Shown: positions 1 through 64,000 of the stretch, piece after piece | Layout: each line of letters starts with the position of its first letter | How positions within the stretch are numbered: position 1 is the first letter of the stretch | NCBI RefSeq assembly: GCF_023499255.1 | Contig: NZ_CP092183.1 | Location: 379,501-443,500, forward strand | Origin: Couchioplanes caeruleus | GTDB taxonomy: Bacteria; Actinomycetota; Actinomycetes; Mycobacteriales; Micromonosporaceae | Length of the DNA stretch: 64,000 nt | Direction: 5' to 3' | Notes under the pieces: model-generated | The model's input: the letters and a program-made list of their open reading frames with translations, nothing else | Databases searched by the model: none | What the model was told of the DNA's origin: nothing | Made by a program: the position numbers and the translations under genes

Positions 1-50
1 GGCCGGCCCGAAATCGCCCGAGCCGACCGGCCGACGTCTTCTGGAGGGGC

Positions 51-863
51 TCAGACCTGCACGTTCTCGATGCCGGAGAAGACCCGCACCCGCCAGCTGC
101 AGTTGATCCACGTGCTCACGTCGAAGTAGCCCGTACGCGCACCGGCGTGGCCGTTCAGCGTCACCGTGCCCGCGGACGTGGAGGCGTTCGCCGACTCGTA
201 GCCGGACGGGTTGCCGTTCCAGGCGACGAAGAGGAAGCCGTCCTCCTCGCACGTGTAGTTCGCGATCACCTTGTAGTCCTTGGTCGGCACCCGCAGCGTC
301 GGGCTCTGCCAGGTGCTGGACGTGCCCTGCCAGTCGGAGATCACCTTGGAGCGGCGCTGCACGACCTGGACGGCGTCGAGACGGGCGGCGTTCTTGCGGG
401 CCGCGGTGCCGGCGAAGACAGCCTTCCACGTGCCCGTGGTGTCGGCGACGTAGCGGCGGGTGAAGGTGCCGGCGTCCGTCGTGGTCGCGTAGCCGCGGTA
501 GGTGAAGGCGGTCGCCGCGGTGCCGGCCTTGCGGAAGTAGAAGCTGACCCGGCCGCGGTTGCCCGTCGCGCCGATCCACACGCGGCCGGTGAGCGTGACG
601 GTGGAGCCCTTGAGCGCCGGCTCGGGCGTCGCGTTGAAGGTCATCTTGACGGCGACCTGCGCGCCGGGCGCTGCCGCAACCGCCGACGAACGCGACGCTC
701 CCGCAGCCGTCGACGCGGCGGCAGCGGTCGACACGCCTGCAGCGGCCGGAGCCCCGGGCGCGACCGGAGCGGCCGGGGTGGCCTGGGCCGGGGCGGCCAT
801 GGTTGCGGCGAGGGCGGTCGCGGCGGTGAGCAGGGTCAGGAACAGGGACGGCTTGCGGCGCAT
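51..863 (-). CDS. Secreted protein, Ig-like, unknown function
   Basis: About 270 aa. The N-terminus has two arginines and a lysine, then a hydrophobic run of about 15 residues and an AQA cleavage site near residue 27: a signal peptide. An Ala/Pro/Ser-rich linker runs to about residue 65. A beta-rich, Ig-like stretch follows (about 70-150), with phrases such as VTLTGRVW and GTWKAVFAG. The C-terminal domain has two cysteines (NYTC, INCSW) that could form a disulfide. I chose the ATG directly before the signal peptide, with GAAAGG upstream. A longer reading frame upstream would bury the signal peptide behind 31 arginine-rich residues. I do not recognise a specific family. It probably acts outside the cell. 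Confidence 0.7.
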   Translation of the reverse strand: MRRKPSLFLTLLTAATALAATMAAPAQATPAAPVAPGAPAAAGVSTAAAASTAAGASRSSAVAAAPGAQVAVKMTFNATPEPALKGSTVTLTGRVWIGATGNRGRVSFYFRKAGTAATAFTYRGYATTTDAGTFTRRYVADTTGTWKAVFAGTAARKNAARLDAVQVVQRRSKVISDWQGTSSTWQSPTLRVPTKDYKVIANYTCEEDGFLFVAWNGNPSGYESANASTSAGTVTLNGHAGARTGYFDVSTWINCSWRVRVFSGIENVQV

Positions 864-980
864 GAAGACGGGTAGCCTTTCGGGCTGGTTCACAGTGGTA
901 TGTCCGAAGTGTCCCAGCCTCGCGCGTGCCCGTCGAGGGCGCCGCCGGAAGACCACCGTGTCCGGTTCGTCCGAATGGGG

Positions 981-1412
981 TCAGTCACCGATCAAGCGGC
1001 GCGGACCCGCACCCAGTCGGCCCAATTCGTCGCCCGGGTTGATCAGTGGGCAGCGGTCGATCGACATGCAGCCGCAGCCCACGCAGCCGGTGAAGTCGTC
1101 GCGCAGTTGCTGCAGGTGGCGCATCCGCCGGACGAGTTCGGCCTGCCAGCATGCCGACACCCTGGCCCAGTCCTCCCGCGTCGGGGTGCGGCTCTCCGGC
1201 AGCACGGCGAGAACCGCCGCCACGTCCTTGAGCGGAATGCCGACCCGCTGGGCGATCCGGATGAACGCCACCCGGCGCAGCGCGTCGCGACGATAGCGGC
1301 GCTGGTTGCCGGCGGTGCGCGTACTCGTGATGAGGCCCTGCCGCTCGAAGAAGTGCAGCGCGGACACCGACACGCCGCTGCGGGCCGCGAGCTGGCCGAC
1401 CGTGAGCTCCAT
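981..1412 (-). CDS. soxR: SoxR, redox-sensing MerR-family activator
   Basis: 143 aa. The N-terminal MerR winged helix spans about residues 3-70 (TVGQLAARSG, then NQRRYRRD). The C-terminus carries the SoxR [2Fe-2S] cysteine set C110-x2-C113-x-C115-x5-C121, the same spacing as E. coli SoxR. In actinobacteria SoxR senses redox-active small molecules rather than superoxide itself and controls a few oxidoreductases. It is divergent from a flavin reductase, and the 58-bp gap holds a near-perfect SoxR box. The start is the ATG opening MELTVG, where MerR domains normally begin; upstream in-frame sequence does not look coding. Confidence 0.93.
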   Translation of the reverse strand: MELTVGQLAARSGVSVSALHFFERQGLITSTRTAGNQRRYRRDALRRVAFIRIAQRVGIPLKDVAAVLAVLPESRTPTREDWARVSACWQAELVRRMRHLQQLRDDFTGCVGCGCMSIDRCPLINPGDELGRLGAGPRRLIGD

Positions 1413-1432
1413 CCCCCGTGCCCCTTCGTAGG

Positions 1433-1463
1433 TTGACCTCAACATTAGTTGGGGTTTTAGCGT
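1433..1463 (+). promoter_or_regulatory. SoxR-dependent promoter with SoxR box
   Basis: The SoxR box CCTCAA-CATTAG-TTGGGG lies at 1437-1454 (one mismatch to a perfect palindrome). It sits between a -35 TTGACC (1433-1438) and a -10 TAGCGT (1458-1463). The spacer is 19 bp, the overlong spacing typical of promoters activated by MerR-family DNA distortion. The -10 ends 7 bp before the ATG of the reductase, so the transcript should be nearly leaderless. Elements are seen in the sequence; SoxR binding is inferred. Confidence 0.85.
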
Positions 1464-1470
1464 CCCGGGC

Positions 1471-2034
1471 ATGGACACCACGCCGCTTCGCGTCGCAGTC
1501 ATCGTCGGCAGCACCCGGGAGGGCCGGTTCGGGCCCACCGTCGCCGCCTGGATCGCCGGCCTGATCAGCCGGCGATCCGACCTGAAAGCCGACCTCATCG
1601 ACCCGGCCGCGACCACCCCCACCGCCCGCGTCCCGGCCGAGGACCGGACCGTGACTGAGGCGCTCGGGCTGGCCGACGCGTTCGTCGTCGTCACGCCCGA
1701 GTACAACCACAGCTATCCCGCGCCGCTGAAGGCGCTCATCGACGGTCACTTCGGCGAGTGGCGGGCCAAGCCGATCGCCTTCGTCTCGTACGGCGGGTTG
1801 TCCGGCGGCCTGCGCGCGGTCGAACACCTGCGCCCCGTTTTCGCCGAACTGCATGCCGTCACCGTGCGGGACACCGTCAGCTTCCACGGCGCCCGGCAGT
1901 GCTTCGGCGGGGACGGGCTTCCCGTCGACCCGGGCAGCACCGTCGCGGCGGAGCGGATGCTCGATGGGCTCACCTGGTGGGGGAACTCCTTGAGGGACGC
2001 CCGCGTGCTGCGCCCGTACCCGATGGGAGCGTGA
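1471..2034 (+). CDS. NADPH-dependent FMN reductase (flavodoxin fold)
   Basis: 187 aa, the usual length for NADPH-dependent FMN reductase / quinone reductases. The phosphate-binding loop is GSTREGRFG near residue 11 and the flavin-contact motif PEYNHSYPAPLK follows at about 72-83. It should reduce FMN or quinones with NADPH in the cytoplasm. The gene is divergent from soxR under a SoxR-type promoter, and its stop overlaps the start of the next gene by 4 bp. A reductase of this family is an established SoxR target in Streptomyces coelicolor, which supports a role in handling redox-cycling compounds. Confidence 0.9.
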   Translation: MDTTPLRVAVIVGSTREGRFGPTVAAWIAGLISRRSDLKADLIDPAATTPTARVPAEDRTVTEALGLADAFVVVTPEYNHSYPAPLKALIDGHFGEWRAKPIAFVSYGGLSGGLRAVEHLRPVFAELHAVTVRDTVSFHGARQCFGGDGLPVDPGSTVAAERMLDGLTWWGNSLRDARVLRPYPMGA

Positions 2035-2648
2035 AAGTGCAGATCAGTGACCGGATTCCGGACCCTGCGCGAGACGAGGCTCGGTTTGTGCTCTCGGGCG
2101 AGTGGCAGGCGCGCGACAGGGAGGCGTCGGCGGTGGTCGATGCCTGGAGGGCTGAGCCATGGCCGGAGGGCCTGCTCTCGTATTCGATCTACCGTGATGC
2201 CGATGGCGGCCTCGTCCGGGACTACTCACAGTGGACCGACCGGCCGTCGAACCGTGATCTGCCCGGCATCGTCCGCCACGATCAGACGGAATATCAGCTG
2301 TATCGCGGCTCGCGAAAACCCGGCACGCCCGGCGCGGTCGTCGTCGTGCGCGTCGATACGGACGGTGCCGACCTCTCCCGCACCTGGGTCGATGCGGTCT
2401 TCGATGCGCTGGCCCACGACCGGCATCTGCCCGCAGGTGGCATCGGCGCGTTCTTCCACGTCAGCACGGACGGCACGCGGGTGCTCAACTACGCGGAGTG
2501 GGAGAGCGCGGAGGCCCACCGCCGGGCCGTCGCGGCGACCGGCCGCGGCATTTCGAACGGTCCGTTGTGGGACAAGGTCCAGACGATGCCGGGGGTACGC
2601 CCGCGGAGCGTCACCCGTTTCCACCTGTACGCGACCCTGACTCCTTGA
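2031..2648 (+). CDS. Antibiotic biosynthesis monooxygenase (ABM) family, two-domain
   Basis: 205 aa with a GTG start inside the GTGA overlap with the reductase; GGGAG lies 2-6 bp upstream. The sequence reads as two dimeric alpha/beta-barrel (ABM-like) halves. The first contains EGLLSYSIYRDADG and YSQWTD, and the second GGIGAFFHVSTDG and YAEWES; both show the alternating W/Y pattern of ABM domains. These proteins often act on quinones without cofactors. Co-transcription with a SoxR-driven FMN reductase fits SoxR regulons, where an ABM monooxygenase is a known member. The 3' end overlaps convergent lipB by 38 bp. Confidence 0.75.
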   Translation: MKVQISDRIPDPARDEARFVLSGEWQARDREASAVVDAWRAEPWPEGLLSYSIYRDADGGLVRDYSQWTDRPSNRDLPGIVRHDQTEYQLYRGSRKPGTPGAVVVVRVDTDGADLSRTWVDAVFDALAHDRHLPAGGIGAFFHVSTDGTRVLNYAEWESAEAHRRAVAATGRGISNGPLWDKVQTMPGVRPRSVTRFHLYATLTP

Positions 2649-3267
2649 CGAGGTGGAGCGCGACGGCGTCGCGGACCGCGGCCTCATCGGGCATGGGGAT
2701 GCCCTGCTGCGTGGCGAGCTGGCGCAGCGACGTCATCGCCACGTCGGTGAGGCTGCACGCGACGAACGAGTCGAACACCGACAGGTCCGGGTCGATGTTG
2801 AGGGCGAAGCCGTGGCTGGTCACGCCGCCGCGGATGCGCATGCCGATGGAGACGAGCTTGCGGCCGTCCGGGGTCCAGACGCCGACGAGGCTGGGTGACC
2901 CCTTCGGCGTGTCCCGGCGCACGGTCTCGAAGCCGAGGTCGTGCAGCGCCGCGACCAGGTCGTTCTCCAGCCACCGCACCACGTCGCCGGGGCCGCGTTC
3001 GCGCAGGTTGAGCACCAGGTAGCCGACGAGCTGGCCGGGGCCGTGGTACGTCGCGTGACCGCCGCGGTCGGCCGGGACCGCCGGGATGCGGGACAGGGCG
3101 CCGGGCAGGTCGGTGACGGGTGTCGTGTGCCCGTACGTGATCACCGGCGGGTGGCTGAGCAGGAAGAGCCGGTCCGGCGCGGCCCCGGACCGGCGCTCCT
3201 CGACCCAGCCGGCCATCCGTCGCATCGCGTCCTCGTACGGGACCTCACCCAGGTCGACTCGTTCCAT
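2611..3267 (-). CDS. lipB: LipB, octanoyl-[acyl-carrier-protein] transferase
   Basis: 218 aa, normal for LipB. It moves octanoyl from acyl carrier protein to lipoyl domains, the first step of lipoate synthesis. The signature motif appears as [12 protein letters not shown] (about 68-79). The lysine of GRKLVSIGM and the ACSL cysteine form the expected catalytic Lys/Cys pair. The ATG lies inside the last codons of the upstream ECF sigma factor gene (23-bp overlap), so translation may be coupled. lipA is not in this window. The tail overlaps the ABM gene on the other strand. Confidence 0.93.
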
Positions 3268-4453
3268 CACCCCAGTCTGCGCCGCGGCCGGCGAGCAGGT
3301 GCCGGCGTTCGGCCTCGTTCTGCGTGAGTTGCGCCGCACGCTCGTACTCGAGCGCCGCCTCGGGTGCCCGTCCGAGCCGGCGGAGGAGATCGGCGCGGAC
3401 GGCGTGCAGGACGTGGTACCGGTCGAGGTCGAGCCCGTCGACGATCTCCAGCGCGGCCGCCGCACCGGTGACCTCGGCGACCGCGACGGCGCGGTTCAGC
3501 GCGACGACCGGCGTCGGGGTGAGCACCGTGAGCTGGTCGTACAGATGCAGGATCGCCGGCCAGTCGGTGGCCGCTGCGGTCGGTGCGGCGCTGTGCACCG
3601 CGTTGATCGCCGCCTGGAGCTGGTACGGGCCCGGCCTGCCCCTTCCCGCGACGGTGAGCCCGGCCGAAACCGACGAATTGAACCGCCGCACACACGCCCG
3701 CACGATCCGCTGACCTTCGGCGATCAGCGCGGCATCCCACCGGGTCCGGTCCTGGTCGCCGAGGCGTACCAGCTCACCGTCCACGGTGGTGCGAGCGGGC
3801 CGGCGGGCGGCGATGAGCAGTTGCAGCGCCAGCAGCCCGGACACCTCCGGCTCGTCCGGCATGAGGGCCGCCAGCATCCGGGTGAGCCGGATCGCCTCGG
3901 CGCACAGGTCGTCGCGGACGAGGGCGGGGCCGGCGCTGGCCGCGTACCCCTCATTGAAGATCAGGTAGAGCACGGCCAGGACCGGTCGCAGCCGGTCCGG
4001 CAACTCCGCTTCCCCCGGCACCCGGTACGGGATGCCCGCGTCGCGGATCTTGGCCTTGGCCCGCACGATGCGCTGCGCCATCGTGGCCTCCGGCACCAGG
4101 AAGGCGCGGGCGATCTCGGCGGTGGTGAGCCCGCCGACGAGCCGCAGGGTGAGCGCGACCTGTGCCTCCCGGCGCAGCGCGGGGTGACAGCAGGTGAAGA
4201 TGAGCCGCAAGAGGTCGTCCTCCTCGCTCGTCCGGCCGGCGTGCAGCCGGAGGGCTTCCGCCTCCTTCACGCCACGGACCGCCTCCCGGCGGAGGCGGTC
4301 GACGGCCCGGTTCCGGGCGGTCGTGATGATCCAGCCGGCCGGGCTGGGCGGCATCCCCTCGCGCGGCCAGCGGTCGGCCGCGACGGCGAAGGCGTCCTGC
4401 ACCGCCTCCTCGGCGAGGTCGAGGTCGCCGAGGAAGCGGGTCAGGACGGCCAC
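3245..4453 (-). CDS. ECF42-type RNA polymerase sigma factor
   Basis: 402 aa from the first standard start (GTG at 4453). Region 2 ([17 protein letters not shown]) and region 4 ([19 protein letters not shown]) are followed by a roughly 200-aa TPR-like extension ([22 protein letters not shown]). This matches ECF42, which has no classical anti-sigma factor and is paired with DGPF/YCII proteins, as here. The true start is probably further upstream: codons between 4453 and 4498 encode [10 protein letters not shown], which belongs to region 2. The candidates there are a CTG at 4489 overlapping the stop of the DGPF gene and an ATT at 4498 preceded by GGAGG at 7 nt. The 3' end overlaps lipB. Confidence 0.87.
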
Positions 4454-4485
4454 CGCGCGCCCGTACTCCGCGCGGTAGACCTCGG

Positions 4486-4827
4486 TCAGCCCTGGAATGG
4501 CCGGACCTCCACCGGCAGCGTGGTGATCGCCGCCATCCGCCGGGCCCAGTCCAGCGCGCCGTCGAGGTCGGCCGCCCGGACGACGGTGAAGCCGCCGAGG
4601 TGTTCCTTGCCCTCGGTGAAGGGGCCGTCGGTCAGCATGGTGTCGTCGTCGCGTACGCGCACCACTGTCGCCGTGTCGGGCGGGCAGAGCCCCGCGGTGA
4701 ACACGAATGCTCCGGTGTCGTGCATTTCCTGAGTGAGCTCGGCGAGCCCCCGCATGATCGGTTCCAGGAACTCGGGCGGCGGCGTCGGTCCGTCGGGCTG
4801 ATACACGCTGAGCAGGTACGTCTTCAC
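4486..4827 (-). CDS. DGPF/YCII-related protein, ECF42 partner
   Basis: 113 aa. The GTG start has GGGAGG five bases upstream. The motif [15 protein letters not shown] (about 67-81) defines the DGPF group of YCII-like proteins. In actinobacteria these sit next to ECF42 sigma factors and are under their control. The downstream sigma gene begins inside or immediately at the end of this gene, so they form one transcript. The molecular function of DGPF proteins is not settled; a small-molecule-binding or dimeric YCII-like enzyme role is inferred. Confidence 0.85.
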
Positions 4828-5042
4828 ATCTGCCTCCCTGGAAGAACTGCTTTCACGCCCTACACGAACGGCGGTCCCCCGGCATCGACAGCGGCGCGGG
4901 ATGGATTTTGCCAATTCCGCCGGACCGGGTCCCGAATGTGTGTTGGCATGGTCGGCGGAATGACCAATACGTCCGGGTTCCCATTGTCGCTGCTCGACGG
5001 GTGACGAACCGGTCGGCGGCAGCGACGCCCCGCCCGGCTGGG

Positions 5043-5912
5043 ATGCGCGTGAGTGCCCCGGGCCGAGTTCGGAGGCTCCTGCTGTCCCGTCCGACCACCG
5101 GCCGCGTGCTGGCCGCCGGCGCCCTGGCGCTGGCCGTGAGCGCACCGGCCCTCGAACCCGTCCACTTCGCCGCCGAAGCGCGGCCCTCCCCGGTCCTCGC
5201 CGTCGCCCCCGCCGCGGTGGCCGACGCGACGCTGCAGGCCCGCTCCCGTGACCGGGTGGCTTCCCGGGCCGCGGCCCGCCGATCCGCCACGCGCCCCGCC
5301 GCGACGGCGCTTCGTGCGGCACAACGTCAGATCGCGACCGTACGGCGGGCAGAGAAGTCCCGCCACGCCGCCGAACTCCGCGCGGCCGCCGAGCGTCGCG
5401 CGATCGCCCGGCGAGAGGCCCTGGCCGCCGCCCAGCACCGGCGCTCCCTTGCCGCCCAGCACCGGCGCTCCCTCGCCGAACGGCGGGTGCGGGCCGTCCG
5501 AGCCGAGCGCCGGGCCCACGTGCGTCCCACGGGTCACGCGGTGAGGCATCGCGCGAAGCAGCGCACGCGCCGCAGCGTGCCGGCGGGGATGTCCGCGGTC
5601 ATCGCCTTCGCCCGGGCCCAGGTCGGCAAGCGCTACTCGGCAGGCGCGGAGGGCCCGAACGCCTTCGACTGTTCCGGGTTCACCAAGCGCGCGTACGCCC
5701 GCGCCGGAATCCGCCTGCCGCACTCGTCGGGAGCGCAGGCGGCCCGGGCCCGCTCGATCTCCCGGTCCGCGGCCCGGCCCGGCGACCTGGTCGTCGGCGC
5801 GGGGCACGTGGGCATCTACATGGGCGGCGGAATGATGATCGACGCCGGCAACCCGCGTACCGGCGTCGTCTACCGCAGGATGTACGCCGGCCTGCACATC
5901 GAACGGCTCTGA
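5043..5912 (+). CDS. Secreted NlpC/P60 peptidoglycan hydrolase
   Basis: 289 aa from the ATG before the hydrophobic segment (TGRVLAAGALALAVS), the likely signal peptide. Residues 60-185 are an Arg/Ala-rich helical or coiled-coil stretch with the octad AAQHRRSL in two tandem copies. The C-terminal NlpC/P60 domain (about 190-285) has catalytic C210 in DCSGF and H255 in GAGHVGIYMGGG. It should cleave stem-peptide bonds in the cell wall. Longer starts at 4908 or 5001 are possible but lack a better ribosome site. I saw no c-di-AMP riboswitch core in the upstream 200 bp, although such riboswitches often precede this family in actinobacteria. Confidence 0.87.
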   Translation: MRVSAPGRVRRLLLSRPTTGRVLAAGALALAVSAPALEPVHFAAEARPSPVLAVAPAAVADATLQARSRDRVASRAAARRSATRPAATALRAAQRQIATVRRAEKSRHAAELRAAAERRAIARREALAAAQHRRSLAAQHRRSLAERRVRAVRAERRAHVRPTGHAVRHRAKQRTRRSVPAGMSAVIAFARAQVGKRYSAGAEGPNAFDCSGFTKRAYARAGIRLPHSSGAQAARARSISRSAARPGDLVVGAGHVGIYMGGGMMIDAGNPRTGVVYRRMYAGLHIERL

Positions 5913-6004
5913 CCCGGCGCCCGCCGGCTGATCATGGCGCCGGGCCGGAACCACGGCCCGGCGCGTGATGTTCCGCTGGTCAGGTACTCGGATCAGGTCC
6001 GGCG

Positions 6005-6586
6005 GTGCCGATAACGAAGGTCATGGGGAGCAAGTCCGCGTCGACGCGTGCCGGCGACGAGGGCTTCACGTTGATCGAGCTGCTCGTCGCGATGACCGTC
6101 ATGGTGGTGGTGATGTCGATCGCCACCGCGGGGATCGTCTCGATGTACCGGTCGGCCGGCGAGGTCGACGCCCGGTCGGCGGCGCAGGCGGAGCTCGGGC
6201 TGGTGCTGCAGCGGCTCGACCGCGAGGTGCGTTACGCCCGGGGCGTCTCGTCGACGCCGGACACCGGCGCCTCCGCCGTCGACTTCCTCACCATCCAGGG
6301 CACGCACGAGGTCTGCGTCCAGCTGCGGGTCGTGAACGGGGTGCTGTCCCAGCGGACCTGGGCGTACGGCGGGAGCGGGATCAGCCCGACGGAGTGGAAG
6401 CCACTCGCCTCGGGGCTCACCCTCGCCCGGCCGTTCACGTACGTGCCCCCGGACGACTCGCTCGGGCACCAGCGCCTGCGGATCGACCTGCGCCGGCAGC
6501 AGGAGGGCAACCAGGCCACCTTCACCGCGCTCAACACCGACCGGAGCAGCGGGAACGACTACTGCGCGGCAGGCCGTACCCCCTGA
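6005..6586 (+). CDS. Prepilin-like protein with type IV N-methylation motif
   Basis: 193 aa from GTG (187 aa from the ATG at 6023). A short basic leader ends in Gly and is followed by FTLIELLVAMTVMVVVMS, a textbook prepilin peptidase site with Glu+5 and a hydrophobic helix. The remainder is PilW/GspJ-like: an amphipathic helix (AELGLVLQRLDREVRYA) and a beta-rich C-terminus with two cysteines (VCVQL, DYCAAG). It is likely a minor pilin or pseudopilin. No pilus ATPase, peptidase or platform gene lies nearby, so it is an orphan. It ends at the base before the convergent kinase gene. Confidence 0.83.
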   Translation: MPITKVMGSKSASTRAGDEGFTLIELLVAMTVMVVVMSIATAGIVSMYRSAGEVDARSAAQAELGLVLQRLDREVRYARGVSSTPDTGASAVDFLTIQGTHEVCVQLRVVNGVLSQRTWAYGGSGISPTEWKPLASGLTLARPFTYVPPDDSLGHQRLRIDLRRQQEGNQATFTALNTDRSSGNDYCAAGRTP

Positions 6587-7771
6587 TCAGGGTTTCGGCA
6601 GGATGATCCGGACGGTCGTGCCGATGCCGAGCTCGCTCTCCACGTGGATGCTGCCGTGATGGGCGTCGATGATCGAACGGACGATCGCCAGCCCGAGGCC
6701 GGGCCCGGGGGCCGCCATCGCGTCGGCCGCGGTGCTGCGGAAGAAGCGGTCGAAGACGTGCGGCAGCTCGTCCGCGGGGATGCCCACCCCGGTGTCGGTG
6801 ATCACGACCTCCGGTTCGTCGCCGGCGGTGGTGGTCACCGAGATCTCGCCGCCGGCCGCGGTGAACTTGACCGCGTTCATGATCAGGTGGTTCAGGGCCT
6901 GGCTCAGCCGCTTGGCGTCCCCGCGGGCGGGCACCGGCTCGGCGCAGCGGATGCGCAGCTTGACCTCGCGGTGCTCGGCGAGCGGCCGGCACGACAGGGT
7001 GACGTGGTGCACCAGCTCGGCCAGGTCGATCTCGGCCAGGTCCAGCTCCACCGCCTCGTCACTGAGCCGCGCGACGGTCAGCAGGTCGTCGATGAGCCGC
7101 AGCAGGCGGTCGGAGTTGCGTTGCATCACGGTCAGGAACCGGTGCGAGGTCTCCGCGTCGAAGTCGTCGTCGAGCAGCATCTCCAGGTAGCCCCGGATGG
7201 CGGACAGCGGGGTCCGCAGCTCGTGGCTCACCGAGGCGAGGAACGAGTCCTTCATCCGGTCGAGCTGGCGCAGCCGGTCCACGATCTCGCCGGCGTGCCG
7301 GGCGTACCGGCGCAGCTCCAGCTGCACCGCCGCGTGCCGGGCGAGGCTGCGCAGGGCGCGGCGCTGCTCCTCGGTCAGCTCCCGCGGCCGCCGGTCGACC
7401 ACGCACACCGTGCCGATCGGGTGGCTCCCGCCGAGGACGACGGGTGCGCCCGCGTAGAACCGGACCTGCTGACCCGCGAGCGCGGCGGTGTCCGGGCCGG
7501 TGTCCGCCACCTCGACCATCTGCCGGGACTGCACCACCCGGAAGCAGTACGGCAGCTCGCCACCCACATCGCCCCGGGCCACCCCGGCGGCGGCCTTCAC
7601 CCACTGCCGGTCCCGGTCGACGAACGTCACCAGCCCCACGGGGGTCGCGCAGATCTCCGAGGCGAGCAGGGCGATGTCGTCGAAGTCCTCCTCGGCGGCC
7701 GTGTCGAGGACATGGGCGTCGTGCAGGGCGGCGAGACGGGCGGCCTCGTCGTCCGGCAGCGGAGCTCTCAC
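6587..7771 (-). CDS. Sensor histidine kinase with N-terminal GAF domain
   Basis: 394 aa from the GTG at 7771. A GAF domain (about 20-165; LASEICATPVGLVTFVDRD, PIGTVCVVD) precedes HisKA with the H-box SVSHELRTPLSAIRGY, then HATPase_c with NHLIMNAVKF, DTGVGIP and GPGLGLAIV. All catalytic boxes are intact. No membrane segment is visible, so it is probably cytoplasmic and senses a soluble ligand or redox/light state through GAF. No response regulator is adjacent, making it an orphan kinase. The gene is divergent from a PEBP gene across a 340-bp region rich in inverted repeats. Confidence 0.87.
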   Translation of the reverse strand: MRAPLPDDEAARLAALHDAHVLDTAAEEDFDDIALLASEICATPVGLVTFVDRDRQWVKAAAGVARGDVGGELPYCFRVVQSRQMVEVADTGPDTAALAGQQVRFYAGAPVVLGGSHPIGTVCVVDRRPRELTEEQRRALRSLARHAAVQLELRRYARHAGEIVDRLRQLDRMKDSFLASVSHELRTPLSAIRGYLEMLLDDDFDAETSHRFLTVMQRNSDRLLRLIDDLLTVARLSDEAVELDLAEIDLAELVHHVTLSCRPLAEHREVKLRIRCAEPVPARGDAKRLSQALNHLIMNAVKFTAAGGEISVTTTAGDEPEVVITDTGVGIPADELPHVFDRFFRSTAADAMAAPGPGLGLAIVRSIIDAHHGSIHVESELGIGTTVRIILPKP

Positions 7772-7826
7772 GACAGTGATCGTCTCATCGCCGCGCCCTG
7801 GCCAGGGCCGGTTTGCGGCGGGACAG

Positions 7827-7860
7827 CAGTCGGCGCCCGTCCCGTGGGACAGGCGCCGAC
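7827..7860. repeat. Strong hairpin in HK/PEBP intergenic region
   Basis: Arms AGTCGGCGCC (7827-7836) and GGCGCCGACT (7851-7860) pair perfectly. Inside them GTCCC and GGGAC pair again around a 2-nt loop. It lies in the 5' leader of the kinase gene and 250 bp before the PEBP gene. With no T-run it is not a clear terminator; an RNA leader element is possible. Confidence 0.6.
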
Positions 7861-7958
7861 TTGCTGGCCGCGGCGTCGTTGCCGGACGACCGATCACCAC
7901 CGGGCGCGGGGATCTCCTGCCGCTCACACCCGGTCGGATGTCTGACACAACTATTGCC

Positions 7959-7979
7959 CGCGTCAAGCGATTTGACGCG
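7959..7979. promoter_or_regulatory. Operator-like inverted repeat CGCGTCAA-N5-TTGACGCG
   Basis: Perfect 8-bp arms around GCGAT, 188 bp upstream of the kinase start and 135 bp upstream of the PEBP start. Size and spacing fit a dimeric repressor site. The rest of the 342-bp gap (7772-8113) holds only the hairpin at 7827-7860 and no credible gene. Confidence 0.5.
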
Positions 7980-8113
7980 CACCAGCTGTGCGTTTGTTCA
8001 TTTTCCTCGGCACAGGTCATCAGCTCGAAAGGCCGCTGACATGTCTGCCGGTTACTCTCGGCTGCACCTGGGCAGTCTGACTCGGACCGAGCACAGCTGG
8101 AAGGACAACGAGT

Positions 8114-8644
8114 ATGAGCCTGGAGCGCGCCGAAGCACCGGATCCGTACGACCTCCTGCCGCCGGTGCCGTCCTTCACGGTGACCAGCACGGACCTGGCC
8201 GACGGGCAGCCGCTCGACGAGCGGTACGTGCACACCAGCGTCGGTGGCAAGAACCTCTCCCCGCAGCTCGCCTGGTCCGGATTCCCGGCGGAGACCCGCG
8301 GCTTCGTGGTGACCTGCTTCGATCCGGACGCGCCGACCGGCAGCGGTTTCTGGCACTGGGTGCTGGTGAACCTGCCGAAGTCGGTGACCGACCTGCCGCG
8401 CGGCATCGACCCGCTCCCCGAGGGGGCGTTCACGATCCGCAACGACTACGGCGAGGCCGGTTACGGCGGTGCCGCCCCGCCGCCGGGTGACCGCCCGCAC
8501 CGGTACGTCTTCGCGGTGCACGCCCTGGACGTGGACCGCCTCGAGGTCGGCGCGGACGCGACGCCGGCGTACGTGGGCTTCAACCTCGCGTTCCACACCC
8601 TGGCCCGGGCGACGATCCGCCCGACCTACCAGGTCAAGGGCTGA
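8114..8644 (+). CDS. YbhB/YbcL-family (PEBP/Raf kinase inhibitor-like) protein
   Basis: 176 aa, standard for bacterial PEBP proteins. Conserved ligand-pocket motifs are visible: [18 protein letters not shown] near residue 36, [20 protein letters not shown] (about 77-96), and [21 protein letters not shown] lies eight bases before the ATG. There is no signal peptide, so it is cytoplasmic. The family binds phospholipid or phosphate-like ligands; the bacterial role is unclear. It is monocistronic, ending in a bidirectional terminator shared with the convergent methyltransferase gene. Confidence 0.9.
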
Positions 8645-8658
8645 GAACCCGCCGTACG

Positions 8659-8696
8659 CGAAAGCCCGCCAGGTCGATGGACCCGGCGGGCTTCGT
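8659..8696. terminator. Bidirectional terminator hairpin
   Basis: AAGCCCGCC (8662-8670) pairs with GGCGGGCTT (8685-8693), with CGA/TCG flanks and an inner GGTC/GACC pairing. It lies between the convergent PEBP and methyltransferase genes. Confidence 0.75.
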
Positions 8697-8717
8697 CGTC
8701 AACTGCTCAGGGGCAGG

Positions 8718-9431
8718 TCAGCCGGGGACCTTGGCGACCACGAAGACCGACTGGCCGAACGGCGGCTTCACGATCTTCTCGGCGGCCTTGGTGACCGGCA
8801 GCACCACGCTGTCGTAGACCTTCACCATCGGGCCCTCCTTCGGGGCCAGCTTGAAGATGCTCGTCGCGCCGTAGTAGCCGATGAGGCCGAGCGCGTTCGC
8901 GTAGTGCAGCTTCTCGATGGTCAGGCCCGCCTCGGTCATGGCGGCGCGCATCGTCTTCTTGGTGTAGCGGCGGATGTGTCCCGTCGCGATGTCGACCTGG
9001 CTCATCGCGAACATGAACGCCGGCACGATGAGGATGACCCGGCCGCCGGGGCGGACCAGCTCGGCCATGCTGCGCAGGGCGCCGACGTGGTCCTCGATGT
9101 GCTCGAGCACGTTGTACGACACCGCGGCGCTGTACTCACCGGCGGCGTCGGCCGCGGGCAGCAGCATCTGGCGCACGTCGATGTTGGCGTGGTCGGCCAG
9201 GCGCTCCTTGAGCAGCACGAGCCGGTCGGGGTCCGCCTCGGTGGCGGTGAAGTGCGGAACGTGCTCCGCCCACTCCAGGGCGTAGTCGCCGAGACCGCTG
9301 CCGATCTCGATCGGGTTCTCCCCCAGGTAGGGGAGCGCGAGCTCGACGAACCACCGACGGTGGTTCACCGCCATGGCGAGGCCTTCGAGCACTTCGGACT
9401 GGATCCGCTGGTCTCCAGTGATGTCTGCCAT
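8718..9431 (-). CDS. Class I SAM-dependent methyltransferase
   Basis: 237 aa. The SAM-binding motif I is EIGSGLGDYALEW (about 42-54), followed by the acidic strand end TATEADPD, motif IV VSYNVLEHIEDH, and a post-motif strand GGRVILIVPAF. These are Methyltransf_11/12 features. The C-terminal portion (SVVLPVTKAAEKIVKPP) is typical of methyltransferases found beside glycosyl/lipid-modifying genes. The next gene, divergent across 264 bp, is a GT-C-like membrane protein, so a glycan or lipid substrate is possible but not shown. Confidence 0.85.
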   Translation of the reverse strand: MADITGDQRIQSEVLEGLAMAVNHRRWFVELALPYLGENPIEIGSGLGDYALEWAEHVPHFTATEADPDRLVLLKERLADHANIDVRQMLLPAADAAGEYSAAVSYNVLEHIEDHVGALRSMAELVRPGGRVILIVPAFMFAMSQVDIATGHIRRYTKKTMRAAMTEAGLTIEKLHYANALGLIGYYGATSIFKLAPKEGPMVKVYDSVVLPVTKAAEKIVKPPFGQSVFVVAKVPG

Positions 9432-9676
9432 AAGTAGGTTCCCTCGTCTTGCCGATCCGAGCTGACAGCGGGACCGGAAGAGTTAACCATCCGGTGCGTC
9501 CTGCCGAAAGTTGAGCAGGGGGTGGGCGCTCTATTTTTGCCTGATTGAGACATTGCCCGGCGGGTACCCGGGGTTGATACCCATCATGCCCGACGGGTGC
9601 CGACCGCGTCTAAAACGCGTCTTCATATCGGCTCGATCACGCATGGGCCGCCCGTCACAACACTGTTATCAACCTC

Positions 9677-9689
9677 GGTTAGGCTCGCC
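9677..9689 (+). promoter_or_regulatory. Weak iron-box-like motif before membrane protein gene
   Basis: GGTTAGGCTCGCC differs at one base from the core of the actinobacterial DmdR/IdeR iron box (GGTTAGGCTCACC), but the outer triplets do not match. It lies 6 bp before the ATG and could equally be a -10 region of a leaderless transcript. Confidence 0.25.
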
Positions 9690-9695
9690 GATGCT

Positions 9696-11663
9696 ATGAC
9701 GATTACGGGTATTGACTCGACAGGCCAGTCGCCCGGCGGGAACCTTCTGCCACCGCCCCGCGAGGCCGCCGCCGACGACCTGGATGCGGAGCTGATCGCG
9801 CTGGAAAGCGAGGTCGCCGCGCCGATCTCCGTCATACCCGCAGATCGCACGGCGCCCGCCGGTGAGCCGCAGGTCACGCCGCGGCGCCGCTGGTGGCGGT
9901 CTCTCACCTGGCGAGATGCGCTCGCGATTACCTCGTTCATTGCGGTAGCGCTCTTCGTCACAGCTCCGTTGTGGCTCAACCTTGATCATGAGTTGCGCGA
10001 CGATCCACAGGACCAAGCATTTTTTGAGTGGATGTTGGCGCACGGTGCACGCGTGCTCACGGATGGCGTTTATCCGTTCTTCTCGGATCGCATGAATTAC
10101 CCCGATGGGGTGAACATGATGGCCAACACCTCGGTGTTGGCGGTTTCGCTGCCGATGACGCCCGTCACTGCCATCTTCGGGCCGCATGTGGCGTTCAACG
10201 CGTTTCTCACCCTCGCGTTGGCACTCACCGGTATCTCATGGTATTTGGTGCTCTCTCGCCACTTCGTGGCATCCCGGCTCGCGGCGTGGGTCGGCGCCCT
10301 CGTCGCCACCTTCGCGCCGAGCATGATCTCGCACGCCGGCGGCCACCCGAACATCGTCTCGCAGTTCCTGGTCCCGTTGATCATCTGGCGCACCCTCGCG
10401 CTCCGGACGCCCGGCCGGGTGGTCCGCAACGGCCTCGCCCTCGCGGGCCTGCTGGTCTGGCAGGCGTTCATCAACCTCGAGGTCCTGTTCATGACCGCGG
10501 TGGGGCTGGGCGTCTTCTGCGTGGTCATGGGGCTCGTCCGGCGCCGCGGTGGCCGGGCCGAGGCGCTGACGTTCCTGCGCGGCCTCGGCATCGCGGCCGC
10601 CGTCACGGTGGCGCTGCTGGCGTACCCGCTGTGTGTGCAGTTCTTCGGCCCGCAGAGCTACCACGGGCTGCCCGAGTTCGTCCGCTACTTCGGGGCCGAC
10701 CTGGGATCCTTCACCGCGTACGCGCAGCGCTCGATCGCCGGCAACAGCGAGACCGCGGCGCGCCTCGCCCAGAACGCCTCCGAGCAGAACGCGTTCTTCG
10801 GCTGGGGCCTGGTGATCCTGTTCTTCGGCCTGGTGGCGTGGATGCGCCGCAGCGCCGCCGTCCTGACGCTGGCCGGGATCGCGCTGCTGTTCGGCGCGAT
10901 GTCGCTCGGCCCGCAGGTCCGCCTCAACGGCGTCGACACCGGCGTCTCCGGCATCTGGTCGCTGCTGCACAGCGTGCCGGTGCTGAACTCGGCCGTGCCG
11001 ACCCGCTGGGCCATGGCGATCGCGCCGGTCGTCGGCATCGTCCTCGCGCTGGGCTGCCAGAAGGCCTCGGACCTGATGAAGGCCCAGCCGGGCGCGCGGG
11101 GCCCGGTCCGGGTCGCGATGATCACGGCCGTCGCGATGGCGCTGGTGCCGCTCGCGCCGACCCCGCTCGAGACCGTGAAGATGGACCCGGTCCCCGAGTT
11201 CGTCACGTCCGGCGCCTGGCGGCAGTACGTGGACGACAACCACACGATGGTGTCGCTGCCCCTGCCCGACAGCACGTACCCGGACCCGCTGCGCTGGAGC
11301 GCGTACACCGGGCTCGACATGCGCATCGCCAGCGCGTACGCGTTGCTGCCCAGCCAGAACCCGCTCGACCCGGGCGACCGGACGGCTCTGTTCTCGCCGC
11401 CGTGGCGGCCGACCAGCGGCCTGATGACGTCGATCAAGCAGGGCAACCCGATCCCGGAGATCACCGACACCCGGCGCGAGATGACCCTGGCGGACCTGCG
11501 CTACTGGAAGGCCGGCGTCATCGTGCTCACGCCGCAGGTGCGCGACATCGAGATGCTGCGCGCGATGACCGACCTGCTCGGCTTCCAGCCCACCTGGACC
11601 GGCGGTGCGTGGGTGTGGGACGTGCGGAACCTGGTGGACGACCCGAAGGCGACGCTGGGCTGA
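9696..11663 (+). CDS. GT-C-like polytopic membrane protein
   Basis: 655 aa. A 70-residue cytosolic N-terminus precedes about ten or more transmembrane helices. The first external loop has clustered acidic residues and aromatics (NLDHELRDDPQDQAFFEW), the position where GT-C glycosyltransferases carry their catalytic aspartate. The C-terminal ~120 residues are soluble (VSLPLPDSTYPDPLRWSAYT). It probably transfers sugar from a polyprenyl-phosphate donor or is a related membrane enzyme. I chose the ATG at 9696; no Shine-Dalgarno is visible. Codon use changes along the gene: A/T third positions are frequent up to about 10,290, then nearly absent. Confidence 0.68.
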   Translation: MTITGIDSTGQSPGGNLLPPPREAAADDLDAELIALESEVAAPISVIPADRTAPAGEPQVTPRRRWWRSLTWRDALAITSFIAVALFVTAPLWLNLDHELRDDPQDQAFFEWMLAHGARVLTDGVYPFFSDRMNYPDGVNMMANTSVLAVSLPMTPVTAIFGPHVAFNAFLTLALALTGISWYLVLSRHFVASRLAAWVGALVATFAPSMISHAGGHPNIVSQFLVPLIIWRTLALRTPGRVVRNGLALAGLLVWQAFINLEVLFMTAVGLGVFCVVMGLVRRRGGRAEALTFLRGLGIAAAVTVALLAYPLCVQFFGPQSYHGLPEFVRYFGADLGSFTAYAQRSIAGNSETAARLAQNASEQNAFFGWGLVILFFGLVAWMRRSAAVLTLAGIALLFGAMSLGPQVRLNGVDTGVSGIWSLLHSVPVLNSAVPTRWAMAIAPVVGIVLALGCQKASDLMKAQPGARGPVRVAMITAVAMALVPLAPTPLETVKMDPVPEFVTSGAWRQYVDDNHTMVSLPLPDSTYPDPLRWSAYTGLDMRIASAYALLPSQNPLDPGDRTALFSPPWRPTSGLMTSIKQGNPIPEITDTRREMTLADLRYWKAGVIVLTPQVRDIEMLRAMTDLLGFQPTWTGGAWVWDVRNLVDDPKATLG

Positions 11664-11687
11664 GGCCCGGCGGCCGCCTCGGGGCGG

Positions 11688-12494
11688 TCAGGCCTGCTTG
11701 ATGCAGCAGCCCATGCACACCTTGGGCTTGGGCAGCGTGAACGCGAGGCAGCACGTCTTGCGCTGCACGTCCAGCTTGCCGGCGCGGCCGGGGACCAGCT
11801 CGATGAGGTCCTCGACGCCGAGCGCGGTGAGCAGGGTGTCGATGGTCTGCGCGGACGAGCCCGGCATGACGTCGGCCGAGCGCAGGACCGCGTACGCCAC
11901 CCCGGAGGCCAGCGAGCCCATCAGCGTGCGCTTGCCCAGCCGTACCTTCGCGTGGATGGCGTCGAGCAGCGGCGTGAGGTGCTCATCCAGCAGCGAACGG
12001 CGCAGCTCCTCCAGGAGCGCGGCCTCGTCCGCCACGACGCGTACCTCCGGCAGCCCGCTCAGCGCGAGCGGGTCCGACGGCAGCACTGCCACGGTGATGT
12101 CCGGGTGCAGGCCGAGCGTGACGAGCGGCCGCGGGTCGTTGAAGTGCATCAGCACGTCCGTGCCGGTCAGCAGCGGCACCCGGCGCGCGGACGCCCAGCC
12201 CAGCACGGCCGGCAGCGCCAGCCAGTACGTGTACGCCTTCCAGGCCAGCGCGGCCGCGGCGTGCGGCTGGGCCTGCCAGCGGTGCTTCGACGACTCCAGG
12301 AGCACGTCCAGGGCGCTGCCGGCCAGCTCGGCCGAGGGCACCCAGCCCGCGGTGTCACGGATCAGGAGGTCGGGCGCGAGGCCGGGCAGCTGCGTGGAGG
12401 TGCCGAACATGGCGCGCAGGCTCGCGGTGACCGGTGCCAGAGGGGCGTCGGCGAACGATGCGTGACCGGGGGCGTGGTCCAGGGTGGTGGTCAC
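11688..12494 (-). CDS. FhuF-like ferric-siderophore reductase
   Basis: 268 aa from the GTG opening TTTLDHAPG. The C-terminus carries C248-C249-x10-C260-x2-C263, the FhuF [2Fe-2S] pattern (KTCCLAF, CMGC). The N-terminal region (SSKHRWQAQPHAAAALAW, VLMHFNDPRP) agrees with FhuF/FhuF-like reductases. It should release iron from ferric siderophores in the cytoplasm. An iron-box-like palindrome lies about 100 bp upstream, so iron repression is likely. A GTG at 12575 would add 27 charged residues unlike the family; I consider it less likely. Confidence 0.82.
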   Translation of the reverse strand: MTTTLDHAPGHASFADAPLAPVTASLRAMFGTSTQLPGLAPDLLIRDTAGWVPSAELAGSALDVLLESSKHRWQAQPHAAAALAWKAYTYWLALPAVLGWASARRVPLLTGTDVLMHFNDPRPLVTLGLHPDITVAVLPSDPLALSGLPEVRVVADEAALLEELRRSLLDEHLTPLLDAIHAKVRLGKRTLMGSLASGVAYAVLRSADVMPGSSAQTIDTLLTALGVEDLIELVPGRAGKLDVQRKTCCLAFTLPKPKVCMGCCIKQA

Positions 12495-12589
12495 CGGCTG
12501 CCGCCGGGCCCGGGGGAGCAGGGGCTCCACTGGATCACCGTGCTCACCTCGCTGTCGCTCAACCTCTGGGGTCACTCACCGTACCCCGT

Positions 12590-12608
12590 TAAGGCTAGCC
12601 TAACCATG
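12590..12608 (-). promoter_or_regulatory. Iron box (DmdR/IdeR-type operator)
   Basis: TAAGGCTAGCCTAACCATG matches the DtxR-family consensus TTAGGTTAGCCTAACCTAA at 14 of 19 positions, including ten in a row (TAGCCTAACC). It lies upstream of the FhuF-like gene and between it and the divergent XRE-deformylase gene. Binding by an IdeR/DmdR repressor is inferred. Confidence 0.65.
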
Positions 12609-12789
12609 CCACCCCCTGCGCGCCCGGACAGGTGTTCTTCTGCACGAATACCCCCAGCAAGGGTCACCTAACGGAACGTTGCGCCGTTGCCGGAGTCGTC
12701 AAGGTATCTGTCGGCAACGCGCTACTAGCCCCATGCGGACACCGGAAGACATGGACACTGAAATTCCTGTCGCAAAGGGGACATCCGTG

Positions 12790-14370
12790 ATGACCACCTC
12801 GCCTGTCGAGAGGGCCGCCGACCAGTTCGTGACGGCGCTCGCGCAATGGCGGGTCGAGCGCGGGATGACGAAGAAGCAACTCGCCGCCCGGATGGGCTTC
12901 GACCCCTCCTACGTCAGCCACGTCGAAGGCCGCCGGCACAAGCCCACCGAGGACTTCGCCCGGCGTGCCGAGGCGGTGCTGGCCGCCGGCGGCGCCATCT
13001 GGCAGAGATTCCAGGAGTACGACGAGCTGCGGCACGCCCGGGGCGCCACGCTGCACCGCGACCCCCCGGTACCCGTGCAGTGGATGCCGCCCGGCACCGG
13101 GCTCATCGTCGAGCGTGAGGTGGCGGAGCTCACGTACACGCAGGGGGCGTACCGGTGCCGGATCCGCCGGGCGCTCTACAACGCCGGCGTCGAACCCGTC
13201 ACCCGCTACCTGGTGAAGATCGCGGTCGACCGCTACCCGCACGACCCCGCCGGCTCCAACCGCCACCACCGTACGCACCCGCTCAGCTTCGACGAGATGG
13301 ACCTGCACGCGGTCGCGGGCGAGGGCGACGCGGCGGAGCCGATGCACTGGCGGCTCAAGCTCGACCGGGATGCCGCCAAGGAAGTCTGGCTGCTCTTCGC
13401 CAACGACCACGGTCAGTTCCCGCTCTATCCGGGAGAACGGACCACGATCGACTACGCGTACACGGTGGGCGAGGAGAAGTGGGGGCAGTGGTTCCAGCGG
13501 GCCGTGCGCCTGCCCACCCGCAACCTCACCGTACGGCTGGACTTCCCGGTCGAGTTCGAACCCCAGGTGTGGGGCGTCGAGACCTCCCTCGCAGCCGAGG
13601 TGCCGGTCCGTACGCCCCTCGAGCGCCACAACGACGACAAGCGCGCCGTCTTCGAGTGGTCGACCGACGCGCCCCTGCTCAACGCCCGCTACCGCCTCGA
13701 GTGGCGGTTCCGCGGGCAAGCCGCACCCACCGTCGGTGACGACGCAGTCCCGCGACCGGAAGCCGCGGCGGCACCGCACGGGGACACACCCCAGCGGGCC
13801 ACCAACGGTCACGAGCTGAGAGCGAGCCAGCGGATGCGCGGAATCGGCATCGTCCAACGCGGCGCGGACCTGCTGCGCCAGCGCGCCCGTCACTTCCAGC
13901 TGCCCCGCGAGGAGGTGGTCGCCCGCGAAGCCGTGGACGCGCTGCGGACCACGCTGGACCGGCTCGAGGGCGTACACGACTTCAGCAAGGGCGTCGGCCT
14001 CGCCGCCCCGCAGATCGGCCTGGCCGCCGCGGCGGCCGTCGTCCGCCCGCCCGAGCGCGGCGCCGAGCCGGTCGTGCTGCTCAACCCGCGGGTGGTCGAC
14101 GAGTCCGGCGAGACCGACGAACAGTACGAGGGCTGCCTGTCGTTCTTCGACTACCGGGGCCTGGTCCGGCGGCCGCTGCGGGTCGACGTGGAACACGCCC
14201 GCTTCGACGGCACCCGGGTGATCACGTCGTTCGAGCGCGCGATGGCCAGGCTGGTCAGCCACGAGATCGACCACCTCGAGGGCCGCCTGTACGTGGACCG
14301 CATGGCCGCCGACGCGACGCTGGTGCCGGTCGAGGAGTACGGCCAGACCGGCCGGCCGTGGACCTACTGA
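12790..14370 (+). CDS. XRE helix-turn-helix regulator fused to peptide deformylase
   Basis: 526 aa in three parts. Residues 13-70 are an XRE HTH (MTKKQLAARMGFDPSYVSHV). Residues about 93-315 form a beta-rich, uncharacterised domain (YTQGAYRCRIRRALYNAG, FANDHGQFPLYPGE, VRLDFPVEFEPQVWGVE). Residues about 355-526 are a peptide deformylase with all three motifs: GVGLAAPQ (401-408), EGCLS (447-451, metal ligand C449) and HEIDH (491-495, ligands H491/H495 and catalytic E492). The deformylase therefore looks active. Ordinary deformylases are about 180 aa and have no DNA-binding domain. The start is the ATG with AAAGGGG nine bases upstream; a GTG one codon earlier and an ATG at 12751 are alternatives. 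It is divergent from the iron reductase. Confidence 0.85.
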   Translation: MTTSPVERAADQFVTALAQWRVERGMTKKQLAARMGFDPSYVSHVEGRRHKPTEDFARRAEAVLAAGGAIWQRFQEYDELRHARGATLHRDPPVPVQWMPPGTGLIVEREVAELTYTQGAYRCRIRRALYNAGVEPVTRYLVKIAVDRYPHDPAGSNRHHRTHPLSFDEMDLHAVAGEGDAAEPMHWRLKLDRDAAKEVWLLFANDHGQFPLYPGERTTIDYAYTVGEEKWGQWFQRAVRLPTRNLTVRLDFPVEFEPQVWGVETSLAAEVPVRTPLERHNDDKRAVFEWSTDAPLLNARYRLEWRFRGQAAPTVGDDAVPRPEAAAAPHGDTPQRATNGHELRASQRMRGIGIVQRGADLLRQRARHFQLPREEVVAREAVDALRTTLDRLEGVHDFSKGVGLAAPQIGLAAAAAVVRPPERGAEPVVLLNPRVVDESGETDEQYEGCLSFFDYRGLVRRPLRVDVEHARFDGTRVITSFERAMARLVSHEIDHLEGRLYVDRMAADATLVPVEEYGQTGRPWTY

Positions 14371-14377
14371 CGCCTAG

Positions 14378-14453
14378 GGGTGTCCCGCGGATCATGACGG
14401 CCTGCGCCGGGCCCGGCTTCCGCCTCGGCGTCGCCATGATCCGCGGGACACCC
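14378..14453. terminator. Long inverted repeat, probable bidirectional terminator
   Basis: Perfect 19-bp arms, GGGTGTCCCGCGGATCATG (14378-14396) and its complement (14435-14453), enclose 38 bp that contain the palindrome GCCGGGCCCGGC. CGCCTAGG flanks both ends. It fills the gap between two convergent genes, and its right flank overlaps the flavohemoprotein stop codon. Confidence 0.65.
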
Positions 14454-14455
14454 GC

Positions 14456-15568
14456 CTAGGTCTCGGAGAAGCTGTCGTACTTGACGCGGATCGACGGCAC
14501 CTGGAGTTCGGCGAGCGTCTTGAGCGTCGCCCGCACCATCGGCCCGGAGCCGGACACGAAGAAGTCGTGCTCGTTCCACGGGCCGTACCGTCCGACGACG
14601 TCCGAGATGTCGCCCTGCTCGCCGGGGAACGTCGGGTCGTCGCTGCACGCGGTCACCACGGACAGCCACGGGTAGCGGGCGGCGAGGCGGTTGAGGGCGG
14701 CCAGGTCGTACAGGTCGTCGCGGGTACGGGCGCCGAAGAACACATGCACCCACCGCGTTCGGTTGTAGCGCGTCAGCTCCTCCAGCAGGGATTTCACCGG
14801 TGCGAGGCCCGTACCGCCGGCCACGAACACCGCGTCGCGGGTGGACCGCCGGTCCAGGCTCATCGACCCCATCGGCGCCGCGAGGCGGAGCATGTCACCG
14901 ACCTGCAGGCGGCGCACCAGCGCGCTGGAGACCCAGCCGGCGCCGAGCGCGCGGACGTGGAACTCGATCGAGTTGTCCCGCCGCGGCGCGTTCGCCGGTG
15001 AGTAGGTGCGCCACAACCTCGGCTGGAAACGCGGGCACTCCAGGCTCATGTACTGCCCGGCGCGGAAGTCCAGCGGCTGCATCGGCATCACGGTGAAGAC
15101 CGCGATGTCGTGCCCCCGGCGCTCGTGCGCGGTGACCTCGGCGTACCAGTACGGCGGGTTCGTGTCGGCGTCGGCGCCGGCCATCATCTTCGAGGCGATC
15201 ACCGCGTACGCGTCGGCCCAGGCCTGGTCGTACTCGATTCCCCACTGCTCCCCGGCGTAATGCCGCATCGCCTCGATCAGCGCGCCACCCACGACCTCGT
15301 AGTGCTTCGGTTCCACGTGGAACTTGCGATGATCACGGCCCAGCGACCGCAGATAGTCGTCGAACCGCTCGGGATCCTCCAGCGTCTGCACCGCGGTGAC
15401 GATCGCCCCCAGCAACCGGGCCCGCTGCACGTCCATGTGCACGGGGAAGAGCTCCCGGAGATCGGGATGCGACAGGAAGATCCGCGCGTAGAAGTACCCG
15501 GCGACCTTGTCCTGATGCTCCTCGACGAGGCTCCAGCTCTCCTTGAGCAAACGCGCGAGGTCTCCCAT
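14456..15568 (-). CDS. Flavohemoprotein (globin plus FAD/NAD reductase)
   Basis: 370 aa. The globin domain (about 1-130) has the B10 region YFYARIFLSHPDLRELF and a likely proximal His80 in GRDHRKFHVEPKHY. The reductase half has the FAD motif RLWRTYSPAN, the NAD(P)H-binding GGTGLAPVKSLLEEL and the C-terminal FFVSGSGPMV. This is the Hmp-type arrangement: nitric oxide dioxygenase converting NO, O2 and NAD(P)H to nitrate. It is slightly shorter than E. coli Hmp (396 aa). No NsrR-like regulator is adjacent. It is read convergent to the deformylase fusion. Confidence 0.88.
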   Translation of the reverse strand: MGDLARLLKESWSLVEEHQDKVAGYFYARIFLSHPDLRELFPVHMDVQRARLLGAIVTAVQTLEDPERFDDYLRSLGRDHRKFHVEPKHYEVVGGALIEAMRHYAGEQWGIEYDQAWADAYAVIASKMMAGADADTNPPYWYAEVTAHERRGHDIAVFTVMPMQPLDFRAGQYMSLECPRFQPRLWRTYSPANAPRRDNSIEFHVRALGAGWVSSALVRRLQVGDMLRLAAPMGSMSLDRRSTRDAVFVAGGTGLAPVKSLLEELTRYNRTRWVHVFFGARTRDDLYDLAALNRLAARYPWLSVVTACSDDPTFPGEQGDISDVVGRYGPWNEHDFFVSGSGPMVRATLKTLAELQVPSIRVKYDSFSET

Positions 15569-16018
15569 GCCCTAAGCGTGAGCAGCGAAGACGCTGATGC
15601 ATCGCACGCAAGGTGCGACGCGGACGGCACAGATTCCCGACAGTCGGCGCGTCGCTTGCCCGATACGCCGCAATTATGTCGACCTATGGCCGGTGGGCGT
15701 GGGTGATCGGCGCTCCTCGCTGTTCGCCCGGCGCGAACGCGGTCGCGGCCGGCCGGCTGGTCGCGGTCGGCTGGATGATCGCGGCCCGCTGGGTGGTTGC
15801 GGTCGGCCGGGTGGTTGCGGCTGGCCGGGTGGGTGCGGCTGGGTGCGGCTGGCTGGGTGGTTGCGGCCCGCTGGGGTTGCCGCGTTCGCGCCGACGATCG
15901 TGCCGGCGCGCGCTCGAGCTGGGCGGCGACCAGCGGGGGCGACCGACCGCCCCTTCGCGGCCCATCGTCCTGTCTGCGATCGATCGCCTGTCTGCGGTCG
16001 ACCCGCTCTCCGCGGCCG
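15569..16018. other. 450-bp region without a convincing gene
   Basis: This gap precedes the flavohemoprotein start and follows the EcsC-like stop. It contains the degenerate repeat at 15781-15880. Open frames here on both strands are low-complexity (Arg/Gly- or Pro/Thr-rich) and lack ribosome-binding sites, so I call none. Confidence 0.55.
15781..15880. repeat. Degenerate GC-rich tandem repeat
   Basis: About five imperfect 14-20-bp units, such as GGGTGGTTGCGGTCGGCC, GGGTGGTTGCGGCTGGCC and GGGTGGTTGCGGCCCGCT, separated by shorter GGGTGCGGCT units. It sits in the intergenic region before the flavohemoprotein gene. Confidence 0.6.
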
Positions 16019-17485
16019 TTACGCCGCGGCAGCCGTCCGGTAGAACAGAGTCGCCCGGGCGGCCACCGTGCTGGCGGCCGCGCGGCTGGTCAGGACCGCC
16101 GTGAGCAGGCTGGCGCCCGGGAAGAACCGATTGAGCCCGCGCAACACCGTCCAGGCGCCGGCGTGGACGGCCACCATCCGGCCGAGGCGCCAGAGCGCAT
16201 CCGTGACGCCGCCGCCACCCTCGTACGAATGCTCCCGCGCAGCGGTCAGCGCAGCCTCGGCATCCTCCCGGGTGGGATGCACCCGGGTGAGAAGCAGCAG
16301 GTCGGCGGCCCGCGCCGGGTCGGCCGGATCAACGCCGTAAGCGGCGGCGACATGCAGGGAAAGCTCGGCATGCGCGAGCGCGGCGGCCCCCAGCAGCGTG
16401 AGCGGAGCGTACGACCCGGCGACCGCGCCGAAGACGCTGCCCACGGTGCCGAACCGCACGAACTGCTGCGCGGCCAGCCGGGCGAGCCCGTCCGGCGTCG
16501 CACCGGGGTACGCGTCCCGCATCCGGTCCGCCCACTCCTGCGCCTGCGGGCCGAGCGTCTGCACGGCGGCCAGCGCGAGGAGCTCGGGGGAATGGCCGGG
16601 GTCCGCGATCAAGCGCGCCCAGGCCTCGGTGTGAGTGGCGGACTCGACGGGGTGGCTCTGCGCCGGAGCGCTGGGAGTCGGCGCCGACGACTCGACGGAG
16701 GCGTTGGCCGTGCTTGCTGATGTAGGCGCGTCCGAGGCCGGCGGCGTGGCGGTTGCCAGCTCCCGGCTGGCGGCGGTTGCCAGCTCCCGGCTGGCGGCGG
16801 TGGGCTGCTCTGCGGGGGTGGTCTGCTCGTCGGGGACCGTTGTCATGTCGGGTTCGACGAGCGCGGGGGCCACCTCGGCGGCCGCTGCTTTGAGGGTGTG
16901 CTTGAGCGGGGCCGCCTTCTTGGCGGGGGTCGCCTTCTTCGCGGGTGCCGCGGCGTTGCCCGCGGGGGTCGCCTTCTTGGCCGGCGTCGCTCCGGCCGGC
17001 GTGACCTTCGCGGGTGTGGCCTTGGCGGAGGTGGGGCCGGTGGCTTCCGGGGCCGCTTTCTTGGCCGGACCCGCCTTCTTCGCCGCGGTCGTCTTCTTGG
17101 CCGGCGTGGGGTTCGTCACCGCCTTGGCCGGGGCCGCTTTCTTGGCCGGACCCTCCGCGCCGCTGTTTGCGCCGCTGTTCGCGGCGCTGGGCGTGCGCTT
17201 GGCGGGCGGTTGGTTCGCCGGGTTGCGCCTCGAAGCGGGCTGCTGCCTGCGCGGCGGCGCGGCCGGGGTCGAGCCGTTGACCTGGGCGGACTCGTCTGCG
17301 GTCGGGTGGTCTGCGGCCGTACTCTTCCCTCGATCAACCGTGGGACCCGGCGGCCGGAACGTGATCGGCGGCGGCGTGGCCGGCGGTTTCCGGGCCGGCG
17401 GCGCGGAGGATTCCTGCTGGTCAGACGTGCTGAACGGCGCCCGGGGCGACCGCGGTCGACGCGGCGGCGGCTGGTTCTCCTCCAT
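16019..17485 (-). CDS. EcsC-like protein with Lys/Ala/Pro-rich disordered region
   Basis: 488 aa. The first 290 residues are disordered and rich in Pro, Ala, Thr and Lys. They include a cluster of PAKKA-type repeats (about 110-200; KKATPAKKAAP) like histone H1 tails or actinobacterial HU C-tails. The C-terminal ~190 residues resemble EcsC-family proteins: a hydrophobic glycine-rich segment (FGTVGSVFGAVAGSYAPL) and AAYGVDPADPARAADLLLL. The function is unknown; EcsC domains are membrane-associated. The ATG opens MEENQPPP. Base composition is repeat-biased in the linker. Confidence 0.65.
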   Translation of the reverse strand: MEENQPPPRRPRSPRAPFSTSDQQESSAPPARKPPATPPPITFRPPGPTVDRGKSTAADHPTADESAQVNGSTPAAPPRRQQPASRRNPANQPPAKRTPSAANSGANSGAEGPAKKAAPAKAVTNPTPAKKTTAAKKAGPAKKAAPEATGPTSAKATPAKVTPAGATPAKKATPAGNAAAPAKKATPAKKAAPLKHTLKAAAAEVAPALVEPDMTTVPDEQTTPAEQPTAASRELATAASRELATATPPASDAPTSASTANASVESSAPTPSAPAQSHPVESATHTEAWARLIADPGHSPELLALAAVQTLGPQAQEWADRMRDAYPGATPDGLARLAAQQFVRFGTVGSVFGAVAGSYAPLTLLGAAALAHAELSLHVAAAYGVDPADPARAADLLLLTRVHPTREDAEAALTAAREHSYEGGGGVTDALWRLGRMVAVHAGAWTVLRGLNRFFPGASLLTAVLTSRAAASTVAARATLFYRTAAAA

Positions 17486-17670
17486 GCCGTCGGAGCCTAG
17501 CCTGACCAAGCCGGTTTCACCTGTTGGAAAGCGGTGTGGCCGATTTTCGCCCGCACTCCGCGGCCCGCCCGGGCCGCTCCGACCGAGGCAACGCGCGGAG
17601 GGGCGAACCTCTTTGCCGGGCCGTCGGAGGGTCCGGTATCCTCAACCGTCGGTGGCCTGCAAGCCACCGA

Positions 17671-17761
17671 GGAGACTTCGCCTAGTCTGGTCTATGGCGC
17701 CGCACTGCTAATGCGGTTGGGGGCTTATACCCCCTCCCGGGTTCGAATCCCGGAGTCTCCG
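17671..17761 (+). tRNA. tRNA-Ser (GCT)
   Basis: 91 nt, class II. The acceptor GGAGACT pairs with AGTCTCC, the anticodon stem-loop reads CTGCTAA (anticodon GCT), a long variable arm follows (TTGGGGGCTTATACCCCCT), and the T-arm is CCGGG-TTCGAAT-CCCGG. Discriminator G73. No CCA is encoded. Confidence 0.95.
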
Positions 17762-17797
17762 CGTGTGAAGCCGGTGTGTATGCTGGCGAAGCACCGA

Positions 17798-17870
17798 GCG
17801 CCCGTAGCTCAATGGATAGAGCATCTGACTACGGATCAGAAGGTTAGGGGTTCGAGTCCCTTCGGGCGCA
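17798..17870 (+). tRNA. tRNA-Arg (ACG)
   Basis: 73 nt, class I. The acceptor GCGCCCG pairs with CGGGCGC and the anticodon stem CTGA-CTACGGA-TCAG carries anticodon ACG (A34 edited to inosine). The T-arm contains GTTCGAG. Discriminator A73. It lies 36 bp after tRNA-Ser and is probably co-transcribed. Confidence 0.95.
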
Positions 17871-17876
17871 CTTCCA

Positions 17877-17922
17877 GAGAAGGCCTCCACCAGCCGAAAC
17901 GGCATGGTCGGAGGCCTTTCTC
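17877..17922 (+). terminator. Terminator of the tRNA-Ser/tRNA-Arg unit
   Basis: GAGAAGGCCTCC (17877-17888) pairs with GGAGGCCTTTCTC (17910-17922) with one bulged T, just after tRNA-Arg. Confidence 0.75.
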
Positions 17923-18022
17923 GCTTTCACAGGCCGCATTCACCGGTCGTGACGTCGGCTTGGCGAGTCACCGAGCCGGCTCGCCACCGGCCGAAACCAT
18001 TGGCGAACGGAGGGTGCCGGCC

Positions 18023-18325
18023 ATGGCTGCCTCGATCGGAATTTGGGCCCAAGGCGATCTGGCCGGTGAGCGGGTTCTGTACCGATGGGAGGCCGGCCAG
18101 GACAGTGGCTTCGTGTCGTTCGAGGTGGCGACGCGCAGGTTTCGTCCGGCCGACGTCGGTGGGCGGCCGATCGGAGATCTGGTGCTCGACGTGGTCAGCG
18201 GGGACGTCACCGGGGCGGCCGATGGGGTCGGTAGTCGGTTGCTCAGCCAGGTAGCTGCGGCGATCCTGCGCGGGTACGCCCGTGTCGGTGGGCCGCCGGC
18301 CACGGCACATGCCTACTACCACTGA
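18023..18325 (+). CDS. Hypothetical protein, 100 aa
   Basis: 100 aa with GGAGG nine bases before the ATG. It starts with a strand-rich segment (GDLAGERVLYRWEAGQDSGF), continues through a DVGGRPIGDLVLDVVSGD stretch, and ends with a predicted helix (LLSQVAAAILRGYARVG). No signal peptide or membrane helix is seen. I do not recognise a family. It stands between the tRNA pair and a convergent hydrolase gene. Confidence 0.6.
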   Translation: MAASIGIWAQGDLAGERVLYRWEAGQDSGFVSFEVATRRFRPADVGGRPIGDLVLDVVSGDVTGAADGVGSRLLSQVAAAILRGYARVGGPPATAHAYYH

Positions 18326-18374
18326 CCGAAGCCCGGATCCGGTCGTGAGGCAACCCCGCCGAGAACTGGACGCG

Positions 18375-18911
18375 TTATCCCGGCCATCCGATGGCGTCGA
18401 GGAAATCCCCGGTGGCGGCGACAACATGGCTCAGCACCGCGACCGAGTCGGTGAGCGGGCCCGGTACGTACATGCCGTGGTTCGCGCCTCTCACCTCCAG
18501 CACATGAGGTGACAGCCGCCGGGCCAGGTCACCGTCCCACGTCTCGTCGGCCGTGCCGCCCACCAGCAGGAACGGCGCCGTCGCTCGGCTCAGCGCGTCG
18601 GCCACCCACGGCAGGGTGAGCAGGGGCGTCAGCCATACCGCGGGCAAGGATCTCTGTGCCGTGAGGGTGGCCGCGTTGGTGCCGAGCGATTTGCCGATGA
18701 GCAGCGGGCGGCCGGCGACGGAGTCGATCAGCGGAGCGACGTCAGCGGCGACCCAGCTTTCGATCTCCGGACGGTTGGGCGGCGGGAACTCGTGTGACCA
18801 GGAGTGGCGGTGGACCGTCGCGCCTCGCTGTTCTGCCACGTCTCCGGCATACATGAGGAGCGGGGCGTACGGTCCGAACCGACCGCCGGGGATCACGACC
18901 GCGTCAGCCAT
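18375..18911 (-). CDS. Small alpha/beta-hydrolase
   Basis: 178 aa. An early strand-turn VVIPGGRFGPYAP, the nucleophile elbow GKSLGTNAA (Ser about residue 79), an acidic residue after a strand (LLVGGTADETWDGD) and a late histidine (RGANHGMYVPG) make a complete Ser-Asp-His triad in a minimal alpha/beta-hydrolase fold. The substrate is unknown. Start is the ATG opening MADAVVIPGG; a GTG three codons earlier is possible. It is divergent from a gene remnant 15 bp away. Confidence 0.75.
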   Translation of the reverse strand: MADAVVIPGGRFGPYAPLLMYAGDVAEQRGATVHRHSWSHEFPPPNRPEIESWVAADVAPLIDSVAGRPLLIGKSLGTNAATLTAQRSLPAVWLTPLLTLPWVADALSRATAPFLLVGGTADETWDGDLARRLSPHVLEVRGANHGMYVPGPLTDSVAVLSHVVAATGDFLDAIGWPG

Positions 18912-18925
18912 GCGGACGACCCTAC

Positions 18926-19138
18926 TCACGCACGGCCAGGTTCCGATCCTTCGTGGACGGGCTGGAGGACGACCGGCTGGAGCACGGCCGGGTCGCCGGG
19001 GAGCGGCAGTTCGTGGTGGTGGAGGCGGGCGGAGTGGTGGCCTGGCCGAGCGGGCGGGGAGACGGGTCGTATCCCGCCTGGATCGGGTACGACGATGCCG
19101 GGTCGGTGGCGTGTTTCGTGGCGGACATGCGGCTGTGA
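18926..19138 (+). pseudogene. Truncated DUF4241-like gene remnant
   Basis: An open frame of about 70 codons reads FVDGLEDDRLEHG, VVVEAGGVVAWPSGRGDG and YPAWIGYDDAGSVACFVADM before its stop. This resembles only the C-terminal part of DUF4241 proteins, which are usually two or more times longer. The frame runs back without a good start or ribosome site into the neighbouring promoter region, so I interpret it as a 5'-truncated remnant. A short intact gene starting at GTG 18953 (61 aa) cannot be excluded. Confidence 0.45.
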
Positions 19139-19318
19139 CGAATTCGTGCGAGTGAATTCCGACCCGCTGAGCGGGCCAACCGAAATGTCCCCTGGGCGAG
19201 TCGGCGAGACGACAGATACCGCCATTGACCTGCGGCGAGAAGAACCTGAAGATCATCGCGACATCGATCGATCCGGTCCCGGGGGTACTGCGGGACAGGG
19301 GTTCTGAAGCGGGGAAGT

Positions 19319-20674
19319 TTGTTGATCAAAAGATATGGCTGGATCAGTGCGGCGCTCTCCCTGATCTGTGTTCTGGGCGTGACACCCACCGTGGCGCGGG
19401 CGGACGAAGCCCCCGCACCGACGTTGACCGGGACCTTGCGTACGCCGGAGGGAAAGCCGATCCCGGATGCGGTCATCACCGTTTCCGTCGAGCCCACCGC
19501 CGACCAGATGCTCGCGTTGCCGGCCGGCTCGGAGGTCCACCCGACCGACGTGGGCTGGGGTTACAGCTGGGACGACGGGTCGTTCAGCACCTGGATCGCC
19601 GATCCCACGACCCTCGTCGGCGCCCGTGACGCGGACGGCCTGATCAGCCTCGTGCTCACCGCGCCCACCGACGAGGGCCAGGTGTTCTACCGCAGCCGGG
19701 TCACGCTCGGCGATGACGGCGTGCTGCGGCCGTTCGCCGACGACGTCGCCGCCGACTCGGATGCGGCGGACCGGCAGGCCGGCCTCTCCGCCATGGCCGT
19801 GGCGCCGAACGGCCGCCCGGCCTTCGACCTGGTCGCCACCCAGGTGACGCCCACCGAGAGCCGCGGCACCACGACGGTCGCCGAGGGGCGGGACTGCCCG
19901 GCAACCATGATCTGTGCGACCGGGTCGGTTCTGAACGAGTCGGAATCCGCCCGTACGGACCGGCCCGCGTACGACGCGGCGGTGGCAGCCGGTAACGCGC
20001 AGAAGTCGGCCTCGGGCAAGACCTTCGACCCGGACGTCTGGTGCGGAGGCAACCACTGGTACCTGAAGAAGAGCGGCGACGTCTCGAATCGCAACGTCAC
20101 CATGGCGGACCAGTCCACCGGCAAGCACAGCACCGGCACCTTCGAGTACAAGACGACGAAGAACACGAGCCTGGAGATCGGCGTGACGAACCGGGCCGGA
20201 GCGCTCGTCACGACCCTGGGCATGACCAAGGGGACGAACGTCAACGCCACCATCAAGGGCACCATCGGCAAGAACGTCAACGCCGAGTGGTGGGTGAGCT
20301 ACGGCCTCAACATGTACGACGTCATGTGCCAGAGCAACACGACCTACAAGAAGTGGTGGTCCGGCTATACCCAGTACCGCGCGAAGGGCTTCACGGGTAG
20401 CTCGAACCGGCGCACCTGGACTCCGTTCTCGTGCAACAGCGGTTACCGGAACACCATCGGTCCGGACATGGAGATCAGTGTCGCCAAGGAGAAGACGACG
20501 ACACGCAGCGGAGCATTCGGCGTCGGCAACGCGACCAGCGGCAACCTGAAGGCGACCCAGACGTGGAGCAGCTCGGTCGGGATCGGCTACAAGTCCGACG
20601 GCACCGGGTTCGACATCTGCGGCTACAAGGGACGCTGGTACACCGGGGTCACGAAGACCCGGGAGGTGGCGTGA
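19319..20674 (+). CDS. Secreted protein of unknown function
   Basis: 451 aa from a TTG start with GGGGAAG upstream; a second TTG follows immediately. A signal peptide (KRYGWISAALSLICVLGV, cleavage near ARA) precedes a domain that looks carboxypeptidase-regulatory or Ig-like (LTGTLRTPEGKPIPDAVITV). The C-terminal half is rich in Thr, Lys, Trp and Tyr with scattered cysteines (VWCGGNHWYL, PFSCNSGYR, FDICGYKGRWYTG), suggesting a disulfide-bonded extracellular fold. It overlaps the next gene by 4 bp, so the two products probably act together. Confidence 0.75.
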   Translation: MLIKRYGWISAALSLICVLGVTPTVARADEAPAPTLTGTLRTPEGKPIPDAVITVSVEPTADQMLALPAGSEVHPTDVGWGYSWDDGSFSTWIADPTTLVGARDADGLISLVLTAPTDEGQVFYRSRVTLGDDGVLRPFADDVAADSDAADRQAGLSAMAVAPNGRPAFDLVATQVTPTESRGTTTVAEGRDCPATMICATGSVLNESESARTDRPAYDAAVAAGNAQKSASGKTFDPDVWCGGNHWYLKKSGDVSNRNVTMADQSTGKHSTGTFEYKTTKNTSLEIGVTNRAGALVTTLGMTKGTNVNATIKGTIGKNVNAEWWVSYGLNMYDVMCQSNTTYKKWWSGYTQYRAKGFTGSSNRRTWTPFSCNSGYRNTIGPDMEISVAKEKTTTRSGAFGVGNATSGNLKATQTWSSSVGIGYKSDGTGFDICGYKGRWYTGVTKTREVA

Positions 20675-21288
20675 CCGGCGCGGTCGCTGGTGCGCCTCCT
20701 GTCTCGGGCGTGAGGCGTACCCGCCGCCTGCTGATCGTGGCCGCGGCTGTGGTGGTCGCCGCGGTGGTCGCCGGTCTGTGGGTGGTCGGGAGACTGCCGG
20801 GTGTGCCGCTGCGGGACGGACCGCTCGAGGGCACGAACTACGAGGAACTGTGGCAGAAGACCAAACCCACCGACACCGGAATGCTGTGGGGTTCGCTGGT
20901 GCTGCACAACTCCACCAAGAGCGACATTGTTCTGGTCGACGTGGCGCTGGCCGACCCGGACGGAATCGTCCCCTCCGCGGGACCGTACATCTGGGGTGAG
21001 GACCGCGTCGCAATGATCGGCTCGGCCGCGGTCAGCGGGTACAAGTTTCCGTTGCCGGCGGAGTGGAAGATTCCGCCGAAGCATGCGGTTGCGGGCTACC
21101 GCATCCGGCCGCAGGCGGAAAGCGACAGCGTTGAAGTGCTGTATGAGCTTCCCGTGCCGCGCAGAACCAGCACGATCCGCGGCATAGCCGTTCGGTATCG
21201 CACCGCTGGCATCACCTACCGTCGGACCTTCGACGTGATCCTGACCATTTGCGCGCCGACGGAGCCTGAGCGTTGCGACAACCATTGA
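20671..21288 (+). CDS. Membrane-anchored protein, partner of preceding gene
   Basis: 205 aa from GTG, overlapping the previous stop (GTGA), with GGGAGG four bases upstream. An N-terminal basic region (RRTRRLL) and one transmembrane helix (IVAAAVVVAAVVAGLWVVG) anchor an external domain. That domain has a beta-rich pattern (GSLVLHNSTKSDIVLVDVAL, KHAVAGYRI) and two C-terminal cysteines. No family is recognised. Tight coupling to the secreted protein suggests a surface pair. Confidence 0.75.
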   Translation: MTGAVAGAPPVSGVRRTRRLLIVAAAVVVAAVVAGLWVVGRLPGVPLRDGPLEGTNYEELWQKTKPTDTGMLWGSLVLHNSTKSDIVLVDVALADPDGIVPSAGPYIWGEDRVAMIGSAAVSGYKFPLPAEWKIPPKHAVAGYRIRPQAESDSVEVLYELPVPRRTSTIRGIAVRYRTAGITYRRTFDVILTICAPTEPERCDNH

Positions 21289-21306
21289 CGCCGCGGATTG
21301 CGGGCG

Positions 21307-21387
21307 TGCGGTAGGAGGGATTCGAACCCTCTCAGCGATGCACCTGCTTTACAGGCAGGCCCGACTCTCCCGCGTCGGCGCTACCGC
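21307..21387 (-). tRNA. Atypical tRNA-Tyr-like gene (GTA)
   Basis: 81 nt. The acceptor GCGGTAG pairs with CTACCGC, the anticodon stem CCTGC-CTGTAAA-GCAGG gives GTA, the variable region is 11 nt, and the T-arm is GAGGG-TTCGAAT-CCCTC. Discriminator A73. Unusual points: position 8 is C, not the near-universal U8; the D-stem is 5 bp (CCGAC/GTCGG); and the variable arm is short and weak for tRNA-Tyr. It could be a divergent tRNA-Tyr or a specialised tRNA. Confidence 0.7.
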
Positions 21388-21399
21388 TTGCGGATTGCG

Positions 21400-21472
21400 T
21401 ACCCGGGGAGGGATTCGAACCCCAATCCTTCCGACCCTGAATCGGACGCCTCTGCCGTTGGGCTACCCGGGC
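21400..21472 (-). tRNA. Class I tRNA-like gene with Leu anticodon CAG
   Basis: 73 nt. The acceptor GCCCGGG pairs with CCCGGGT (G1 opposite U72). The D-arm is GCCCAACGGCAGAGGC and the anticodon stem-loop TCCGA-TTCAGGG-TCGGA has anticodon CAG followed by G37. The variable loop is only 5 nt. The T-stem is weak (one wobble, one mismatch). Discriminator A73. True tRNA-Leu is class II with a long variable arm, so this body does not match its anticodon. Confidence 0.65.
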
Positions 21473-21512
21473 TCGTGCTTGCCGCCGGCGGTTTCGGCGG
21501 CGGTTTGGTGCG

Positions 21513-21585
21513 TACCCTCGGCGGGATTCGAACCCGCACCGGCGACGTCCTCAACGTCGTGCCTCTGCCGTTGGGCCACGAGGGT
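21513..21585 (-). tRNA. Class I tRNA-like gene with Leu anticodon GAG
   Basis: 73 nt with perfect pairing throughout: acceptor ACCCTCG/CGAGGGT, D-arm GCCCAACGGCAGAGGC (identical to the CAG gene beside it), anticodon stem-loop CGACG-TTGAGGA-CGTCG (anticodon GAG, G37), T-arm GCGGG-TTCGAAT-CCCGC, 5-nt variable loop, A73. It is a well-formed class I tRNA whose anticodon reads the Leu codon CUC. The D-arm resembles that of tRNA-Trp more than tRNA-Leu. Confidence 0.75.
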
Positions 21586-21623
21586 GGACCGCACCGCGTC
21601 GGGGCGGTGCGGGGCGTCGGCGG

Positions 21624-21651
21624 GCCGGCGGGGGTAGCGGTCCCGCCGGCC
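21624..21651. repeat. Perfect 10-bp hairpin 5' of the tRNA-like cluster
   Basis: GGCCGGCGGG (21624-21633), an 8-nt loop, and CCCGCCGGCC (21642-21651). It lies 39 bp upstream of the first tRNA-like gene on the minus strand and could be an anti-terminator or processing signal. Confidence 0.5.
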
Positions 21652-21702
21652 CGGCCGTGGCCGGGCGCGTACCGCGCACCGGGCCGGGGAGAAAGTCGAT
21701 AT

Positions 21703-21739
21703 GAGAAAAGCCGCCCGGTCCTCGGATCGAGGGGGCGGC
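21703..21739 (-). terminator. Intrinsic terminator after short ORF, before tRNA-like genes
   Basis: On the minus strand GCCGCCC pairs with GGGCGGC, with an inner CCTCG/CGAGG pairing, followed by TTTTCTC. Rho-independent terminators this clear are uncommon at such GC content. It may end the esterase transcript or act as an attenuator for the tRNA-like genes 118 bp further on. Confidence 0.7.
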
Positions 21740-21760
21740 TCGGATGGGTACGCTGCTGCG

Positions 21761-21829
21761 TTACCCGCTCCGCCGCTCCGGCGAATAGGTGAGGTCGGAC
21801 AGGAGTAGCTGAATGGCCCGCCGCGTCAT
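21761..21829 (-). CDS. Possible 22-aa leader peptide
   Basis: ATG with GGGGA eleven bases upstream. The 22-residue peptide has Leu at 8, 9, 10 and 13 (codons CTA CTC CTG CTC), Tyr at 15 (TAT), and arginines at both ends. It stops 22 bp before the intrinsic terminator stem. The downstream tRNA-like genes carry Leu (CAG, GAG) and Tyr (GTA) anticodons, matching those residues. It could be a chance frame; nothing longer is present. Confidence 0.3.
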   Translation of the reverse strand: MTRRAIQLLLSDLTYSPERRSG

Positions 21830-21948
21830 GTCGGTTCAACTCCCCTCGTCCTTGCCGGTGTTGCGATCATCCTGTAGGACCGGGCCGTAGTGGTAAAGGC
21901 ATTTATGGGCCGGCCGGCGCCGCGGGTGCGGCGCCGGCCGGAATGCGG

Positions 21949-23589
21949 TCAGGCGGGCGTACAGGTCGGTGTCATTGCGGCGCTCGTGCCGGTGGCCTGG
22001 AAGCCGAATTCCGTGGCCTGACCGGCGGTCACCCGGCCGTTGTACGAGACGTTGGCGAACTGCACGGCTCCGCTCGCGCCGGTACGGGTGGTGTTCCAGC
22101 TGCTGGTGACGGTCGCGCCGGCCGGCAGGGTGAGGCCGACTGCCCAGCCGTTGATGTCCGTGGCGCCCGCGGTGACCTTGACGGTGCCGACGAAGCCGCC
22201 GTTCCACGCGTTGACCGAGATGCTCGCGGTGCACCCGGCGGAAGCGGGCGGCGGGTCCGAGGGCGGCGGGTTGCTGGGCGGCGGGTCGGAGGGGCCGGGG
22301 CCGGACGGCGGGGTGCTGGGCGTGCCGGTGCTGAGGGCCGGGGTCTGCCAGTCGCGCCATTCGGCGAGGTTGCCGGCCGCCTTGCTGGAGATGCGCATGG
22401 TCCCCGCCGCGTTGCCCGTCTTCAGCAGGAACTTCTGGATGTTCTGCTGCAGCGGCGTACGCCATTCCGGCCGGTTGGCGCAGTGGTTGCCGTCCTGGAT
22501 GTCGGACCAGTAGGTGATGTTGTCGCCCACGCCGAGGGCCTTGTAGACCTCGGCGCCGCCCAGGGCTGCCACGCTCGCCGACTTCGGGCCGAGGTTCACG
22601 ATGTGCGGGTTGTCCATGATGAACAGGCCGCGCGGCGCGACCATGGCGACCATCTCGTGGGTGTCGACCGGGAGGCGGGCCGGGCTGCTCGTGAAGGAGC
22701 CGAACGCGTCGCCCAGCCAGGGCTGTTCGCCGTACGCGCTGCTGAGGCTCTGTGCGCCCTCGCCGGGGATGCCGCGGAAGATCGGTACGCCACCGCTGCC
22801 CGACTCGATCGGCATGGTCAGTGCGATGCGCTGGTCGAAGGCGCCGATGACGAACGCGCCCTTGCCGAAGCGGGAGCAGCCGGTGACGCCCGTCGCGTCG
22901 GGGCGCAGGATCGTGCCGCCGGACTGCTCGATCACGTCGATGATCCGGCTGACGCCCCAGGCCCACGCCATGAGCAGGCCGGTGCTGCTGGACGAGCCGT
23001 AGATGCTGTAGAACGCGCCCTGCTTGTTGCTGCGGGGCGTGCCCTCCTTGCCGACGGCGTACGGGTCGTAGGTGATGACCGCGGCGCCGGCTGCCTTGAT
23101 CGTGGCGGTGTCGGCGCCGAACCCGCCGAGCACGACGACGGCCGGGAACGGGCCGGAGCCGCCGGGCAGCTCGACCTTGGCGGAGAAGCTCGAGCTCTTG
23201 CCCTGGTGCGACACGTTCACCGTGATGTTCGTGCTGGTGACCGTACCCGTGACCGTCTGCGGCTTTGCGGGCTTCTCGCCGTACACGTATCGCTCGGCCT
23301 GCTTTTTGATCTCCTCCCGCCGGCAGGTCCACTCGGATCTGGTCGCGATGCGGGTCCCGTCGATCTTCTTGAACGGGTCGGGGAGCTTCGCGACGGTGGG
23401 CAGCGCGCCGGTGTCGGGCAGGGCGGGCACCGGGCAGCCGGCGCCCTCGTCCTCGACGCCGGCGGCCGCCGTGACGACGTCCGCGGTGGCGATCCGGGGA
23501 ATGGCCGCCACCGCGGCGCCGACCGTGAGCGCTGCGGTGAGCGCGACCACGGTCGAGCGGATCGCCGAGCGGCCCGGGATTCTGTTCAC
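21949..23589 (-). CDS. Secreted CE15 glucuronoyl esterase-like enzyme with CBM2
   Basis: 546 aa from GTG with GGAAGGAG six bases upstream. Signal peptide (about 1-33), then an alpha/beta-hydrolase domain with the CE15 nucleophile motif TGCSRFGKGA (Ser about 221) and late HCANRPEW (His about 382). A Pro/Ser-rich linker (PPPSDPPP) leads to a C-terminal CBM2 (about 448-546; CTASISVNAWNGGF, FGFQATGT). CE15 enzymes split ester bonds between lignin and glucuronoxylan, and CBM2 targets cellulose or xylan. The insert RSNKQGAFYSIYGSSSS is typical of bacterial CE15. A CebR-type operator lies 21 bp before the start codon. Confidence 0.87.
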   Translation of the reverse strand: MNRIPGRSAIRSTVVALTAALTVGAAVAAIPRIATADVVTAAAGVEDEGAGCPVPALPDTGALPTVAKLPDPFKKIDGTRIATRSEWTCRREEIKKQAERYVYGEKPAKPQTVTGTVTSTNITVNVSHQGKSSSFSAKVELPGGSGPFPAVVVLGGFGADTATIKAAGAAVITYDPYAVGKEGTPRSNKQGAFYSIYGSSSSTGLLMAWAWGVSRIIDVIEQSGGTILRPDATGVTGCSRFGKGAFVIGAFDQRIALTMPIESGSGGVPIFRGIPGEGAQSLSSAYGEQPWLGDAFGSFTSSPARLPVDTHEMVAMVAPRGLFIMDNPHIVNLGPKSASVAALGGAEVYKALGVGDNITYWSDIQDGNHCANRPEWRTPLQQNIQKFLLKTGNAAGTMRISSKAAGNLAEWRDWQTPALSTGTPSTPPSGPGPSDPPPSNPPPSDPPPASAGCTASISVNAWNGGFVGTVKVTAGATDINGWAVGLTLPAGATVTSSWNTTRTGASGAVQFANVSYNGRVTAGQATEFGFQATGTSAAMTPTCTPA

Positions 23590-23609
23590 GGGCTTCTCCT
23601 TCCGGGGCG

Positions 23610-23623
23610 TGGGAGCGCTCCCG
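23610..23623 (-). promoter_or_regulatory. CebR-type operator
   Basis: TGGGAGCGCTCCCG matches the cellobiose-responsive CebR operator TGGGAGCGCTCCCA of Streptomyces at 13 of 14 positions, with a perfect GGGAGCGCTCCC core. It lies 21 bp upstream of the esterase GTG, where a repressor would block transcription. CebR binding is inferred. Confidence 0.8.
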
Positions 23624-23755
23624 AGTTGATGCCCCAGTGTTGGCGGACTCATTGAACCGAGTCAATACAACGCAGAAAGTTCCGGTCATCTCGGCAGCCG
23701 GCACGAGTACGACCAGCGAAGACGTCCATCCGAGATCGATATGGACGCGCCGAAA

Positions 23756-24487
23756 TTATCGGAGTGAGGGCAGCATGCGTGCCGCGGGGCCGTGCAAGTT
23801 CACGTCGGCCACCGGGTCCAGGGCCGTCGGTTGTGGATTGATCTGGATGACCGCGGCGCCGGCGCGGGCAGCCACGTGCGGCAGCTCGGCCGCCGGGTAC
23901 ACCAGCCCGGAGGTGCCGATGGTCAGCATCAGGTCGCAGGCGGCCGCCACCTCCACCGCGCGCTCCAGCGCGGCCTCCGGCAAGGCCTCGCCGAACCACA
24001 CCACGCCGGGGCGTACGGGCCCGGAACAGCGTGCGCACCGCGGTGGCGGCAACCGCCGTCCCTCCTCGGGCTCGTCGGCCGGGTCGGTGGGCAGCGGCCA
24101 CGGCTCCCCGCAGTCGGCGCAACGCGGCTCGAAGAGGCTGCCGTGCAGGTGCACCACGTCCGCGGAGCCGGCCCGCTCGTGGAGGTCGTCGACGTTCTGC
24201 GTGACGACCACAGCTCCCGGGATGCCCGCGACGGCGTGGTGCGCCGGATTGGGGTGTGCGCGGCCGACGAGCGTGCGGCGCCACTCGTACCAGCCCCAGA
24301 CCAGGGCGGGGTCGGTGCGGAACGCGCGCGGGGTGGCCAGCGCCCGGGCGTCGAAGCGTTCCCACAGGCCGGTGAGCGCGTCGCGGAACGTCGGGATGCC
24401 GCTCTCCGCGGACACGCCCGCGCCGGTGAAGACGACGACGCGGCGGGCGTCGGCGAGCAGGCCGCGGGCCCGCTCCCCGGGCGTCAC
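23756..24487 (-). CDS. Sir2-family NAD-dependent protein deacylase
   Basis: 243 aa. All sirtuin motifs are present: GAGVSAESGIPTFRD (about 21-35), TQNVDDLHERAG, catalytic His in HLHGSLF, zinc cysteines CADC and CARC, then GVVWFGEALP and TIGTSGLVYPA. It removes acyl groups from lysine using NAD+. The GTG overlaps the stop of the CPBP gene (GTGA); a GTG two codons earlier is also possible. It ends a three-gene operon. Confidence 0.93.
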   Translation of the reverse strand: MTPGERARGLLADARRVVVFTGAGVSAESGIPTFRDALTGLWERFDARALATPRAFRTDPALVWGWYEWRRTLVGRAHPNPAHHAVAGIPGAVVVTQNVDDLHERAGSADVVHLHGSLFEPRCADCGEPWPLPTDPADEPEEGRRLPPPRCARCSGPVRPGVVWFGEALPEAALERAVEVAAACDLMLTIGTSGLVYPAAELPHVAARAGAAVIQINPQPTALDPVADVNLHGPAARMLPSLR

Positions 24488-25257
24488 AGCCACCTGAGCC
24501 AGTCGTCGGGCAGCAGGGTGTAGCCCACGAACGCGGCGATGTCGAGCAGGCTGTGCGCCACGATCAGCGGCATGACCCGGCCCTTGCGCAGGAAGAACAG
24601 CGCGAACACCACGCCCATGACCGCGTTGCCGACGAAGGCGCCGAAGCCCTGGTAGAGGTGGTACGAGCCGCGCAGGACCGCGCTGGCCGCCACGATCCAG
24701 CCCAGCCGCCAGCCGAACGAGCGCAGCCGGGTGATCAGGTAGCCGACCACGATCACCTCTTCGAGGATCGCGTTCTGCATCGCGGCGATGATCAGCACGG
24801 GGATCGCCCACCACACCGGCTTCAGCGCCGCCGGGATGATCTGCGCGTTGAGGCCGAGCTGCGCCGCCGCGTACACCAGGAGCAGGCCGGGGATGCCGAT
24901 CGCCGCCGCCAGCCCGGCGCCCCGGCCCAGGTCCGGGCCCGGGCGGCGCAGGTCCAGGCCGAGCGTGCGGACCGGCTCCAGCCGGTCGCGGTGCAACAGA
25001 TAGAGGGCCAGGAGTACGGGCACGAGCGCGAAGAAGATGCCCAGCAACTGGTACGTCAGATCGAGGTACGGCCGCGGCGACTGCGACGGGTTCAGCGTGG
25101 CGGTCTGCTGCGACAGCGGCTTCCCGGCGGTGAGCTTCGCGACGAGGGACACGACGGCGTACACCGCCGACTGACCGAGCGACAGCAGCAGCACGACCGC
25201 GATCTCGAAGCCCGTCTCCCGCCGCGTGGCCGCCGGGCGATCGACCGTGGCCGTCAC
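24484..25257 (-). CDS. CPBP-family intramembrane metalloprotease
   Basis: 257 aa with about seven hydrophobic helices. The Abi/CAAX-protease motifs are clear: ILEEVIVVGYLI (the EE pair), SYHLYQGFGAFVGNAVMG (the histidine) and IVAHSLLDIAAF (the H/D pair). In bacteria such proteins process membrane peptides or contribute to bacteriocin self-immunity. Its GTG overlaps the stop of the upstream gene and its stop overlaps the sir2 start, so translation is coupled across three genes. Confidence 0.88.
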   Translation of the reverse strand: MTATVDRPAATRRETGFEIAVVLLLSLGQSAVYAVVSLVAKLTAGKPLSQQTATLNPSQSPRPYLDLTYQLLGIFFALVPVLLALYLLHRDRLEPVRTLGLDLRRPGPDLGRGAGLAAAIGIPGLLLVYAAAQLGLNAQIIPAALKPVWWAIPVLIIAAMQNAILEEVIVVGYLITRLRSFGWRLGWIVAASAVLRGSYHLYQGFGAFVGNAVMGVVFALFFLRKGRVMPLIVAHSLLDIAAFVGYTLLPDDWLRWL

Positions 25258-25859
25258 GAGCCGACCTCGCTGACCTCGGCGAACGGTTTTCCGGCCTGCC
25301 ACACCACGTGCACGATGAAGCTGTGGTTGACCTCGTTGAAGTAGACGGCGAGGTTGTCCGCGGTGTTCTGCACGGTCGCCACCGAGAAGCCGTCCGCCGG
25401 CGTGGCCGTGACGAGCTTGATGACGCCGTCGGCCGCCCGGATCACGGTCTGGCCGCCCTCCATCCGGAACGACCGGACATAGGTACGGTCGCCGTCACCG
25501 TTCGTGGTGACGGTCCAGCCGTCCTCGACCGTCGTCGTCGAGTCGTCCCGGGCCGGCGGCGAGGTCGTCGTCGGGGTCCGGGTCGCCGGCGTGGAGCGGG
25601 TGCGTGACGGGCTCCGCGCGGCCGAAGGCGAGCGGGGCTTCTCCGGCGCCGGGGAGGTGACGCCCGGCGACGGCGGTGGCGGGGCCGGCGTGGGGCTGAA
25701 CACCGTCGAGTCGCGCAGTTGATCGACCGACACCAGGGCGCTCTCGTCCGCGGTGGCCGTACGCAGCACCGGCAGCATCGCCACCGACGCCAGCGCGACG
25801 CTGGTCAGCGTGGCCGCGCACCATCCGAGCACCGGGAACCAGCTCCGCCGAGATCGCAC
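25254..25859 (-). CDS. Membrane-anchored Pro/Ser/Thr-rich protein
   Basis: 201 aa from GTG. An N-terminal basic stretch and one hydrophobic helix (VLGWCAATLTSVALASVAML) act as signal anchor. A Pro/Ser/Thr/Arg-rich linker (about 50-105) precedes a beta-rich C-terminal domain (SFRMEGGQTVIRAADGVIKL, SFIVHVVWQAGKPF). Family not recognised. First gene of the operon with the CPBP protease and sirtuin, so it may be a substrate or partner of the protease. It is divergent from a response regulator by 36 bp. Confidence 0.75.
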   Translation of the reverse strand: MRSRRSWFPVLGWCAATLTSVALASVAMLPVLRTATADESALVSVDQLRDSTVFSPTPAPPPPSPGVTSPAPEKPRSPSAARSPSRTRSTPATRTPTTTSPPARDDSTTTVEDGWTVTTNGDGDRTYVRSFRMEGGQTVIRAADGVIKLVTATPADGFSVATVQNTADNLAVYFNEVNHSFIVHVVWQAGKPFAEVSEVGS

Positions 25860-25895
25860 GTGGCCATGCTCTCACCTACCCCTATGGTTGTGCCC

Positions 25896-26582
25896 ATGGC
25901 GTTGATCCTGCTGGTCGAGGACGACCGCAACATCACCGCGGCGCTGACCCGGGCGCTGACGGACGCGGGCCACGTCGTGCGCCCGGTCGGGCAGGCCGCC
26001 GAAGCCCTGAAGATCCTCACCGAGGAGCAGCCGGACCTGGTGATCCTCGACCTCGGGCTGCCGGACATCGACGGCACGGACGCGCTGCGGATGATGCGTT
26101 CCGTGTCGGCCGTACCGGTCATCGTCGCCACGGCACGCCGCTCCGAGGCCGACATCATCACGTTGCTGAGCGACGGCGCCGACGACTACGTGACGAAGCC
26201 GTTCTCCAGCGGTCACATCCTGGCTCGGATCACCGCGGTGCTCCGGCGTACCCGGGCCGCCGTCGACACCGCACCCAGCGTGATCACCGTCGGGGAGCTG
26301 GAGATCAATCCCCGCCAGCGCCGGGCCGCGCTGCGCGGGCAGGCCCTGCAGCTGACCCGGCGCGAGTTCGATGTGCTCACCTACCTGGCCGAGCGCGTCG
26401 GTCAGGTCGTCAGCCGCCGGGAGCTGCTGACCGAGGTCTGGAACCAGTCCCGCATCGGCGAGGAGCAGACCATCGACGTCCACATCTCCTGGCTGCGGCG
26501 CAAGCTGGGGGAGACGGCGGCGGCGCCGCGGTTCCTGCACACCGTACGCGGGGTCGGCGTGATGATGGTCGACCCGCAGTGA
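25896..26582 (+). CDS. OmpR/PhoB-type response regulator
   Basis: 228 aa. The receiver domain has acidic pair ED at 8-9, phospho-acceptor Asp in LVILDLGLPDIDG (about 51), a Thr/Ala switch (VIVATA) and the conserved Lys in DDYVTKPFSSG. The C-terminal winged helix (about 130-225; LTRREFDVLTYLAERVG, DVHISWLRRKLGE) binds DNA. It overlaps the downstream kinase gene by 4 bp (GTGA). An ATG four codons upstream is an alternative start. Confidence 0.93.
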   Translation: MALILLVEDDRNITAALTRALTDAGHVVRPVGQAAEALKILTEEQPDLVILDLGLPDIDGTDALRMMRSVSAVPVIVATARRSEADIITLLSDGADDYVTKPFSSGHILARITAVLRRTRAAVDTAPSVITVGELEINPRQRRAALRGQALQLTRREFDVLTYLAERVGQVVSRRELLTEVWNQSRIGEEQTIDVHISWLRRKLGETAAAPRFLHTVRGVGVMMVDPQ

Positions 26583-27907
26583 GATGGGAGCTGAACCGGC
26601 TGGCACTCGCCATCACCTCGATGGTCGCGCTGGCCTTCCTCGTGCCGCTGATCTACGCCACCGGGAAGATCGCCCACGACCGGGCCATCGGTGACGCCCG
26701 GCAGCAGGCGGCCGCGATGGTCGCGGCGCTCGCCGTCAACGCCGACCCGCAGTTGCTGACCAGCGCGGTCGCCAGCACGGTCGCGGGCAGCGCGGGCCGG
26801 CTCGCGGTGCACCTGCCCGGCATCGCGCCGGTCGGCCACAGCCACGTCAGCGACGCGGAGGTCGCGCAGGCCAACCTCTACCGGCGACCGGTCACCGCCG
26901 ATGCCGCCGGCGGGCTCGTCTACCTGCAGCCGAGCGTGCTGAGCGACGGGCGGTCCGTGGTGATCGAGGTCTTCGTGCCGGACGAGGAGATGCGCCGGGG
27001 CGTGTGGCCGGCGTGGCTGGCGCTGGGTGGCCTGGCGATCGTGCTGGTCGCCGGCTCGGTGCTGTTCGCCGACCGGCTCGGCGGCCGCCTGGTGCGCGCC
27101 ACCCGGGACCTGGCGGGCTCCAGCCGCCGCCTCGGCGCCGGTGATCTCGCCGTGCGCGTCGACCCGTCCGGGCCGCCGGAGCTGCGGGACGCGGCGAACG
27201 CCTTCAACGCGATGGCCGCCGACCTGCGCCGCCTGCTCGACGCGGAACGGGAGCTCGCGGCCGACCTCTCGCACCGGCTGCGGACGCCGCTGACCGCGCT
27301 GCGGCTGGACGCGGAGACCATGCCGCCCGGACCGATCGGCGACCGGATGCGGCAGGCGTGCGACATGCTCGACGAGGAGCTCGAGGCGATCATCGCCGGC
27401 GCCCGCCTCGGCGTGGAGGCGCGCGGCAACCAGCAGTCGGACCTCGTGGAGGTGCTCGCCGACCGGCTGGCGTTCTGGTCGGCGCTGGCCGAGGACCAGT
27501 TCCGGCCGTGGGAGGTCGTGGGCGGGCAGACCCCCGTACCCGTGCCCTTGCCGCGCAGCGAGCTGATCCTGGCCGTGGACTCGTTGCTGGGCAACGTCTT
27601 CGCGCACACGCCCGAGGGGGTGGCGTTCCGGGTGACGGTCTCGCCGGCCGGGCTGCTCGTCGACGACGCCGGGCCGGGCATCGCCGACCCGCAGGCCGCG
27701 GTGCAGCGCGGGGTGAGCGGCGCCGGCTCCACGGGACTCGGCCTCGACATCGTGCGCCGGGTCGCCGAGGCCGCGGGCGGGCGGCTGGAGATCTCCCGGG
27801 GGCCGCTCGGCGGGGCGCGGATCGGGCTGGTGCTGCCTGTACGCGAGGAAGCGCCGCCGCCCCCGCCGCCGCGGCCGGCCGCCCGGCGCCGCCGTACGCC
27901 TTCATGA
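26579..27907 (+). CDS. Two-component sensor histidine kinase
   Basis: 442 aa. A membrane helix near 8-27, an external sensor region of about 110 aa, a second helix (LALGGLAIVLVAGSVLF, about 145-161), HAMP (RRLGAGDLAVRVDPSG), HisKA (ADLSHRLRTPLTALRLDAE) and HATPase_c (NVFAHTP, DDAGPGI, STGLGLDIV). The C-terminus is Pro/Arg-rich. The N-box is shortened but usable. It phosphorylates the overlapping response regulator. The signal is unknown. The LPMO gene starts 90 bp downstream, so control of polysaccharide use is conceivable. Confidence 0.92.
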   Translation: MRWELNRLALAITSMVALAFLVPLIYATGKIAHDRAIGDARQQAAAMVAALAVNADPQLLTSAVASTVAGSAGRLAVHLPGIAPVGHSHVSDAEVAQANLYRRPVTADAAGGLVYLQPSVLSDGRSVVIEVFVPDEEMRRGVWPAWLALGGLAIVLVAGSVLFADRLGGRLVRATRDLAGSSRRLGAGDLAVRVDPSGPPELRDAANAFNAMAADLRRLLDAERELAADLSHRLRTPLTALRLDAETMPPGPIGDRMRQACDMLDEELEAIIAGARLGVEARGNQQSDLVEVLADRLAFWSALAEDQFRPWEVVGGQTPVPVPLPRSELILAVDSLLGNVFAHTPEGVAFRVTVSPAGLLVDDAGPGIADPQAAVQRGVSGAGSTGLGLDIVRRVAEAAGGRLEISRGPLGGARIGLVLPVREEAPPPPPPRPAARRRRTPS

Positions 27908-27948
27908 TCCTTTCTGGTGCTGTTAAGGCTGCTTTATGGAACGCGTCG

Positions 27949-27966
27949 TTACGGTCCTCGCCGTAA
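27949..27966. promoter_or_regulatory. Inverted repeat TTACGG-N6-CCGTAA before LPMO gene
   Basis: Perfect 6-bp arms with a 6-bp centre, 31 bp upstream of the LPMO ATG: right position and size for an operator. I found no second copy upstream of the chitinase gene. Confidence 0.45.
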
Positions 27967-27996
27967 GAACCGGACGACACGTTGGGAGCCGCAAAG

Positions 27997-28797
27997 ATGC
28001 GCAGGTCGATCGCCTATCCGCTGGTGACACTCGGGGCAGTCGTGGGGTCGGCAGCGGTGGTCGCGTCTCCTGCGCTGGCGCACGGCTACGTCTCCGCCCC
28101 GCCCAGCCGCCAGGCCCTCTGCGCGAGCGGTGCGGTCAAGGACTGCGGGCAGATCCAGTTCGAGCCGCAGAGCGTCGAGGCGCCCAAGGGCCAGCGCTCC
28201 TGCAACGGCGGCGTGGCGCAGTGGTCGGTGCTCGCCGACGAGAGCCGCAACTGGCCCGCGAAGGCGGTCGGCAAGAACGTCACCTTCACGTGGGTCATGA
28301 CGGCCCGGCACCGCACCAGCAACTGGGAGTACTTCATCGGTGGCAAGAAGGTCGCCACCGTGGACGGGGGCAACCAGCAGCCGGACGCCGTGGTCACGCA
28401 CAACGTCGACCTCAGTGCCTTCCCCGGCCGGCAGACGGTCCTCGCCGTCTGGAACATCGGTGACACGGCGAACGCGTTCTACAGCTGCGTCGACCTGAAC
28501 GTCGGCGGCGGTGGTGGCGGCTCGGCCACGCCGACGACTCCTCCGGCCGCACCGACGACCCGGCCCACGACGGCCGCGCCGACCGCTGCGCCGACGACCG
28601 CTGCGCCGACGACGAACGCGCCGACGACCAGCGCTCCCGGTGGTTCTGCGAGCGGCTCGTGGGCCGCGGGTGTGGCGTACAAGACCGGCGACGTCGTGAG
28701 CTACGAGGGCAAGAAGTACAAGTGCCGCCAGGCGCACTCGTCGATCCACAGCTGGGAGCCGTCGATCTACACCCTCGCCCTCTGGCTGCCGCTGTGA
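27997..28797 (+). CDS. AA10 lytic polysaccharide monooxygenase with CBM5/12
   Basis: 266 aa; GGGAG lies eight bases before the ATG. The signal peptide ends SPALA just before HGYV, so His29 becomes the mature N-terminal copper ligand. The second histidine-brace residue is in TARHRTSNWEY (about 103). The catalytic domain runs to about 172, then a Thr/Ala/Pro linker (PTTAAPTAAPTT), then a chitin-binding CBM5/12 (SWAAGVAYKTGDVVSYEG to the end). AA10 enzymes with CBM5/12 oxidise crystalline chitin. The stop overlaps the next gene by 4 bp. Confidence 0.92.
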   Translation: MRRSIAYPLVTLGAVVGSAAVVASPALAHGYVSAPPSRQALCASGAVKDCGQIQFEPQSVEAPKGQRSCNGGVAQWSVLADESRNWPAKAVGKNVTFTWVMTARHRTSNWEYFIGGKKVATVDGGNQQPDAVVTHNVDLSAFPGRQTVLAVWNIGDTANAFYSCVDLNVGGGGGGSATPTTPPAAPTTRPTTAAPTAAPTTAAPTTNAPTTSAPGGSASGSWAAGVAYKTGDVVSYEGKKYKCRQAHSSIHSWEPSIYTLALWLPL

Positions 28798-29372
28798 AGC
28801 GCCTCGTCGTAGCGGTCTCCGCCGTACTGCTGTTGAGCGCGTGCGGTACGGCCCCACAGACCCAGGCCACCCAGGTCGATGCGAAAGCCGTCGTGCAGGC
28901 CGAGGGCGAGCACAACGACACCGACGTCATGTACCTGCAGATGATGGTCGCCCATCACGAGCAGGGGCTCGAGATGGTCCGGCTCGCCGAGAAGTCGGCC
29001 AGGCGGGACGAGGTCAGGACGCTGGCCCAGGCGGTCGACGCGACCCAGTCCGACGAGGTCACCATGATGAAGTCCTGGCTCACCTCGTGGAAGCAGCCCA
29101 CCACGGTCGATCACGCGCCCAGCGCGCACGCCGACCACGGCGGCCTGCCCGCCACCGGTCCCGAGGAGATCGCCGCGCTGAGGAAGGCGAAGGGCAAGGC
29201 GTTCGAGACGGCGTTCCTCAACCTCTTCGTCGCCCACCAGCACAACGCGGTCGAGATGGCGAACCTCGAGGCGGCCGACGGGGTCAACGCCGAGGCCAAG
29301 GCGTTCGCCCAGCGGGTCAAGCTCAGCCGTACGGACCAGATCAAGCAGATGCTCAACATGATCAACAACTGA
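28794..29372 (+). CDS. DUF305 lipoprotein, coupled to LPMO
   Basis: 192 aa from GTG inside the GTGA overlap with the LPMO gene. A lipobox (LLLSAC, Cys about 17) makes it a membrane-anchored lipoprotein. Two DUF305 repeats follow: MMVAHHEQGLEMVRLAE with a Met-rich lead-in (DVMYLQMM), and LFVAHQHNAVEMANLE; between them lies a His cluster (DHAPSAHADHGG). The many His/Met residues suit metal binding; a cyanobacterial DUF305 protein (CopM) binds copper. Coupling to a copper-dependent LPMO suggests copper delivery outside the membrane (inference). Confidence 0.88.
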   Translation: MKRLVVAVSAVLLLSACGTAPQTQATQVDAKAVVQAEGEHNDTDVMYLQMMVAHHEQGLEMVRLAEKSARRDEVRTLAQAVDATQSDEVTMMKSWLTSWKQPTTVDHAPSAHADHGGLPATGPEEIAALRKAKGKAFETAFLNLFVAHQHNAVEMANLEAADGVNAEAKAFAQRVKLSRTDQIKQMLNMINN

Positions 29373-29470
29373 CGGGCTCACCCCGACCGGTATCCCCCGC
29401 GCCGAAGGCGTGACGGTCGGCACAGACGGGCGCTTCGGTCTCCCCCTTCATGACCGGCAGAGCCCGGCAC

Positions 29471-29506
29471 CTCCGGCCGGTCCGCGAACCCGCGGGCCGG
29501 CCGGAG
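29471..29506 (+). terminator. Terminator after LPMO-DUF305 operon
   Basis: CTCCGGCCGGTCCGCG (29471-29486) and CGCGGGCCGGCCGGAG (29491-29506) pair with one mismatch around AACC, followed by TCTGTTCTT. Confidence 0.75.
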
Positions 29507-29524
29507 TCTGTTCTTCCCCGACCC

Positions 29525-29551
29525 TCAAGAGGGCGTTCCGATTGCCGATCA
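29525..29551 (+). promoter_or_regulatory. Sigma-28/WhiG-type promoter
   Basis: TCAA (29525-29528), a 15-bp spacer, then GCCGATCA (29544-29551). The FliA/WhiG consensus is TAAA-N15-GCCGATAA, so the -10 matches 7 of 8 and the spacing is exact. It lies 38 bp before the chemoreceptor ATG. Confidence 0.7.
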
Positions 29552-29588
29552 AAGGGCCAGTCGGAACTCCCGGGGGAAAGAGATAGTC

Positions 29589-30584
29589 ATGGTCGTAGGC
29601 ATTGTTGCCGCAGTTGTCGGGCTGGTCGTCGGATTCTTCATCGCGCGCAGCATGCGTCGTCAGGACCCCATGGTGGAGGTGCTGGAGCGGGCGGCGGCCG
29701 GCGATCTCACCGTACGGGTGGACGAGGCGGGCCTGACCCCCGCGGGTGAGAACCTCAACAAGCTCCTCGACGAGTTCGCGGAGATCGTCCGGGTCTCCGA
29801 GACCACCAACGCCCGGCTGACCGGCTCCACCGAGCGCCTCACCGCGCTGGTCGCCGACATGGTCGCCGGCGCGCAGGGCTCGGTGCAGTCCGCGGGCGAG
29901 ATCCTCCGCGCCTCGCAGGAGGTCTCCGAGAACATCGCCAGCCTGGCCGCGGGCGCCCAGCAGATGGGCGCGAGCATCCAGGAGATCTCCCGCAGCGCCA
30001 GCGAGGCGGTCACCGTCGCCGCCGACGCCATGGAGGTGTCCTCCGACGCCAGCCGCACGATGACCAAGCTCGGCGACTCGTCCGCGCAGATCGGCGACGT
30101 GGTCCGGGTGATCACCGCCATCGCCGAGCAGACCAACCTGCTCGCCCTGAACGCCACCATCGAGGCGGCCCGCGCCGGCGAGATGGGCAAGGGCTTCGCC
30201 GTGGTCGCCAGCGAGGTCAAGGACCTGGCCCAGGAGACCGCCAAGGCCACCGACTCGATCACCACCCAGGTCGGCACGATCCAGGCCGACACCACCGGCG
30301 TGGTCGACTCGATCACCCAGATCGGCGAGGTCATCGGCAAGGTCAACGGCTACCAGACGACCATCGCCTCGGCCGTCGAGGAGCAGCACGCCACCGCGGA
30401 CATGATGGCCCGCAGCATCGTGTCTGCCGGCACCCAGGCCGCCCAGATCGCCGAGAACATGAGCCGCATCTCCGAGACCCGCGCGCAGGCCAAGGCGGCC
30501 GTCGAGCAGACCGACGAGGTCACCCGGGAGCTGCGCGAGGCGGCCAAGGAGCTGGCCACGGTGCTGCGGGCGTACCGCGCCTGA
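29589..30584 (+). CDS. Methyl-accepting chemotaxis protein lacking a ligand domain
   Basis: 331 aa. One N-terminal transmembrane helix ([17 protein letters not shown]), a short HAMP-like segment ([17 protein letters not shown]), then a coiled-coil signalling domain whose hairpin tip reads [20 protein letters not shown] (about 178-197), the canonical MCP tip. There is no periplasmic sensing domain, so it probably senses membrane or cytoplasmic signals or pairs with another receptor. GGGGGAAAGAG precedes the ATG. No che genes lie in this window. The sigma-28-type promoter links it to the motility regulon. Confidence 0.9.
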
Positions 30585-30712
30585 GCAACCGCCGGGGTTG
30601 CGGTTGCGGTGTACCGCACCCCAGCCCCGAAGCACCCCGTGAGCACATCCCGATAGGGCAGGTGGCGCCGATCCCGGCGTCACCTGCTTCTATCTGTGGA
30701 GGTGCCGCCACC

Positions 30713-31954
30713 GTGGCCCCGATGCTCGCACCGCTCCGAGAGCGCAACTACCGTCTCTGGGCCACCGCCGACCTGGTGTCCGTGGCGGGAACCTGGATGC
30801 AGGTGCTGGGGCTCAACTGGCTCATCCTCACCGCGACCGGCTCGGCCGCCACGATGGGCGTGGTCGTCATGCTGCAGGCGCTGCCCGTCCTCCTCCTCGG
30901 CGGCTGGGGCGGCGCGCTCGCCGACCGCCTGCCGGCCCGCCCGACGCTCATCGCGCTGCAGACGGTGCGGGCCCTGCTCGCCCTCGCGCTCATCGCCGGT
31001 ACGGGCCACCTCTGGCCGATCTACGCGGTCGCCCTCGCCTCCGGCGTGATCAGCTCCCTCGAGGGCCCCTGCCTCGGCCGCTTCGGCTCCGCCCTGGTCC
31101 CGCCCTCCGCGCTCGGCTCGGCACTGGCGCTCGGCTCCGTCCTCAGCTCGGCCGGCCGTATCCTCGGCATGTCGCTCGGTGGCGTGCTGGTCGGCATCAC
31201 CGGCGTGTCCTCGCTGTTCGCCCTCAACGCCCTGTCGTACGGCGCGGTGATCGTGGCCCTGGCGGCCATGCGCCCCGGCTCGGTACGCACGCTCGCCACC
31301 GCGGCACCCGGCGACGGTGGCGTACGGGCCGGCCTGCGCTACATCGCCCGCCAGCCCGTCGTGCTGGTCGTGCTGGCGCTCTCGTTCGTGCTCGGCTCGC
31401 TGGGCCGCAACTACCAGGTCACCATGGCCGCGATGGTCGCCGGACCGCTGCACGCCGGCTCCGCCTCGTACGGAATGCTCTCGACGGTCTTCGCGGTCGG
31501 CGCGGTGGCCGGCGGCATCGTGCTGGCCGGCAGCGGCCGCTCCACCCTGCGCGTGCTGCTGGCCGCCGGCGCCACCATCAGCGCCCTGCAGATCGGCGCC
31601 GGCCTCGCGCCGACGACCCTCGGCTTCGCGGCGTTCATCCTGCCCATCGCGGCCGGCGCGGTCATCTTCGACACGGTGGTCTCGACGCGCATCCAGCTCG
31701 ACACCCGCGAGGACATGCGCGGACGCGTCCTCGCCACGGTCGGCATGGTCTCCTCACTCTCCGGCATCGTCGGCGCGCCGCTGATCGGCTGGATGTGCGA
31801 CACGCTGGGCGCCCGGGGATCCCTGGTCTCGGCCGGCGCGGTCGCCGTGGCGGCGGCCGTCGCGGGCACGGTCGTGCTGGCCCGGCTGAAGGGCGTCCCG
31901 GTGCTGGCGGCGTTGCCGCTGGTGGGGCGCCGGCCGGCCGAGCAACTCGCCTGA
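30713..31954 (+). CDS. MFS transporter, EntS/MFS_3-like
   Basis: 413 aa from the GTG with GGAGGT nine bases upstream. Twelve hydrophobic segments; motif A-like loop GGWGGALADRLPARP after helix 2 and the N-terminal RNYRLWATADLVS that marks the MFS_3 (enterobactin-exporter-like) group. It is likely a small-molecule exporter. It stands alone, with purC 62 bp downstream. Starting at ATG 30722 instead would leave the ribosome site 18 bases away. Confidence 0.87.
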   Translation: MAPMLAPLRERNYRLWATADLVSVAGTWMQVLGLNWLILTATGSAATMGVVVMLQALPVLLLGGWGGALADRLPARPTLIALQTVRALLALALIAGTGHLWPIYAVALASGVISSLEGPCLGRFGSALVPPSALGSALALGSVLSSAGRILGMSLGGVLVGITGVSSLFALNALSYGAVIVALAAMRPGSVRTLATAAPGDGGVRAGLRYIARQPVVLVVLALSFVLGSLGRNYQVTMAAMVAGPLHAGSASYGMLSTVFAVGAVAGGIVLAGSGRSTLRVLLAAGATISALQIGAGLAPTTLGFAAFILPIAAGAVIFDTVVSTRIQLDTREDMRGRVLATVGMVSSLSGIVGAPLIGWMCDTLGARGSLVSAGAVAVAAAVAGTVVLARLKGVPVLAALPLVGRRPAEQLA

Positions 31955-32016
31955 ACGGCCGCGCCGGCGGTTCGATAGCGTGACCCGCAACGAGCCGGTG
32001 TGGTGGAGGGACGAAC

Positions 32017-32850
32017 GTGGAGCTGTTGCACTCGGGCAAGGTCAGGGACGTCTACGCCGACGGGGACGACATCCTGCTGGTCGCCTCGGACCGGGTCTCG
32101 ATCTACGACGTGGTGCTGCCCACCGCCATCCCGGACAAGGGCAAGATCCTCACCCAGCTGTCGCTGTGGTGGTTCGACCAGCTCGCCGACGTCGTACCGA
32201 ACCACATCATCTCCGCGACCGACGTGCCCGCCGAGTGGGCCGGCCGGGCCGTGCGCTGCGAGCGGCTCGAGATGGTCATGGTCGAGTGCATCGCGCGGGG
32301 TTACCTGGCCGGGTCGGGGCTCAAGGAGTACGAGAAGGACGGGGCCGTCTCCGGCGTCGCGCTGCCGCCGGGGCTGATCGAGGGCTCGAAGCTGCCCGAG
32401 CCGGTCTTCACGCCCACGACGAAGGTCGCGCCGGGCGAGGGCCACGACGAGTTCATCACGTACGCGGAGGTCGAGACGTCGGTCGGCGCCGACGTGGCCG
32501 CCGAGCTGAAGCGGATCACGCTCGAGGTGTACCGGCGCGGGTCGGAGATCGCCGCGCGCAACGGCATCATCATCGCCGACACGAAGCTCGAGCTGGGCTT
32601 CGCCGGTGGCGTGCTGAAGCTGGGCGACGAGCTGCTGACGCCCGACTCGTCCCGGTTCTGGGCGGCCGACGAGTGGCAGCCCGGCGGCACGCAGCGCTAC
32701 CTGGACAAGCAGTTCCTGCGCGACTGGTCGGCGCAGTCCGACTGGGACCGGACCGCGCCCGGGCCGGAGATCCCCGACGAGGTCGTCGAGGCCACCCGCA
32801 ACCGCTACGTCGAGGTGTACGAGCGCCTGACCGGCAACCGCTGGAGCTGA
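32017..32850 (+). CDS. purC: PurC, SAICAR synthetase
   Basis: 277 aa from GTG with GGAGGG six bases upstream. It ligates aspartate to CAIR using ATP in purine synthesis. Family motifs: LHSGKVRDVYADGDDILLVA, SDRVSIYDVVLPTAIPDKG, ARGYLAGSGLKEY, and IADTKLELGF with DELLTPDSSRFW. Length is standard. No other pur genes lie within the window, as in many actinobacteria where purC is near but not in the main cluster. Confidence 0.96.
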   Translation: MELLHSGKVRDVYADGDDILLVASDRVSIYDVVLPTAIPDKGKILTQLSLWWFDQLADVVPNHIISATDVPAEWAGRAVRCERLEMVMVECIARGYLAGSGLKEYEKDGAVSGVALPPGLIEGSKLPEPVFTPTTKVAPGEGHDEFITYAEVETSVGADVAAELKRITLEVYRRGSEIAARNGIIIADTKLELGFAGGVLKLGDELLTPDSSRFWAADEWQPGGTQRYLDKQFLRDWSAQSDWDRTAPGPEIPDEVVEATRNRYVEVYERLTGNRWS

Positions 32851-32854
32851 GGCC

Positions 32855-33031
32855 TCAGGCGTCCCGGGTCTCCCCGGCGGGCGCCGAGTCCGGGGTGCGG
32901 GCGTCGTCATCCGTGGCGGCGTCGTCGTCACCCTGGATGCCGTGCGCCGCTTGGAGGGCGTCGTCGTTGCGGACGATGTCCGCCGCTTCCTCGGTGCTCA
33001 TCTGCGAGCCGTCGGTGTCCGGGTTCGTCAT
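32855..33031 (-). CDS. Small acidic protein, 58 aa
   Basis: 58 aa with AGGAT just before the ATG. The N-terminal half has a short helix (MSTEEAADIVRNDDALQAAH). The rest is Asp/Ala/Thr-rich and disordered. No family is recognised. It ends 4 bp after the convergent purC stop. The good ribosome site and even codon bias support it as a real gene. Confidence 0.6.
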   Translation of the reverse strand: MTNPDTDGSQMSTEEAADIVRNDDALQAAHGIQGDDDAATDDDARTPDSAPAGETRDA

Positions 33032-33059
33032 GCGATCCTCCTGAGGGTGCCGGCGGCGG

Positions 33060-33347
33060 TCAGAGCGAGGCGCCGGGGCGTCGGTGCCGTGCCGGGTCCG
33101 CGGCCCCGGCGTGCGGCTGTTGCCGGTGGCGCATGAGGTGGACGCCGTACGCGCCGCCGACCACCGCCATGATCGCGCCGGTCCAGCCGCCGAGCACGAT
33201 GCACATCGGTGCCAGCGTCCACAGGAGAACGGCGAGGACGAGCCGCGCCGTGCCGTGCGGGCTGTCGAGCTTGCGTATCCGGCGGATGAAGTCCGGATCC
33301 TCCGCGCGCAGTTGCGACACGATGGCGTCGAACGTGGGATCGGGCAC
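33060..33347 (-). CDS. DUF3040-like small membrane protein
   Basis: 95 aa from GTG with GGAGG seven bases upstream. A cytosolic N-terminus (FDAIVSQLRAEDPDFIRRIRKL) is followed by two hydrophobic helices (LVLAVLLWTLAPMCIVLGG and GAIMAVVGGAYGVHLM) and a basic tail. This is the layout of actinobacterial DUF3040 proteins, which are cell-envelope-associated with unknown role. It lies 28 bp upstream of the small acidic gene and may share its transcript. Confidence 0.7.
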   Translation of the reverse strand: MPDPTFDAIVSQLRAEDPDFIRRIRKLDSPHGTARLVLAVLLWTLAPMCIVLGGWTGAIMAVVGGAYGVHLMRHRQQPHAGAADPARHRRPGASL

Positions 33348-33417
33348 CGGGACCACCTCCACCAGCGGCGTGCCGACGCTCCCCTCTACCCGTCCGCAGT
33401 GATCCGAAACACAACGC

Positions 33418-34008
33418 TCACGCGAAACCGGCGATCTGGAAACCCAGGAAGCCGAGGAGAGCCAACGGTACGGCCACAGCCGCGCCCAGCCCCCGCCGCC
33501 GCCACGTCCGGCCGGCCAGCAGCACCACGGCCACCGCCAGCACCGCCTCGATGATCGCGGTGGCCGGCTCGTCCCGGCGTGCCAGCCGTACCGCCTCCGC
33601 GAGCAGCACCGCCGCGGGCAGCGCGACCCCGACGACGCCCCGCCATCCGCCGTCCCGGGCCCACGCCGCGGCGACGCCGAACACGGCACCGGCCAGGACG
33701 CCGAAGAACATCCACAGGAGCGCGGTCGACGCCCACAGGTTGGCGACGTCGTCGTGCTGGACGACCGTGGCCGTCAGGTAGTACACCGGCACCGCGACGA
33801 CCAGCATCACGATCGCCGCACCGACGGACCGGAGGACGCCCCCGCGCAGCCGGTACGCCATCGCGAAGGCGAGCACCGCCCACACGGCCGACGAGTTGGC
33901 GAGGTTCGCCCACGGGTACGGCAGCAGCTTCTGCGCGGCGAGGTCCACGGCACCCAGCGCGACGCCGCCGAGGAGCGGAACCGTCGCGTGGCGGTCAATC
34001 GTTGCCAT
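33418..34008 (-). CDS. DUF6518-like integral membrane protein
   Basis: 196 aa with about six membrane helices. Small-residue-rich segments start from PLLGGVALGAVDLAAQKLLPY. A polar loop ARDGGWRG and the motif DEPATAIIEAVLAVAVVLLA lie later. Function unknown. The ATG overlaps the last 14 bp of the EVE-like gene, so it belongs to the radical SAM operon. Confidence 0.75.
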   Translation of the reverse strand: MATIDRHATVPLLGGVALGAVDLAAQKLLPYPWANLANSSAVWAVLAFAMAYRLRGGVLRSVGAAIVMLVVAVPVYYLTATVVQHDDVANLWASTALLWMFFGVLAGAVFGVAAAWARDGGWRGVVGVALPAAVLLAEAVRLARRDEPATAIIEAVLAVAVVLLAGRTWRRRGLGAAVAVPLALLGFLGFQIAGFA

Positions 34009-34453
34009 CCACGTCCTTCAGGTGTTCGGCCCAGCGCAGGGCGAGGTGGGCGTCGGCGGGTGGGCGTACCTGCTGGCCCGAGGCGAAGATGTGGTTCCAG
34101 TGGTGCCCGGGCACGTCGTGCAGCAGCTCCGCGACGGGCAACCGGTCCCGAACCGGCAGCACCCGCTCCCACAGCACGTCGGCATAGTAGGTGACCCGGT
34201 CCGCCCGGCCGGCCCAGTGCGGCGCCGGGAAGATCACGCCGTCGGCGAGGCGGCCGCTCGCGATGATGCCCCGGGCGGTGTTCTGCCGGAGCAGGAAGAC
34301 GAGGTCGCCGGGGGCCGTACCCGATCGGCGCGAGCCGAAGCTCCACCGGCCGCGCACCCGGCGGCCGGCCGCGGTCGCCGCGATGTCGTTCTCGTGGTTG
34401 GTCCGGAAGTAGCCGGTGTCGCTTCCGTCCCAGGTGAGGATGAAGGTGCTCAC
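33995..34453 (-). CDS. EVE/PUA-like domain protein
   Basis: 152 aa from GTG overlapping the radical SAM stop (GTGA). Sequence features: FILTWDGSDTGYF at the start, RWSFGSRRSGTAPGDLVFLLRQ, GIIASGRL, a strand VTYYADVLWERVLPV, and WNHIFASGQQVRPPADAHL near the end. This resembles the N-terminal module found before HNH nucleases in modification-dependent restriction proteins, of the EVE/PUA-like type that reads modified bases. Here it stands alone without a nuclease. The modified-base role is inferred. Confidence 0.65.
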   Translation of the reverse strand: MSTFILTWDGSDTGYFRTNHENDIAATAAGRRVRGRWSFGSRRSGTAPGDLVFLLRQNTARGIIASGRLADGVIFPAPHWAGRADRVTYYADVLWERVLPVRDRLPVAELLHDVPGHHWNHIFASGQQVRPPADAHLALRWAEHLKDVDGND

Positions 34454-35547
34454 GCGTGGGCGCGCCTTTCCAGGTCCCCGGCGACACGGGCGCCGATGTG
34501 GTCGATGAGGCGGCGCAGGTCGGCGCAGTACACCGACGGATTGCGGAAGCCGCCGCCGGGCCGCCACCGGTGCGCATAGTGCCCGGCGCCGCAGATGTCG
34601 TGCACCGGGCAGCTCAGGCAGGACGCCGCCAGCGCGGTGAGCCCGGACTGCCGGGCGACGATCCCCGGATGCCGCGTGGCCGCGTCGAGGTCGTGGTCGA
34701 AGACGTTCAGCCCGGTCGCGGCGGCGCCCGGATACGTGGCCTTGAGCGAGTCGACCTGCTCGATCGTGCCGTCGGACTCGATGACCGCGACCGCCACCGG
34801 GCTCAGCCCCACCTGGTCGGAGCGGCTGGGTCCGCCGAGCACCAGGCTGATCACCTCCTCGAAGAGGCGGATGCCGGTCTCCCGGCGCGGGGCGTCGTAC
34901 CAGCGGTCGAAGACGGCGATCAGCCATTCCGCGGTGCCGGGTGCGGGCAGCGCCCCCCAGTGGGCGTGCGGCAGCAGCAGGTCGATCCTCGGCGGGCGGT
35001 GGTCCAGGAGGGATTCGTAGACCGCGACCGGGTCGGTCGCCGGATCGACGGTGCACAGGATCCCCGCGTACGCCGGGTGCCCGGCGAGCAGCCGCAGCGC
35101 CCGGTCGGCGAGGGCGTGGCTGCCCCGGCCGTCGCGGTGGCGCCGGTGCCGGTCGTGCTGCCCCGCGGGTCCGTCCAGGCTCACTCCGATGCGGACACCC
35201 AGGCCGGCCAGCGCATCGAGCATGCGGGCGTCGAGCAGGGCGCCGTTGGTCTGCGTGCTGAACCGGGCGGCCGGCACGACGCTCCGGAGGTCGCCGACCA
35301 GCCGGGTCAGCGACTCGCGGCCGGCGAGCAGCGGCTCACCGCCGTGCAGCACCACGTCGACGTGGTCGAGGCCGTGGCGGCTGACGTGCTCACCGATGCG
35401 GTACGCGGCTCTGCGCCAGACCTCCGGCGACATCGCGGGCGGACGGTCGCGCCAACTCTGGTCGGCGAGCTCGTAGACGTAGCAGTAGTCGCAGGCGAGG
35501 TTGCAGCGTTGGTGCACCTTCAACACGAACTCGCGGAAGGCCGGCAC
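34450..35547 (-). CDS. FxsB-family radical SAM/SPASM peptide maturase
   Basis: 365 aa from GTG. The cluster-binding motif C15-x3-C19-x2-C22 sits in KVHQRCNLACDYCYVYE, followed by VVLHGGEPLLAG and STQTNGALLD. The C-terminal SPASM-like region has CLSCPVHDICGAGHYAHRW and VYCADL. The opening FREFVLKVH and ADQSWRDRP are typical of FxsB enzymes, which form cyclophane crosslinks in peptides ending in F-x-S-x-x. I found no such precursor near it. It overlaps the EVE-like gene downstream. Confidence 0.87.
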   Translation of the reverse strand: MPAFREFVLKVHQRCNLACDYCYVYELADQSWRDRPPAMSPEVWRRAAYRIGEHVSRHGLDHVDVVLHGGEPLLAGRESLTRLVGDLRSVVPAARFSTQTNGALLDARMLDALAGLGVRIGVSLDGPAGQHDRHRRHRDGRGSHALADRALRLLAGHPAYAGILCTVDPATDPVAVYESLLDHRPPRIDLLLPHAHWGALPAPGTAEWLIAVFDRWYDAPRRETGIRLFEEVISLVLGGPSRSDQVGLSPVAVAVIESDGTIEQVDSLKATYPGAAATGLNVFDHDLDAATRHPGIVARQSGLTALAASCLSCPVHDICGAGHYAHRWRPGGGFRNPSVYCADLRRLIDHIGARVAGDLERRAHA

Positions 35548-35587
35548 GCCTCAAGTCTGCCTCACCCGCACGCGTACGGGCCGGACG

Positions 35588-35782
35588 CTAACGCTTGTCG
35601 AGGCTCAACTCGGGCTCGCGGCGGCGTGGCCAGGCCGCTTTGCTGCCGCAGGAGTCGCAGCTGAGCTGTTCGCCGCAGTGGGCGCACCAGTCGTTCGTGC
35701 GGCGCAGATACCAGCCGAGGGCGACCCCGGCGAGGAGGCTGGCGAGGCCGATGAGGGCGGCCAGCGCCACGGCGCCGGTCAC
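35588..35782 (-). CDS. Small zinc-ribbon membrane protein, 64 aa
   Basis: 64 aa from GTG overlapping the stop of the upstream gene (GTGA). One transmembrane helix (ALAALIGLASLLAGVALGWYL) leads into a cytosolic zinc ribbon: WCAHC and SCDSC give two CxxC knuckles. The charged tail ends LSLDKR. No family name. It lies 41 bp before the radical SAM gene and may be in the same transcript, but it lacks the F-x-S-x-x end expected of an FxsB substrate. Confidence 0.65.
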   Translation of the reverse strand: MTGAVALAALIGLASLLAGVALGWYLRRTNDWCAHCGEQLSCDSCGSKAAWPRRREPELSLDKR

Positions 35783-36105
35783 CGGTGCGGTCCGCCCATC
35801 GCCGAGGCGCCGTCGCCACCGAGGCGCGGCCGGCGGCAGGCGAGGCCGTTCGCCTGGCGGTGGTCCAGCGCCGGGTCCTCGTCGGCGCGGGAGGTCACGT
35901 ACGGGGCGGTGAAGGTGTCCACGCCCGTGCCGACGTGGGTGCCGGGCCGGTACGTGACGGTGACGGCGCGCGGTGACGCCGCCTCGATCACTCCGGCGCG
36001 CCAGCCGTCGCGGTACACCCACACGGGGTCCGCCTTGTGGTAGCTGTCGGCCGGCGCCACCTCCGCCGGATCTCGGTGCGGTGGGGCGATGGTCGGGGTC
36101 GACAT
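35779..36105 (-). CDS. Hypothetical protein, 108 aa
   Basis: 108 aa from the ATG opening STPTIAPPHRD. The middle has a small beta-barrel-like pattern (ADPVWVYRDGWRAGVIEAAS, AVTVTYRPGTHVGTGVDTF), similar to SH3-like folds. The C-terminus is disordered. Function unknown. It is translationally coupled to the zinc-ribbon gene and divergent from the XRE regulator. Confidence 0.6.
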   Translation of the reverse strand: MSTPTIAPPHRDPAEVAPADSYHKADPVWVYRDGWRAGVIEAASPRAVTVTYRPGTHVGTGVDTFTAPYVTSRADEDPALDHRQANGLACRRPRLGGDGASAMGGPHR

Positions 36106-36265
36106 CGAGAGCCTCCTGGATCCCGGGACTCGGGTCGTCGGTCGTCCACGGGGCGCCGGCCGGGCCGTGACAGCGAAAAACGTCATGCATATCAGCACGC
36201 TGTGTCAGCGACCAGGCAACCGCCTGTCAGCTATCATGCTCGGCATCCAGTGCGTTCGCAAGGCC

Positions 36266-36281
36266 GGATGCACGTGCATCC
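36266..36281. promoter_or_regulatory. Palindromic operator GGATGCACGTGCATCC
   Basis: Perfect 16-bp palindrome 143 bp upstream of the XRE GTG. Its 12-bp core ATGCACGTGCAT recurs at 37767-37778 upstream of the DUF397 gene. Likely the binding site of the XRE protein or a related regulator. Confidence 0.65.
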
Positions 36282-36308
36282 GTAGCGTGCGAGTGCGAGG
36301 GAAGGTAG

Positions 36309-36320
36309 CCGAACGTTCGG
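36309..36320. promoter_or_regulatory. Palindrome CCGAACGTTCGG
   Basis: Perfect 12-bp palindrome about 100 bp before the XRE start. Possible second operator; no repeat elsewhere was noticed. Confidence 0.4.
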
Positions 36321-36408
36321 TTTTCGACGGAGCGGCGGCACCCTTAGGATGCATTGGGCGACGGAGCTGCAACTTGCAGTTCTGGGGGACGAACCGGACG
36401 GGAGCGAC

Positions 36409-37299
36409 GTGACCACGGGTACGCAGGAGGACGGGCCGAACAGCGGCCCTACCGTGCTGCGCATCCTGCTCGGTGCGCAGCTGCGACGGCTCCGCGAGAC
36501 CAAGCAGATCAGCCGTGAGGACGCCGGCTACGAGATCCGCGCCTCCGGCTCGAAGATCAGCCGGATGGAGCTGGGCCGCGTCAGCTTCAAGGAGCGCGAC
36601 GTCGCGGACCTGCTCACGCTGTACGGCGTCAAGGACCCGGCCGAGCGCGAGGCGCTGCTGGGGCTGGCCCGGCAGGCCAACAACCCGGGCTGGTGGCACC
36701 ACTTCGGCGACATCATGCCGTCCTGGTTCCAGTCCTACCTGGGCCTGGAGGCGGCGGCCACGCTGATCCGGACGTACGAGATCCAGTTCGTGCCCGGCCT
36801 GTTGCAGACCCCGGCGTACGCCCGTGCCGTGATCATGCTCGGCCACGCGGGCGCCACGGCCGACGAGATCGACCGCCGCGTCGAGCTGCGTCGTCAGCGC
36901 CAGCAGCTGCTCAACCGGGTCGAGGCGCCGCAGCTGTGGGCGGTGATCGACGAGGCCGTCCTGCGCCGCCCGATCGGCGGGGTGGACGTGATGCGCGGCC
37001 AGATCGAGGCGCTGATCGAGGCGGCCAAGAAGCCCAACGTGCGCCTGCAGATCATCCCGTTCAACGCCGGCGGCCACGCCGCGGCGGGTGGACCCTTCGC
37101 GATCCTGCGGTTCCCGGAGCCGGAGCTGCCCGACGTGGTCTACGTCGAGCAGCTCACGAGCGCCATCTATCTGGACAAGCGGGACGACGTCGACCAGTAC
37201 GCGATCGCCATGGAGCGCGTCTGCATCGACGCCGAACCGCCCAGCCACACCCAGGAGATCCTCGGCAAGCTGTTGCACGAGGTCGGCCGGCTCACCTGA
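36409..37299 (+). CDS. XRE-family regulator with DUF5753
   Basis: 296 aa from GTG with GGGAG four bases upstream; an ATG at 36349 is an alternative. The N-terminal HTH (about 18-75; LRRLRETKQISREDAGYEI, SKISRMELG) precedes the long DUF5753 ligand-like domain: SYLGLEAAATLIRTYEIQFV PGLLQT, then ERRVELR-type and LRRPIGG segments. These WhiJ-like proteins pair with DUF397 proteins in morphological development of actinobacteria. The convergent gene encodes a DUF397 protein, and both have the same palindrome upstream. Confidence 0.9.
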   Translation: MTTGTQEDGPNSGPTVLRILLGAQLRRLRETKQISREDAGYEIRASGSKISRMELGRVSFKERDVADLLTLYGVKDPAEREALLGLARQANNPGWWHHFGDIMPSWFQSYLGLEAAATLIRTYEIQFVPGLLQTPAYARAVIMLGHAGATADEIDRRVELRRQRQQLLNRVEAPQLWAVIDEAVLRRPIGGVDVMRGQIEALIEAAKKPNVRLQIIPFNAGGHAAAGGPFAILRFPEPELPDVVYVEQLTSAIYLDKRDDVDQYAIAMERVCIDAEPPSHTQEILGKLLHEVGRLT

Positions 37300-37457
37300 C
37301 TCCCGGGTCCACACATCGCCCGGTGATCCACGGCAGGTGTGCCCGGCAGGCCCTGCCGTCCGGGCCACAGGGGCGGCACCGCTCCGGCCCCTGGGTTGCA
37401 TGGTGCTTACTCTATGTAATTAACCCCTGAGGGTGACACCCCCGTCGCGGGGCCGAT

Positions 37458-37694
37458 TCACCCGAGCAGGTGATCGAAGTCCCCGTCGCGGACGCCGCCG
37501 AGGAACGCCTCGATCTCCGCCGGCGCGTAGATCAGGGCCGGGCCCTCCGGGTCGCGGGAGTTCCGCATTGCGACGCTGCCGTCCGGCAGTGCGGCGCACT
37601 CGACGCAGTTGCCGCTCGGGTTGCTCCGGGCACTCTTTCGCCAGGTCACACCCTGCAGCTGCCCAGCGGGCATGCCGTTGAAAATGCGCGTCAT
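37458..37694 (-). CDS. DUF397 protein
   Basis: 78 aa. The DUF397 signature is GVTWRKSARSNPSGNCVECA followed by AMRNSRDPEGPALIYAP. These small proteins are genetically linked to XRE-DUF5753 regulators and antagonise them in the WhiJ-type system. It converges on its XRE partner. The palindrome ATGCACGTGCAT sits 73 bp upstream. Confidence 0.9.
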   Translation of the reverse strand: MTRIFNGMPAGQLQGVTWRKSARSNPSGNCVECAALPDGSVAMRNSRDPEGPALIYAPAEIEAFLGGVRDGDFDHLLG

Positions 37695-37766
37695 TACTAG
37701 GCTCCCTAACGGTGAGACCGGTCCGGGGACCGGCGATGTGTGTCCCGCCGGCTACCTGCTGTGCAG

Positions 37767-37778
37767 ATGCACGTGCAT
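37767..37778. promoter_or_regulatory. Second copy of operator ATGCACGTGCAT
   Basis: Perfect 12-bp palindrome, 73 bp upstream of the DUF397 ATG, identical to the core of the palindrome before the XRE gene. Confidence 0.65.
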
Positions 37779-37791
37779 TTGGCCTTGCGTT

Positions 37792-37807
37792 CTCACATGA
37801 TTGTGAG
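37792..37807. promoter_or_regulatory. Inverted repeat CTCACA-TGAT-TGTGAG
   Basis: Perfect 6-bp arms with a 4-bp centre between the DUF397 gene and the divergent small genes at 37944. Could be an operator for either. A further small hairpin, CCCACT-GAA-AGTGGG, lies at 37825-37839. Confidence 0.45.
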
Positions 37808-37943
37808 CATGATAACGCACGTACCCCACTGAAAGTGGGTCACGGAGGGTGACATCTTTGAGTGACGGGTCGGTCGCGGAAACGGCCGCTGCGGCCCTCG
37901 ACGCGAGGCTCTCTGGCGGGAGCGTCCGAGCGGGAGGAACACA

Positions 37944-38195
37944 ATGTCCGTACCCAACATCGGCCCGGAACCCTTCGAGACCAACGACATCGACGGTGTG
38001 GACACCCACCGGCGCGGCAACCCGGCGCCGGTCCTGCGCGACGAGAGGCTGACGGACTGCATGGAAGCAGCCACGACGCGCGCGACCACGGTGTCCCACC
38101 GGTTCGGCGGGGTGCGCTACGCCCTCACCCGGCACGACGGCGTGCTGCCGGACGCCGGCCCGGACGCCGGAGGTGATCCCGACGAGAGTCACTGA
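37944..38195 (+). CDS. Hypothetical protein, 83 aa
   Basis: 83 aa with GGGAGGA eight bases before the ATG. It has no hydrophobic segment and is rich in Asp, Arg and His. The central part reads RLTDCMEAATTRATTVSHRF then GVRYALTRHDGVLP; the ends are probably disordered. No family recognised. It overlaps the next gene by 23 bp and is divergent from DUF397. Confidence 0.6.
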   Translation: MSVPNIGPEPFETNDIDGVDTHRRGNPAPVLRDERLTDCMEAATTRATTVSHRFGGVRYALTRHDGVLPDAGPDAGGDPDESH

Positions 38196-38547
38196 ACACC
38201 TGCCCTGTGCCAGCCGGCGCCGCCCGGACGAGACGCTCGGGCGGCGCGCCTGGTCGCTGTCCTCCCCGATCCTGCGCCGGGGGCGGCTGCAGCTCAGCAT
38301 CGCGCGCTGGCCCGTACGCGTCTTCCAGGAACAGGACTACTGCTACGGCGTCGGCCCGCTGGCGCTGCGGGTCGCCCGCGTCGGCTGGACGTCGCCGGTG
38401 CCGTACGAGGGCGACACCTGGCTCGAGGTCGAGGGCACGGTGATCGACCGCCGGACCGGCGAGGAACGGCAGACCCGGCAGGTGCTCGTACGAGCGTGCA
38501 GACTTCCCGGACCACCGCACCGCAAGCGCCCACGGTTGCGGCCCTGA
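38173..38547 (+). CDS. Hypothetical protein, 124 aa
   Basis: 124 aa from a GTG inside the previous gene. A basic N-terminus is followed by strands (RLQLSIARWPVRVFQEQDYC, LALRVARVGWTSPVPYEGDTW, VEGTVIDRRTGEE) and a basic C-terminus. Function unknown. The start is uncertain because the only nearby ribosome-like site (GGAGG) touches the GTG. It may form a translationally coupled pair with the preceding gene. Confidence 0.5.
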   Translation: MIPTRVTEHLPCASRRRPDETLGRRAWSLSSPILRRGRLQLSIARWPVRVFQEQDYCYGVGPLALRVARVGWTSPVPYEGDTWLEVEGTVIDRRTGEERQTRQVLVRACRLPGPPHRKRPRLRP

Positions 38548-38591
38548 CAACGTCATAGAGAGTGAGCGGCGTCGCGCAGACGCCGTTCGAC

Positions 38592-38615
38592 GCGCGTCCC
38601 GGCAACGGGACGCGC
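38592..38615. terminator. Hairpin terminator between convergent genes
   Basis: GCGCGTCCCG-GCAA-CGGGACGCGC, perfect 10-bp stem. A second GC-rich hairpin (CCGCCCG/CGGGCGG) follows at once. Both lie between the 124-aa gene and the methyltransferase gene. Confidence 0.65.
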
Positions 38616-38709
38616 CGCCCGGATCCCGGCCGGGCGGTCCGGTTCCCCCGTGCTGGATCGCTCGGCCGGCCGGCCCGGCTGTCGCGCGACGGCCGACCCG
38701 GCACCACGC

Positions 38710-39537
38710 TTACGGCTTGCGAGCGACTCCGGCCCAGTAGTAGGCGGTCTCCGGCTCCACGTCCGCCGCGTCCGGGCGCCACGCCGACACCGGCACCAGG
38801 CCCGGCTCGAGCATCTCCCAGTCGCCGAAGAAGCGGGCCACCGCGTCCCTGGTGCGGGCCACCAACGTCATCCCCGCGTCCGTCGCCGCTGCCACGGCCT
38901 GCCCGACCGCCTCCGGGCTGAAGTCCGCCGTCGGGTGGGTGATCGCCAGAACGCTGCCGGACGGCATGGCGTCGCGGAGCCGGCCGACGAGGTCCCACGG
39001 GTCGTCCTCGTCCGCGAGGAGCATCAGGATGGCGATCAGCGTGAGGCCGACCGGCCGGGTGAGGTCGAGGGTCTCCTGCAGCACCGGCTGCTCGAGAATC
39101 TGCTCCGGGTGGCGGATGTCCGCGGAGATGTACTCCGAACGGCCCTGCTCGCTGCTGATCATCAGCGCGCGGGCGTGGACCAGCACGATCGGGTCGTTGT
39201 CCACGTAGACCACCCGGGTCTCCGGGGCGCTCCGCTGGGCGATCTCGTGCAGGTTGGGCCGGGTCGGGATGCCCGTGCCGATGTCGAGGAACTGCCGGAT
39301 ACCCTCCTGGCCGACCAGGTCGCGGGCGGCGCGGTGGACGAACTTGCGGTTCTCGGCGGCCATGGCGCGCATGCCCGGAATCGCCTTGAGCATCGCCTCG
39401 GCCACCGCCCGGTCGGCGGCGAAGTTGTCCTTGCCGCCCAGCCAGTAGTCGTAGATGCGGGCCGAGTGCGGGATGTTCGGGTTGACGCCGGGCGGCGCCA
39501 CCTCGACCGGCGCGGACGTCTCGCTGCCCTGTGTCAC
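38710..39537 (-). CDS. S-adenosyl methyltransferase, PF04672 type
   Basis: 275 aa from GTG with GGAGG nine bases upstream. Family marks: NIPHSARIYDYWLGGKDNFA (about 22-41), NRKFVHRAARDL, SAM motif FLDIGTGIPTRPNLHEIA and VVYVDNDPIV, then the C-terminal AYYWAGVARKP. This group is abundant in Streptomyces and Micromonosporaceae, often near XRE/DUF397 genes; its substrate is not known. It seems to be monocistronic. Confidence 0.92.
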   Translation of the reverse strand: MTQGSETSAPVEVAPPGVNPNIPHSARIYDYWLGGKDNFAADRAVAEAMLKAIPGMRAMAAENRKFVHRAARDLVGQEGIRQFLDIGTGIPTRPNLHEIAQRSAPETRVVYVDNDPIVLVHARALMISSEQGRSEYISADIRHPEQILEQPVLQETLDLTRPVGLTLIAILMLLADEDDPWDLVGRLRDAMPSGSVLAITHPTADFSPEAVGQAVAAATDAGMTLVARTRDAVARFFGDWEMLEPGLVPVSAWRPDAADVEPETAYYWAGVARKP

Positions 39538-39853
39538 TGTCGACCGCCTCCTGCTCAGGCCACCCCTGGCCGAAAAGGACACCGGCCGCCGTGGCCGGTC
39601 CCGTGCCGGCCGCGAGCGACCGGCCGGATCCCGCAGGGCCGCCCGGGCAGGGCCCGTCGCCACTCGAGGCCGGTCGCGAGCCCGCGCCGGTCGGGAGCCG
39701 TGGCCGCCAGCCTAGCCGCAGGAGTTGATCAAATTGAGTCGCGTCGCTCGATCGGACCGGCCGCTCGACAGAAGGGGCGGATGTCCGATCTAGCACGGAA
39801 AAACGGTGATCAGACCGCGTTCGCACCGTCCTGCTTGGACGGCTCGAGGATGA
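39538..39853. other. 316-bp intergenic region
   Basis: Upstream region of the methyltransferase gene, ending at the stop of the diguanylate cyclase gene. It contains short GC-rich inverted repeats (for example CCGGCC-N5-GGCCGG) but no credible gene or strong promoter that I can define. Confidence 0.45.
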
Positions 39854-41464
39854 TCAGGCCGCGTTCGCGCCGTTGCGGTAGGAGGCCGCCCGGCGGTCGC
39901 GGGAGCCGGCCACCACCTGGTTGCGGCCGGCGTGCTTGGCGACGTACAGGTTGCGGTCCGCCGTGGACATCAGGCCGGACTGCGTGGCCGCGGCCGCGTC
40001 GGAGAGGCCGGCCACGCCGATGCTGACGGTGACCGGGAGGCCGCGGGTCAGGGCCGTCCAGTCGTACGAGCTGATCGCGCGCCGGATGCCTTCGAGCTGG
40101 TCGGTGGCCTGGGGGACGTCCGTGCCGGGCAGCGCGATGAGAAACTCCTCGCCGCCCATGCGCGCCACGAAACCCTCGGGCGCGACGGCCGCGAGCTCGG
40201 TCTCCAGGAGCTTGGCGACCAGCACGAGCACCTGGTCGCCGACCTCGTGGGAGAGCTGGTCGTTGATCCGCTTGAAGTGGTCGAGGTCGACGATCGCCAC
40301 GGTCAGGCGGTCGCCGTCGGCGACCAGCGCGGGCAGCTGCTCGTCGAGGTAGCGCCGGTTGCGCAGGCCGGTCAGCGGGTCGCGCCGGGCCTGCTCGCGG
40401 AAGCGTTCCGCTTCGCGTCGCGCCTCGGTGGTCTCGAACATCGCCTGCCGGGTGCGGGCCTGTGCCTCCCGCTGCGACGAGTGCAGCGCGTTGTGGGCGG
40501 CGAAAAACTCCTTGTGTACGGCGAAGGCCTCCGCGTACTCGCCGCGGGCGGCGTGCAGCTCGGCCTGCTCCTGGTGGACCCGGACGAGCACGTCGCCGAG
40601 CTCGCGTTCGAGGCAGAGCGTGCGGGACGCGTCGAGGCTGACCTGCGCCCGGTCGGTGGCGCCCAGGAAGCGCTGGGCGCGGGCCAGCGTGAGCATGTAC
40701 TCGGCGAGCGCGTCGGCGTCCTCGTACCCGCCCTCGTGGTGCCGGGCCACCGCCAGCCGCAGCGTCTCCTCGGCCTTGAGGTAGCTGCCGTTCTCGATCT
40801 CGATCGCGCCGATGGTGTCGAGCACCGCCGGGTCGAGGACGAAGCCGTGCTCCTCCGCGACCTCCTGCAGGCGCTGGGCCACCGCCTCGGCGCGGGCGTG
40901 CTCGCCGGCGGCGAACTCGGTGTAGGCGTAGTTGTTGAGCATGCCCATGAGCAGCCGGGGCAGGCCGAGGTCGACGGCCAGCTCCTCGGCCTGGGCGTAC
41001 TGGTCGCGGGCGGCGTCCATGGAGCCGGCCGCACCGAGGGCGTCGGCCAGCTTGGCGCGGTGCCAGACGCGCATGTGCGCGGTGGCTGTGTCGTCGAGCA
41101 GCTCGACGGCGAGCAGCGAGTGTTCGAGGGACTGGGCGGCGTCGCCGAGGTGGCGGTGGATGTTGGCCCAGACGAGGTGCGTACGCGCCTGCACGAGGTG
41201 GTCGCCGTGCTCGGTCGCCCACTGGTGGATCTTCCAGATGCGCTGGGCGGCGCCGGAGACCTCGCCCTTGCGCATGAGCATGTTGGCCTGCAGCAGCCGG
41301 GCGCGGGTGGCGAGCCGCTCGTCGCCGAGCCCGAGCGCCGCGGCCTCGTAGGCGGTGGCGGCCTCGAGGGTCGCGTCGGCGTCCCAGAGGTACTGGTCCT
41401 CGTGCTGCGTCAGGGCAGCCGACAGCTGCTCTGCGTCGCGTACGCGCCCGTCCATCCGGCTCAC
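39854..41464 (-). CDS. Diguanylate cyclase with N-terminal TPR array
   Basis: 536 aa from GTG (an ATG three codons later is an option). The first ~340 residues are helical TPR-like repeats (ATLEAATAYEAAALGLGDE, LLGMLNNYAYTEFAAGEHARA). A coiled segment leads to GGDEF (about 372-530): RDPLTGLRNRRYLDE, IVDLDHFKRINDQLSHEVGD and the active-site motif RMGGEEFLI. No RxxD inhibitory site lies five residues before GGEEF, so product inhibition may be absent. It makes c-di-GMP, which controls development in actinobacteria. No membrane helix is present. Confidence 0.9.
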   Translation of the reverse strand: MSRMDGRVRDAEQLSAALTQHEDQYLWDADATLEAATAYEAAALGLGDERLATRARLLQANMLMRKGEVSGAAQRIWKIHQWATEHGDHLVQARTHLVWANIHRHLGDAAQSLEHSLLAVELLDDTATAHMRVWHRAKLADALGAAGSMDAARDQYAQAEELAVDLGLPRLLMGMLNNYAYTEFAAGEHARAEAVAQRLQEVAEEHGFVLDPAVLDTIGAIEIENGSYLKAEETLRLAVARHHEGGYEDADALAEYMLTLARAQRFLGATDRAQVSLDASRTLCLERELGDVLVRVHQEQAELHAARGEYAEAFAVHKEFFAAHNALHSSQREAQARTRQAMFETTEARREAERFREQARRDPLTGLRNRRYLDEQLPALVADGDRLTVAIVDLDHFKRINDQLSHEVGDQVLVLVAKLLETELAAVAPEGFVARMGGEEFLIALPGTDVPQATDQLEGIRRAISSYDWTALTRGLPVTVSIGVAGLSDAAAATQSGLMSTADRNLYVAKHAGRNQVVAGSRDRRAASYRNGANAA

Positions 41465-41609
41465 CCCTTCCGCTCACGCGAATCATCGTCACGAAGAGCC
41501 CGCGCTGAAGAACAAATGCGCTGTGTTCCCGAAGGTTAGCCCTGAGTGACCACTGTGACCCAGTGTCGCGCGCGTGATCCAGCTCGCCGTCATCCGAGGT
41601 CGCACACGT

Positions 41610-41622
41610 TGTACGTCGTACA
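41610..41622. promoter_or_regulatory. TetR-type operator TGTACGTCGTACA
   Basis: A 13-bp palindrome centred on T, 8 bp before the TetR ATG; a related TGTAC palindrome overlaps the MFS promoter downstream. Likely autoregulation. Confidence 0.65.
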
Positions 41623-41630
41623 GTTGGGAG

Positions 41631-42290
41631 ATGGCCAAGCGGAGCGTGCGTCTGTCCCGGGATGCGATCGTCGACTGCGCGACGGCGCTCGCAGACGCCG
41701 AGGGCCTCGAGGCGGTGACGATCCGGCGGCTGGCCCAGGAGAACGGCGTCACGCCGATGGCCATGTACTGGCACTTCAACGACAAGGACAGCCTCCTCGA
41801 CGGGCTGGCCGAGCACCTGATCGCCTCGGTGAAGCTGCCCGAGCCCGGCGACGGTACGTGGGACGAACAGCTGCGCGCGATCCTCGTGGCCTTCCTGGAC
41901 GCCATCCGGCCGCATCCGGCGCTGGCCGGCCTGGCGCTGCGCCGCATCCTGGTGGCCGAGCCGGGTCTCCGGCTCGCGGAGCGGGTGCTGGACCTCCTGC
42001 GGCAGGCCGGGTTCTCCCCCGAGCAGGCGGCCGAGGTCGGCACGTTCCTGCTGTGCGCGGTGATCACCCTGGTCGTCGGTGATCCGATGGCGGCCAAGGC
42101 GGCCGCCGGCGGCGATGTGGCCGCGGACATGCGGCACAAGCAGGCGATGCTGCAGGCCCTCGAGCCGGGGCGCTATCCGAACCTGATCGCGGCCGCTCCC
42201 GCGCTGGTCAGCTGCCGCGGGCAGGACGACTACTTCACCGTCAACATCGACCTCCTGGTCCAAGGCGTCCGCGGCAGCCGCCGCAACTGA
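41631..42290 (+). CDS. TetR-family repressor of adjacent MFS pump
   Basis: 219 aa. The N-terminal HTH (about 8-55) reads LSRDAIVDCATALADAEGLE then VTIRRLAQENGVTPMAMYWHFNDKDSLL. The larger C-terminal domain resembles TetR_C ligand pockets (FLDAIRPHPALAGLALRRIL). GGAG precedes the ATG. A 13-bp operator lies just upstream and a similar long palindrome covers the promoter of the downstream DHA2 exporter, so it probably represses both. Confidence 0.9.
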   Translation: MAKRSVRLSRDAIVDCATALADAEGLEAVTIRRLAQENGVTPMAMYWHFNDKDSLLDGLAEHLIASVKLPEPGDGTWDEQLRAILVAFLDAIRPHPALAGLALRRILVAEPGLRLAERVLDLLRQAGFSPEQAAEVGTFLLCAVITLVVGDPMAAKAAAGGDVAADMRHKQAMLQALEPGRYPNLIAAAPALVSCRGQDDYFTVNIDLLVQGVRGSRRN

Positions 42291-42305
42291 TCTTGGCTCC
42301 ACCCC

Positions 42306-42349
42306 TTGACGCTCCTCTACGCCGTACATATACGTTGTACATGTACGGC
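42306..42349 (+). promoter_or_regulatory. Promoter with overlapping TetR operator
   Basis: -35 TTGACG (42306-42311), 17-bp spacer, -10 TATACG (42329-42334). The inverted repeat GCCGTACAT (42321-42329)/ATGTACGGC (42341-42349) covers the -10. It lies 30 bp before the MFS start, so a bound repressor would block transcription. Confidence 0.75.
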
Positions 42350-42378
42350 GCATAGGACGCCGCGTGGAGGAGGTACCG

Positions 42379-43806
42379 ATGCACCGCAAACCGTGGTCGG
42401 CCCTGGCCGTACTGGCGCTCGCCCAGTTCATGGTCGTGCTCGACGTGACGATCGTGAACGTGGCGCTGCCCGACATACAGCAGGATCTGGGGTTCAGCGC
42501 CTCGGGGCTGCAGTGGGTCGTCAGCGCGTACACCCTGATCTTCGGAGGTTTCCTGCTCCTCGGCGGCCGGGTTGCCGACCTGCTCGGCCGCCGCCGGGTC
42601 TTCATCGCCGGGCTGCTGCTGTTCGGGGTCACGTCCCTGGTGGCCGGCCTCGCGCAGAGCCCCGAGCAACTCGTCGTGCTGCGGGCCGTGCAGGGGCTCG
42701 GCGGCGCGCTGTTGTCCCCGGCCGCCTTCGCGATCCTCACCGTCACGTTCGCCCACGGCCGGGACCGCAACATCGCGATGGGGGTCTGGGGCGGCCTCGC
42801 CGGGCTCGGCGGCACCCTGGGTGTCATCGCGGGCGGCCTGCTCGTCGACTCGCTGAGCTGGCGCTGGGTCTTCCTGGTCAACGTGCCGATCGCCGCGGTG
42901 CTCGTGCTGATCGTCCCGATGTTCGTCGCGGAGAGCCGGGCGTCGGCGGCCGGCAAGCGGACCTTCGACGTGGCCGGTGCCCTGCTGAGCACGGGCGGCC
43001 TGCTGGCGATCATGCTGGGCGTCATCCGCGCGGAACCGCTCGGCTGGTCGTCGGCCGAGGTCGTGGCGCTGCTGGCCGGTGGGCTGGCGCTGCTGGGGGC
43101 GTTCGTGCGGGTCGAGGCGCGGTCGGCTGCTCCGCTCGTACCGCTGGCGTTGTTCCGCTCCCGCGGGCTGAGCACGTCGATCCTGGCGCTGGCGCTCAAC
43201 GGCGGGGCGTTCCTCGCGATGTTCTTCCTCACCGCGATCTTCCTGCAGCAGGTACGGGGCCTCACCGCGCTGGAGACCGGCGTGCAGTTCCTGCCGATGG
43301 GGATCGCGGCGATCGCCAGCGCCCTGGTGGCCTCGCAGCTCGTGACCCGGTACGGCACCAAGCCGGTGCAGATCGGCGGGGCGGTGCTGAGCGTGGCGGG
43401 GCTGCTGCTGCTCTCCGGCGCGGATGCCACGGGCTCGTACGCGCTCACGATCATGCCGGGCATCGTGCTGTTCGGCATGGGCATCATCGGTACGTCCACG
43501 CCCGCCTCGATCGCCGCGGTGGCCGACGTCCGGCACGAGCAGGCCGGCGCCGCGTCCGGCGTGGTGAACGCGGGTTACCAGGTCGGCGGGGCGCTCGGGC
43601 TCGCGGTGATCACCACGCTCGCCACCTCGCACGTCGAGGACCTGATCGCCGGCGGGGAGCAGCCGGGTACGGCCCTGGTCGACGGGTTCCAGCGCGGGCT
43701 GCTCTTCGCGGCGATCTTCGCGGCCGCCAACATCCTGACGGCGATCGGCGCCCCGCGGCTGCGCCCGACGTCGGAGCAGCTGGCGGAGGCGGCCGTCGCC
43801 GCCTGA
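42379..43806 (+). CDS. DHA2-family (EmrB/QacA) MFS drug exporter
   Basis: 475 aa with about 14 membrane helices. GGAGGAGGT lies just before the ATG. The DHA2 motif LDVTIVNVALPDIQQDLGFS (helix 1), WVVSAYTLIFGGFLLLGGR, motif A-like GRVADLLGRRRVFI and antiporter motif C-like GLAGLGGTLGVIAGG are intact. It should expel toxic or self-made compounds by proton antiport. Its promoter carries the TetR operator. Confidence 0.93.
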   Translation: MHRKPWSALAVLALAQFMVVLDVTIVNVALPDIQQDLGFSASGLQWVVSAYTLIFGGFLLLGGRVADLLGRRRVFIAGLLLFGVTSLVAGLAQSPEQLVVLRAVQGLGGALLSPAAFAILTVTFAHGRDRNIAMGVWGGLAGLGGTLGVIAGGLLVDSLSWRWVFLVNVPIAAVLVLIVPMFVAESRASAAGKRTFDVAGALLSTGGLLAIMLGVIRAEPLGWSSAEVVALLAGGLALLGAFVRVEARSAAPLVPLALFRSRGLSTSILALALNGGAFLAMFFLTAIFLQQVRGLTALETGVQFLPMGIAAIASALVASQLVTRYGTKPVQIGGAVLSVAGLLLLSGADATGSYALTIMPGIVLFGMGIIGTSTPASIAAVADVRHEQAGAASGVVNAGYQVGGALGLAVITTLATSHVEDLIAGGEQPGTALVDGFQRGLLFAAIFAAANILTAIGAPRLRPTSEQLAEAAVAA

Positions 43807-43818
43807 TCCGGAAATGCG

Positions 43819-43850
43819 AACGGCGCCCGGGGTCAGCCCCGGGCGCCGTT
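43819..43850. terminator. Bidirectional terminator, 14-bp perfect stem
   Basis: AACGGCGCCCGGGG (43819-43832), TCAG loop, CCCCGGGCGCCGTT (43837-43850). Ideal placement between two convergent MFS genes. Confidence 0.9.
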
Positions 43851-43863
43851 GCGGTGAACCGTT

Positions 43864-45450
43864 CTACCGAGCCGCGGGAACCGGCGCTTCGTCGGCCTTC
43901 CGGGTGGTGGCGAGGTCGATGGTCGAGCGCAGGGTGATCTGCCGGAACAGCAGCGCGGCGATCACGCCGACCACCGCGATGCCCGCGGAGATCAGGAAGA
44001 TGTGACCGGTGGCGTCGCCGTACGCGGCCCGCACGATGTGCTGGATCGTCGGCGGCAGCTCCGCCAGGTTGAGGCTGCTGGTCTTGCCGCCGCCGCTCGC
44101 CCCCGCCGGTACGCCCGCCGCGGCGAGCTGCGAGGTGATCGAGTCGGTGACCCGGTGGGCCAGGACGGCGCCGAGCACCGAGACGCCGATCGTGCCGCCG
44201 AGCGAGCGGAAGAAGGCGATCGTCGAGCTGGCCGAGCCGATGTCCTTCAGCGCGACGGAGTTCTGCACCGCGAGCACCAGGTTCTGCATCGACATGCCCA
44301 CGCCGATGCCGACCAGGGCCATGCCCACGCCGACGTACCAGAGCGGGGTCTGGTGGTCCAGGGCCGAGAGCATCGCGAAGCCGGCGACGAGCACGATCGT
44401 GCCGGTCACGATGTACGGCTTGACCTGTCCGGACTTGGTGATCATCCGGCCGGCGACCGTCGACGAGACCAGTACGCCGGCCATCATCGGGATGGTGAGC
44501 AGGCCGGCCTCGGTGGGGCTGTAGCCGCGGCCGATCTGGAAGTACTGGCCGAGGAAGACCGAACCGCCGAACATGGCCATGCCGACCGCGAGGCTCGCCA
44601 GGATCGCCAGCGCCGTGGTGCGCTGCCGCACGATCTGCAGCGGGACGACCGGCTCGGCGGCGTGGGACTCGACCCAGGCCGCGACCGCCAGCAGCGCCAA
44701 GCCGGCGCCGACCATGGCGAAGGTCTGCCAGGAGACCCAGCCGAACGTGCTGTTGACGAACGACACCCAGATCAGCAGGACGCTGACGCCGGCGGCGATG
44801 AGCGAGGCGCCCGCATAGTCGATCTTCACGTTCGCCCGCCGGATCACCGGCAGGTGCAGCGTGCGCTGCAGGACGATCAGCGCGATCACGGCGATCGGCG
44901 CGCCGATGAAGAAGCACCAGCGCCAGCCCAGCCCGGGGGTGTCGACGATGACGCCGCCGAGCAGCGGGCCGCCGACCGTGGCGAGCGCCATGACGCCGCC
45001 GAGGTAGCCGTTGTAGCGGCCGCGCTCGCGGGGCGGGATCATCGCGGCGATGGCGACCTGGACGAGCGCCTGCAGGCCGCCCATGCCGATGCCCTGGAAC
45101 GCGCGGGCGGCGATGAGCTGACCCGCGGACTGCGAGAAGCCGGCGACGACCGAGCCGAGCACGAACACGACGATGGCGATCTGGACGAGCAGCTTCTTGC
45201 TGTACAGGTCGGCCAGCTTGCCCCAGATCGGGGTGCTCGCTGTGGCGGTCAGCAGGCTGGCCGTGACCACCCAGGTGTACTGGGTCTGACTGCCGTTCAG
45301 CGCACCGATGATCTTCGGCAACGCGGTGGAGACGATGGTGGCGCTGGACATCGCGACGAACAACACGAGCAGCAGACCGCTGAGGGCCTCCAAGGTCTCG
45401 CGGTGGCTCATCGCGCCCTGTTCGGCGCGCGTGGTGGTGGGTGCGCTCAT
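43864..45450 (-). CDS. DHA2-family MFS drug exporter (MarR-linked)
   Basis: 528 aa with 14 predicted helices. Opening motif LEALSGLLLVLFVAMSSATIVSTALPKIIG; motif A-like GKLADLYSKKLLVQ; motif C-like GGVMALATVGGPLLGGVIVD. A long loop rich in Gly/Ser (AGASGGGKTSSLNLAELPP) lies before the last helix, as in many actinobacterial EmrB-type pumps. The ATG overlaps the stop of the marR gene (ATGA), so repressor and pump are co-translated. Confidence 0.93.
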   Translation of the reverse strand: MSAPTTTRAEQGAMSHRETLEALSGLLLVLFVAMSSATIVSTALPKIIGALNGSQTQYTWVVTASLLTATASTPIWGKLADLYSKKLLVQIAIVVFVLGSVVAGFSQSAGQLIAARAFQGIGMGGLQALVQVAIAAMIPPRERGRYNGYLGGVMALATVGGPLLGGVIVDTPGLGWRWCFFIGAPIAVIALIVLQRTLHLPVIRRANVKIDYAGASLIAAGVSVLLIWVSFVNSTFGWVSWQTFAMVGAGLALLAVAAWVESHAAEPVVPLQIVRQRTTALAILASLAVGMAMFGGSVFLGQYFQIGRGYSPTEAGLLTIPMMAGVLVSSTVAGRMITKSGQVKPYIVTGTIVLVAGFAMLSALDHQTPLWYVGVGMALVGIGVGMSMQNLVLAVQNSVALKDIGSASSTIAFFRSLGGTIGVSVLGAVLAHRVTDSITSQLAAAGVPAGASGGGKTSSLNLAELPPTIQHIVRAAYGDATGHIFLISAGIAVVGVIAALLFRQITLRSTIDLATTRKADEAPVPAAR

Positions 45451-45929
45451 CGCGCGGCCTCCAGCGGTTGGTCGTAGCGGGACGTGAGGTCTGTCGAGAA
45501 GCGCCGCATCAGCGCGGTGAAGGTGGCGATCTCGTCGGGGTGCCATTCCTGGAGGGCGTCGGCGAGGCGGTCGTCCGCCCAGGCCGTGACGTCGTCGAGG
45601 GTCTGCCGGCCGAGCGGGGTGAGGCTGAGCACGCTGGCCCGGCGGTCCGCCGGGTCGGCGGTCCGCCGCACCAGGCCGGAGCGCACGAGGGTGGCGACGG
45701 TGCGGCTGATCGTCGACGGGTCGAGCGAGCAGCGGGCGGCCAGCTCCTTGCCGTGGCATCCCGCGGGTGGCCCGGCCGCCATGGCGTCGATCATCGAGAG
45801 CACGCTGACCGTGCCGAAGGGCACCGCCGGGTGCTGCGCCGGCAGCTCGTTCTTGAAGAGGCGTACGGCCCGGAGCATCTCGCGTACGTGGCTGAGCAGC
45901 TCGCGCGGAACCGAGGTGCTGCCGTCCAT
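45447..45929 (-). CDS. MarR-family regulator
   Basis: 160 aa. Winged helix with LDPSTISRTVATLVRSGLV (recognition helix, about 74-92) and the wing TADPADRRASVLSLTPLG. GGAGGT lies five bases before the ATG. It is the first gene of an operon with the DHA2 exporter and is divergent from a TetR gene. A GTTGT-N5-ACAAC site upstream probably mediates autoregulation. Confidence 0.92.
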   Translation of the reverse strand: MDGSTSVPRELLSHVREMLRAVRLFKNELPAQHPAVPFGTVSVLSMIDAMAAGPPAGCHGKELAARCSLDPSTISRTVATLVRSGLVRRTADPADRRASVLSLTPLGRQTLDDVTAWADDRLADALQEWHPDEIATFTALMRRFSTDLTSRYDQPLEAAR

Positions 45930-45947
45930 CTGCCACCTCCCGGAGTG

Positions 45948-45962
45948 GTTGTCACATACAAC
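45948..45962. promoter_or_regulatory. MarR-type operator GTTGT-N5-ACAAC
   Basis: Perfect 5-bp inverted repeat centred about 25 bp upstream of the marR ATG and within 105 bp of the divergent TetR start. Confidence 0.55.
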
Positions 45963-46034
45963 TATCGGCGCGAATTGCCCACTGTGCAACTTTGCTCATT
46001 GGGAACTGAGTCACAGTCTCGGTACGCTCGAGGC

Positions 46035-46646
46035 ATGACCGCCGAAGTCCGTGTACCCGAGCCGGGGCTGCGGGAACGCAAGAAAGCCGCGACGCGTCAG
46101 GCGCTGCACGACGCCGCCGTCCGCCTGGCGATCGAGCACGGCGCGGACAGGCTCACCGTCGAGGCGGTCGCGGACGAGGCCGGCGTCTCCCGGCGCACGT
46201 TCTCCAACTACTTCGCCAACAAGGAAGAGGCGCTGCTGCACGGGGACCGGCAGCGCATGGCGTTGCTCATCGACGCCGTGCGCGCGCGTCCCGCCGCCGA
46301 GGGCCCGTGGACCGCGCTCAGCCGGGCCGCGCGGGAGGCGTACGAGCAGATCGGCGAGCTGGACCCGCACTGGGTGGCGCAGACCCGGCTGCTGCGCAGT
46401 GAGCCCGCGCTGCTCGCCCAGCAGGTCAGCACGTTCGCGGCGCTGGAGCGGGAGCTCGCCGCCGCGGTGGCCGACCGGCTGCCGGAGGAGCAGCGGTCCG
46501 GGATCCGGGCGCGGCTGATGGCCGCCACCTTCATGACGGCCACCCGGGTCTCGCTGCACATGTGGCTCGAGGCCCCGGCGGAGACGCCGCTGGCCGAGCT
46601 GGTGCAGCAGTCGCTGGCGGAGGCCGGCCGAGGGTTCGCCGAATAG
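46035..46646 (+). CDS. TetR-family regulator
   Basis: 203 aa. HTH about 15-60: RKKAATRQALHDAAVRLAIE, TVEAVADEAGVSRRTFSNYF. The C-terminal domain contains LDPHWVAQTRLLRSEPALL, like the acyl-TetR group (MftR-like) seen in actinobacteria. A possible -10 (TACGCT) ends 5 bp before the ATG, so the transcript may be leaderless. It is divergent from marR-MFS; whether it also controls that operon is not clear. Confidence 0.9.
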   Translation: MTAEVRVPEPGLRERKKAATRQALHDAAVRLAIEHGADRLTVEAVADEAGVSRRTFSNYFANKEEALLHGDRQRMALLIDAVRARPAAEGPWTALSRAAREAYEQIGELDPHWVAQTRLLRSEPALLAQQVSTFAALERELAAAVADRLPEEQRSGIRARLMAATFMTATRVSLHMWLEAPAETPLAELVQQSLAEAGRGFAE

Positions 46647-46652
46647 ACGTGG

Positions 46653-46688
46653 GCGCGGCGCCGGGAGGGGTGCTTCCCGGCGCCGCGC
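46653..46688. terminator. Bidirectional terminator, 14-bp perfect stem
   Basis: GCGCGGCGCCGGGA (46653-46666), 8-nt loop, TCCCGGCGCCGCGC (46675-46688), between the convergent TetR and chitinase genes. Confidence 0.88.
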
Positions 46689-46742
46689 TGGTGGGGATGG
46701 TGGAACTTCGGGGACGGTACGGCCGCGGGGACGGCCGGTCGC

Positions 46743-48185
46743 TCAGCCCTGGAAGCCGGCGAAGATCTTGCTGAACTCGAACGGCGACTGGGCCACGTTG
46801 GTGCACTGGAACAACGCGCCGTTGCAGGCGTTGCGGTCGCGGTTCGCCTCCCAGAAGGAGACGAAGCCGATGTGGTTGCTGTTCGCGAAGGCGACCAGGT
46901 CGCGGGCGTCGCTCTGGTTGAACGTGCCGTTGTCGTCGTTCTTGCCGAGCATCGGGGTGACGCCGACCATCTTGAAGGCGGCCGCGTCGCTGTTGCCGTA
47001 GATCGACTTGAGCTGGTCCTTGGTCGACTTCACCGCCTGGATCGCCAGGTCGCCGTAGTCCTGCCCGGAGCGGCCGTAGTCCATCGCCATGATGTTGACC
47101 AGGTCCAGGTCGACGCCGGCGTTCTTGGCCGACTTGACCACGTTGAGGCCGTCGTTGGTGAGGCCCTCGGGCAGCACCGGGAGGGTCAGCGAGATCTTCA
47201 GGCCCGGGTTGGCCTTCTGCAGCGCGGCCAGCGCGGTGGAGCGGCGGGCGATCGTGGTGGGGTCGGCCACGGCCGCGCCCTCGATGTCCAGGTCGATGTA
47301 CTTCAGGTTGTACGCCGACACGACGGCCTGGTACTCGGCCTGCAGCGCCTTCACGTCCGTGCAGGCCTGAGCGAGCTCGATGCCGGTCGCGCCGCCGAAG
47401 GACACCTTCACGTCACCGCCGGAGCGGCGCAGCGCGTCGATCTGGTCGCCGAACTGCTTGCTGCGCGGGTCGAACGCGTTGAACCAGCTCGCCTTGCAGC
47501 CGGCGCTGGTCACGAACGCCAGCGAGAACGACTTGACGTTGCCGCTGGAGGCCAGCTGGGAGAGCGTCGTGCTGCCGTTCGAGAGCAGGCCCATGTCCAC
47601 GTACGGGGCCACGCGGACGTCGCCGCCGCCGGAGGCCGGGGGAGCCGTGGTGGCCGGCGGCCTGGTCGTCGCGGGCGGCTGGGTGGTCGGTGCCGTGGTC
47701 GGCGGCTTCGTGGGCGCGGTCGTCGGCGGCTTGGTGGCCGGCCGGGTCGTCGGGGCGGTCGTGGGGGCCGGGCCGCCGCCGGCGCAGGGCGCGCCGTTGA
47801 TCGTGCAGCTGGTCGGGGCGCCGCTGCCGTTGACGATGAAGCCGAACTCGGTGGACGCGCCGGCCGGGATCGTCGCGTTGTAGCCGCGGTCCTTGGCCGT
47901 CGACACGGCGCCGGAGGTCGTGACCGCGGCGTCCCAGAAGGTGCCGAGCTTCGCGCCGGACGGCAGGCCGAAGGCGAGCTGCCAGCCCGTGACGGCGGAG
48001 CCGCCGGAATTCTTGATCGTGTACCGCGCCTGGTAGCCGGTACCCCAGTCGGAGTCCTTGGTGAACGTGGCGGTCAGGCCGCCGGCCGCCGGACCGGTCG
48101 CCGCCACCGCGGCGATCGCGCCTCCGCCCACGGCGACGAGGGCCGCTCCCAGGTAGATGGACAGGCGTAGACGGTTGCGTGCCAT
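46743..48185 (-). CDS. Secreted GH18 chitinase with N-terminal CBM2
   Basis: 480 aa from ATG with GGAG eight bases upstream. Signal peptide (about 1-30), CBM2 (about 32-140; LTATFTKDSDWGTGYQARYT, TSCTINGAPC), a Thr/Pro linker (PPTTAPTKPPTTAPTT), then GH18 (about 190-480). The catalytic DxDxE is in KYIDLDIEGAA, and MAMDYGR is the usual substrate-binding strand. It resembles ChiC/D-type bacterial GH18 enzymes without an insertion domain. It hydrolyses chitin outside the cell, complementing the AA10 LPMO. Confidence 0.92.
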   Translation of the reverse strand: MARNRLRLSIYLGAALVAVGGGAIAAVAATGPAAGGLTATFTKDSDWGTGYQARYTIKNSGGSAVTGWQLAFGLPSGAKLGTFWDAAVTTSGAVSTAKDRGYNATIPAGASTEFGFIVNGSGAPTSCTINGAPCAGGGPAPTTAPTTRPATKPPTTAPTKPPTTAPTTQPPATTRPPATTAPPASGGGDVRVAPYVDMGLLSNGSTTLSQLASSGNVKSFSLAFVTSAGCKASWFNAFDPRSKQFGDQIDALRRSGGDVKVSFGGATGIELAQACTDVKALQAEYQAVVSAYNLKYIDLDIEGAAVADPTTIARRSTALAALQKANPGLKISLTLPVLPEGLTNDGLNVVKSAKNAGVDLDLVNIMAMDYGRSGQDYGDLAIQAVKSTKDQLKSIYGNSDAAAFKMVGVTPMLGKNDDNGTFNQSDARDLVAFANSNHIGFVSFWEANRDRNACNGALFQCTNVAQSPFEFSKIFAGFQG

Positions 48186-48355
48186 GTAACGACTCCGATC
48201 GTGGGGCTGCCGAACGGGGTCGATCGTGATCCGCTGGGGCTTAAAGGGTTCTGCCAATTTCCTTAAGTCTGCTTCAAGTCGCTGACAGCGGGCCCGTTGA
48301 TCACTACCGGTGAGCATGCGCGGGATGACGTCCGGCGGGGGATACGGTTCGAGGC

Positions 48356-49102
48356 ATGCACAAGACCACCGTGGACATCACCACCGACGACGGGGTGGCC
48401 GACGCCTGCCTCGTCCGGCCCGACGGCGAGGGGCCGTACCCGGCAGTGCTGCTCTTCATGGACGCGTTCGGCCTGCGCCCGCGCATCGAGGAGATGGCCG
48501 GCCGGATCGCCGAGCGGGGGTACGTCGTCCTCGCCCCCAACATCCTGTACCGCGGCGGCCGCTCGCCGCTGATCGACCTGAGCGCCCTGTCCGACCCGGC
48601 GGCCCGGGAGTCGGTGTTCGGCAAGGTGATGCCGATGGTCATGGCGCTGGACACCGACCGGATCGTCCGCGACTCGAAGGCGTACCTCGACTTCCTCGCG
48701 GCCCAGGACGGCGTCGCGCCCGGGCCGGTCGTGGCCACCGGCTACTGCATGGGCGGGACCAACGCGGTCAAGGCGATCGAGGCGTACCCGGACCGGATCA
48801 AGGGTGTCGCCAGCTTCCACGGCGGCCGGCTCGTCAACGACCAGCCGGACAGCCCGCACCTGCACGTCGGCGCGGTGACCGGGGAGCTGTACTTCGCCCA
48901 CGCCGACAACGACCACTCGATGAACGCCGAGCAGATCGCCACCCTCGAGGCGGCCCTGGACAAGGCCGGCGTGCGCTACACCTCCGAGGTGTACGAGGGC
49001 GCGCCGCACGGGTTCACGATGTCCGACACCGCGGCGTACAACGAGGCGGCCGAGAAGCGGCACTGGGAGAACCTGTTCGCGTTCCTGGACCGCCTCCGCT
49101 GA
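48356..49102 (+). CDS. Dienelactone hydrolase-family protein
   Basis: 248 aa. Alpha/beta-hydrolase with Cys nucleophile in GYCMGGTNAV (about 124), Asp in FAHADNDHSM and His in EGAPHGFTM, the DLH triad. N-terminal features (YPAVLLFMDAFGLRPRIEEMA) match carboxymethylenebutenolidase-like enzymes. Substrate is unknown; no aromatic-ring pathway genes are adjacent. Upstream lies the divergent chitinase gene 170 bp away. Confidence 0.9.
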   Translation: MHKTTVDITTDDGVADACLVRPDGEGPYPAVLLFMDAFGLRPRIEEMAGRIAERGYVVLAPNILYRGGRSPLIDLSALSDPAARESVFGKVMPMVMALDTDRIVRDSKAYLDFLAAQDGVAPGPVVATGYCMGGTNAVKAIEAYPDRIKGVASFHGGRLVNDQPDSPHLHVGAVTGELYFAHADNDHSMNAEQIATLEAALDKAGVRYTSEVYEGAPHGFTMSDTAAYNEAAEKRHWENLFAFLDRLR

Positions 49103-49112
49103 CCCCTCGCGG

Positions 49113-49466
49113 TCAGTCCGTCTCGGCGAGGCCCGCGAAGTACCGGGCCAGCGCCACGAGGTCCCACGCCTGGCGGACCTCGGTGATCCGGCCGTCGGCG
49201 ACCGTCAGGAACTCGGCGATCCGGACCGTCCCGAACGGCGCTGCGCAGTCGTAGATCAGGACGGTCCGGTCGCCGGCGTGCACGGCGGAGACGACGGTGA
49301 CCGAGTCGGCGAACGAGGCGATCCGGTGCAGGGTCTGCACCAGCTCCTCGTCGTCGACCGGGACGCCGAGGTTCCACTCGATCCCGGCGTCCGGTGCGAT
49401 CAGCCGGCGCACCGCCGCCCGGTCCCGGGAGACCCAGGACCGGGCGTAGAAGTCGGCCACCTCCAT
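49113..49466 (-). CDS. SnoaL-like (NTF2-fold) protein
   Basis: 117 aa. The NTF2-like pattern is visible: a helix with YARSWVSRDRAAVRRLIAPD, strands IEWNLGVPV and VTVVSAVHAGDRTVLIYD, and the closing VADGRITEVRQAWDLVAL. Such proteins are small-molecule isomerases or binding proteins. The ATG is 1 bp after the stop of the DUF2334 gene, so it is the last gene of the polysaccharide operon. Its role there is unknown. Confidence 0.83.
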   Translation of the reverse strand: MEVADFYARSWVSRDRAAVRRLIAPDAGIEWNLGVPVDDEELVQTLHRIASFADSVTVVSAVHAGDRTVLIYDCAAPFGTVRIAEFLTVADGRITEVRQAWDLVALARYFAGLAETD

Positions 49467-49467
49467 G

Positions 49468-51102
49468 TCAGTTGGCGACCATCGAGTCGCCGGTGACGAA
49501 GGTGTAGCCCAGGTTCTTGATGCCCGGCACCAGCTGCTTCAGGTGGTCGGTGCCGAGGTACGGGTGGTAGAAGAAGCTGGCCACGCCGTCGCGGACGACC
49601 AGGTTGCGCTGCGCCGAGGCGAGCAGGTCGGCGGGGAGCCGGGCCGGGTGGTTGTTGAACGGCAGGGGCTCGACGTTGCCGATGTTCTCCGGGATGACCA
49701 CCGAGCCGTAGACGTCGCGGACGGCGTACGGGAAGAACTGGCCGAACTGGCGGGTGTAGTCGATCTTCCCGCCGCCGAGCACGCCGGGGAAGTACAGGCC
49801 CCGGTCGTAGCGCTTGCCCAGCACCGAGTTCACGGTCTGGTAGTCGACCGCGCTGCCGGCGTAGTGCGGGAACTCGAACGTCGTCGGCACGCCCAGCCCG
49901 GCCAGCGCGAAGGTCAGCCCGGAGGAGGCGATGCGGCTGGCGGCGAACGCGGCGGAGTCACCGGCGACCGGGCCGTCGTAGATCACGCTGTCGTTCGCGT
50001 CGACGTGCGCGGCGTAGAACTCGAAGTCGTTCGCGCTGACGCCGTCGTACGGGTTGGGCGCGGAGCCGTACTGGTGGGTGTAGCCGTGCATGAGCAGGGT
50101 GCCGCCGCGCTGCTGCATGTAACGCAGGGCGGAGACGACCTTCGGCCGCTGCAGCAGCGTGTAGTCCTGCGCCTTGCCGTTGTTCTGCACGCCCTTCGGG
50201 TCGCGGTAGCGCGGGTAGACGGCGACGCTGAACGGGACCTTCTGGGCGTACAGGTAGTCGGCGATCGCGCGCAGCTCGTCGGGGTCCGAGTCGGGGCCGA
50301 CGTCCTCGATGCGGGCCAGCGCGCGGTGCCGCTCCCGGGACACCCCGGTGTCGCCGAGCGAGTCGAAGAGCAGGTCGGCGAAGGCCAGGTAGCGGTCGTC
50401 GTGGGCCACGTACGCGTACGGCATCTCGCCCACGTACGTGAGGTTGCCGGACTGCACCGCCCACGGGAAGGACGTGCCGTCGGGGCGTACGGCGGAAGCC
50501 AGGGTCCTGACCTTCGCCCCGTCGGTGATCGACAGGTTCATGATCCCGGACTTGTTCACCGTGTCGCGGGTGAGCTTCGTGCCCTTGTAGTCGACCTGGG
50601 CCACGTCCGAGAAGTCGAACGCGCCGCTGGTGAAGCCGTGGGCCGCCGCGAACGTCGCGTCCCGCGAGGCGAGCTGCCAGATGTTGTCGAACACCCAGGT
50701 GACCGGCTTGGTGGTGGCGGCGACGTCGTCCAGGAACGCGGCCGGCAGCGGCTCGTCGTACGTCGAGCCGAGGTAGACGACCGCGGTGTACGCCGACAGG
50801 TCGTTCGCCTTGTAGCCCGCCACGGGCGCGGCGGTCCACGAGCCGAAGTGCGAGGCCAGGTTGGCGGTCTGGGTGGCGTAGACCTCGCCCATCCAGCCGT
50901 AGTCGCCGGTAGTGTCGTACAGGACGAGCGTCCTGGCGGTGCCGCCGCCCGGCGCCGCCTTGCCGGACTTCGCGGCCGGCGTCGTGGTCGCGGTGCGTTC
51001 GGCGGCGTCGGCGTTGACCACGCCCAGCCCGAGGGCGGCGGTCGCGGTGAGCGCGACGGTCGCGCCGAGCAGGACCCGGCGGGAGAACTTCGGGGTACGC
51101 AT
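49468..51102 (-). CDS. Secreted DUF2334 polysaccharide deacetylase-like protein
   Basis: 544 aa. Twin-arginine-like start (FSRRVLLGATVALTATAALG) and Ala-rich cleavage region. Domain features: LVLYDTTGDYGWMGEVYA, then ARIEDVGPDSDPDELRAIADYL with VPFSVAVYPRYRD, and GTLLMHGYTHQYG, as in DUF2334, a relative of NodB deacetylases (H/D metal ligands). A late SFFYHPYLG supplies another His. It probably deacetylates or otherwise modifies the exopolymer. The ATG overlaps the wecB stop by one base. Confidence 0.85.
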   Translation of the reverse strand: MRTPKFSRRVLLGATVALTATAALGLGVVNADAAERTATTTPAAKSGKAAPGGGTARTLVLYDTTGDYGWMGEVYATQTANLASHFGSWTAAPVAGYKANDLSAYTAVVYLGSTYDEPLPAAFLDDVAATTKPVTWVFDNIWQLASRDATFAAAHGFTSGAFDFSDVAQVDYKGTKLTRDTVNKSGIMNLSITDGAKVRTLASAVRPDGTSFPWAVQSGNLTYVGEMPYAYVAHDDRYLAFADLLFDSLGDTGVSRERHRALARIEDVGPDSDPDELRAIADYLYAQKVPFSVAVYPRYRDPKGVQNNGKAQDYTLLQRPKVVSALRYMQQRGGTLLMHGYTHQYGSAPNPYDGVSANDFEFYAAHVDANDSVIYDGPVAGDSAAFAASRIASSGLTFALAGLGVPTTFEFPHYAGSAVDYQTVNSVLGKRYDRGLYFPGVLGGGKIDYTRQFGQFFPYAVRDVYGSVVIPENIGNVEPLPFNNHPARLPADLLASAQRNLVVRDGVASFFYHPYLGTDHLKQLVPGIKNLGYTFVTGDSMVAN

Positions 51103-52307
51103 CAGAACGCTCCGTACGTGGCAGTGGCGGGGGATTCCAGGGCGGGCATCGGTGCGGGAGCCTCGGCGAGGCCGAGCAGTGCGGCGGTGGCCTGGGCGGT
51201 ACGGGCGGCCGCGAGCCCGTCGCCGTACGGGTTGCCGCCCGCGGTCATCGCGTCCCGGCGCACCCGGCTGTCGAGCAGCACGGACGCCTCCTTGACGATC
51301 AGCTCCGGGTCGGAGCCGACGAGCCGGGCGCAGCCGGCGTGCAGCGACTCGACCCGCTCGGTCACGTCCCGCAGCACCAGGGCCGGTACGCCGAACGACG
51401 GCGCCTCCTCCTGGATGCCGCCCGAGTCGGTCAGCACCAGGTACGCCTCGGACAGCAGGCGCGACAGGTCCGGGTACGGCAGCGGGTCGGTGACCGTGAC
51501 CCGCTCGATCCCGGCCAGCCCGGCCTCCACCTGGGCGCGGACCGCGGGGTTCGGGTGGCTGGGCAGGATCACGTCGATGTCCGGGTAGCGGGCGACGAGC
51601 TCGCGGACCGCGGTGAGGATCCGGTCCAGCGGGGCGCCCCAGGACTCGCGCCGGTGGGCGGTGACGAGCACGAGGCGGTTGGTGCTGCCGGCCCGGGTGG
51701 CGGCGACCTGCGGGTTCTCGTACGGCATCCGCCGCGCGGCCACCGCGAGCGTCGCGTCCACGACGGTGTTGCCGCTGATCAGCACGTCGGTCGTGGCGAT
51801 GTTCTCGTCGAGCAGGTTCATCGCGGCCAGCGGCGTCGGCGCCAGGTGCAGCGCGGCGACCTGGGCGACCAGCCGCCGGTTCGCCTCCTCGGGGAACGGC
51901 GAGTCGAGGTCGCCCGAGCGCAGCCCGGCCTCGAGGTGTACCACGGGGATCCGGCGCCAGAACGCGGCCAGCGCCCCGGCGAGGCTCGTGGTGGTGTCGC
52001 CCTGCACGATCACCGCGGCCGGCGTGCGGACCTGCCACAGCTCGTCGAGCTGCCGGATCATCGCGGTGAGCAGCTCGGCCTGGCCGCCGGTGCCGCGCTC
52101 GACCTGGAGCGTGACGTCGGGGGTGAGGCCGAACGCGGCCAGCGCCTGCCCGACCATCGCGGGGTGCTGGCCGCTGGCGACCAGGACCGGGGTGAGCAGG
52201 CCGGCGTCGCGCATCGCGAGGACAACCGGGGCCAGCTTGACGGCTTCGGGACGGGTACCGCCGATGAGGTGCACTTCGGGGAGCGAGGGGAGCGAGGGGA
52301 GCGACAT
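51102..52307 (-). CDS. wecB: WecB, non-hydrolysing UDP-GlcNAc 2-epimerase
   Basis: 401 aa. Converts UDP-GlcNAc to UDP-ManNAc. Motifs: HLIGGTRPEAVKLAPVVLAM at the start, VQGDTTTSLAGALAAF, HLEAGLRSGDLDSPFPEEAN, TAHRRESWG, LTDSGGIQEEAPSFGVP. The N-terminus has a triple SLP repeat from a perfect 9-bp DNA repeat. It is between the GT2 and DUF2334 genes, so the operon likely makes a polymer containing ManNAc or a derivative. Confidence 0.94.
   Translation of the reverse strand: MSLPSLPSLPEVHLIGGTRPEAVKLAPVVLAMRDAGLLTPVLVASGQHPAMVGQALAAFGLTPDVTLQVERGTGGQAELLTAMIRQLDELWQVRTPAAVIVQGDTTTSLAGALAAFWRRIPVVHLEAGLRSGDLDSPFPEEANRRLVAQVAALHLAPTPLAAMNLLDENIATTDVLISGNTVVDATLAVAARRMPYENPQVAATRAGSTNRLVLVTAHRRESWGAPLDRILTAVRELVARYPDIDVILPSHPNPAVRAQVEAGLAGIERVTVTDPLPYPDLSRLLSEAYLVLTDSGGIQEEAPSFGVPALVLRDVTERVESLHAGCARLVGSDPELIVKEASVLLDSRVRRDAMTAGGNPYGDGLAAARTAQATAALLGLAEAPAPMPALESPATATYGAF
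52278..52304 (-). repeat. Three tandem copies of GGGGAGCGA
   Basis: Perfect 9-bp triplication inside the wecB start region, coding Ser-Leu-Pro three times. Copy changes would keep the frame. Confidence 0.8.
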
Positions 52308-52338
52308 GCCTTTGTCTCCAGGTTCGGGGGGAAAACCT

Positions 52339-53685
52339 TCAGGCGGCCAGGGCAAGGGATGGAGCGTGTTCGAGCGGCTCTTCGGCGAGCCGCTCGGTCT
52401 TGGCCCAGGACTGCTGTCCACGGGCCTGCCGGGCAAGAGCGCGGTACGTCGCGACGAGTCCGAGGAGCAGGAAGATCGGGTACGCGACCGCCGCGGTGAG
52501 CAGCCGGCGCAGGGACTCGTCGCGCAGCCGGTAGCGGTGCACCAGCGCCCAGATGAAGCCGGGGAAGAACGTGACCGCGAACCACATCCCGGCGCTGTCG
52601 GCGAGGGCGTCCCAGGACCGCAGGTACGGCATCGGGTGCCCCGCCACGAGCCCGGCCGCGGCGACCGACACGCCGGCCACGAGGGCCACGGTGACCAGCG
52701 CGTTGAGCCACGGGGAGACCAGGTAGTGCAGCATCTCCAGCAGCGAGGTGACGCCGATCTGCCGCGACGCGAACAGCCGGCGCAGGTAGCGGGCGCACTG
52801 CAGGTTGCCCTGCGCCCAGCGGGTGCGCTGACGGGTGAGCCGGCGCAGGTCGACGACGGCCTGCTGGGTGACCGAGGCCCGCGACGTGTAGCGGATGCCG
52901 ACGCCGCCGAGGTGCATGCGCAGCCCCAGCTCCAGGTCCTCGACGAGGCAGGCCGACCAGGGCGCGTCGCCGAGAGCCAGCAACGCGGAGAGGCGGGTGA
53001 ACTGCCCGTTGCCGCCGAGCCCGACGGTGTCGATGGTGTCGCGCAGGCTCTGGCAGGCGTTGACGATCGCGCCGAACTCGAGGTCCTGCACCGCGCCGAG
53101 GAGCTTGGTGCGGTTGCGGATGCGTACCTGGACCTGGGCGGCCCCGACGCGCGGGTCGCGCATCATCCGGGAGATCTCGAGCAGGATGTTGCGGCTGCCC
53201 TGGCCGTCGCCGTCGATGATGCCGACGACCACCCTGGCCGGGTCCACACCGGACTCGGCGGTGCGCTCGGCGATGTAGCGGTACGCCGCGTTCAGCGCCT
53301 CGCCCTTGCCCTTGCGCGCCTCCGGCAGCTCCCGGCGCAGCACCCGCAGCCGCGGGTGGTCGATGGCCGCGAGCACGTCGGGCGTACGGTCGTCCGACCC
53401 GTCGTCGACCACGAGCACCCGGGCGAGCGTGCCCCCGGGGCCGCCGAGGCTCAGCGCCGCGTTCACGGTGTTGCCGACGACGACCTCTTCGTTCAGCGCC
53501 GGCACGATGATCCAGAAGTGCTCGGGGGTGCCGTCACCGTGCGCGAGCGACTGCTCGACGACCGTACGGCGGTGTGACGCGGCGTACCGGACGGCGAAGC
53601 TGACCAGCGCGAGCGTGGAGACCGGCCAGGCGAGCAGGACCGCGTACCCGGTGACCACGAGGAACCAGCTGTCCGCTGCCGTCAT
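52339..53685 (-). CDS. Membrane GT2 glycosyltransferase, processive type
   Basis: 448 aa; GGGAGGG precedes the ATG. An N-terminal helix, then the GT2 domain: IIVPALNEEVVVGNTV, VVDDGSDDRTPDVLA, DxD in IIDGDGQGSRNI, acceptor acidic VEDLELGLRM and the processive motif RQRTRWAQGN (about 279). Three or four C-terminal helices form the translocation region. It is like polymerising hyaluronan/cellulose/NodC-type enzymes. It starts an operon with wecB and the DUF2334 gene. Confidence 0.9.
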   Translation of the reverse strand: MTAADSWFLVVTGYAVLLAWPVSTLALVSFAVRYAASHRRTVVEQSLAHGDGTPEHFWIIVPALNEEVVVGNTVNAALSLGGPGGTLARVLVVDDGSDDRTPDVLAAIDHPRLRVLRRELPEARKGKGEALNAAYRYIAERTAESGVDPARVVVGIIDGDGQGSRNILLEISRMMRDPRVGAAQVQVRIRNRTKLLGAVQDLEFGAIVNACQSLRDTIDTVGLGGNGQFTRLSALLALGDAPWSACLVEDLELGLRMHLGGVGIRYTSRASVTQQAVVDLRRLTRQRTRWAQGNLQCARYLRRLFASRQIGVTSLLEMLHYLVSPWLNALVTVALVAGVSVAAAGLVAGHPMPYLRSWDALADSAGMWFAVTFFPGFIWALVHRYRLRDESLRRLLTAAVAYPIFLLLGLVATYRALARQARGQQSWAKTERLAEEPLEHAPSLALAA

Positions 53686-54009
53686 CGCTGCCCTCCCTGC
53701 TGTGACTGACCGTGTTGTCGACCGGGTAACGCTTGCCGCGCTCTCGGACGTATCAGGACATTAGGGTGCTACGTAGCGTGATACAAGGGCGGCGACCGGA
53801 GCGACGGCCCGAACTGACTGTTCGGCCCATCTCAGACATCTCAGGCGGCGCAATACGGGCAAAATCGGGCCAACTGCCTATGTCGCGCCGGCGAATCGGG
53901 CGGATCGGCGGCGGCGCCGACAGTGACTTTCCGTGATAGCGGCCGTTACGCAGCACGCGCGCTCCTGGCGGCGGTTCCTGTGACTCTGGGTGAGGTCTAT
54001 GCTGCGTGC
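53686..54009. other. 324-bp divergent intergenic region
   Basis: Upstream of the GT2 operon and of the small acidic gene. Contains the palindrome GCTACGTAGC (53768-53777). A possible -10 TATGCT (53998-54003) lies 6 bp before the GTG at 54010. No other gene seen. Confidence 0.5.
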
Positions 54010-54261
54010 GTGAACCGGATCCTGGTGCGGGCGCTGATCGACCTGGCAGTGGCGATCGAGCTGTCGAGCGACGACGAGATCGACCCCCGTACGGCGACGA
54101 CGCTCCTCGACGACCTGGCGGCCACCCTCGACGACCTCTCGGACGCCGACCGCGACGAACTCATCGACTACATCGAGGAACAGGCGGACCTCACCCGGGA
54201 CCCGGACCGCCGGGAAGTCCTCCTCGAGCTCCCCGACACGCTCGCCCTCACAGACGACTGA
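54010..54261 (+). CDS. Small acidic helical protein, 83 aa
   Basis: 83 aa from a GTG; the transcript is probably leaderless because TATGCT ends 6 bp before it. Helical and acidic: LVRALIDLAVAIELSSDDE, TTLLDDLAATLDDLSDADRD and ELIDYIEEQADLTRDPDRR. No family is recognised. It precedes the NfeD-flotillin operon by 124 bp in the same direction. An upstream in-frame start at 53923 would add 29 residues. Confidence 0.6.
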   Translation: MNRILVRALIDLAVAIELSSDDEIDPRTATTLLDDLAATLDDLSDADRDELIDYIEEQADLTRDPDRREVLLELPDTLALTDD

Positions 54262-54384
54262 CCCGGTACGGCCTCCCGCGATCTTGTCCTGACGGGGGAG
54301 GGACCCGCTTGAACGGGCCTGTCATCATCGACGTCACCGCAGGAGATCGATCCGGCGGCTGTGTCACGGGGGCGGGGCTGATTC

Positions 54385-54963
54385 ATGGGTGGGTTCTTCG
54401 AGGCTGCGCTCAGCTTCCCCACCGTCGTGCTCACGCCACTACTGGTCGTCGTCATCGGGTACTGGCTGGTCGTCGTCGTGGGCGGCGCCGACCCCGATGG
54501 TGACGGCGCCGGCGGTGAGGGCGGCTTCCTCGGGTTCCTGGGGCTCGGCGGGGTGCCGGCCTCGGTCGTCATCTCCCTGCTCGTCGTCTTCGCGTGGTTC
54601 GCCACGCTCGCCGGCTCGCAGCTGCTCGGGGCCATCCCGGCCGCGCTCGTGCTGGCCGCCGCCGTGGTCGTGGCGTGGGTCGTCGCGCGCCTGGCCGTCG
54701 TGCTCATCAGACGCTTCCTGCCCGCCGGTGCAGAGCCGTCGCGGGCCGACTTCCTCGGGCTGACCTGCGTCGTGCGCACCGGGCGGGTCACCCGCACGTT
54801 CGGGCAGGCCGAGGTGCACGCGCCCGACGGCTCCTCCGCCATCGTGCAGGTCCGCCAGGCCGGCGACGACGACCTGCGTGCCGGCACGGTCGCCGTGCTC
54901 TACGACGTCGACCCCGACGGCGACTTCTTCTGGATCATCCCCGCCGACATCGCCAGCAATTAG
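54385..54963 (+). CDS. NfeD-like membrane protein (OB-fold)
   Basis: 192 aa. An N-terminal hydrophobic hairpin (VVLTPLLVVVIGYWLVVVVGG), a Gly/Asp-rich loop, two more helices, and a C-terminal beta domain (LGLTCVVRTGRVTRTFGQA, IVQVRQAG) like the NfeD/YqiJ OB-fold. NfeD-type proteins are encoded directly upstream of flotillins and work with them in membrane microdomains. The flotillin gene starts 24 bp later. Confidence 0.83.
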   Translation: MGGFFEAALSFPTVVLTPLLVVVIGYWLVVVVGGADPDGDGAGGEGGFLGFLGLGGVPASVVISLLVVFAWFATLAGSQLLGAIPAALVLAAAVVVAWVVARLAVVLIRRFLPAGAEPSRADFLGLTCVVRTGRVTRTFGQAEVHAPDGSSAIVQVRQAGDDDLRAGTVAVLYDVDPDGDFFWIIPADIASN

Positions 54964-54987
54964 CGCCGACAATCAAAGGACATCTGC

Positions 54988-56985
54988 ATGGACGTGGTCT
55001 CCACCGGTATCGGTGTGCTCATCGCCGTGGTGCTGCTCATCGCGCTCGGCGTCGTGTTCTTCATCAGCCGCATGTTCCGCAAGGTGGAGCAGGGCAAGGC
55101 GCTGATCGTCAGCAAGGTGCGCCGCGTCGACGTCACGTTCACCGGTGCGGTCGTGCTGCCGGTGCTGCACAAGGCCGAGGTCATGGACATCTCGGTGAAG
55201 ACGATCGAGATCTCGCGGACGGGGCGGGAGGGGCTGATCTGCCGCGACAACATCCGCGCGGACATCCGGATCACGTTCTTCGTGCGGGTGAACAAGACGA
55301 CCGAGGACGTCATCAAGGTCGCGCAGGCGATCGGCACCACCCGGGCCAGCAGTGAGCAGACGCTGCAGGAGCTGTTCAACGCGAAGTTCTCGGAGGCGCT
55401 GAAGACCGTCGGCAAGCAGCTGGACTTCGTCGACCTCTACACCAAGCGCAACGAGTTCCGGGACCAGATCATCGAGGTGATCGGCACCGACCTCAACGGG
55501 TACAGCCTCGAGGACGCGGCGATCGACTTCCTGGAGCAGACGCCGCTGGTGTCGCTCGACCCGAAGAACATTTTGGACGCGCAGGGCATCCGGAAGATCA
55601 CCGAGCTCACCGCGATCGAGTCGGTCCGCACCAACGACTACCGGCGCAACGAGGAGAAGGAGATCACCCGGCAGAACGTGGACGCCAAGGAGGCGATCCT
55701 CGAGCTGGAGCGCCGGCAGGCCGACGCGGAGATCAAGCAGCGCCGGGAGATCGAGACCATGCGGGCCCGCGAGGAGGCCGAGATCGCCCTCGCGCACGCC
55801 CAGGAGCGCCTCCGCGCCGAGGGTGCCCACCTGCAGACGGAACAGCAGCTCGGGGTGCAGCAGGAGAACAAGGCCCGGGAGATCGCGGTCGCCGAGAAGA
55901 ACCGCGAGCGGGTCATCGCGATCGAGACCGAGCGCATCGAGAAGGACCGGATGCTCGAGGTCATCGGCCGCGAGCGGGAGACGCAGCTCTCCACGATCGC
56001 CAAGGACAAGGAGGTCGAGGCGGAGAAGCGCTCGATCGCCGAGGTGATCCGCGAGCGCATCGCCGTCGAGAAGACCGTCGCCGAGCAGGAGGAGAACATC
56101 AAGCGGCTGCGCGTCGTCGAGGAGGCGGAGCGTACCCGGCAGGCCGTGATCATCAACGCCGAGGCCGAGGCGCAGGAGGCCCTGGTCAAGGACATCAAGG
56201 CCGCGGAGGCGGCCGAGGCCGCCGCGAAGTTCAAGGCCCGCGAGGAACTGGTGCTGGCGGAGGCCCGCCAGCAGGCCGCCGAGCTGGACGCCCGCGCGAA
56301 GATCCGGCTGGCCGAGGGTACGCAGGCCGAGGCGGCCGCCGCGGGCCTCGCCGACGTGCAGGTGCGCGAGCGCAACGCTGAGGTCGTCGAGAAGACGGGC
56401 CGCGCCGAGGCCGCCGTGGAGCGGGAGAAGGCGCTGGTCGCCGCCGAGGCGATCCGCGAGAAGCTCAAGGGCGAGGCCGAGGGCCTGCACGAGAAGGCCG
56501 GCGCGATGGCGGCGCTGGACGACGCCAGCCGCGGGCACGAGGAGTACCGGCTGCGGCTGGAGATGGAGAAGGAGATCCGGCTCGCCGGCATCCACGTGCA
56601 CAAGGACATCGCCGAGGCGCAGGCCACGCTCATCGCCACCGGGCTCGAGAAGGCCGACATCGACATCGTCGGGGGCGACTCGGTGTTCTTCGACAAGCTG
56701 GTCGGCTCGATCACGCTCGGCAAGAGCATCGACGGCTTCGTCCAGCACTCCGACGTCGTGCAGGGGCTCGGCGCGCGCTACCTGGACGGCTCGGCGAACT
56801 TCGCCGACGACCTCAGCCGGGTGGTCGGCGCGGTCAACACCGGTGACGTGGCGAACCTGACGCTGTCGGCGTTCCTCACCCAGCAGATCAAGGCCGGCCG
56901 CGAGGACTCCGGCAAGCTGCGTGAGCTCCTCGCCGCCGCCCAGGAGATGGGTCTCGCCGACGCGAAGGTGCCGGCGTCCCGGTGA
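54988..56985 (+). CDS. Flotillin, YqiK-like
   Basis: 665 aa. One N-terminal membrane helix (IGVLIAVVLLIALGVVFFIS), an SPFH/PHB domain (about 35-215; EQGKALIVSKVRRVDVTFTG, ITFFVRVNKTTEDVIKVAQA), and a long Ala/Glu-rich coiled coil (about 220-480) with flotillin EAxE-type repeats such as NAEAEAQEALVKDIKAAEAA. The C-terminal ~180 residues oligomerise. It organises membrane microdomains. Its stop overlaps the start of the giant ATPase gene by 4 bp, so the two are co-translated. Confidence 0.92.
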   Translation: MDVVSTGIGVLIAVVLLIALGVVFFISRMFRKVEQGKALIVSKVRRVDVTFTGAVVLPVLHKAEVMDISVKTIEISRTGREGLICRDNIRADIRITFFVRVNKTTEDVIKVAQAIGTTRASSEQTLQELFNAKFSEALKTVGKQLDFVDLYTKRNEFRDQIIEVIGTDLNGYSLEDAAIDFLEQTPLVSLDPKNILDAQGIRKITELTAIESVRTNDYRRNEEKEITRQNVDAKEAILELERRQADAEIKQRREIETMRAREEAEIALAHAQERLRAEGAHLQTEQQLGVQQENKAREIAVAEKNRERVIAIETERIEKDRMLEVIGRERETQLSTIAKDKEVEAEKRSIAEVIRERIAVEKTVAEQEENIKRLRVVEEAERTRQAVIINAEAEAQEALVKDIKAAEAAEAAAKFKAREELVLAEARQQAAELDARAKIRLAEGTQAEAAAAGLADVQVRERNAEVVEKTGRAEAAVEREKALVAAEAIREKLKGEAEGLHEKAGAMAALDDASRGHEEYRLRLEMEKEIRLAGIHVHKDIAEAQATLIATGLEKADIDIVGGDSVFFDKLVGSITLGKSIDGFVQHSDVVQGLGARYLDGSANFADDLSRVVGAVNTGDVANLTLSAFLTQQIKAGREDSGKLRELLAAAQEMGLADAKVPASR

Positions 56986-59900
56986 CCGACGCGACCACGG
57001 GGACCCTCGACGCGGGCACCTACGAGGTCCTGCGCGGCCGGCTCGGGGCACAGGCCAAGGAGCTGGCCGCGCGGGCGGAGGTGCTCAACACCCGCCGGAT
57101 GGAGACGTTCGGCGGGCAGCAGATGCGGCTGCTCGGCGCGGAGCGGATCCGTACGGAGAACAACTGCGTGCCGCGCGACGTCGTGCAGGTCGGCGGCGCG
57201 ATGCTGTTCGGCTACAACGTGTTCATCGGGCTGAAGACCGAGACCACGGTCGCCGACGTGTTCGCCGTGCACGGGTTCGCGGACGGCAAGTTCCACGAGA
57301 CGACGCTGCCAGGGCTGCTCGACGATCCGCAGTTCCTGCGCGACTTCGCGGAGCTGTACCGCTACTACCGCGAGACGCATCTGCTGCAGCTGCGCCGGTT
57401 GGAGGGTGTGCTGCTGGCCGTCTTCCAGACCGGCGCCCGCGCCGACGACCTCAAGGTGCTGCGCTGGCGCGTCGGCACCGACGGGGTGTCGTACGTGGAC
57501 AACCGCGGCGAACGCGACCACGTCTTCCCGCCCTCGCACGACTTCGAGTGGCGCCTCACCACCCGTGAGCAGCACATCCTCGGCCGGCACCCGCACGTGT
57601 CGATCGAGGACGAGGTCTTCGTGGAGACGGTCGGCGGGACGCTCACCGTCAAGATCGAGAACAACACCGAGGACGGCGAGGGCATCTTCTCCGAGCCCGT
57701 CGACGAGCCGCTGCAGAGCCTCGCCGACGGGGAGATCGCGTACGCCCGGATCGGCGCGCTGATCCTGCTGCGGGTGCTGCCGTACAAGGAGACCCAGCAC
57801 CGGTACCTGGTGTTCAACACGCGTACCCGTGACGTGGTCCGGTTGGACGGGATCGGGCAGGCGTGCCAGCGGCTGCCCGAGGACCAGGGCGTCATCTTCC
57901 CCGGCGGCTACTACCTGTCCACCGGCGTCGCCAAGACGTTCGACGCCGACGTGGCCGACCTCGAGTTCGAGCGGGTCGTGCGGTCGGTCAACGGCGAGGA
58001 CGTGCTGTACGTCTTCCACGCCCGGGCCGCCGGACGCTACCTGCTGCTGCCGTACAACGTGATCCGCAAGGAGGTCGCCACCCCGATCGCGTGCCACGGC
58101 TACTCGCTGTTCGACGACGGGACGCTGGTCGCCTTCCGGGCCGGGTCCGACGAGCCGACCCGCGTGCACCCGATGCAGGTGTGGCAGACGCCGTACGTCT
58201 CGGACACCTTCGCCGCCGCCCAGCCGGTCGGCGAGGGTCCGCTGGAGCGCGTCGGCAATGCCGACCTGGTCCGCGGCATCGCGGACGCGCTGTCGGTGGC
58301 CCGCATGGTCGAGGAGATGAGCCCGTCCGGGCCGGTCTTCGAGGCGATCATCGCGGCCTGCACCCGGCTCTTCGACAACTACCACTGGCTCACCGAGGCC
58401 GAGCTGGAGCAGCTCAGCGCCCCGCTGTCCGAGGTCCGCGCCACCGCCGAGCAGGTCCTCGACGAGTTCGAGTCGGTGCAGGAGCTGACCGCACAGGCCG
58501 CCGCCGCGGTGGACGACGCGGCCGCGGCGACGACCTCACTGATCCGCCGGGCCCGCGGCGAGGTGCCCACCAGCACCGACGCCTGGATCCGCCAGCTCGC
58601 CGCGCTCCGGCAGGCCCAGGGCCGCATCGTGACCCTGCGCGAGATGCGGTACGCCGACACCGCCCGGCTCGACGCGCTGGACACCGAACTCACCGCCGAG
58701 GTCGACTCCACCGCACGCCGGGCCGTGGAGTTCCTCCGGCGCGACGACGCGTTCACCGGGTACCAGCAGTCGGTCGAGCAGCTCGTCGCGGACGCGGCGG
58801 CCATCACCACGGTCGCCGAGGGCGCGCCGGTGGCCGGACGCCTCACCGAGCAGGCCGACGGGCTGCAGGTCGTCACCGAGGTCGTCGGCGGCCTCGACAT
58901 CGCCGATGCCACCGTCCGGGTGGCGATCCTCGAGCACATCGGCGAGATCCTCGGCGGGGTCAACCGCGCCCGGGCCACGCTGGACGCCCGCCGGCGCGAG
59001 CTGGCCGCCGCCGAGGGCCGCGCCGCGTTCGCCGCCGAGTTCGCCCTGCTGGGCCAGTCCGTGACCGCCGGGCTCGCCGCCGCCGACACCCCCGAACGCG
59101 GTGACGAGCAGCTGGCCAAGCTGATGCTGCAGGTCGAGGCGCTGGAGTCCCGGTTCGGCGACTTCGACGACTTCGCCGACCAGCTGGCCGCGAAGCGTAC
59201 GGAGGTCTACGAGGCGTTCGCGGCCCGGCGGCAGGCGCTGCTGGACGAGCGGGCCCGCCGCGCCGACCGGCTGTTCGGCTCGGCGCAGCGCACCCTGGCC
59301 AGCGTCCAGCGCCGGGTCGCCACGCTGGGCACGGTCGACGACGTCAACACGTACTTCGCCACCGACCCGATGGTGGCCAAGCTGCGGCAGGTCGCCGAGG
59401 AGCTGCGTACGCTCGGCGACACCGTGCGGGCCGAGGAGCTGGACGGGCGCGTCAAGGCCGCGCGGCAGGAGGCCGGCCGGGCCCTGCGCGACCGGCTCGA
59501 CCTGTACGGCGCCGACGGCACCACCATCACGCTCGGCCGGCACACGTTCGCGGTGAACACGCAGGCGATCGACCTGACGCTCGTGCCCGACGGGCCCGAG
59601 CTGGCGTTCGCCGTCACTGGCACCGACTTCCGGGCGCCCGTCCGCGACGAGGCGTTCCGGGCCACCCGGCAGTTCTGGGACCAGCCGCTGATCTCGGAAT
59701 CGCCGGAGGTCTCCCGCGCCGAACACCTGGCCGCGGCGCTGTTCGCCGGCGACCCGGCGGGCGCGGCGGCCGCGCTGGCGGACGGCACAGTGCGTGATCT
59801 GGTACGCCGGGGAGCCGAGGCCCGCTACGACGAGGGCTACGAACGCGGCGTCCACGACAGCGACGCCGCCCTTATCCTCGGCGCCGTGACCCGGCTGCAC

Positions 59901-61820
59901 GCGGCGGCCGGCCTCCTGCGCTTCCCGGCGCCCGTGCGGGCCGCCGCGCAGCTCTTCTGGGCTGCGCTCCCGGCCGACCAACAGTCGTCGTGGGCTGTCC
60001 GCGCCGGTTCCCTCGTCCGGGCCCGTGAGCTCTTCGGCGCCGGTCAGGACCTCGCGGACCTTTGCGCGGCCCTCGCCTCCGCCGCGGACGCCGAACCGGC
60101 CGTCGGTGAGTACCTCGTGGAAGAGCTGGCGAGCGCCCCCGCCGGGTTCGTGACCAGCGCCTCCGCCCGGACATTCCTCGACCGTTTCCACCGCGCGCTG
60201 TCCCCCGAGGCGGCGCGGTCCTTCGCGGAGGATCTCCGCGCGCTGGAGGCCGACCCCGGTTCGCGGCGGCAGGTCGTGCACGCCTGGCTGTCCGCGTTCC
60301 ACCGGGCGCACCCGGACGCCGGTGACGCGAGCGACCTCGTCGAGGCCGTGGCGATCGAGCTGACCGGGACGGCGCTGACCCGGTACGACTCCGCGGCGGC
60401 GATCAGCGAGACCGTCGAGGGGCTGCTGTCGACGCACCCGCGGCTGGCGGGCGGGCGGCTGACCGTACGGCTCGACGAGTTCCTCGCGGCCACCCGGCGG
60501 TTCCGGGAGGAGCGGATGCCGGCGTACCGGGCGTACCAGAAGCAGCGGACCGCCCTGGCCGCCGCCGAACGCGACCGCCTGCGCCTCGACGAGTACAAGC
60601 CCGGCGTCATGTCCGCGTTCGTGCGCAACCGCCTCCTCGACGAGGTCTACCTGCCGCTGATCGGCGACAACCTGGCCCGCCAGCTCGGCGCCGCCGGCGA
60701 CGGCAAGCGCACCGACCAGTCCGGCCTGCTGCTGCTGATCTCACCGCCCGGCTACGGCAAGACGACCCTCATGGAGTACGTCGCCAACCGCCTCGGCCTG
60801 GTCTTCGTCAAGGTCAACGGGCCGGCGCTCGGGCACGGCGTGACCTCGCTCGACCCGGCGGACGCGCCCGACGCCACGGCCCGCCAGGAGGTCGAGAAGA
60901 TCTCGTTCGCCCTGGAGATGGGCAACAACGTCCTGCTCTACCTCGACGACATCCAGCACACCTCGCCCGAGCTGCTGCAGAAGTTCATCTCGCTCTGTGA
61001 CGCGCAGCGGCGGATGGAGGGCGTCTGGGACGGCCGGACGCGCACGTACGACCTGCGCGGCAAGCGGTTCGCGGTGTGTATGGCGGGCAACCCGTACACC
61101 GAGAGCGGCACCCGGTTCCGGATCCCCGACATGCTGGCGAACCGGGCCGACGTGTGGAACCTCGGCGACGTGCTGTCCGGGCGCGAGGACGCGTTCGAGA
61201 TGTCGTACCTGGAGAACGCGCTCACCTCCAACCCGGTGCTCGCGCCGCTGTCCGCCCGCGATCGGGGCGACCTGCCGCTGCTCGTGCGCCTCGCCGAGGG
61301 CGACGACTCGGTACGCCCCGACCGGCTCAGCCACGCGTACTCGGCGACGGAGCTGGAGCAGGTGCTGTCCGTGCTGCGCAAGATGCGGCGGGTGCAGCGG
61401 ATCGTGCTGCGGAACAACCAGACGTACATCGCCTCGGCGGCGCAGTCGGACGCGGCCCGCACCGAGCCGCCGTTCAAGCTGCAGGGCTCGTACCGCAACA
61501 TGAACAAGCTGGCGGAGCGCATCGTCCCGGTGATGAACGACGCCGAGCTCGATGCGGTGGTCGACGACCACTACCGGGGCGAGGCGCAGACGCTGACCAC
61601 GGGAGCGGAGGCCAACCTGCTGAAGCTCGCCGAGCTGCGCGGCCGGCTGACCCCCGAGCAGGCCGCCCGCTGGGAAGAGGTCAAGGCGGCCTTCCGGCGC
61701 GAGCAGGCGCTGGGCGGCGCGGAGGACGACCCGATGACCCGGGCGGTCGGCGCGGTGGGCCTGCTCGCCGACCGGGTCGCCGGGGTGGAGCGGGCGATCC
61801 TCGGACGCGATCAGTCCTGA
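56982..61820 (+). CDS. Giant DUF3686 AAA+ ATPase
   Basis: 1612 aa from GTG overlapping the flotillin stop. The N-terminal ~450 residues match the DUF3686 type (RRMETFGGQQMRLLGAERIR, NNCVPRDVVQVGGAMLFGYN), annotated in databases only as DNA repair ATPase-like. A helical mid-region (about 450-830) resembles coiled coils. The AAA+ domain starts near 1245: Walker A SPPGYGKTTLMEY, Walker B NVLLYLDDIQH, sensor 1 VCMAGNPYTESG. A C-terminal lid and helical tail follow. AAA+ fold and size suggest a remodelling machine; coupling to flotillin suggests action at the membrane (inference). Confidence 0.88.
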   Translation: MTDATTGTLDAGTYEVLRGRLGAQAKELAARAEVLNTRRMETFGGQQMRLLGAERIRTENNCVPRDVVQVGGAMLFGYNVFIGLKTETTVADVFAVHGFADGKFHETTLPGLLDDPQFLRDFAELYRYYRETHLLQLRRLEGVLLAVFQTGARADDLKVLRWRVGTDGVSYVDNRGERDHVFPPSHDFEWRLTTREQHILGRHPHVSIEDEVFVETVGGTLTVKIENNTEDGEGIFSEPVDEPLQSLADGEIAYARIGALILLRVLPYKETQHRYLVFNTRTRDVVRLDGIGQACQRLPEDQGVIFPGGYYLSTGVAKTFDADVADLEFERVVRSVNGEDVLYVFHARAAGRYLLLPYNVIRKEVATPIACHGYSLFDDGTLVAFRAGSDEPTRVHPMQVWQTPYVSDTFAAAQPVGEGPLERVGNADLVRGIADALSVARMVEEMSPSGPVFEAIIAACTRLFDNYHWLTEAELEQLSAPLSEVRATAEQVLDEFESVQELTAQAAAAVDDAAAATTSLIRRARGEVPTSTDAWIRQLAALRQAQGRIVTLREMRYADTARLDALDTELTAEVDSTARRAVEFLRRDDAFTGYQQSVEQLVADAAAITTVAEGAPVAGRLTEQADGLQVVTEVVGGLDIADATVRVAILEHIGEILGGVNRARATLDARRRELAAAEGRAAFAAEFALLGQSVTAGLAAADTPERGDEQLAKLMLQVEALESRFGDFDDFADQLAAKRTEVYEAFAARRQALLDERARRADRLFGSAQRTLASVQRRVATLGTVDDVNTYFATDPMVAKLRQVAEELRTLGDTVRAEELDGRVKAARQEAGRALRDRLDLYGADGTTITLGRHTFAVNTQAIDLTLVPDGPELAFAVTGTDFRAPVRDEAFRATRQFWDQPLISESPEVSRAEHLAAALFAGDPAGAAAALADGTVRDLVRRGAEARYDEGYERGVHDSDAALILGAVTRLHAAAGLLRFPAPVRAAAQLFWAALPADQQSSWAVRAGSLVRARELFGAGQDLADLCAALASAADAEPAVGEYLVEELASAPAGFVTSASARTFLDRFHRALSPEAARSFAEDLRALEADPGSRRQVVHAWLSAFHRAHPDAGDASDLVEAVAIELTGTALTRYDSAAAISETVEGLLSTHPRLAGGRLTVRLDEFLAATRRFREERMPAYRAYQKQRTALAAAERDRLRLDEYKPGVMSAFVRNRLLDEVYLPLIGDNLARQLGAAGDGKRTDQSGLLLLISPPGYGKTTLMEYVANRLGLVFVKVNGPALGHGVTSLDPADAPDATARQEVEKISFALEMGNNVLLYLDDIQHTSPELLQKFISLCDAQRRMEGVWDGRTRTYDLRGKRFAVCMAGNPYTESGTRFRIPDMLANRADVWNLGDVLSGREDAFEMSYLENALTSNPVLAPLSARDRGDLPLLVRLAEGDDSVRPDRLSHAYSATELEQVLSVLRKMRRVQRIVLRNNQTYIASAAQSDAARTEPPFKLQGSYRNMNKLAERIVPVMNDAELDAVVDDHYRGEAQTLTTGAEANLLKLAELRGRLTPEQAARWEEVKAAFRREQALGGAEDDPMTRAVGAVGLLADRVAGVERAILGRDQS

Positions 61821-61824
61821 GCGA

Positions 61825-62493
61825 TCAGTCCTGGGCGCGCAGCAGCGTCGGGTCCTCGCGGAGCAGGGCGGCCAGGCGCCGGGCCGCCATCTCCGTCTCC
61901 TCCTCGCTGACCCGCAGCGGGACCGGCTCGGGCAGCGGCGTCGGCATGCCGCGCGGCGGCTCGGGGGCGCGCTCGGCGGCGCTCGGCTCCTGCGGGGCCC
62001 GGTGCTGCTCGGGATGGATCGGCCGGGTCGTCTGCGGGGGCACTTCCGGCGGCGGGGTGGCCGCGAACGGGTGCGGCGGGGGCTCCTCGTAGCGGTGCGA
62101 ACCCGTCGGCTCGGGCTCCACGACCGGCGAGACGACCGGCGAACCGAACGTGTAGCCGTTCGGCGGCGCGTACGGCTCCGGCTCGGCTTCTTCGACGAGG
62201 TCGATGTCGATGTAGTCGTCGCGGCTGGGCTCCGTCGCGCGCTGCGCCACCGAGTTGTCCGCGCGCACCTGCACGATGCCGTCCTCGACCCCGAAGTGCA
62301 GCAGCACCGGGTCACCCGCGCCCTCGACACCGACGGTCACGGCGAGCTCCGGGTTGCGTCCGACGACCGCGGCGATCGCCTCAACCAGCTCCGTCACGGC
62401 CGGCGGGGTGCCCGTGGCCTCGCCCGCGGCACGGCGGCGCAGCTCGTCCCGGCGCGCCAGCCTGTCGAGCGCGTCGTCCAGTCCGCCTCGCAC
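61825..62493 (-). CDS. Hypothetical acidic/proline-rich protein near conservon
   Basis: 222 aa from GTG with GGGAGG eight bases upstream. Residues 1-85 form a compact unit: a helix (LDDALDRLARRDELRRRA), then PPAVTELVEAIAAVVGRNPE, and strands LAVTVGVEGAGDPVLLHFG and GIVQVRAD. Residues 86-190 are Pro/Glu-rich and disordered; the tail is a helix (ETEMAARRLAALLREDP). No known family. It lies 95 bp downstream of the conservon GTPase gene on the same strand and converges with the ATPase gene. Confidence 0.68.
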   Translation of the reverse strand: MRGGLDDALDRLARRDELRRRAAGEATGTPPAVTELVEAIAAVVGRNPELAVTVGVEGAGDPVLLHFGVEDGIVQVRADNSVAQRATEPSRDDYIDIDLVEEAEPEPYAPPNGYTFGSPVVSPVVEPEPTGSHRYEEPPPHPFAATPPPEVPPQTTRPIHPEQHRAPQEPSAAERAPEPPRGMPTPLPEPVPLRVSEEETEMAARRLAALLREDPTLLRAQD

Positions 62494-62588
62494 GTCACCG
62501 TCCTCCCGTCACACGCGGTCGCCCCGTATCACTGTGCCCGCTCGGAGGGCGGTTTGTGAACCGGGCGACCAGCGACTCGGCGCACACC

Positions 62589-63221
62589 TTACGACGATCG
62601 CATCCGCATGGCCTTGTCGAGGGCCTGGTCGAGCACCACGAGCAGGGCGTCCCGGACGGACCCGCGGAAACGGGCGTCGAACTGCAGAACCGGCACGTCG
62701 TCCCGGACGGCGAGCGCCCAGCGCACCTCGTCGAGGTTGTAGCCCGTCTGCCCGTTGAACGTGTTGACCCCCACGACGAACGGGAGTCCGGCGCGCTCGA
62801 AATAATCCACTGCGGGATAACAGTCGTCGATCCGGGACGTATCGACCACCACGAGCGCGCCGAGGGCGCCGCGGACCAGATCGTCCCACATGAACGCGAA
62901 GCGGGACTGGCCCGGCGTGCCGAACAGGTACAGCTTCAGCGTCTGGTCGATCGTGACGCACCCGAAGTCCATCGCGATCGTGGTGGTGGTCTTGGCCGTG
63001 GCCTGCCCCGGGTCGTCGACGCCGACCGACTCCATGGTCATCTCGGCCTCGGTGGTCAGCGGTGAGATCTCCGAGATGGCGCCCACGGTGGTCGTCTTGC
63101 CGACGCCGAAGCCGCCGGCAACGATGATCTTGACCGGCACCGGCGGTGCGGTCCGCTGCGGCGCGCCCGGTACGCGCGCGGTGCCGACGACGCGGCTCTC
63201 AGGAAATGGATCGAAGTCCAC
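62589..63221 (-). CDS. Conservon GTPase, CvnD-type
   Basis: 210 aa from GTG. Small GTPase with P-loop AGGFGVGKTTTVG (about 35-47), switch region TTTTIAMDFG, G3-like LFGTPGQSRF (W/D variation typical of this family) and G4-like VVGVNTFNG. CvnD proteins are the GTP-binding partners of membrane sensor kinases in actinobacterial conservons. It overlaps the DUF742 gene by 20 bp and continues the cvnB-cvnC-cvnD order. Confidence 0.92.
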   Translation of the reverse strand: MDFDPFPESRVVGTARVPGAPQRTAPPVPVKIIVAGGFGVGKTTTVGAISEISPLTTEAEMTMESVGVDDPGQATAKTTTTIAMDFGCVTIDQTLKLYLFGTPGQSRFAFMWDDLVRGALGALVVVDTSRIDDCYPAVDYFERAGLPFVVGVNTFNGQTGYNLDEVRWALAVRDDVPVLQFDARFRGSVRDALLVVLDQALDKAMRMRSS

Positions 63222-63675
63222 GGATCACTCGCATGATGGTCTCGGGGTCGGGGAAGTCGTTCTCCAACACGTGTACGTCCAGGTGGCCGGCGGCCCGCAG
63301 ATCACCGACCAGGATCCGCGTGACGCCGAAGTGCAGCCGGAGCCGGGCCGAGATCTCGGCCACCGACAGCGGCTCACCGCACAGGTGCACAATGGCCCGC
63401 TGCTCGGGTGACAGCCGCGCGGACAACGCGCCGGGGTGCGCGCTGACCTGCGTCTCCAGCCCGATGGCGGGATCGACGGCCGCGACCCGGCCGGACGTGA
63501 TGACGAACGGCCGCAGCGACGTCGTGTGCTCGCCGGGCGGCTCCCCGGGCGCGGGGCCGGGGGCCGGGGCCGGCGCAGGTTCGTACCGCACGCCGGGGCC
63601 CGTGTTGCGCAGGAACGGCCGGACACCCGTTGTCGCCGGGTGGTCCGGGTCGTCGGGGTCGGCCGGGAAGCTCAT
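63202..63675 (-). CDS. DUF742 protein, CvnC-type
   Basis: 157-158 aa. A Pro-rich N-terminus (PAPAPGPAPGEPPGE) precedes the DUF742 core: SLRPFVITSGRVAA, LSPEQRAIVHLCGEPLSVAEISARL and GVTRILVGDLRAAGHL, then PDPETIMRVIRGLRSI. Usual conservon member between the roadblock and GTPase proteins. The ATG overlaps the stop of the roadblock gene (ATGA). Confidence 0.92.
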
Positions 63676-64000
63676 TGCTGAACGGCGTTCTTCAATTCAG
63701 CGATGAGGCGCGGGCTGAGGGCGCCGCCGGCCCGGGTGGCGAAGAGCGTCATCTCGTACGCGAGCGTGCCGAGGTTGGCCGAGCGGTCGGCGATCACGCC
63801 GAGCACCGAGCCGGCGCTGATCGCGGTGACCAGCAGGTACCCGTCCGCCATGTCGATGATGACCCGGTTGAGGCTGCCCAGCGCGTACCAGCTGGCGGCG
63901 CCGCCGGCGAGGCTGGTCAGGCCGGAGACCACCGCGGCGAGGCGCTCGGCGTTCGGCCGGTCCTTGATCGCCGACATCGCCATCAGCAGCCCGTCGGAGG
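63672..64000 (-). CDS. Roadblock/LC7 protein, CvnB-type (5' end outside window)
   Basis: At least 109 codons; the frame stays open to the window edge, so the start is beyond it. Roadblock/LC7 features: DGLLMAMSAIKDRPNAERLAA-like entry split over the edge, then SLAGGAASWYALGSL, VIIDMADGYLLVTAI, and SAGSVLGVIADRSANLG. These proteins regulate the conservon GTPase. The upstream cvnA sensor kinase should lie just outside the window. Confidence 0.9.
   Translation of the reverse strand, partial: SDGLLMAMSAIKDRPNAERLAAVVSGLTSLAGGAASWYALGSLNRVIIDMADGYLLVTAISAGSVLGVIADRSANLGTLAYEMTLFATRAGGALSPRLIAELKNAVQQ

Follow-up and report, generated by a model that had tools for sequence, protein, structure and literature searches.

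A putative leader-peptide attenuator upstream of class I tRNA-Leu genes in Couchioplanes caeruleus and in related tRNA arrays

Introduction

What are two tRNA genes with leucine anticodons on class I bodies doing beside a divergent tRNA-Tyr gene in Couchioplanes caeruleus? The three genes lie in a stretch of 64,000 nucleotides (contig NZ_CP092183.1, positions 379,501 to 443,500; hereafter the window) of a genome assembled as one contig of 8.42 Mb, and an initial annotation, made from the letters alone, had seen in them specialised tRNAs or decaying copies. Here we propose, giving this reading a probability of roughly 0.7, that the three genes make up a small reserve operon of tRNAs, controlled by ribosome-mediated transcription attenuation, as judged from sequence features that recur upstream of related tRNA arrays.

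Results

Three tRNA genes and an overlooked control region

ARAGORN, one of the checks suggested at the outset, called two tRNA-Leu genes and a tRNA-Tyr gene (Table 1), which bears out the three minus-strand cloverleaves described before. The window scan with Rfam RF00005 agreed for the GAG gene (54.1 bits) and the CAG gene (49.7 bits); the tRNA-Tyr gene was absent from the listing of that scan and scored 40.9 bits in a search of the organism's own genome. As first described, the Leu pair is of class I: each gene has a variable loop of 5 nt, G37, A73 and the same D-arm (GCCCAACGGCAGAGGC). The CAG gene additionally has G1:U72 and an unpaired first T-stem position. The C8 of the tRNA-Tyr gene is equally real. 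Decay of this gene was rejected: in our array list C8 is shared by 21 of 25 array tRNA-Tyr genes, so the window gene looks conserved, not decayed. Four arrays (L109, L132, L133 and L102) hold tRNA-Tyr genes of a second family (GCGCGTCGTGGACGGCGG...), which is very different and whose T loop region is unusual. Long ORFs antisense to the tRNAs (for instance 21298-21792, plus strand) were not accepted as genes. Elsewhere in the window, at 27982-28797 on the plus strand, lies an ORF whose mature part starts HGYVSAPPSRQ and which we take to resemble a lytic polysaccharide monooxygenase.

Upstream of the cluster, beyond the stretch on which the initial annotation dwelt, there is a leader ORF with a terminator (21829-21704) that had been overlooked. 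The whole putative control region (21906-21704, minus strand) comprises a promoter, a leader ORF of 22 codons, a possible antiterminator and an intrinsic terminator, whose stem begins 22 nt past the first base of the leader stop codon. The arrangement ATAAAT-GCC-TTTACC, with the AT box 3 nt upstream of the -35, fits the WhiB7/WblC layout, and among the proteins of the genome is a WhiB-family member with an RGRPRK AT-hook, presumably WhiB7. In L189 we read by eye a long ORF, then a hairpin and a T run, upstream of the WhiB7-like gene, an order consistent with the known uORF attenuation of whiB7. The window leader is unremarkable alone, since 5 of its 17 body residues (four Leu and one Tyr) belong to the array isotypes. 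T-box control of the cluster was rejected because Rfam gave no T-box match in the window, where the tRNAs alone reach the gathering score.

Table 1. Coordinates of the tRNA genes and of the elements of the putative control region in the window
Feature	Position	Strand	Basis or remark
tRNA-Leu(GAG), class I	21512-21585	minus	ARAGORN and Rfam RF00005
tRNA-Leu(CAG), class I	21399-21472	minus	ARAGORN and Rfam RF00005
tRNA-Tyr(GTA), divergent conserved form with C8	21306-21387	minus	ARAGORN and own-genome search
Promoter-like site	21869..21906	minus	AT box, -35-like and -10-like elements; putative function
AT box ATAAAT	21906-21901	minus	3 nt (GCC) before the -35-like element
-35-like TTTACC	21897-21892	minus	17 nt before the -10-like element
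-10-like CAGGAT	21874-21869	minus	part of the promoter-like site
Shine-Dalgarno-like GGGGAG	21840..21845	minus	sequence
Leader ORF MTRRAIQLLLSDLTYSPERRSG*	21761..21829	minus	Leu codons CTA CTC CTG CTC, Tyr codon TAT
Possible antiterminator	21733..21775	minus	last leader codons pair with the terminator 5' arm; folding z -2.03
Intrinsic terminator	21704..21741	minus	stem 21741-21708, -23.6 kcal/mol; T run TTTTCT 21709-21704

In the mechanism that we propose, a stress-type promoter, whose AT box is spaced 3 nt from the -35 as in WhiB7/WblC promoters, would initiate the transcript, and a ribosome would read the leader peptide, whose codons would demand the amino acids of the downstream tRNAs (here Leu and Tyr). 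With charged tRNAs plentiful, the ribosome at the stop codon would mask the last leader codons, the terminator would form and the array would stay off; with one charged tRNA scarce, it would stall upstream, the last codons would pair with the 5' arm of the terminator and, the terminator being prevented, polymerase would continue into the tRNA genes. Charged with leucine, the class I tRNA-Leu would then restore the decoding of CUC/CUU and CUG. We infer both the induction of the array and this direction of the switch.

Leader and terminator precede tRNA arrays across the family

Related arrays are present in named Actinoplanes and in other Micromonosporaceae records, and the 30 loci found by tRNA similarity usually have, ahead of the first tRNA, a short ORF and then a terminator. 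Under a mechanical rule (a hairpin below -12 kcal/mol before a T run; an ORF of 10-60 codons with a ribosome site, its stop 6-50 nt before the stem) leader and terminator are predicted in 43 of 51 array entries, the window included. Since 19 of these entries came from a scan for the attenuator pattern itself and one from a plasmid, next to 31 (30 loci) found by tRNA similarity, the fair figure is 24 of the 30 loci found through tRNA similarity alone. Among these 30, five further loci (L002, L003, L011, L018 and L030) have a leader by eye or by pattern, no terminator being recognised in L003, and L029 has no leader. By the mechanical rule no leader was found in L128 and the second L130 cluster, and no terminator in L106. 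Counted by hand, the stem starts 19-26 nt after the stop codon in 40 of the 43 leaders.

The scan pattern, which joins the common leader end to the terminator and misses variants such as the window's own leader, was run over a collection of the genomes of 84,980 species and yielded 35 stretches, 30 from Micromonosporaceae and 5 from elsewhere. Of the former, all but L098, a metagenome contig of 4.7 kb, are followed by same-strand tRNA genes at a distance of 72-391 nt (29 of 30); the five others, from three Aeromonas, one Clostridia and one Verrucomicrobia assembly, lack a downstream tRNA in their loci. The predicted layout is specific to tRNA arrays.

One of the 45 leader-array rows analysed below, L130, belongs to a different family of the same order. 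Not counted in the statistics are leader ORFs that we picked out by eye upstream of arrays in a different genus of Micromonosporaceae (L177), two more families of the class (L176 and L183; L181) and a Nonomuraea plasmid (L069 with L175); these five leaders contain, by hand count, 57 of 68 array isotypes. The L181 array is Leu, Leu, Tyr behind MAIRRLYHRLPSASLARHGRTLEY*, with no terminator recognised. A second leader type (MYR.HAE.NPQ...), with its own terminator, was seen in L137 and L118. In L137 it follows a common-type leader in tandem, hairpins lie 268 and 27 nt before the first tRNA, and the locus seems to carry two attenuators in series.

Antiterminator and promoter across leaders

The last leader codons are able to pair with the terminator 5' arm around a small hairpin that holds the stop codon. 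Across the 43 leaders this predicted antiterminator folds with a mean of -23.4 kcal/mol and a mean z of -1.93 against shuffled leader ends, 74% lying below -1. The pairing test excluded L118, L130 and L137, which carry the other leader type, and duplicates were removed, leaving 40 segments; 39 were aligned, L116 being omitted as its leader has no RW ending (folding z +0.26). In this alignment 80.9% of the pairing cells pair, against at most 64.1% when slid, and 13 cells have changes on both sides, a number equalled by 1 of 500 shuffles. The pairs with both-side changes (5) showed no excess, being reached by 101 of 500 shuffles, and RNAalifold retains only five outer pairs, which are nearly invariant. 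From these models the antiterminator is likely, though not proven, to be real.

As for the promoter, 37 of the 45 leaders are preceded by a hexamer with at least 5 of 6 A/T, spaced exactly 3 nt from a downstream -35-like TTG/TTT, which a -10-like site follows after a further 16-19 nt; shuffled sequence gave a mean of 0.2 and a maximum of 2 (200 shuffles).

Leader residues follow the tRNAs of their own array

The leader tests used 45 rows, namely the 43 obtained by the mechanical rule and L105 and L106, added by eye; not among them are L114, L120, L128, L129, the L130 cluster listed second and L069. The start codon and the last four residues were trimmed from each leader, and Met was excluded from the isotype counts. 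Array isotypes were found in their own leader in 291 of 298 cases, against a permuted mean of 211.4 and a maximum of 241 (10,000 permutations). The idea had been formed on eight arrays; in the remaining 37, which were not wholly unseen because upstream DNA of other tRNA-similarity loci had been viewed beforehand, the count was 268 of 275 (null mean 202.4, maximum 226). With one array per cluster the match was 95.4% against 73.3% at 18 clusters (P at most 5e-5); P was at most 2e-4 at 9 clusters and about 0.04 at 4, close to the minimum that four permit. The seven misses were Trp (L109, L137), Asp and Val (L118), Ile (L123), Phe (L130) and Val (L138); for L137 we took the second of its two tandem leaders, at the cost of a Trp miss that the first would avoid.

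Residue by residue, in counts that treat related arrays as independent, arrays with and without the tRNA differ in how often the leader holds Lys (18/18 vs 3/27), Cys (22/22 vs 6/23), Glu (8/8 vs 8/37) and Trp (8/10 vs 4/35). Over the 45 arrays Met, Phe, Asp, Pro and Ala did not reach P 0.05 in this test, Met showing no association (7/18 vs 9/27). Seen from the leader, 67.7% of the residues belong to array isotypes, against 45.3% when permuted, so the leaders hold other residues too, which make up about a third. At the codon level, again treating related arrays as independent, anticodons present in the array can decode 663 of the 841 leader codons for array isotypes (null mean 632.3, maximum 661; n = 5,000), an excess carried by Ser (53/76 vs 36.9) and Gly (78/88 vs 68.8) and absent for Ala, Leu, Pro, Thr and Val.

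Single loci illustrate the match. The L088 array encodes Trp, Gln, Thr, Ala, Asp, Ile, Arg, Lys, Glu, Asn, Val, His, Tyr and Cys tRNAs, and all 14 residues occur in its leader, MSWNSNCAIDPSWASWCGSAISVVTVKHHIRAHESYRDQERWSG*; the L127 array has Leu, Tyr and Cys tRNAs behind MLCTCLYLAPDRWRG*; and L105, whose upstream DNA is akin to that of the window, has extra Ala and Gln tRNAs and a leader with an Ala/Gln-rich start. In related arrays the amino acids of the leader peptide match the tRNAs encoded downstream.

These results bear on the alternative of a leader that senses translation stress in general, as the whiB7 uORF does; any stall would then open the array and the residue content would be incidental. 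The promoter layout is WblC/WhiB7-like, whiB7 itself is described as under uORF attenuation in the available text of PMC10287673 and PMC7157823, and the antiterminator would also stay free without any translation. Leader residues, however, track array isotypes across unrelated arrays, and we regard a purely general sensor as unlikely; a general promoter and a specific attenuator may act together. The best reading of the predicted attenuator is that it responds when the charged tRNAs supplied by the operon itself run short.

The class I genes are of leucine type and recur in arrays

The premise that bacterial tRNA-Leu is class II does not hold for this organism. All 51 tRNA matches in its genome were inspected, and the housekeeping tRNA-Leu genes with CAG, GAG, TAG and TAA are class II, whereas the sole CAA gene (G000:C1:6351696) is class I. 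The window Leu genes have no long variable arm, and since the only housekeeping tRNA-Leu(CAA) has none either, the long arm does not define the tRNA-Leu family here. A covariance model built from 29 class I sequences, including this CAA gene, matched 227 of 246 Actinomycetes genomes (E 1e-13). Only the best 30 loci of that search, which include the window's own, were retrieved and inspected. In 29 of them the match is a tRNA-Leu (14 TAA, 6 TAG, 6 CAA, 2 GAG and 1 CAG), always with A73 and A15:U48; in the remaining one, L155, ARAGORN makes no call at the match. Of the 30 loci, which span up to 3 kb, 27 contain just one tRNA. Class I tRNA-Leu genes, to go by these matches, are common in Actinomycetes. 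Among the papers listed by a search of the open-access literature for class I tRNA-Leu with LeuRS, none concerned Actinobacteria.

Comparing clusters across Micromonosporaceae, as had been advised, brought up related arrays with conserved class I Leu genes. The 50 arrays counted contain 75 of them (41 GAG, 31 CAG and 3 CAA) and no class II Leu gene. A73, A14 and A15:U48 are identity elements that matter to LeuRS, and the array genes have A14 and A15:U48 in 75 of 75 and A73 in 74 of 75 cases. All five housekeeping tRNA-Leu of the genome likewise combine A73 with A15:U48, a pair that among the 41 other tRNA genes listed is present only in Ala(TGC), Lys(TTT) and Lys(CTT). The A73 exception, an array class I tRNA-Leu(CAA) at L013:542-618 with the same gene in L130, has U73, which may bar its charging with leucine. 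Class I tRNA-Leu genes also occur on phage Myrna and on plasmids of Curtobacterium and Nonomuraea. A tRNA gene of Myrna (L067:4718-4789) annotated as tRNA-Ser is called tRNA-Pyl by ARAGORN, with anticodon CTA.

Such mobile carriers, the phage and the two plasmids, could suggest that the window cluster is a decaying remnant of a mobile tRNA array, now functionless, as could its mere three genes, the unpaired T-stem position of the CAG gene and the relative L106, where no terminator was found. Yet the leader, stop and terminator of the window are intact, and the Leu, Leu, Tyr set recurs in L106 and, in another family, in L181, whose leader contains Leu and Tyr; a functionless remnant is quite improbable. 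With 75 class I and no class II Leu genes in 50 arrays, two stray decaying copies are no explanation either. Of the original choice between specialised and decaying tRNAs the first half is borne out in part: the genes are conserved, specialised and probably regulated.

That the class I bodies carry another amino acid and misread CUC/CUG, as had been considered, is very hard to credit: mistranslating tRNAs of Streptomyces are a precedent, the GAG gene is nearest to the organism's own tRNA-Arg(ACG) in the masked alignment and the CAA gene of L130 has U73, but the 29 tRNAs at the best 30 model loci share Leu anticodons and the leucine-type core, the sole housekeeping CAA tRNA has the same body type, and the acceptor ends of the array Leu genes are G1:C72, G1:U72 or A1:U72 in 75 of 75, with no case of the proline-type C1:G72 of the three own tRNA-Pro. 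As class I tRNA-Leu is common in Actinomycetes, misreading by the window tRNAs appears unlikely, and a misacylated or recoding tRNA-Leu was set aside on the Leu-type core and Leu anticodons of the inspected model matches. No sign of another amino acid, of recoding or of peptide or lipid modification was met in these analyses of tRNA genes and their upstream DNA. Derivation of the GAG and CAG genes from tRNA-Leu(CAA) by an anticodon shift was unsupported: in the alignment with the anticodon loop masked, the nearest own tRNA is Arg(ACG) for the GAG gene and Leu(TAA) for the CAG gene. The odd genes of the window probably encode ordinary tRNAs for leucine and tyrosine and belong to a small reserve operon, and we infer their charging with leucine, for the class I pair, and a role as replacement tRNAs.

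Discussion

The proposed reserve operon has relatives among known systems. The amino acid operon attenuators (trp, his and leu leaders; see also PMC1183508) share with it a short leader ORF with regulatory codons, a terminator and, as predicted here, a competing structure. They sense one or a few amino acids, whereas the array leaders would sense 2 to about 18 and the genes under control would be tRNAs. The whiB7/wblC system has in common Actinobacteria, translation stress, an AT hexamer 3 nt before the -35 and uORF attenuation, and in the accessible parts of PMC7157823 and PMC10287673 six tRNA genes are reported under direct WblC control; according to the latter, whiB7 rises once the VapC5 toxin cleaves tRNA-Ser. 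The WblC hexamer given in the accessible part of PMC7157823 is GAAAWY, whereas the arrays here mostly have TAAATA or ATTAAT types, and a leader matched to tRNAs is not mentioned in those parts of either paper.

In the available text of PMC5966550, the tRNA array units of mycobacteria, phages and plasmids are likewise dense, mobile and redundant with housekeeping tRNAs. They are defined there by at least 20 clustered tRNA genes, a number reached in L118 (31), L069 (35) and L176 (27), whereas the window cluster has three, and that text mentions no leader or attenuator. A mycobacterial tRNA cluster holds a short-loop tRNA-Leu(TAG), like the window's a class I tRNA-Leu in a cluster, there beside a class II isoacceptor, and some cluster tRNAs are expressed, at higher levels in stationary phase (PMC6582537, available text). 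Its anticodon, TAG, differs from those of the window, and the same text mentions neither a short-loop mechanism nor a leader.

Among the papers listed by searches of the open-access literature, preprints excluded, we recognised none on leader-controlled tRNA arrays. To our knowledge no earlier attenuator is known to control tRNA genes.

Going further, and only as a tentative idea that may well prove wrong, the arrays could be an immune-like reserve against tRNA loss. The stress promoter and the isotype-listing leader would act as an AND gate, opened by tRNA cleavage or uncharging through anticodon nucleases, toxins or antibiotics, and divergent bodies such as the class I tRNA-Leu would go unrecognised by the attacker and be recognised by the synthetase.

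The rule that bacterial tRNA-Leu is class II breaks down in Actinomycetes. To the question of what purpose tRNA arrays serve, a leader that lists the isotypes offers a direct and testable answer. If our reading is true, this would be the first known attenuator of tRNA genes, with one leader reading many amino acids at once, and each array would be turned on by a shortage of its own tRNAs, so that its trigger would be predictable from the sequence.
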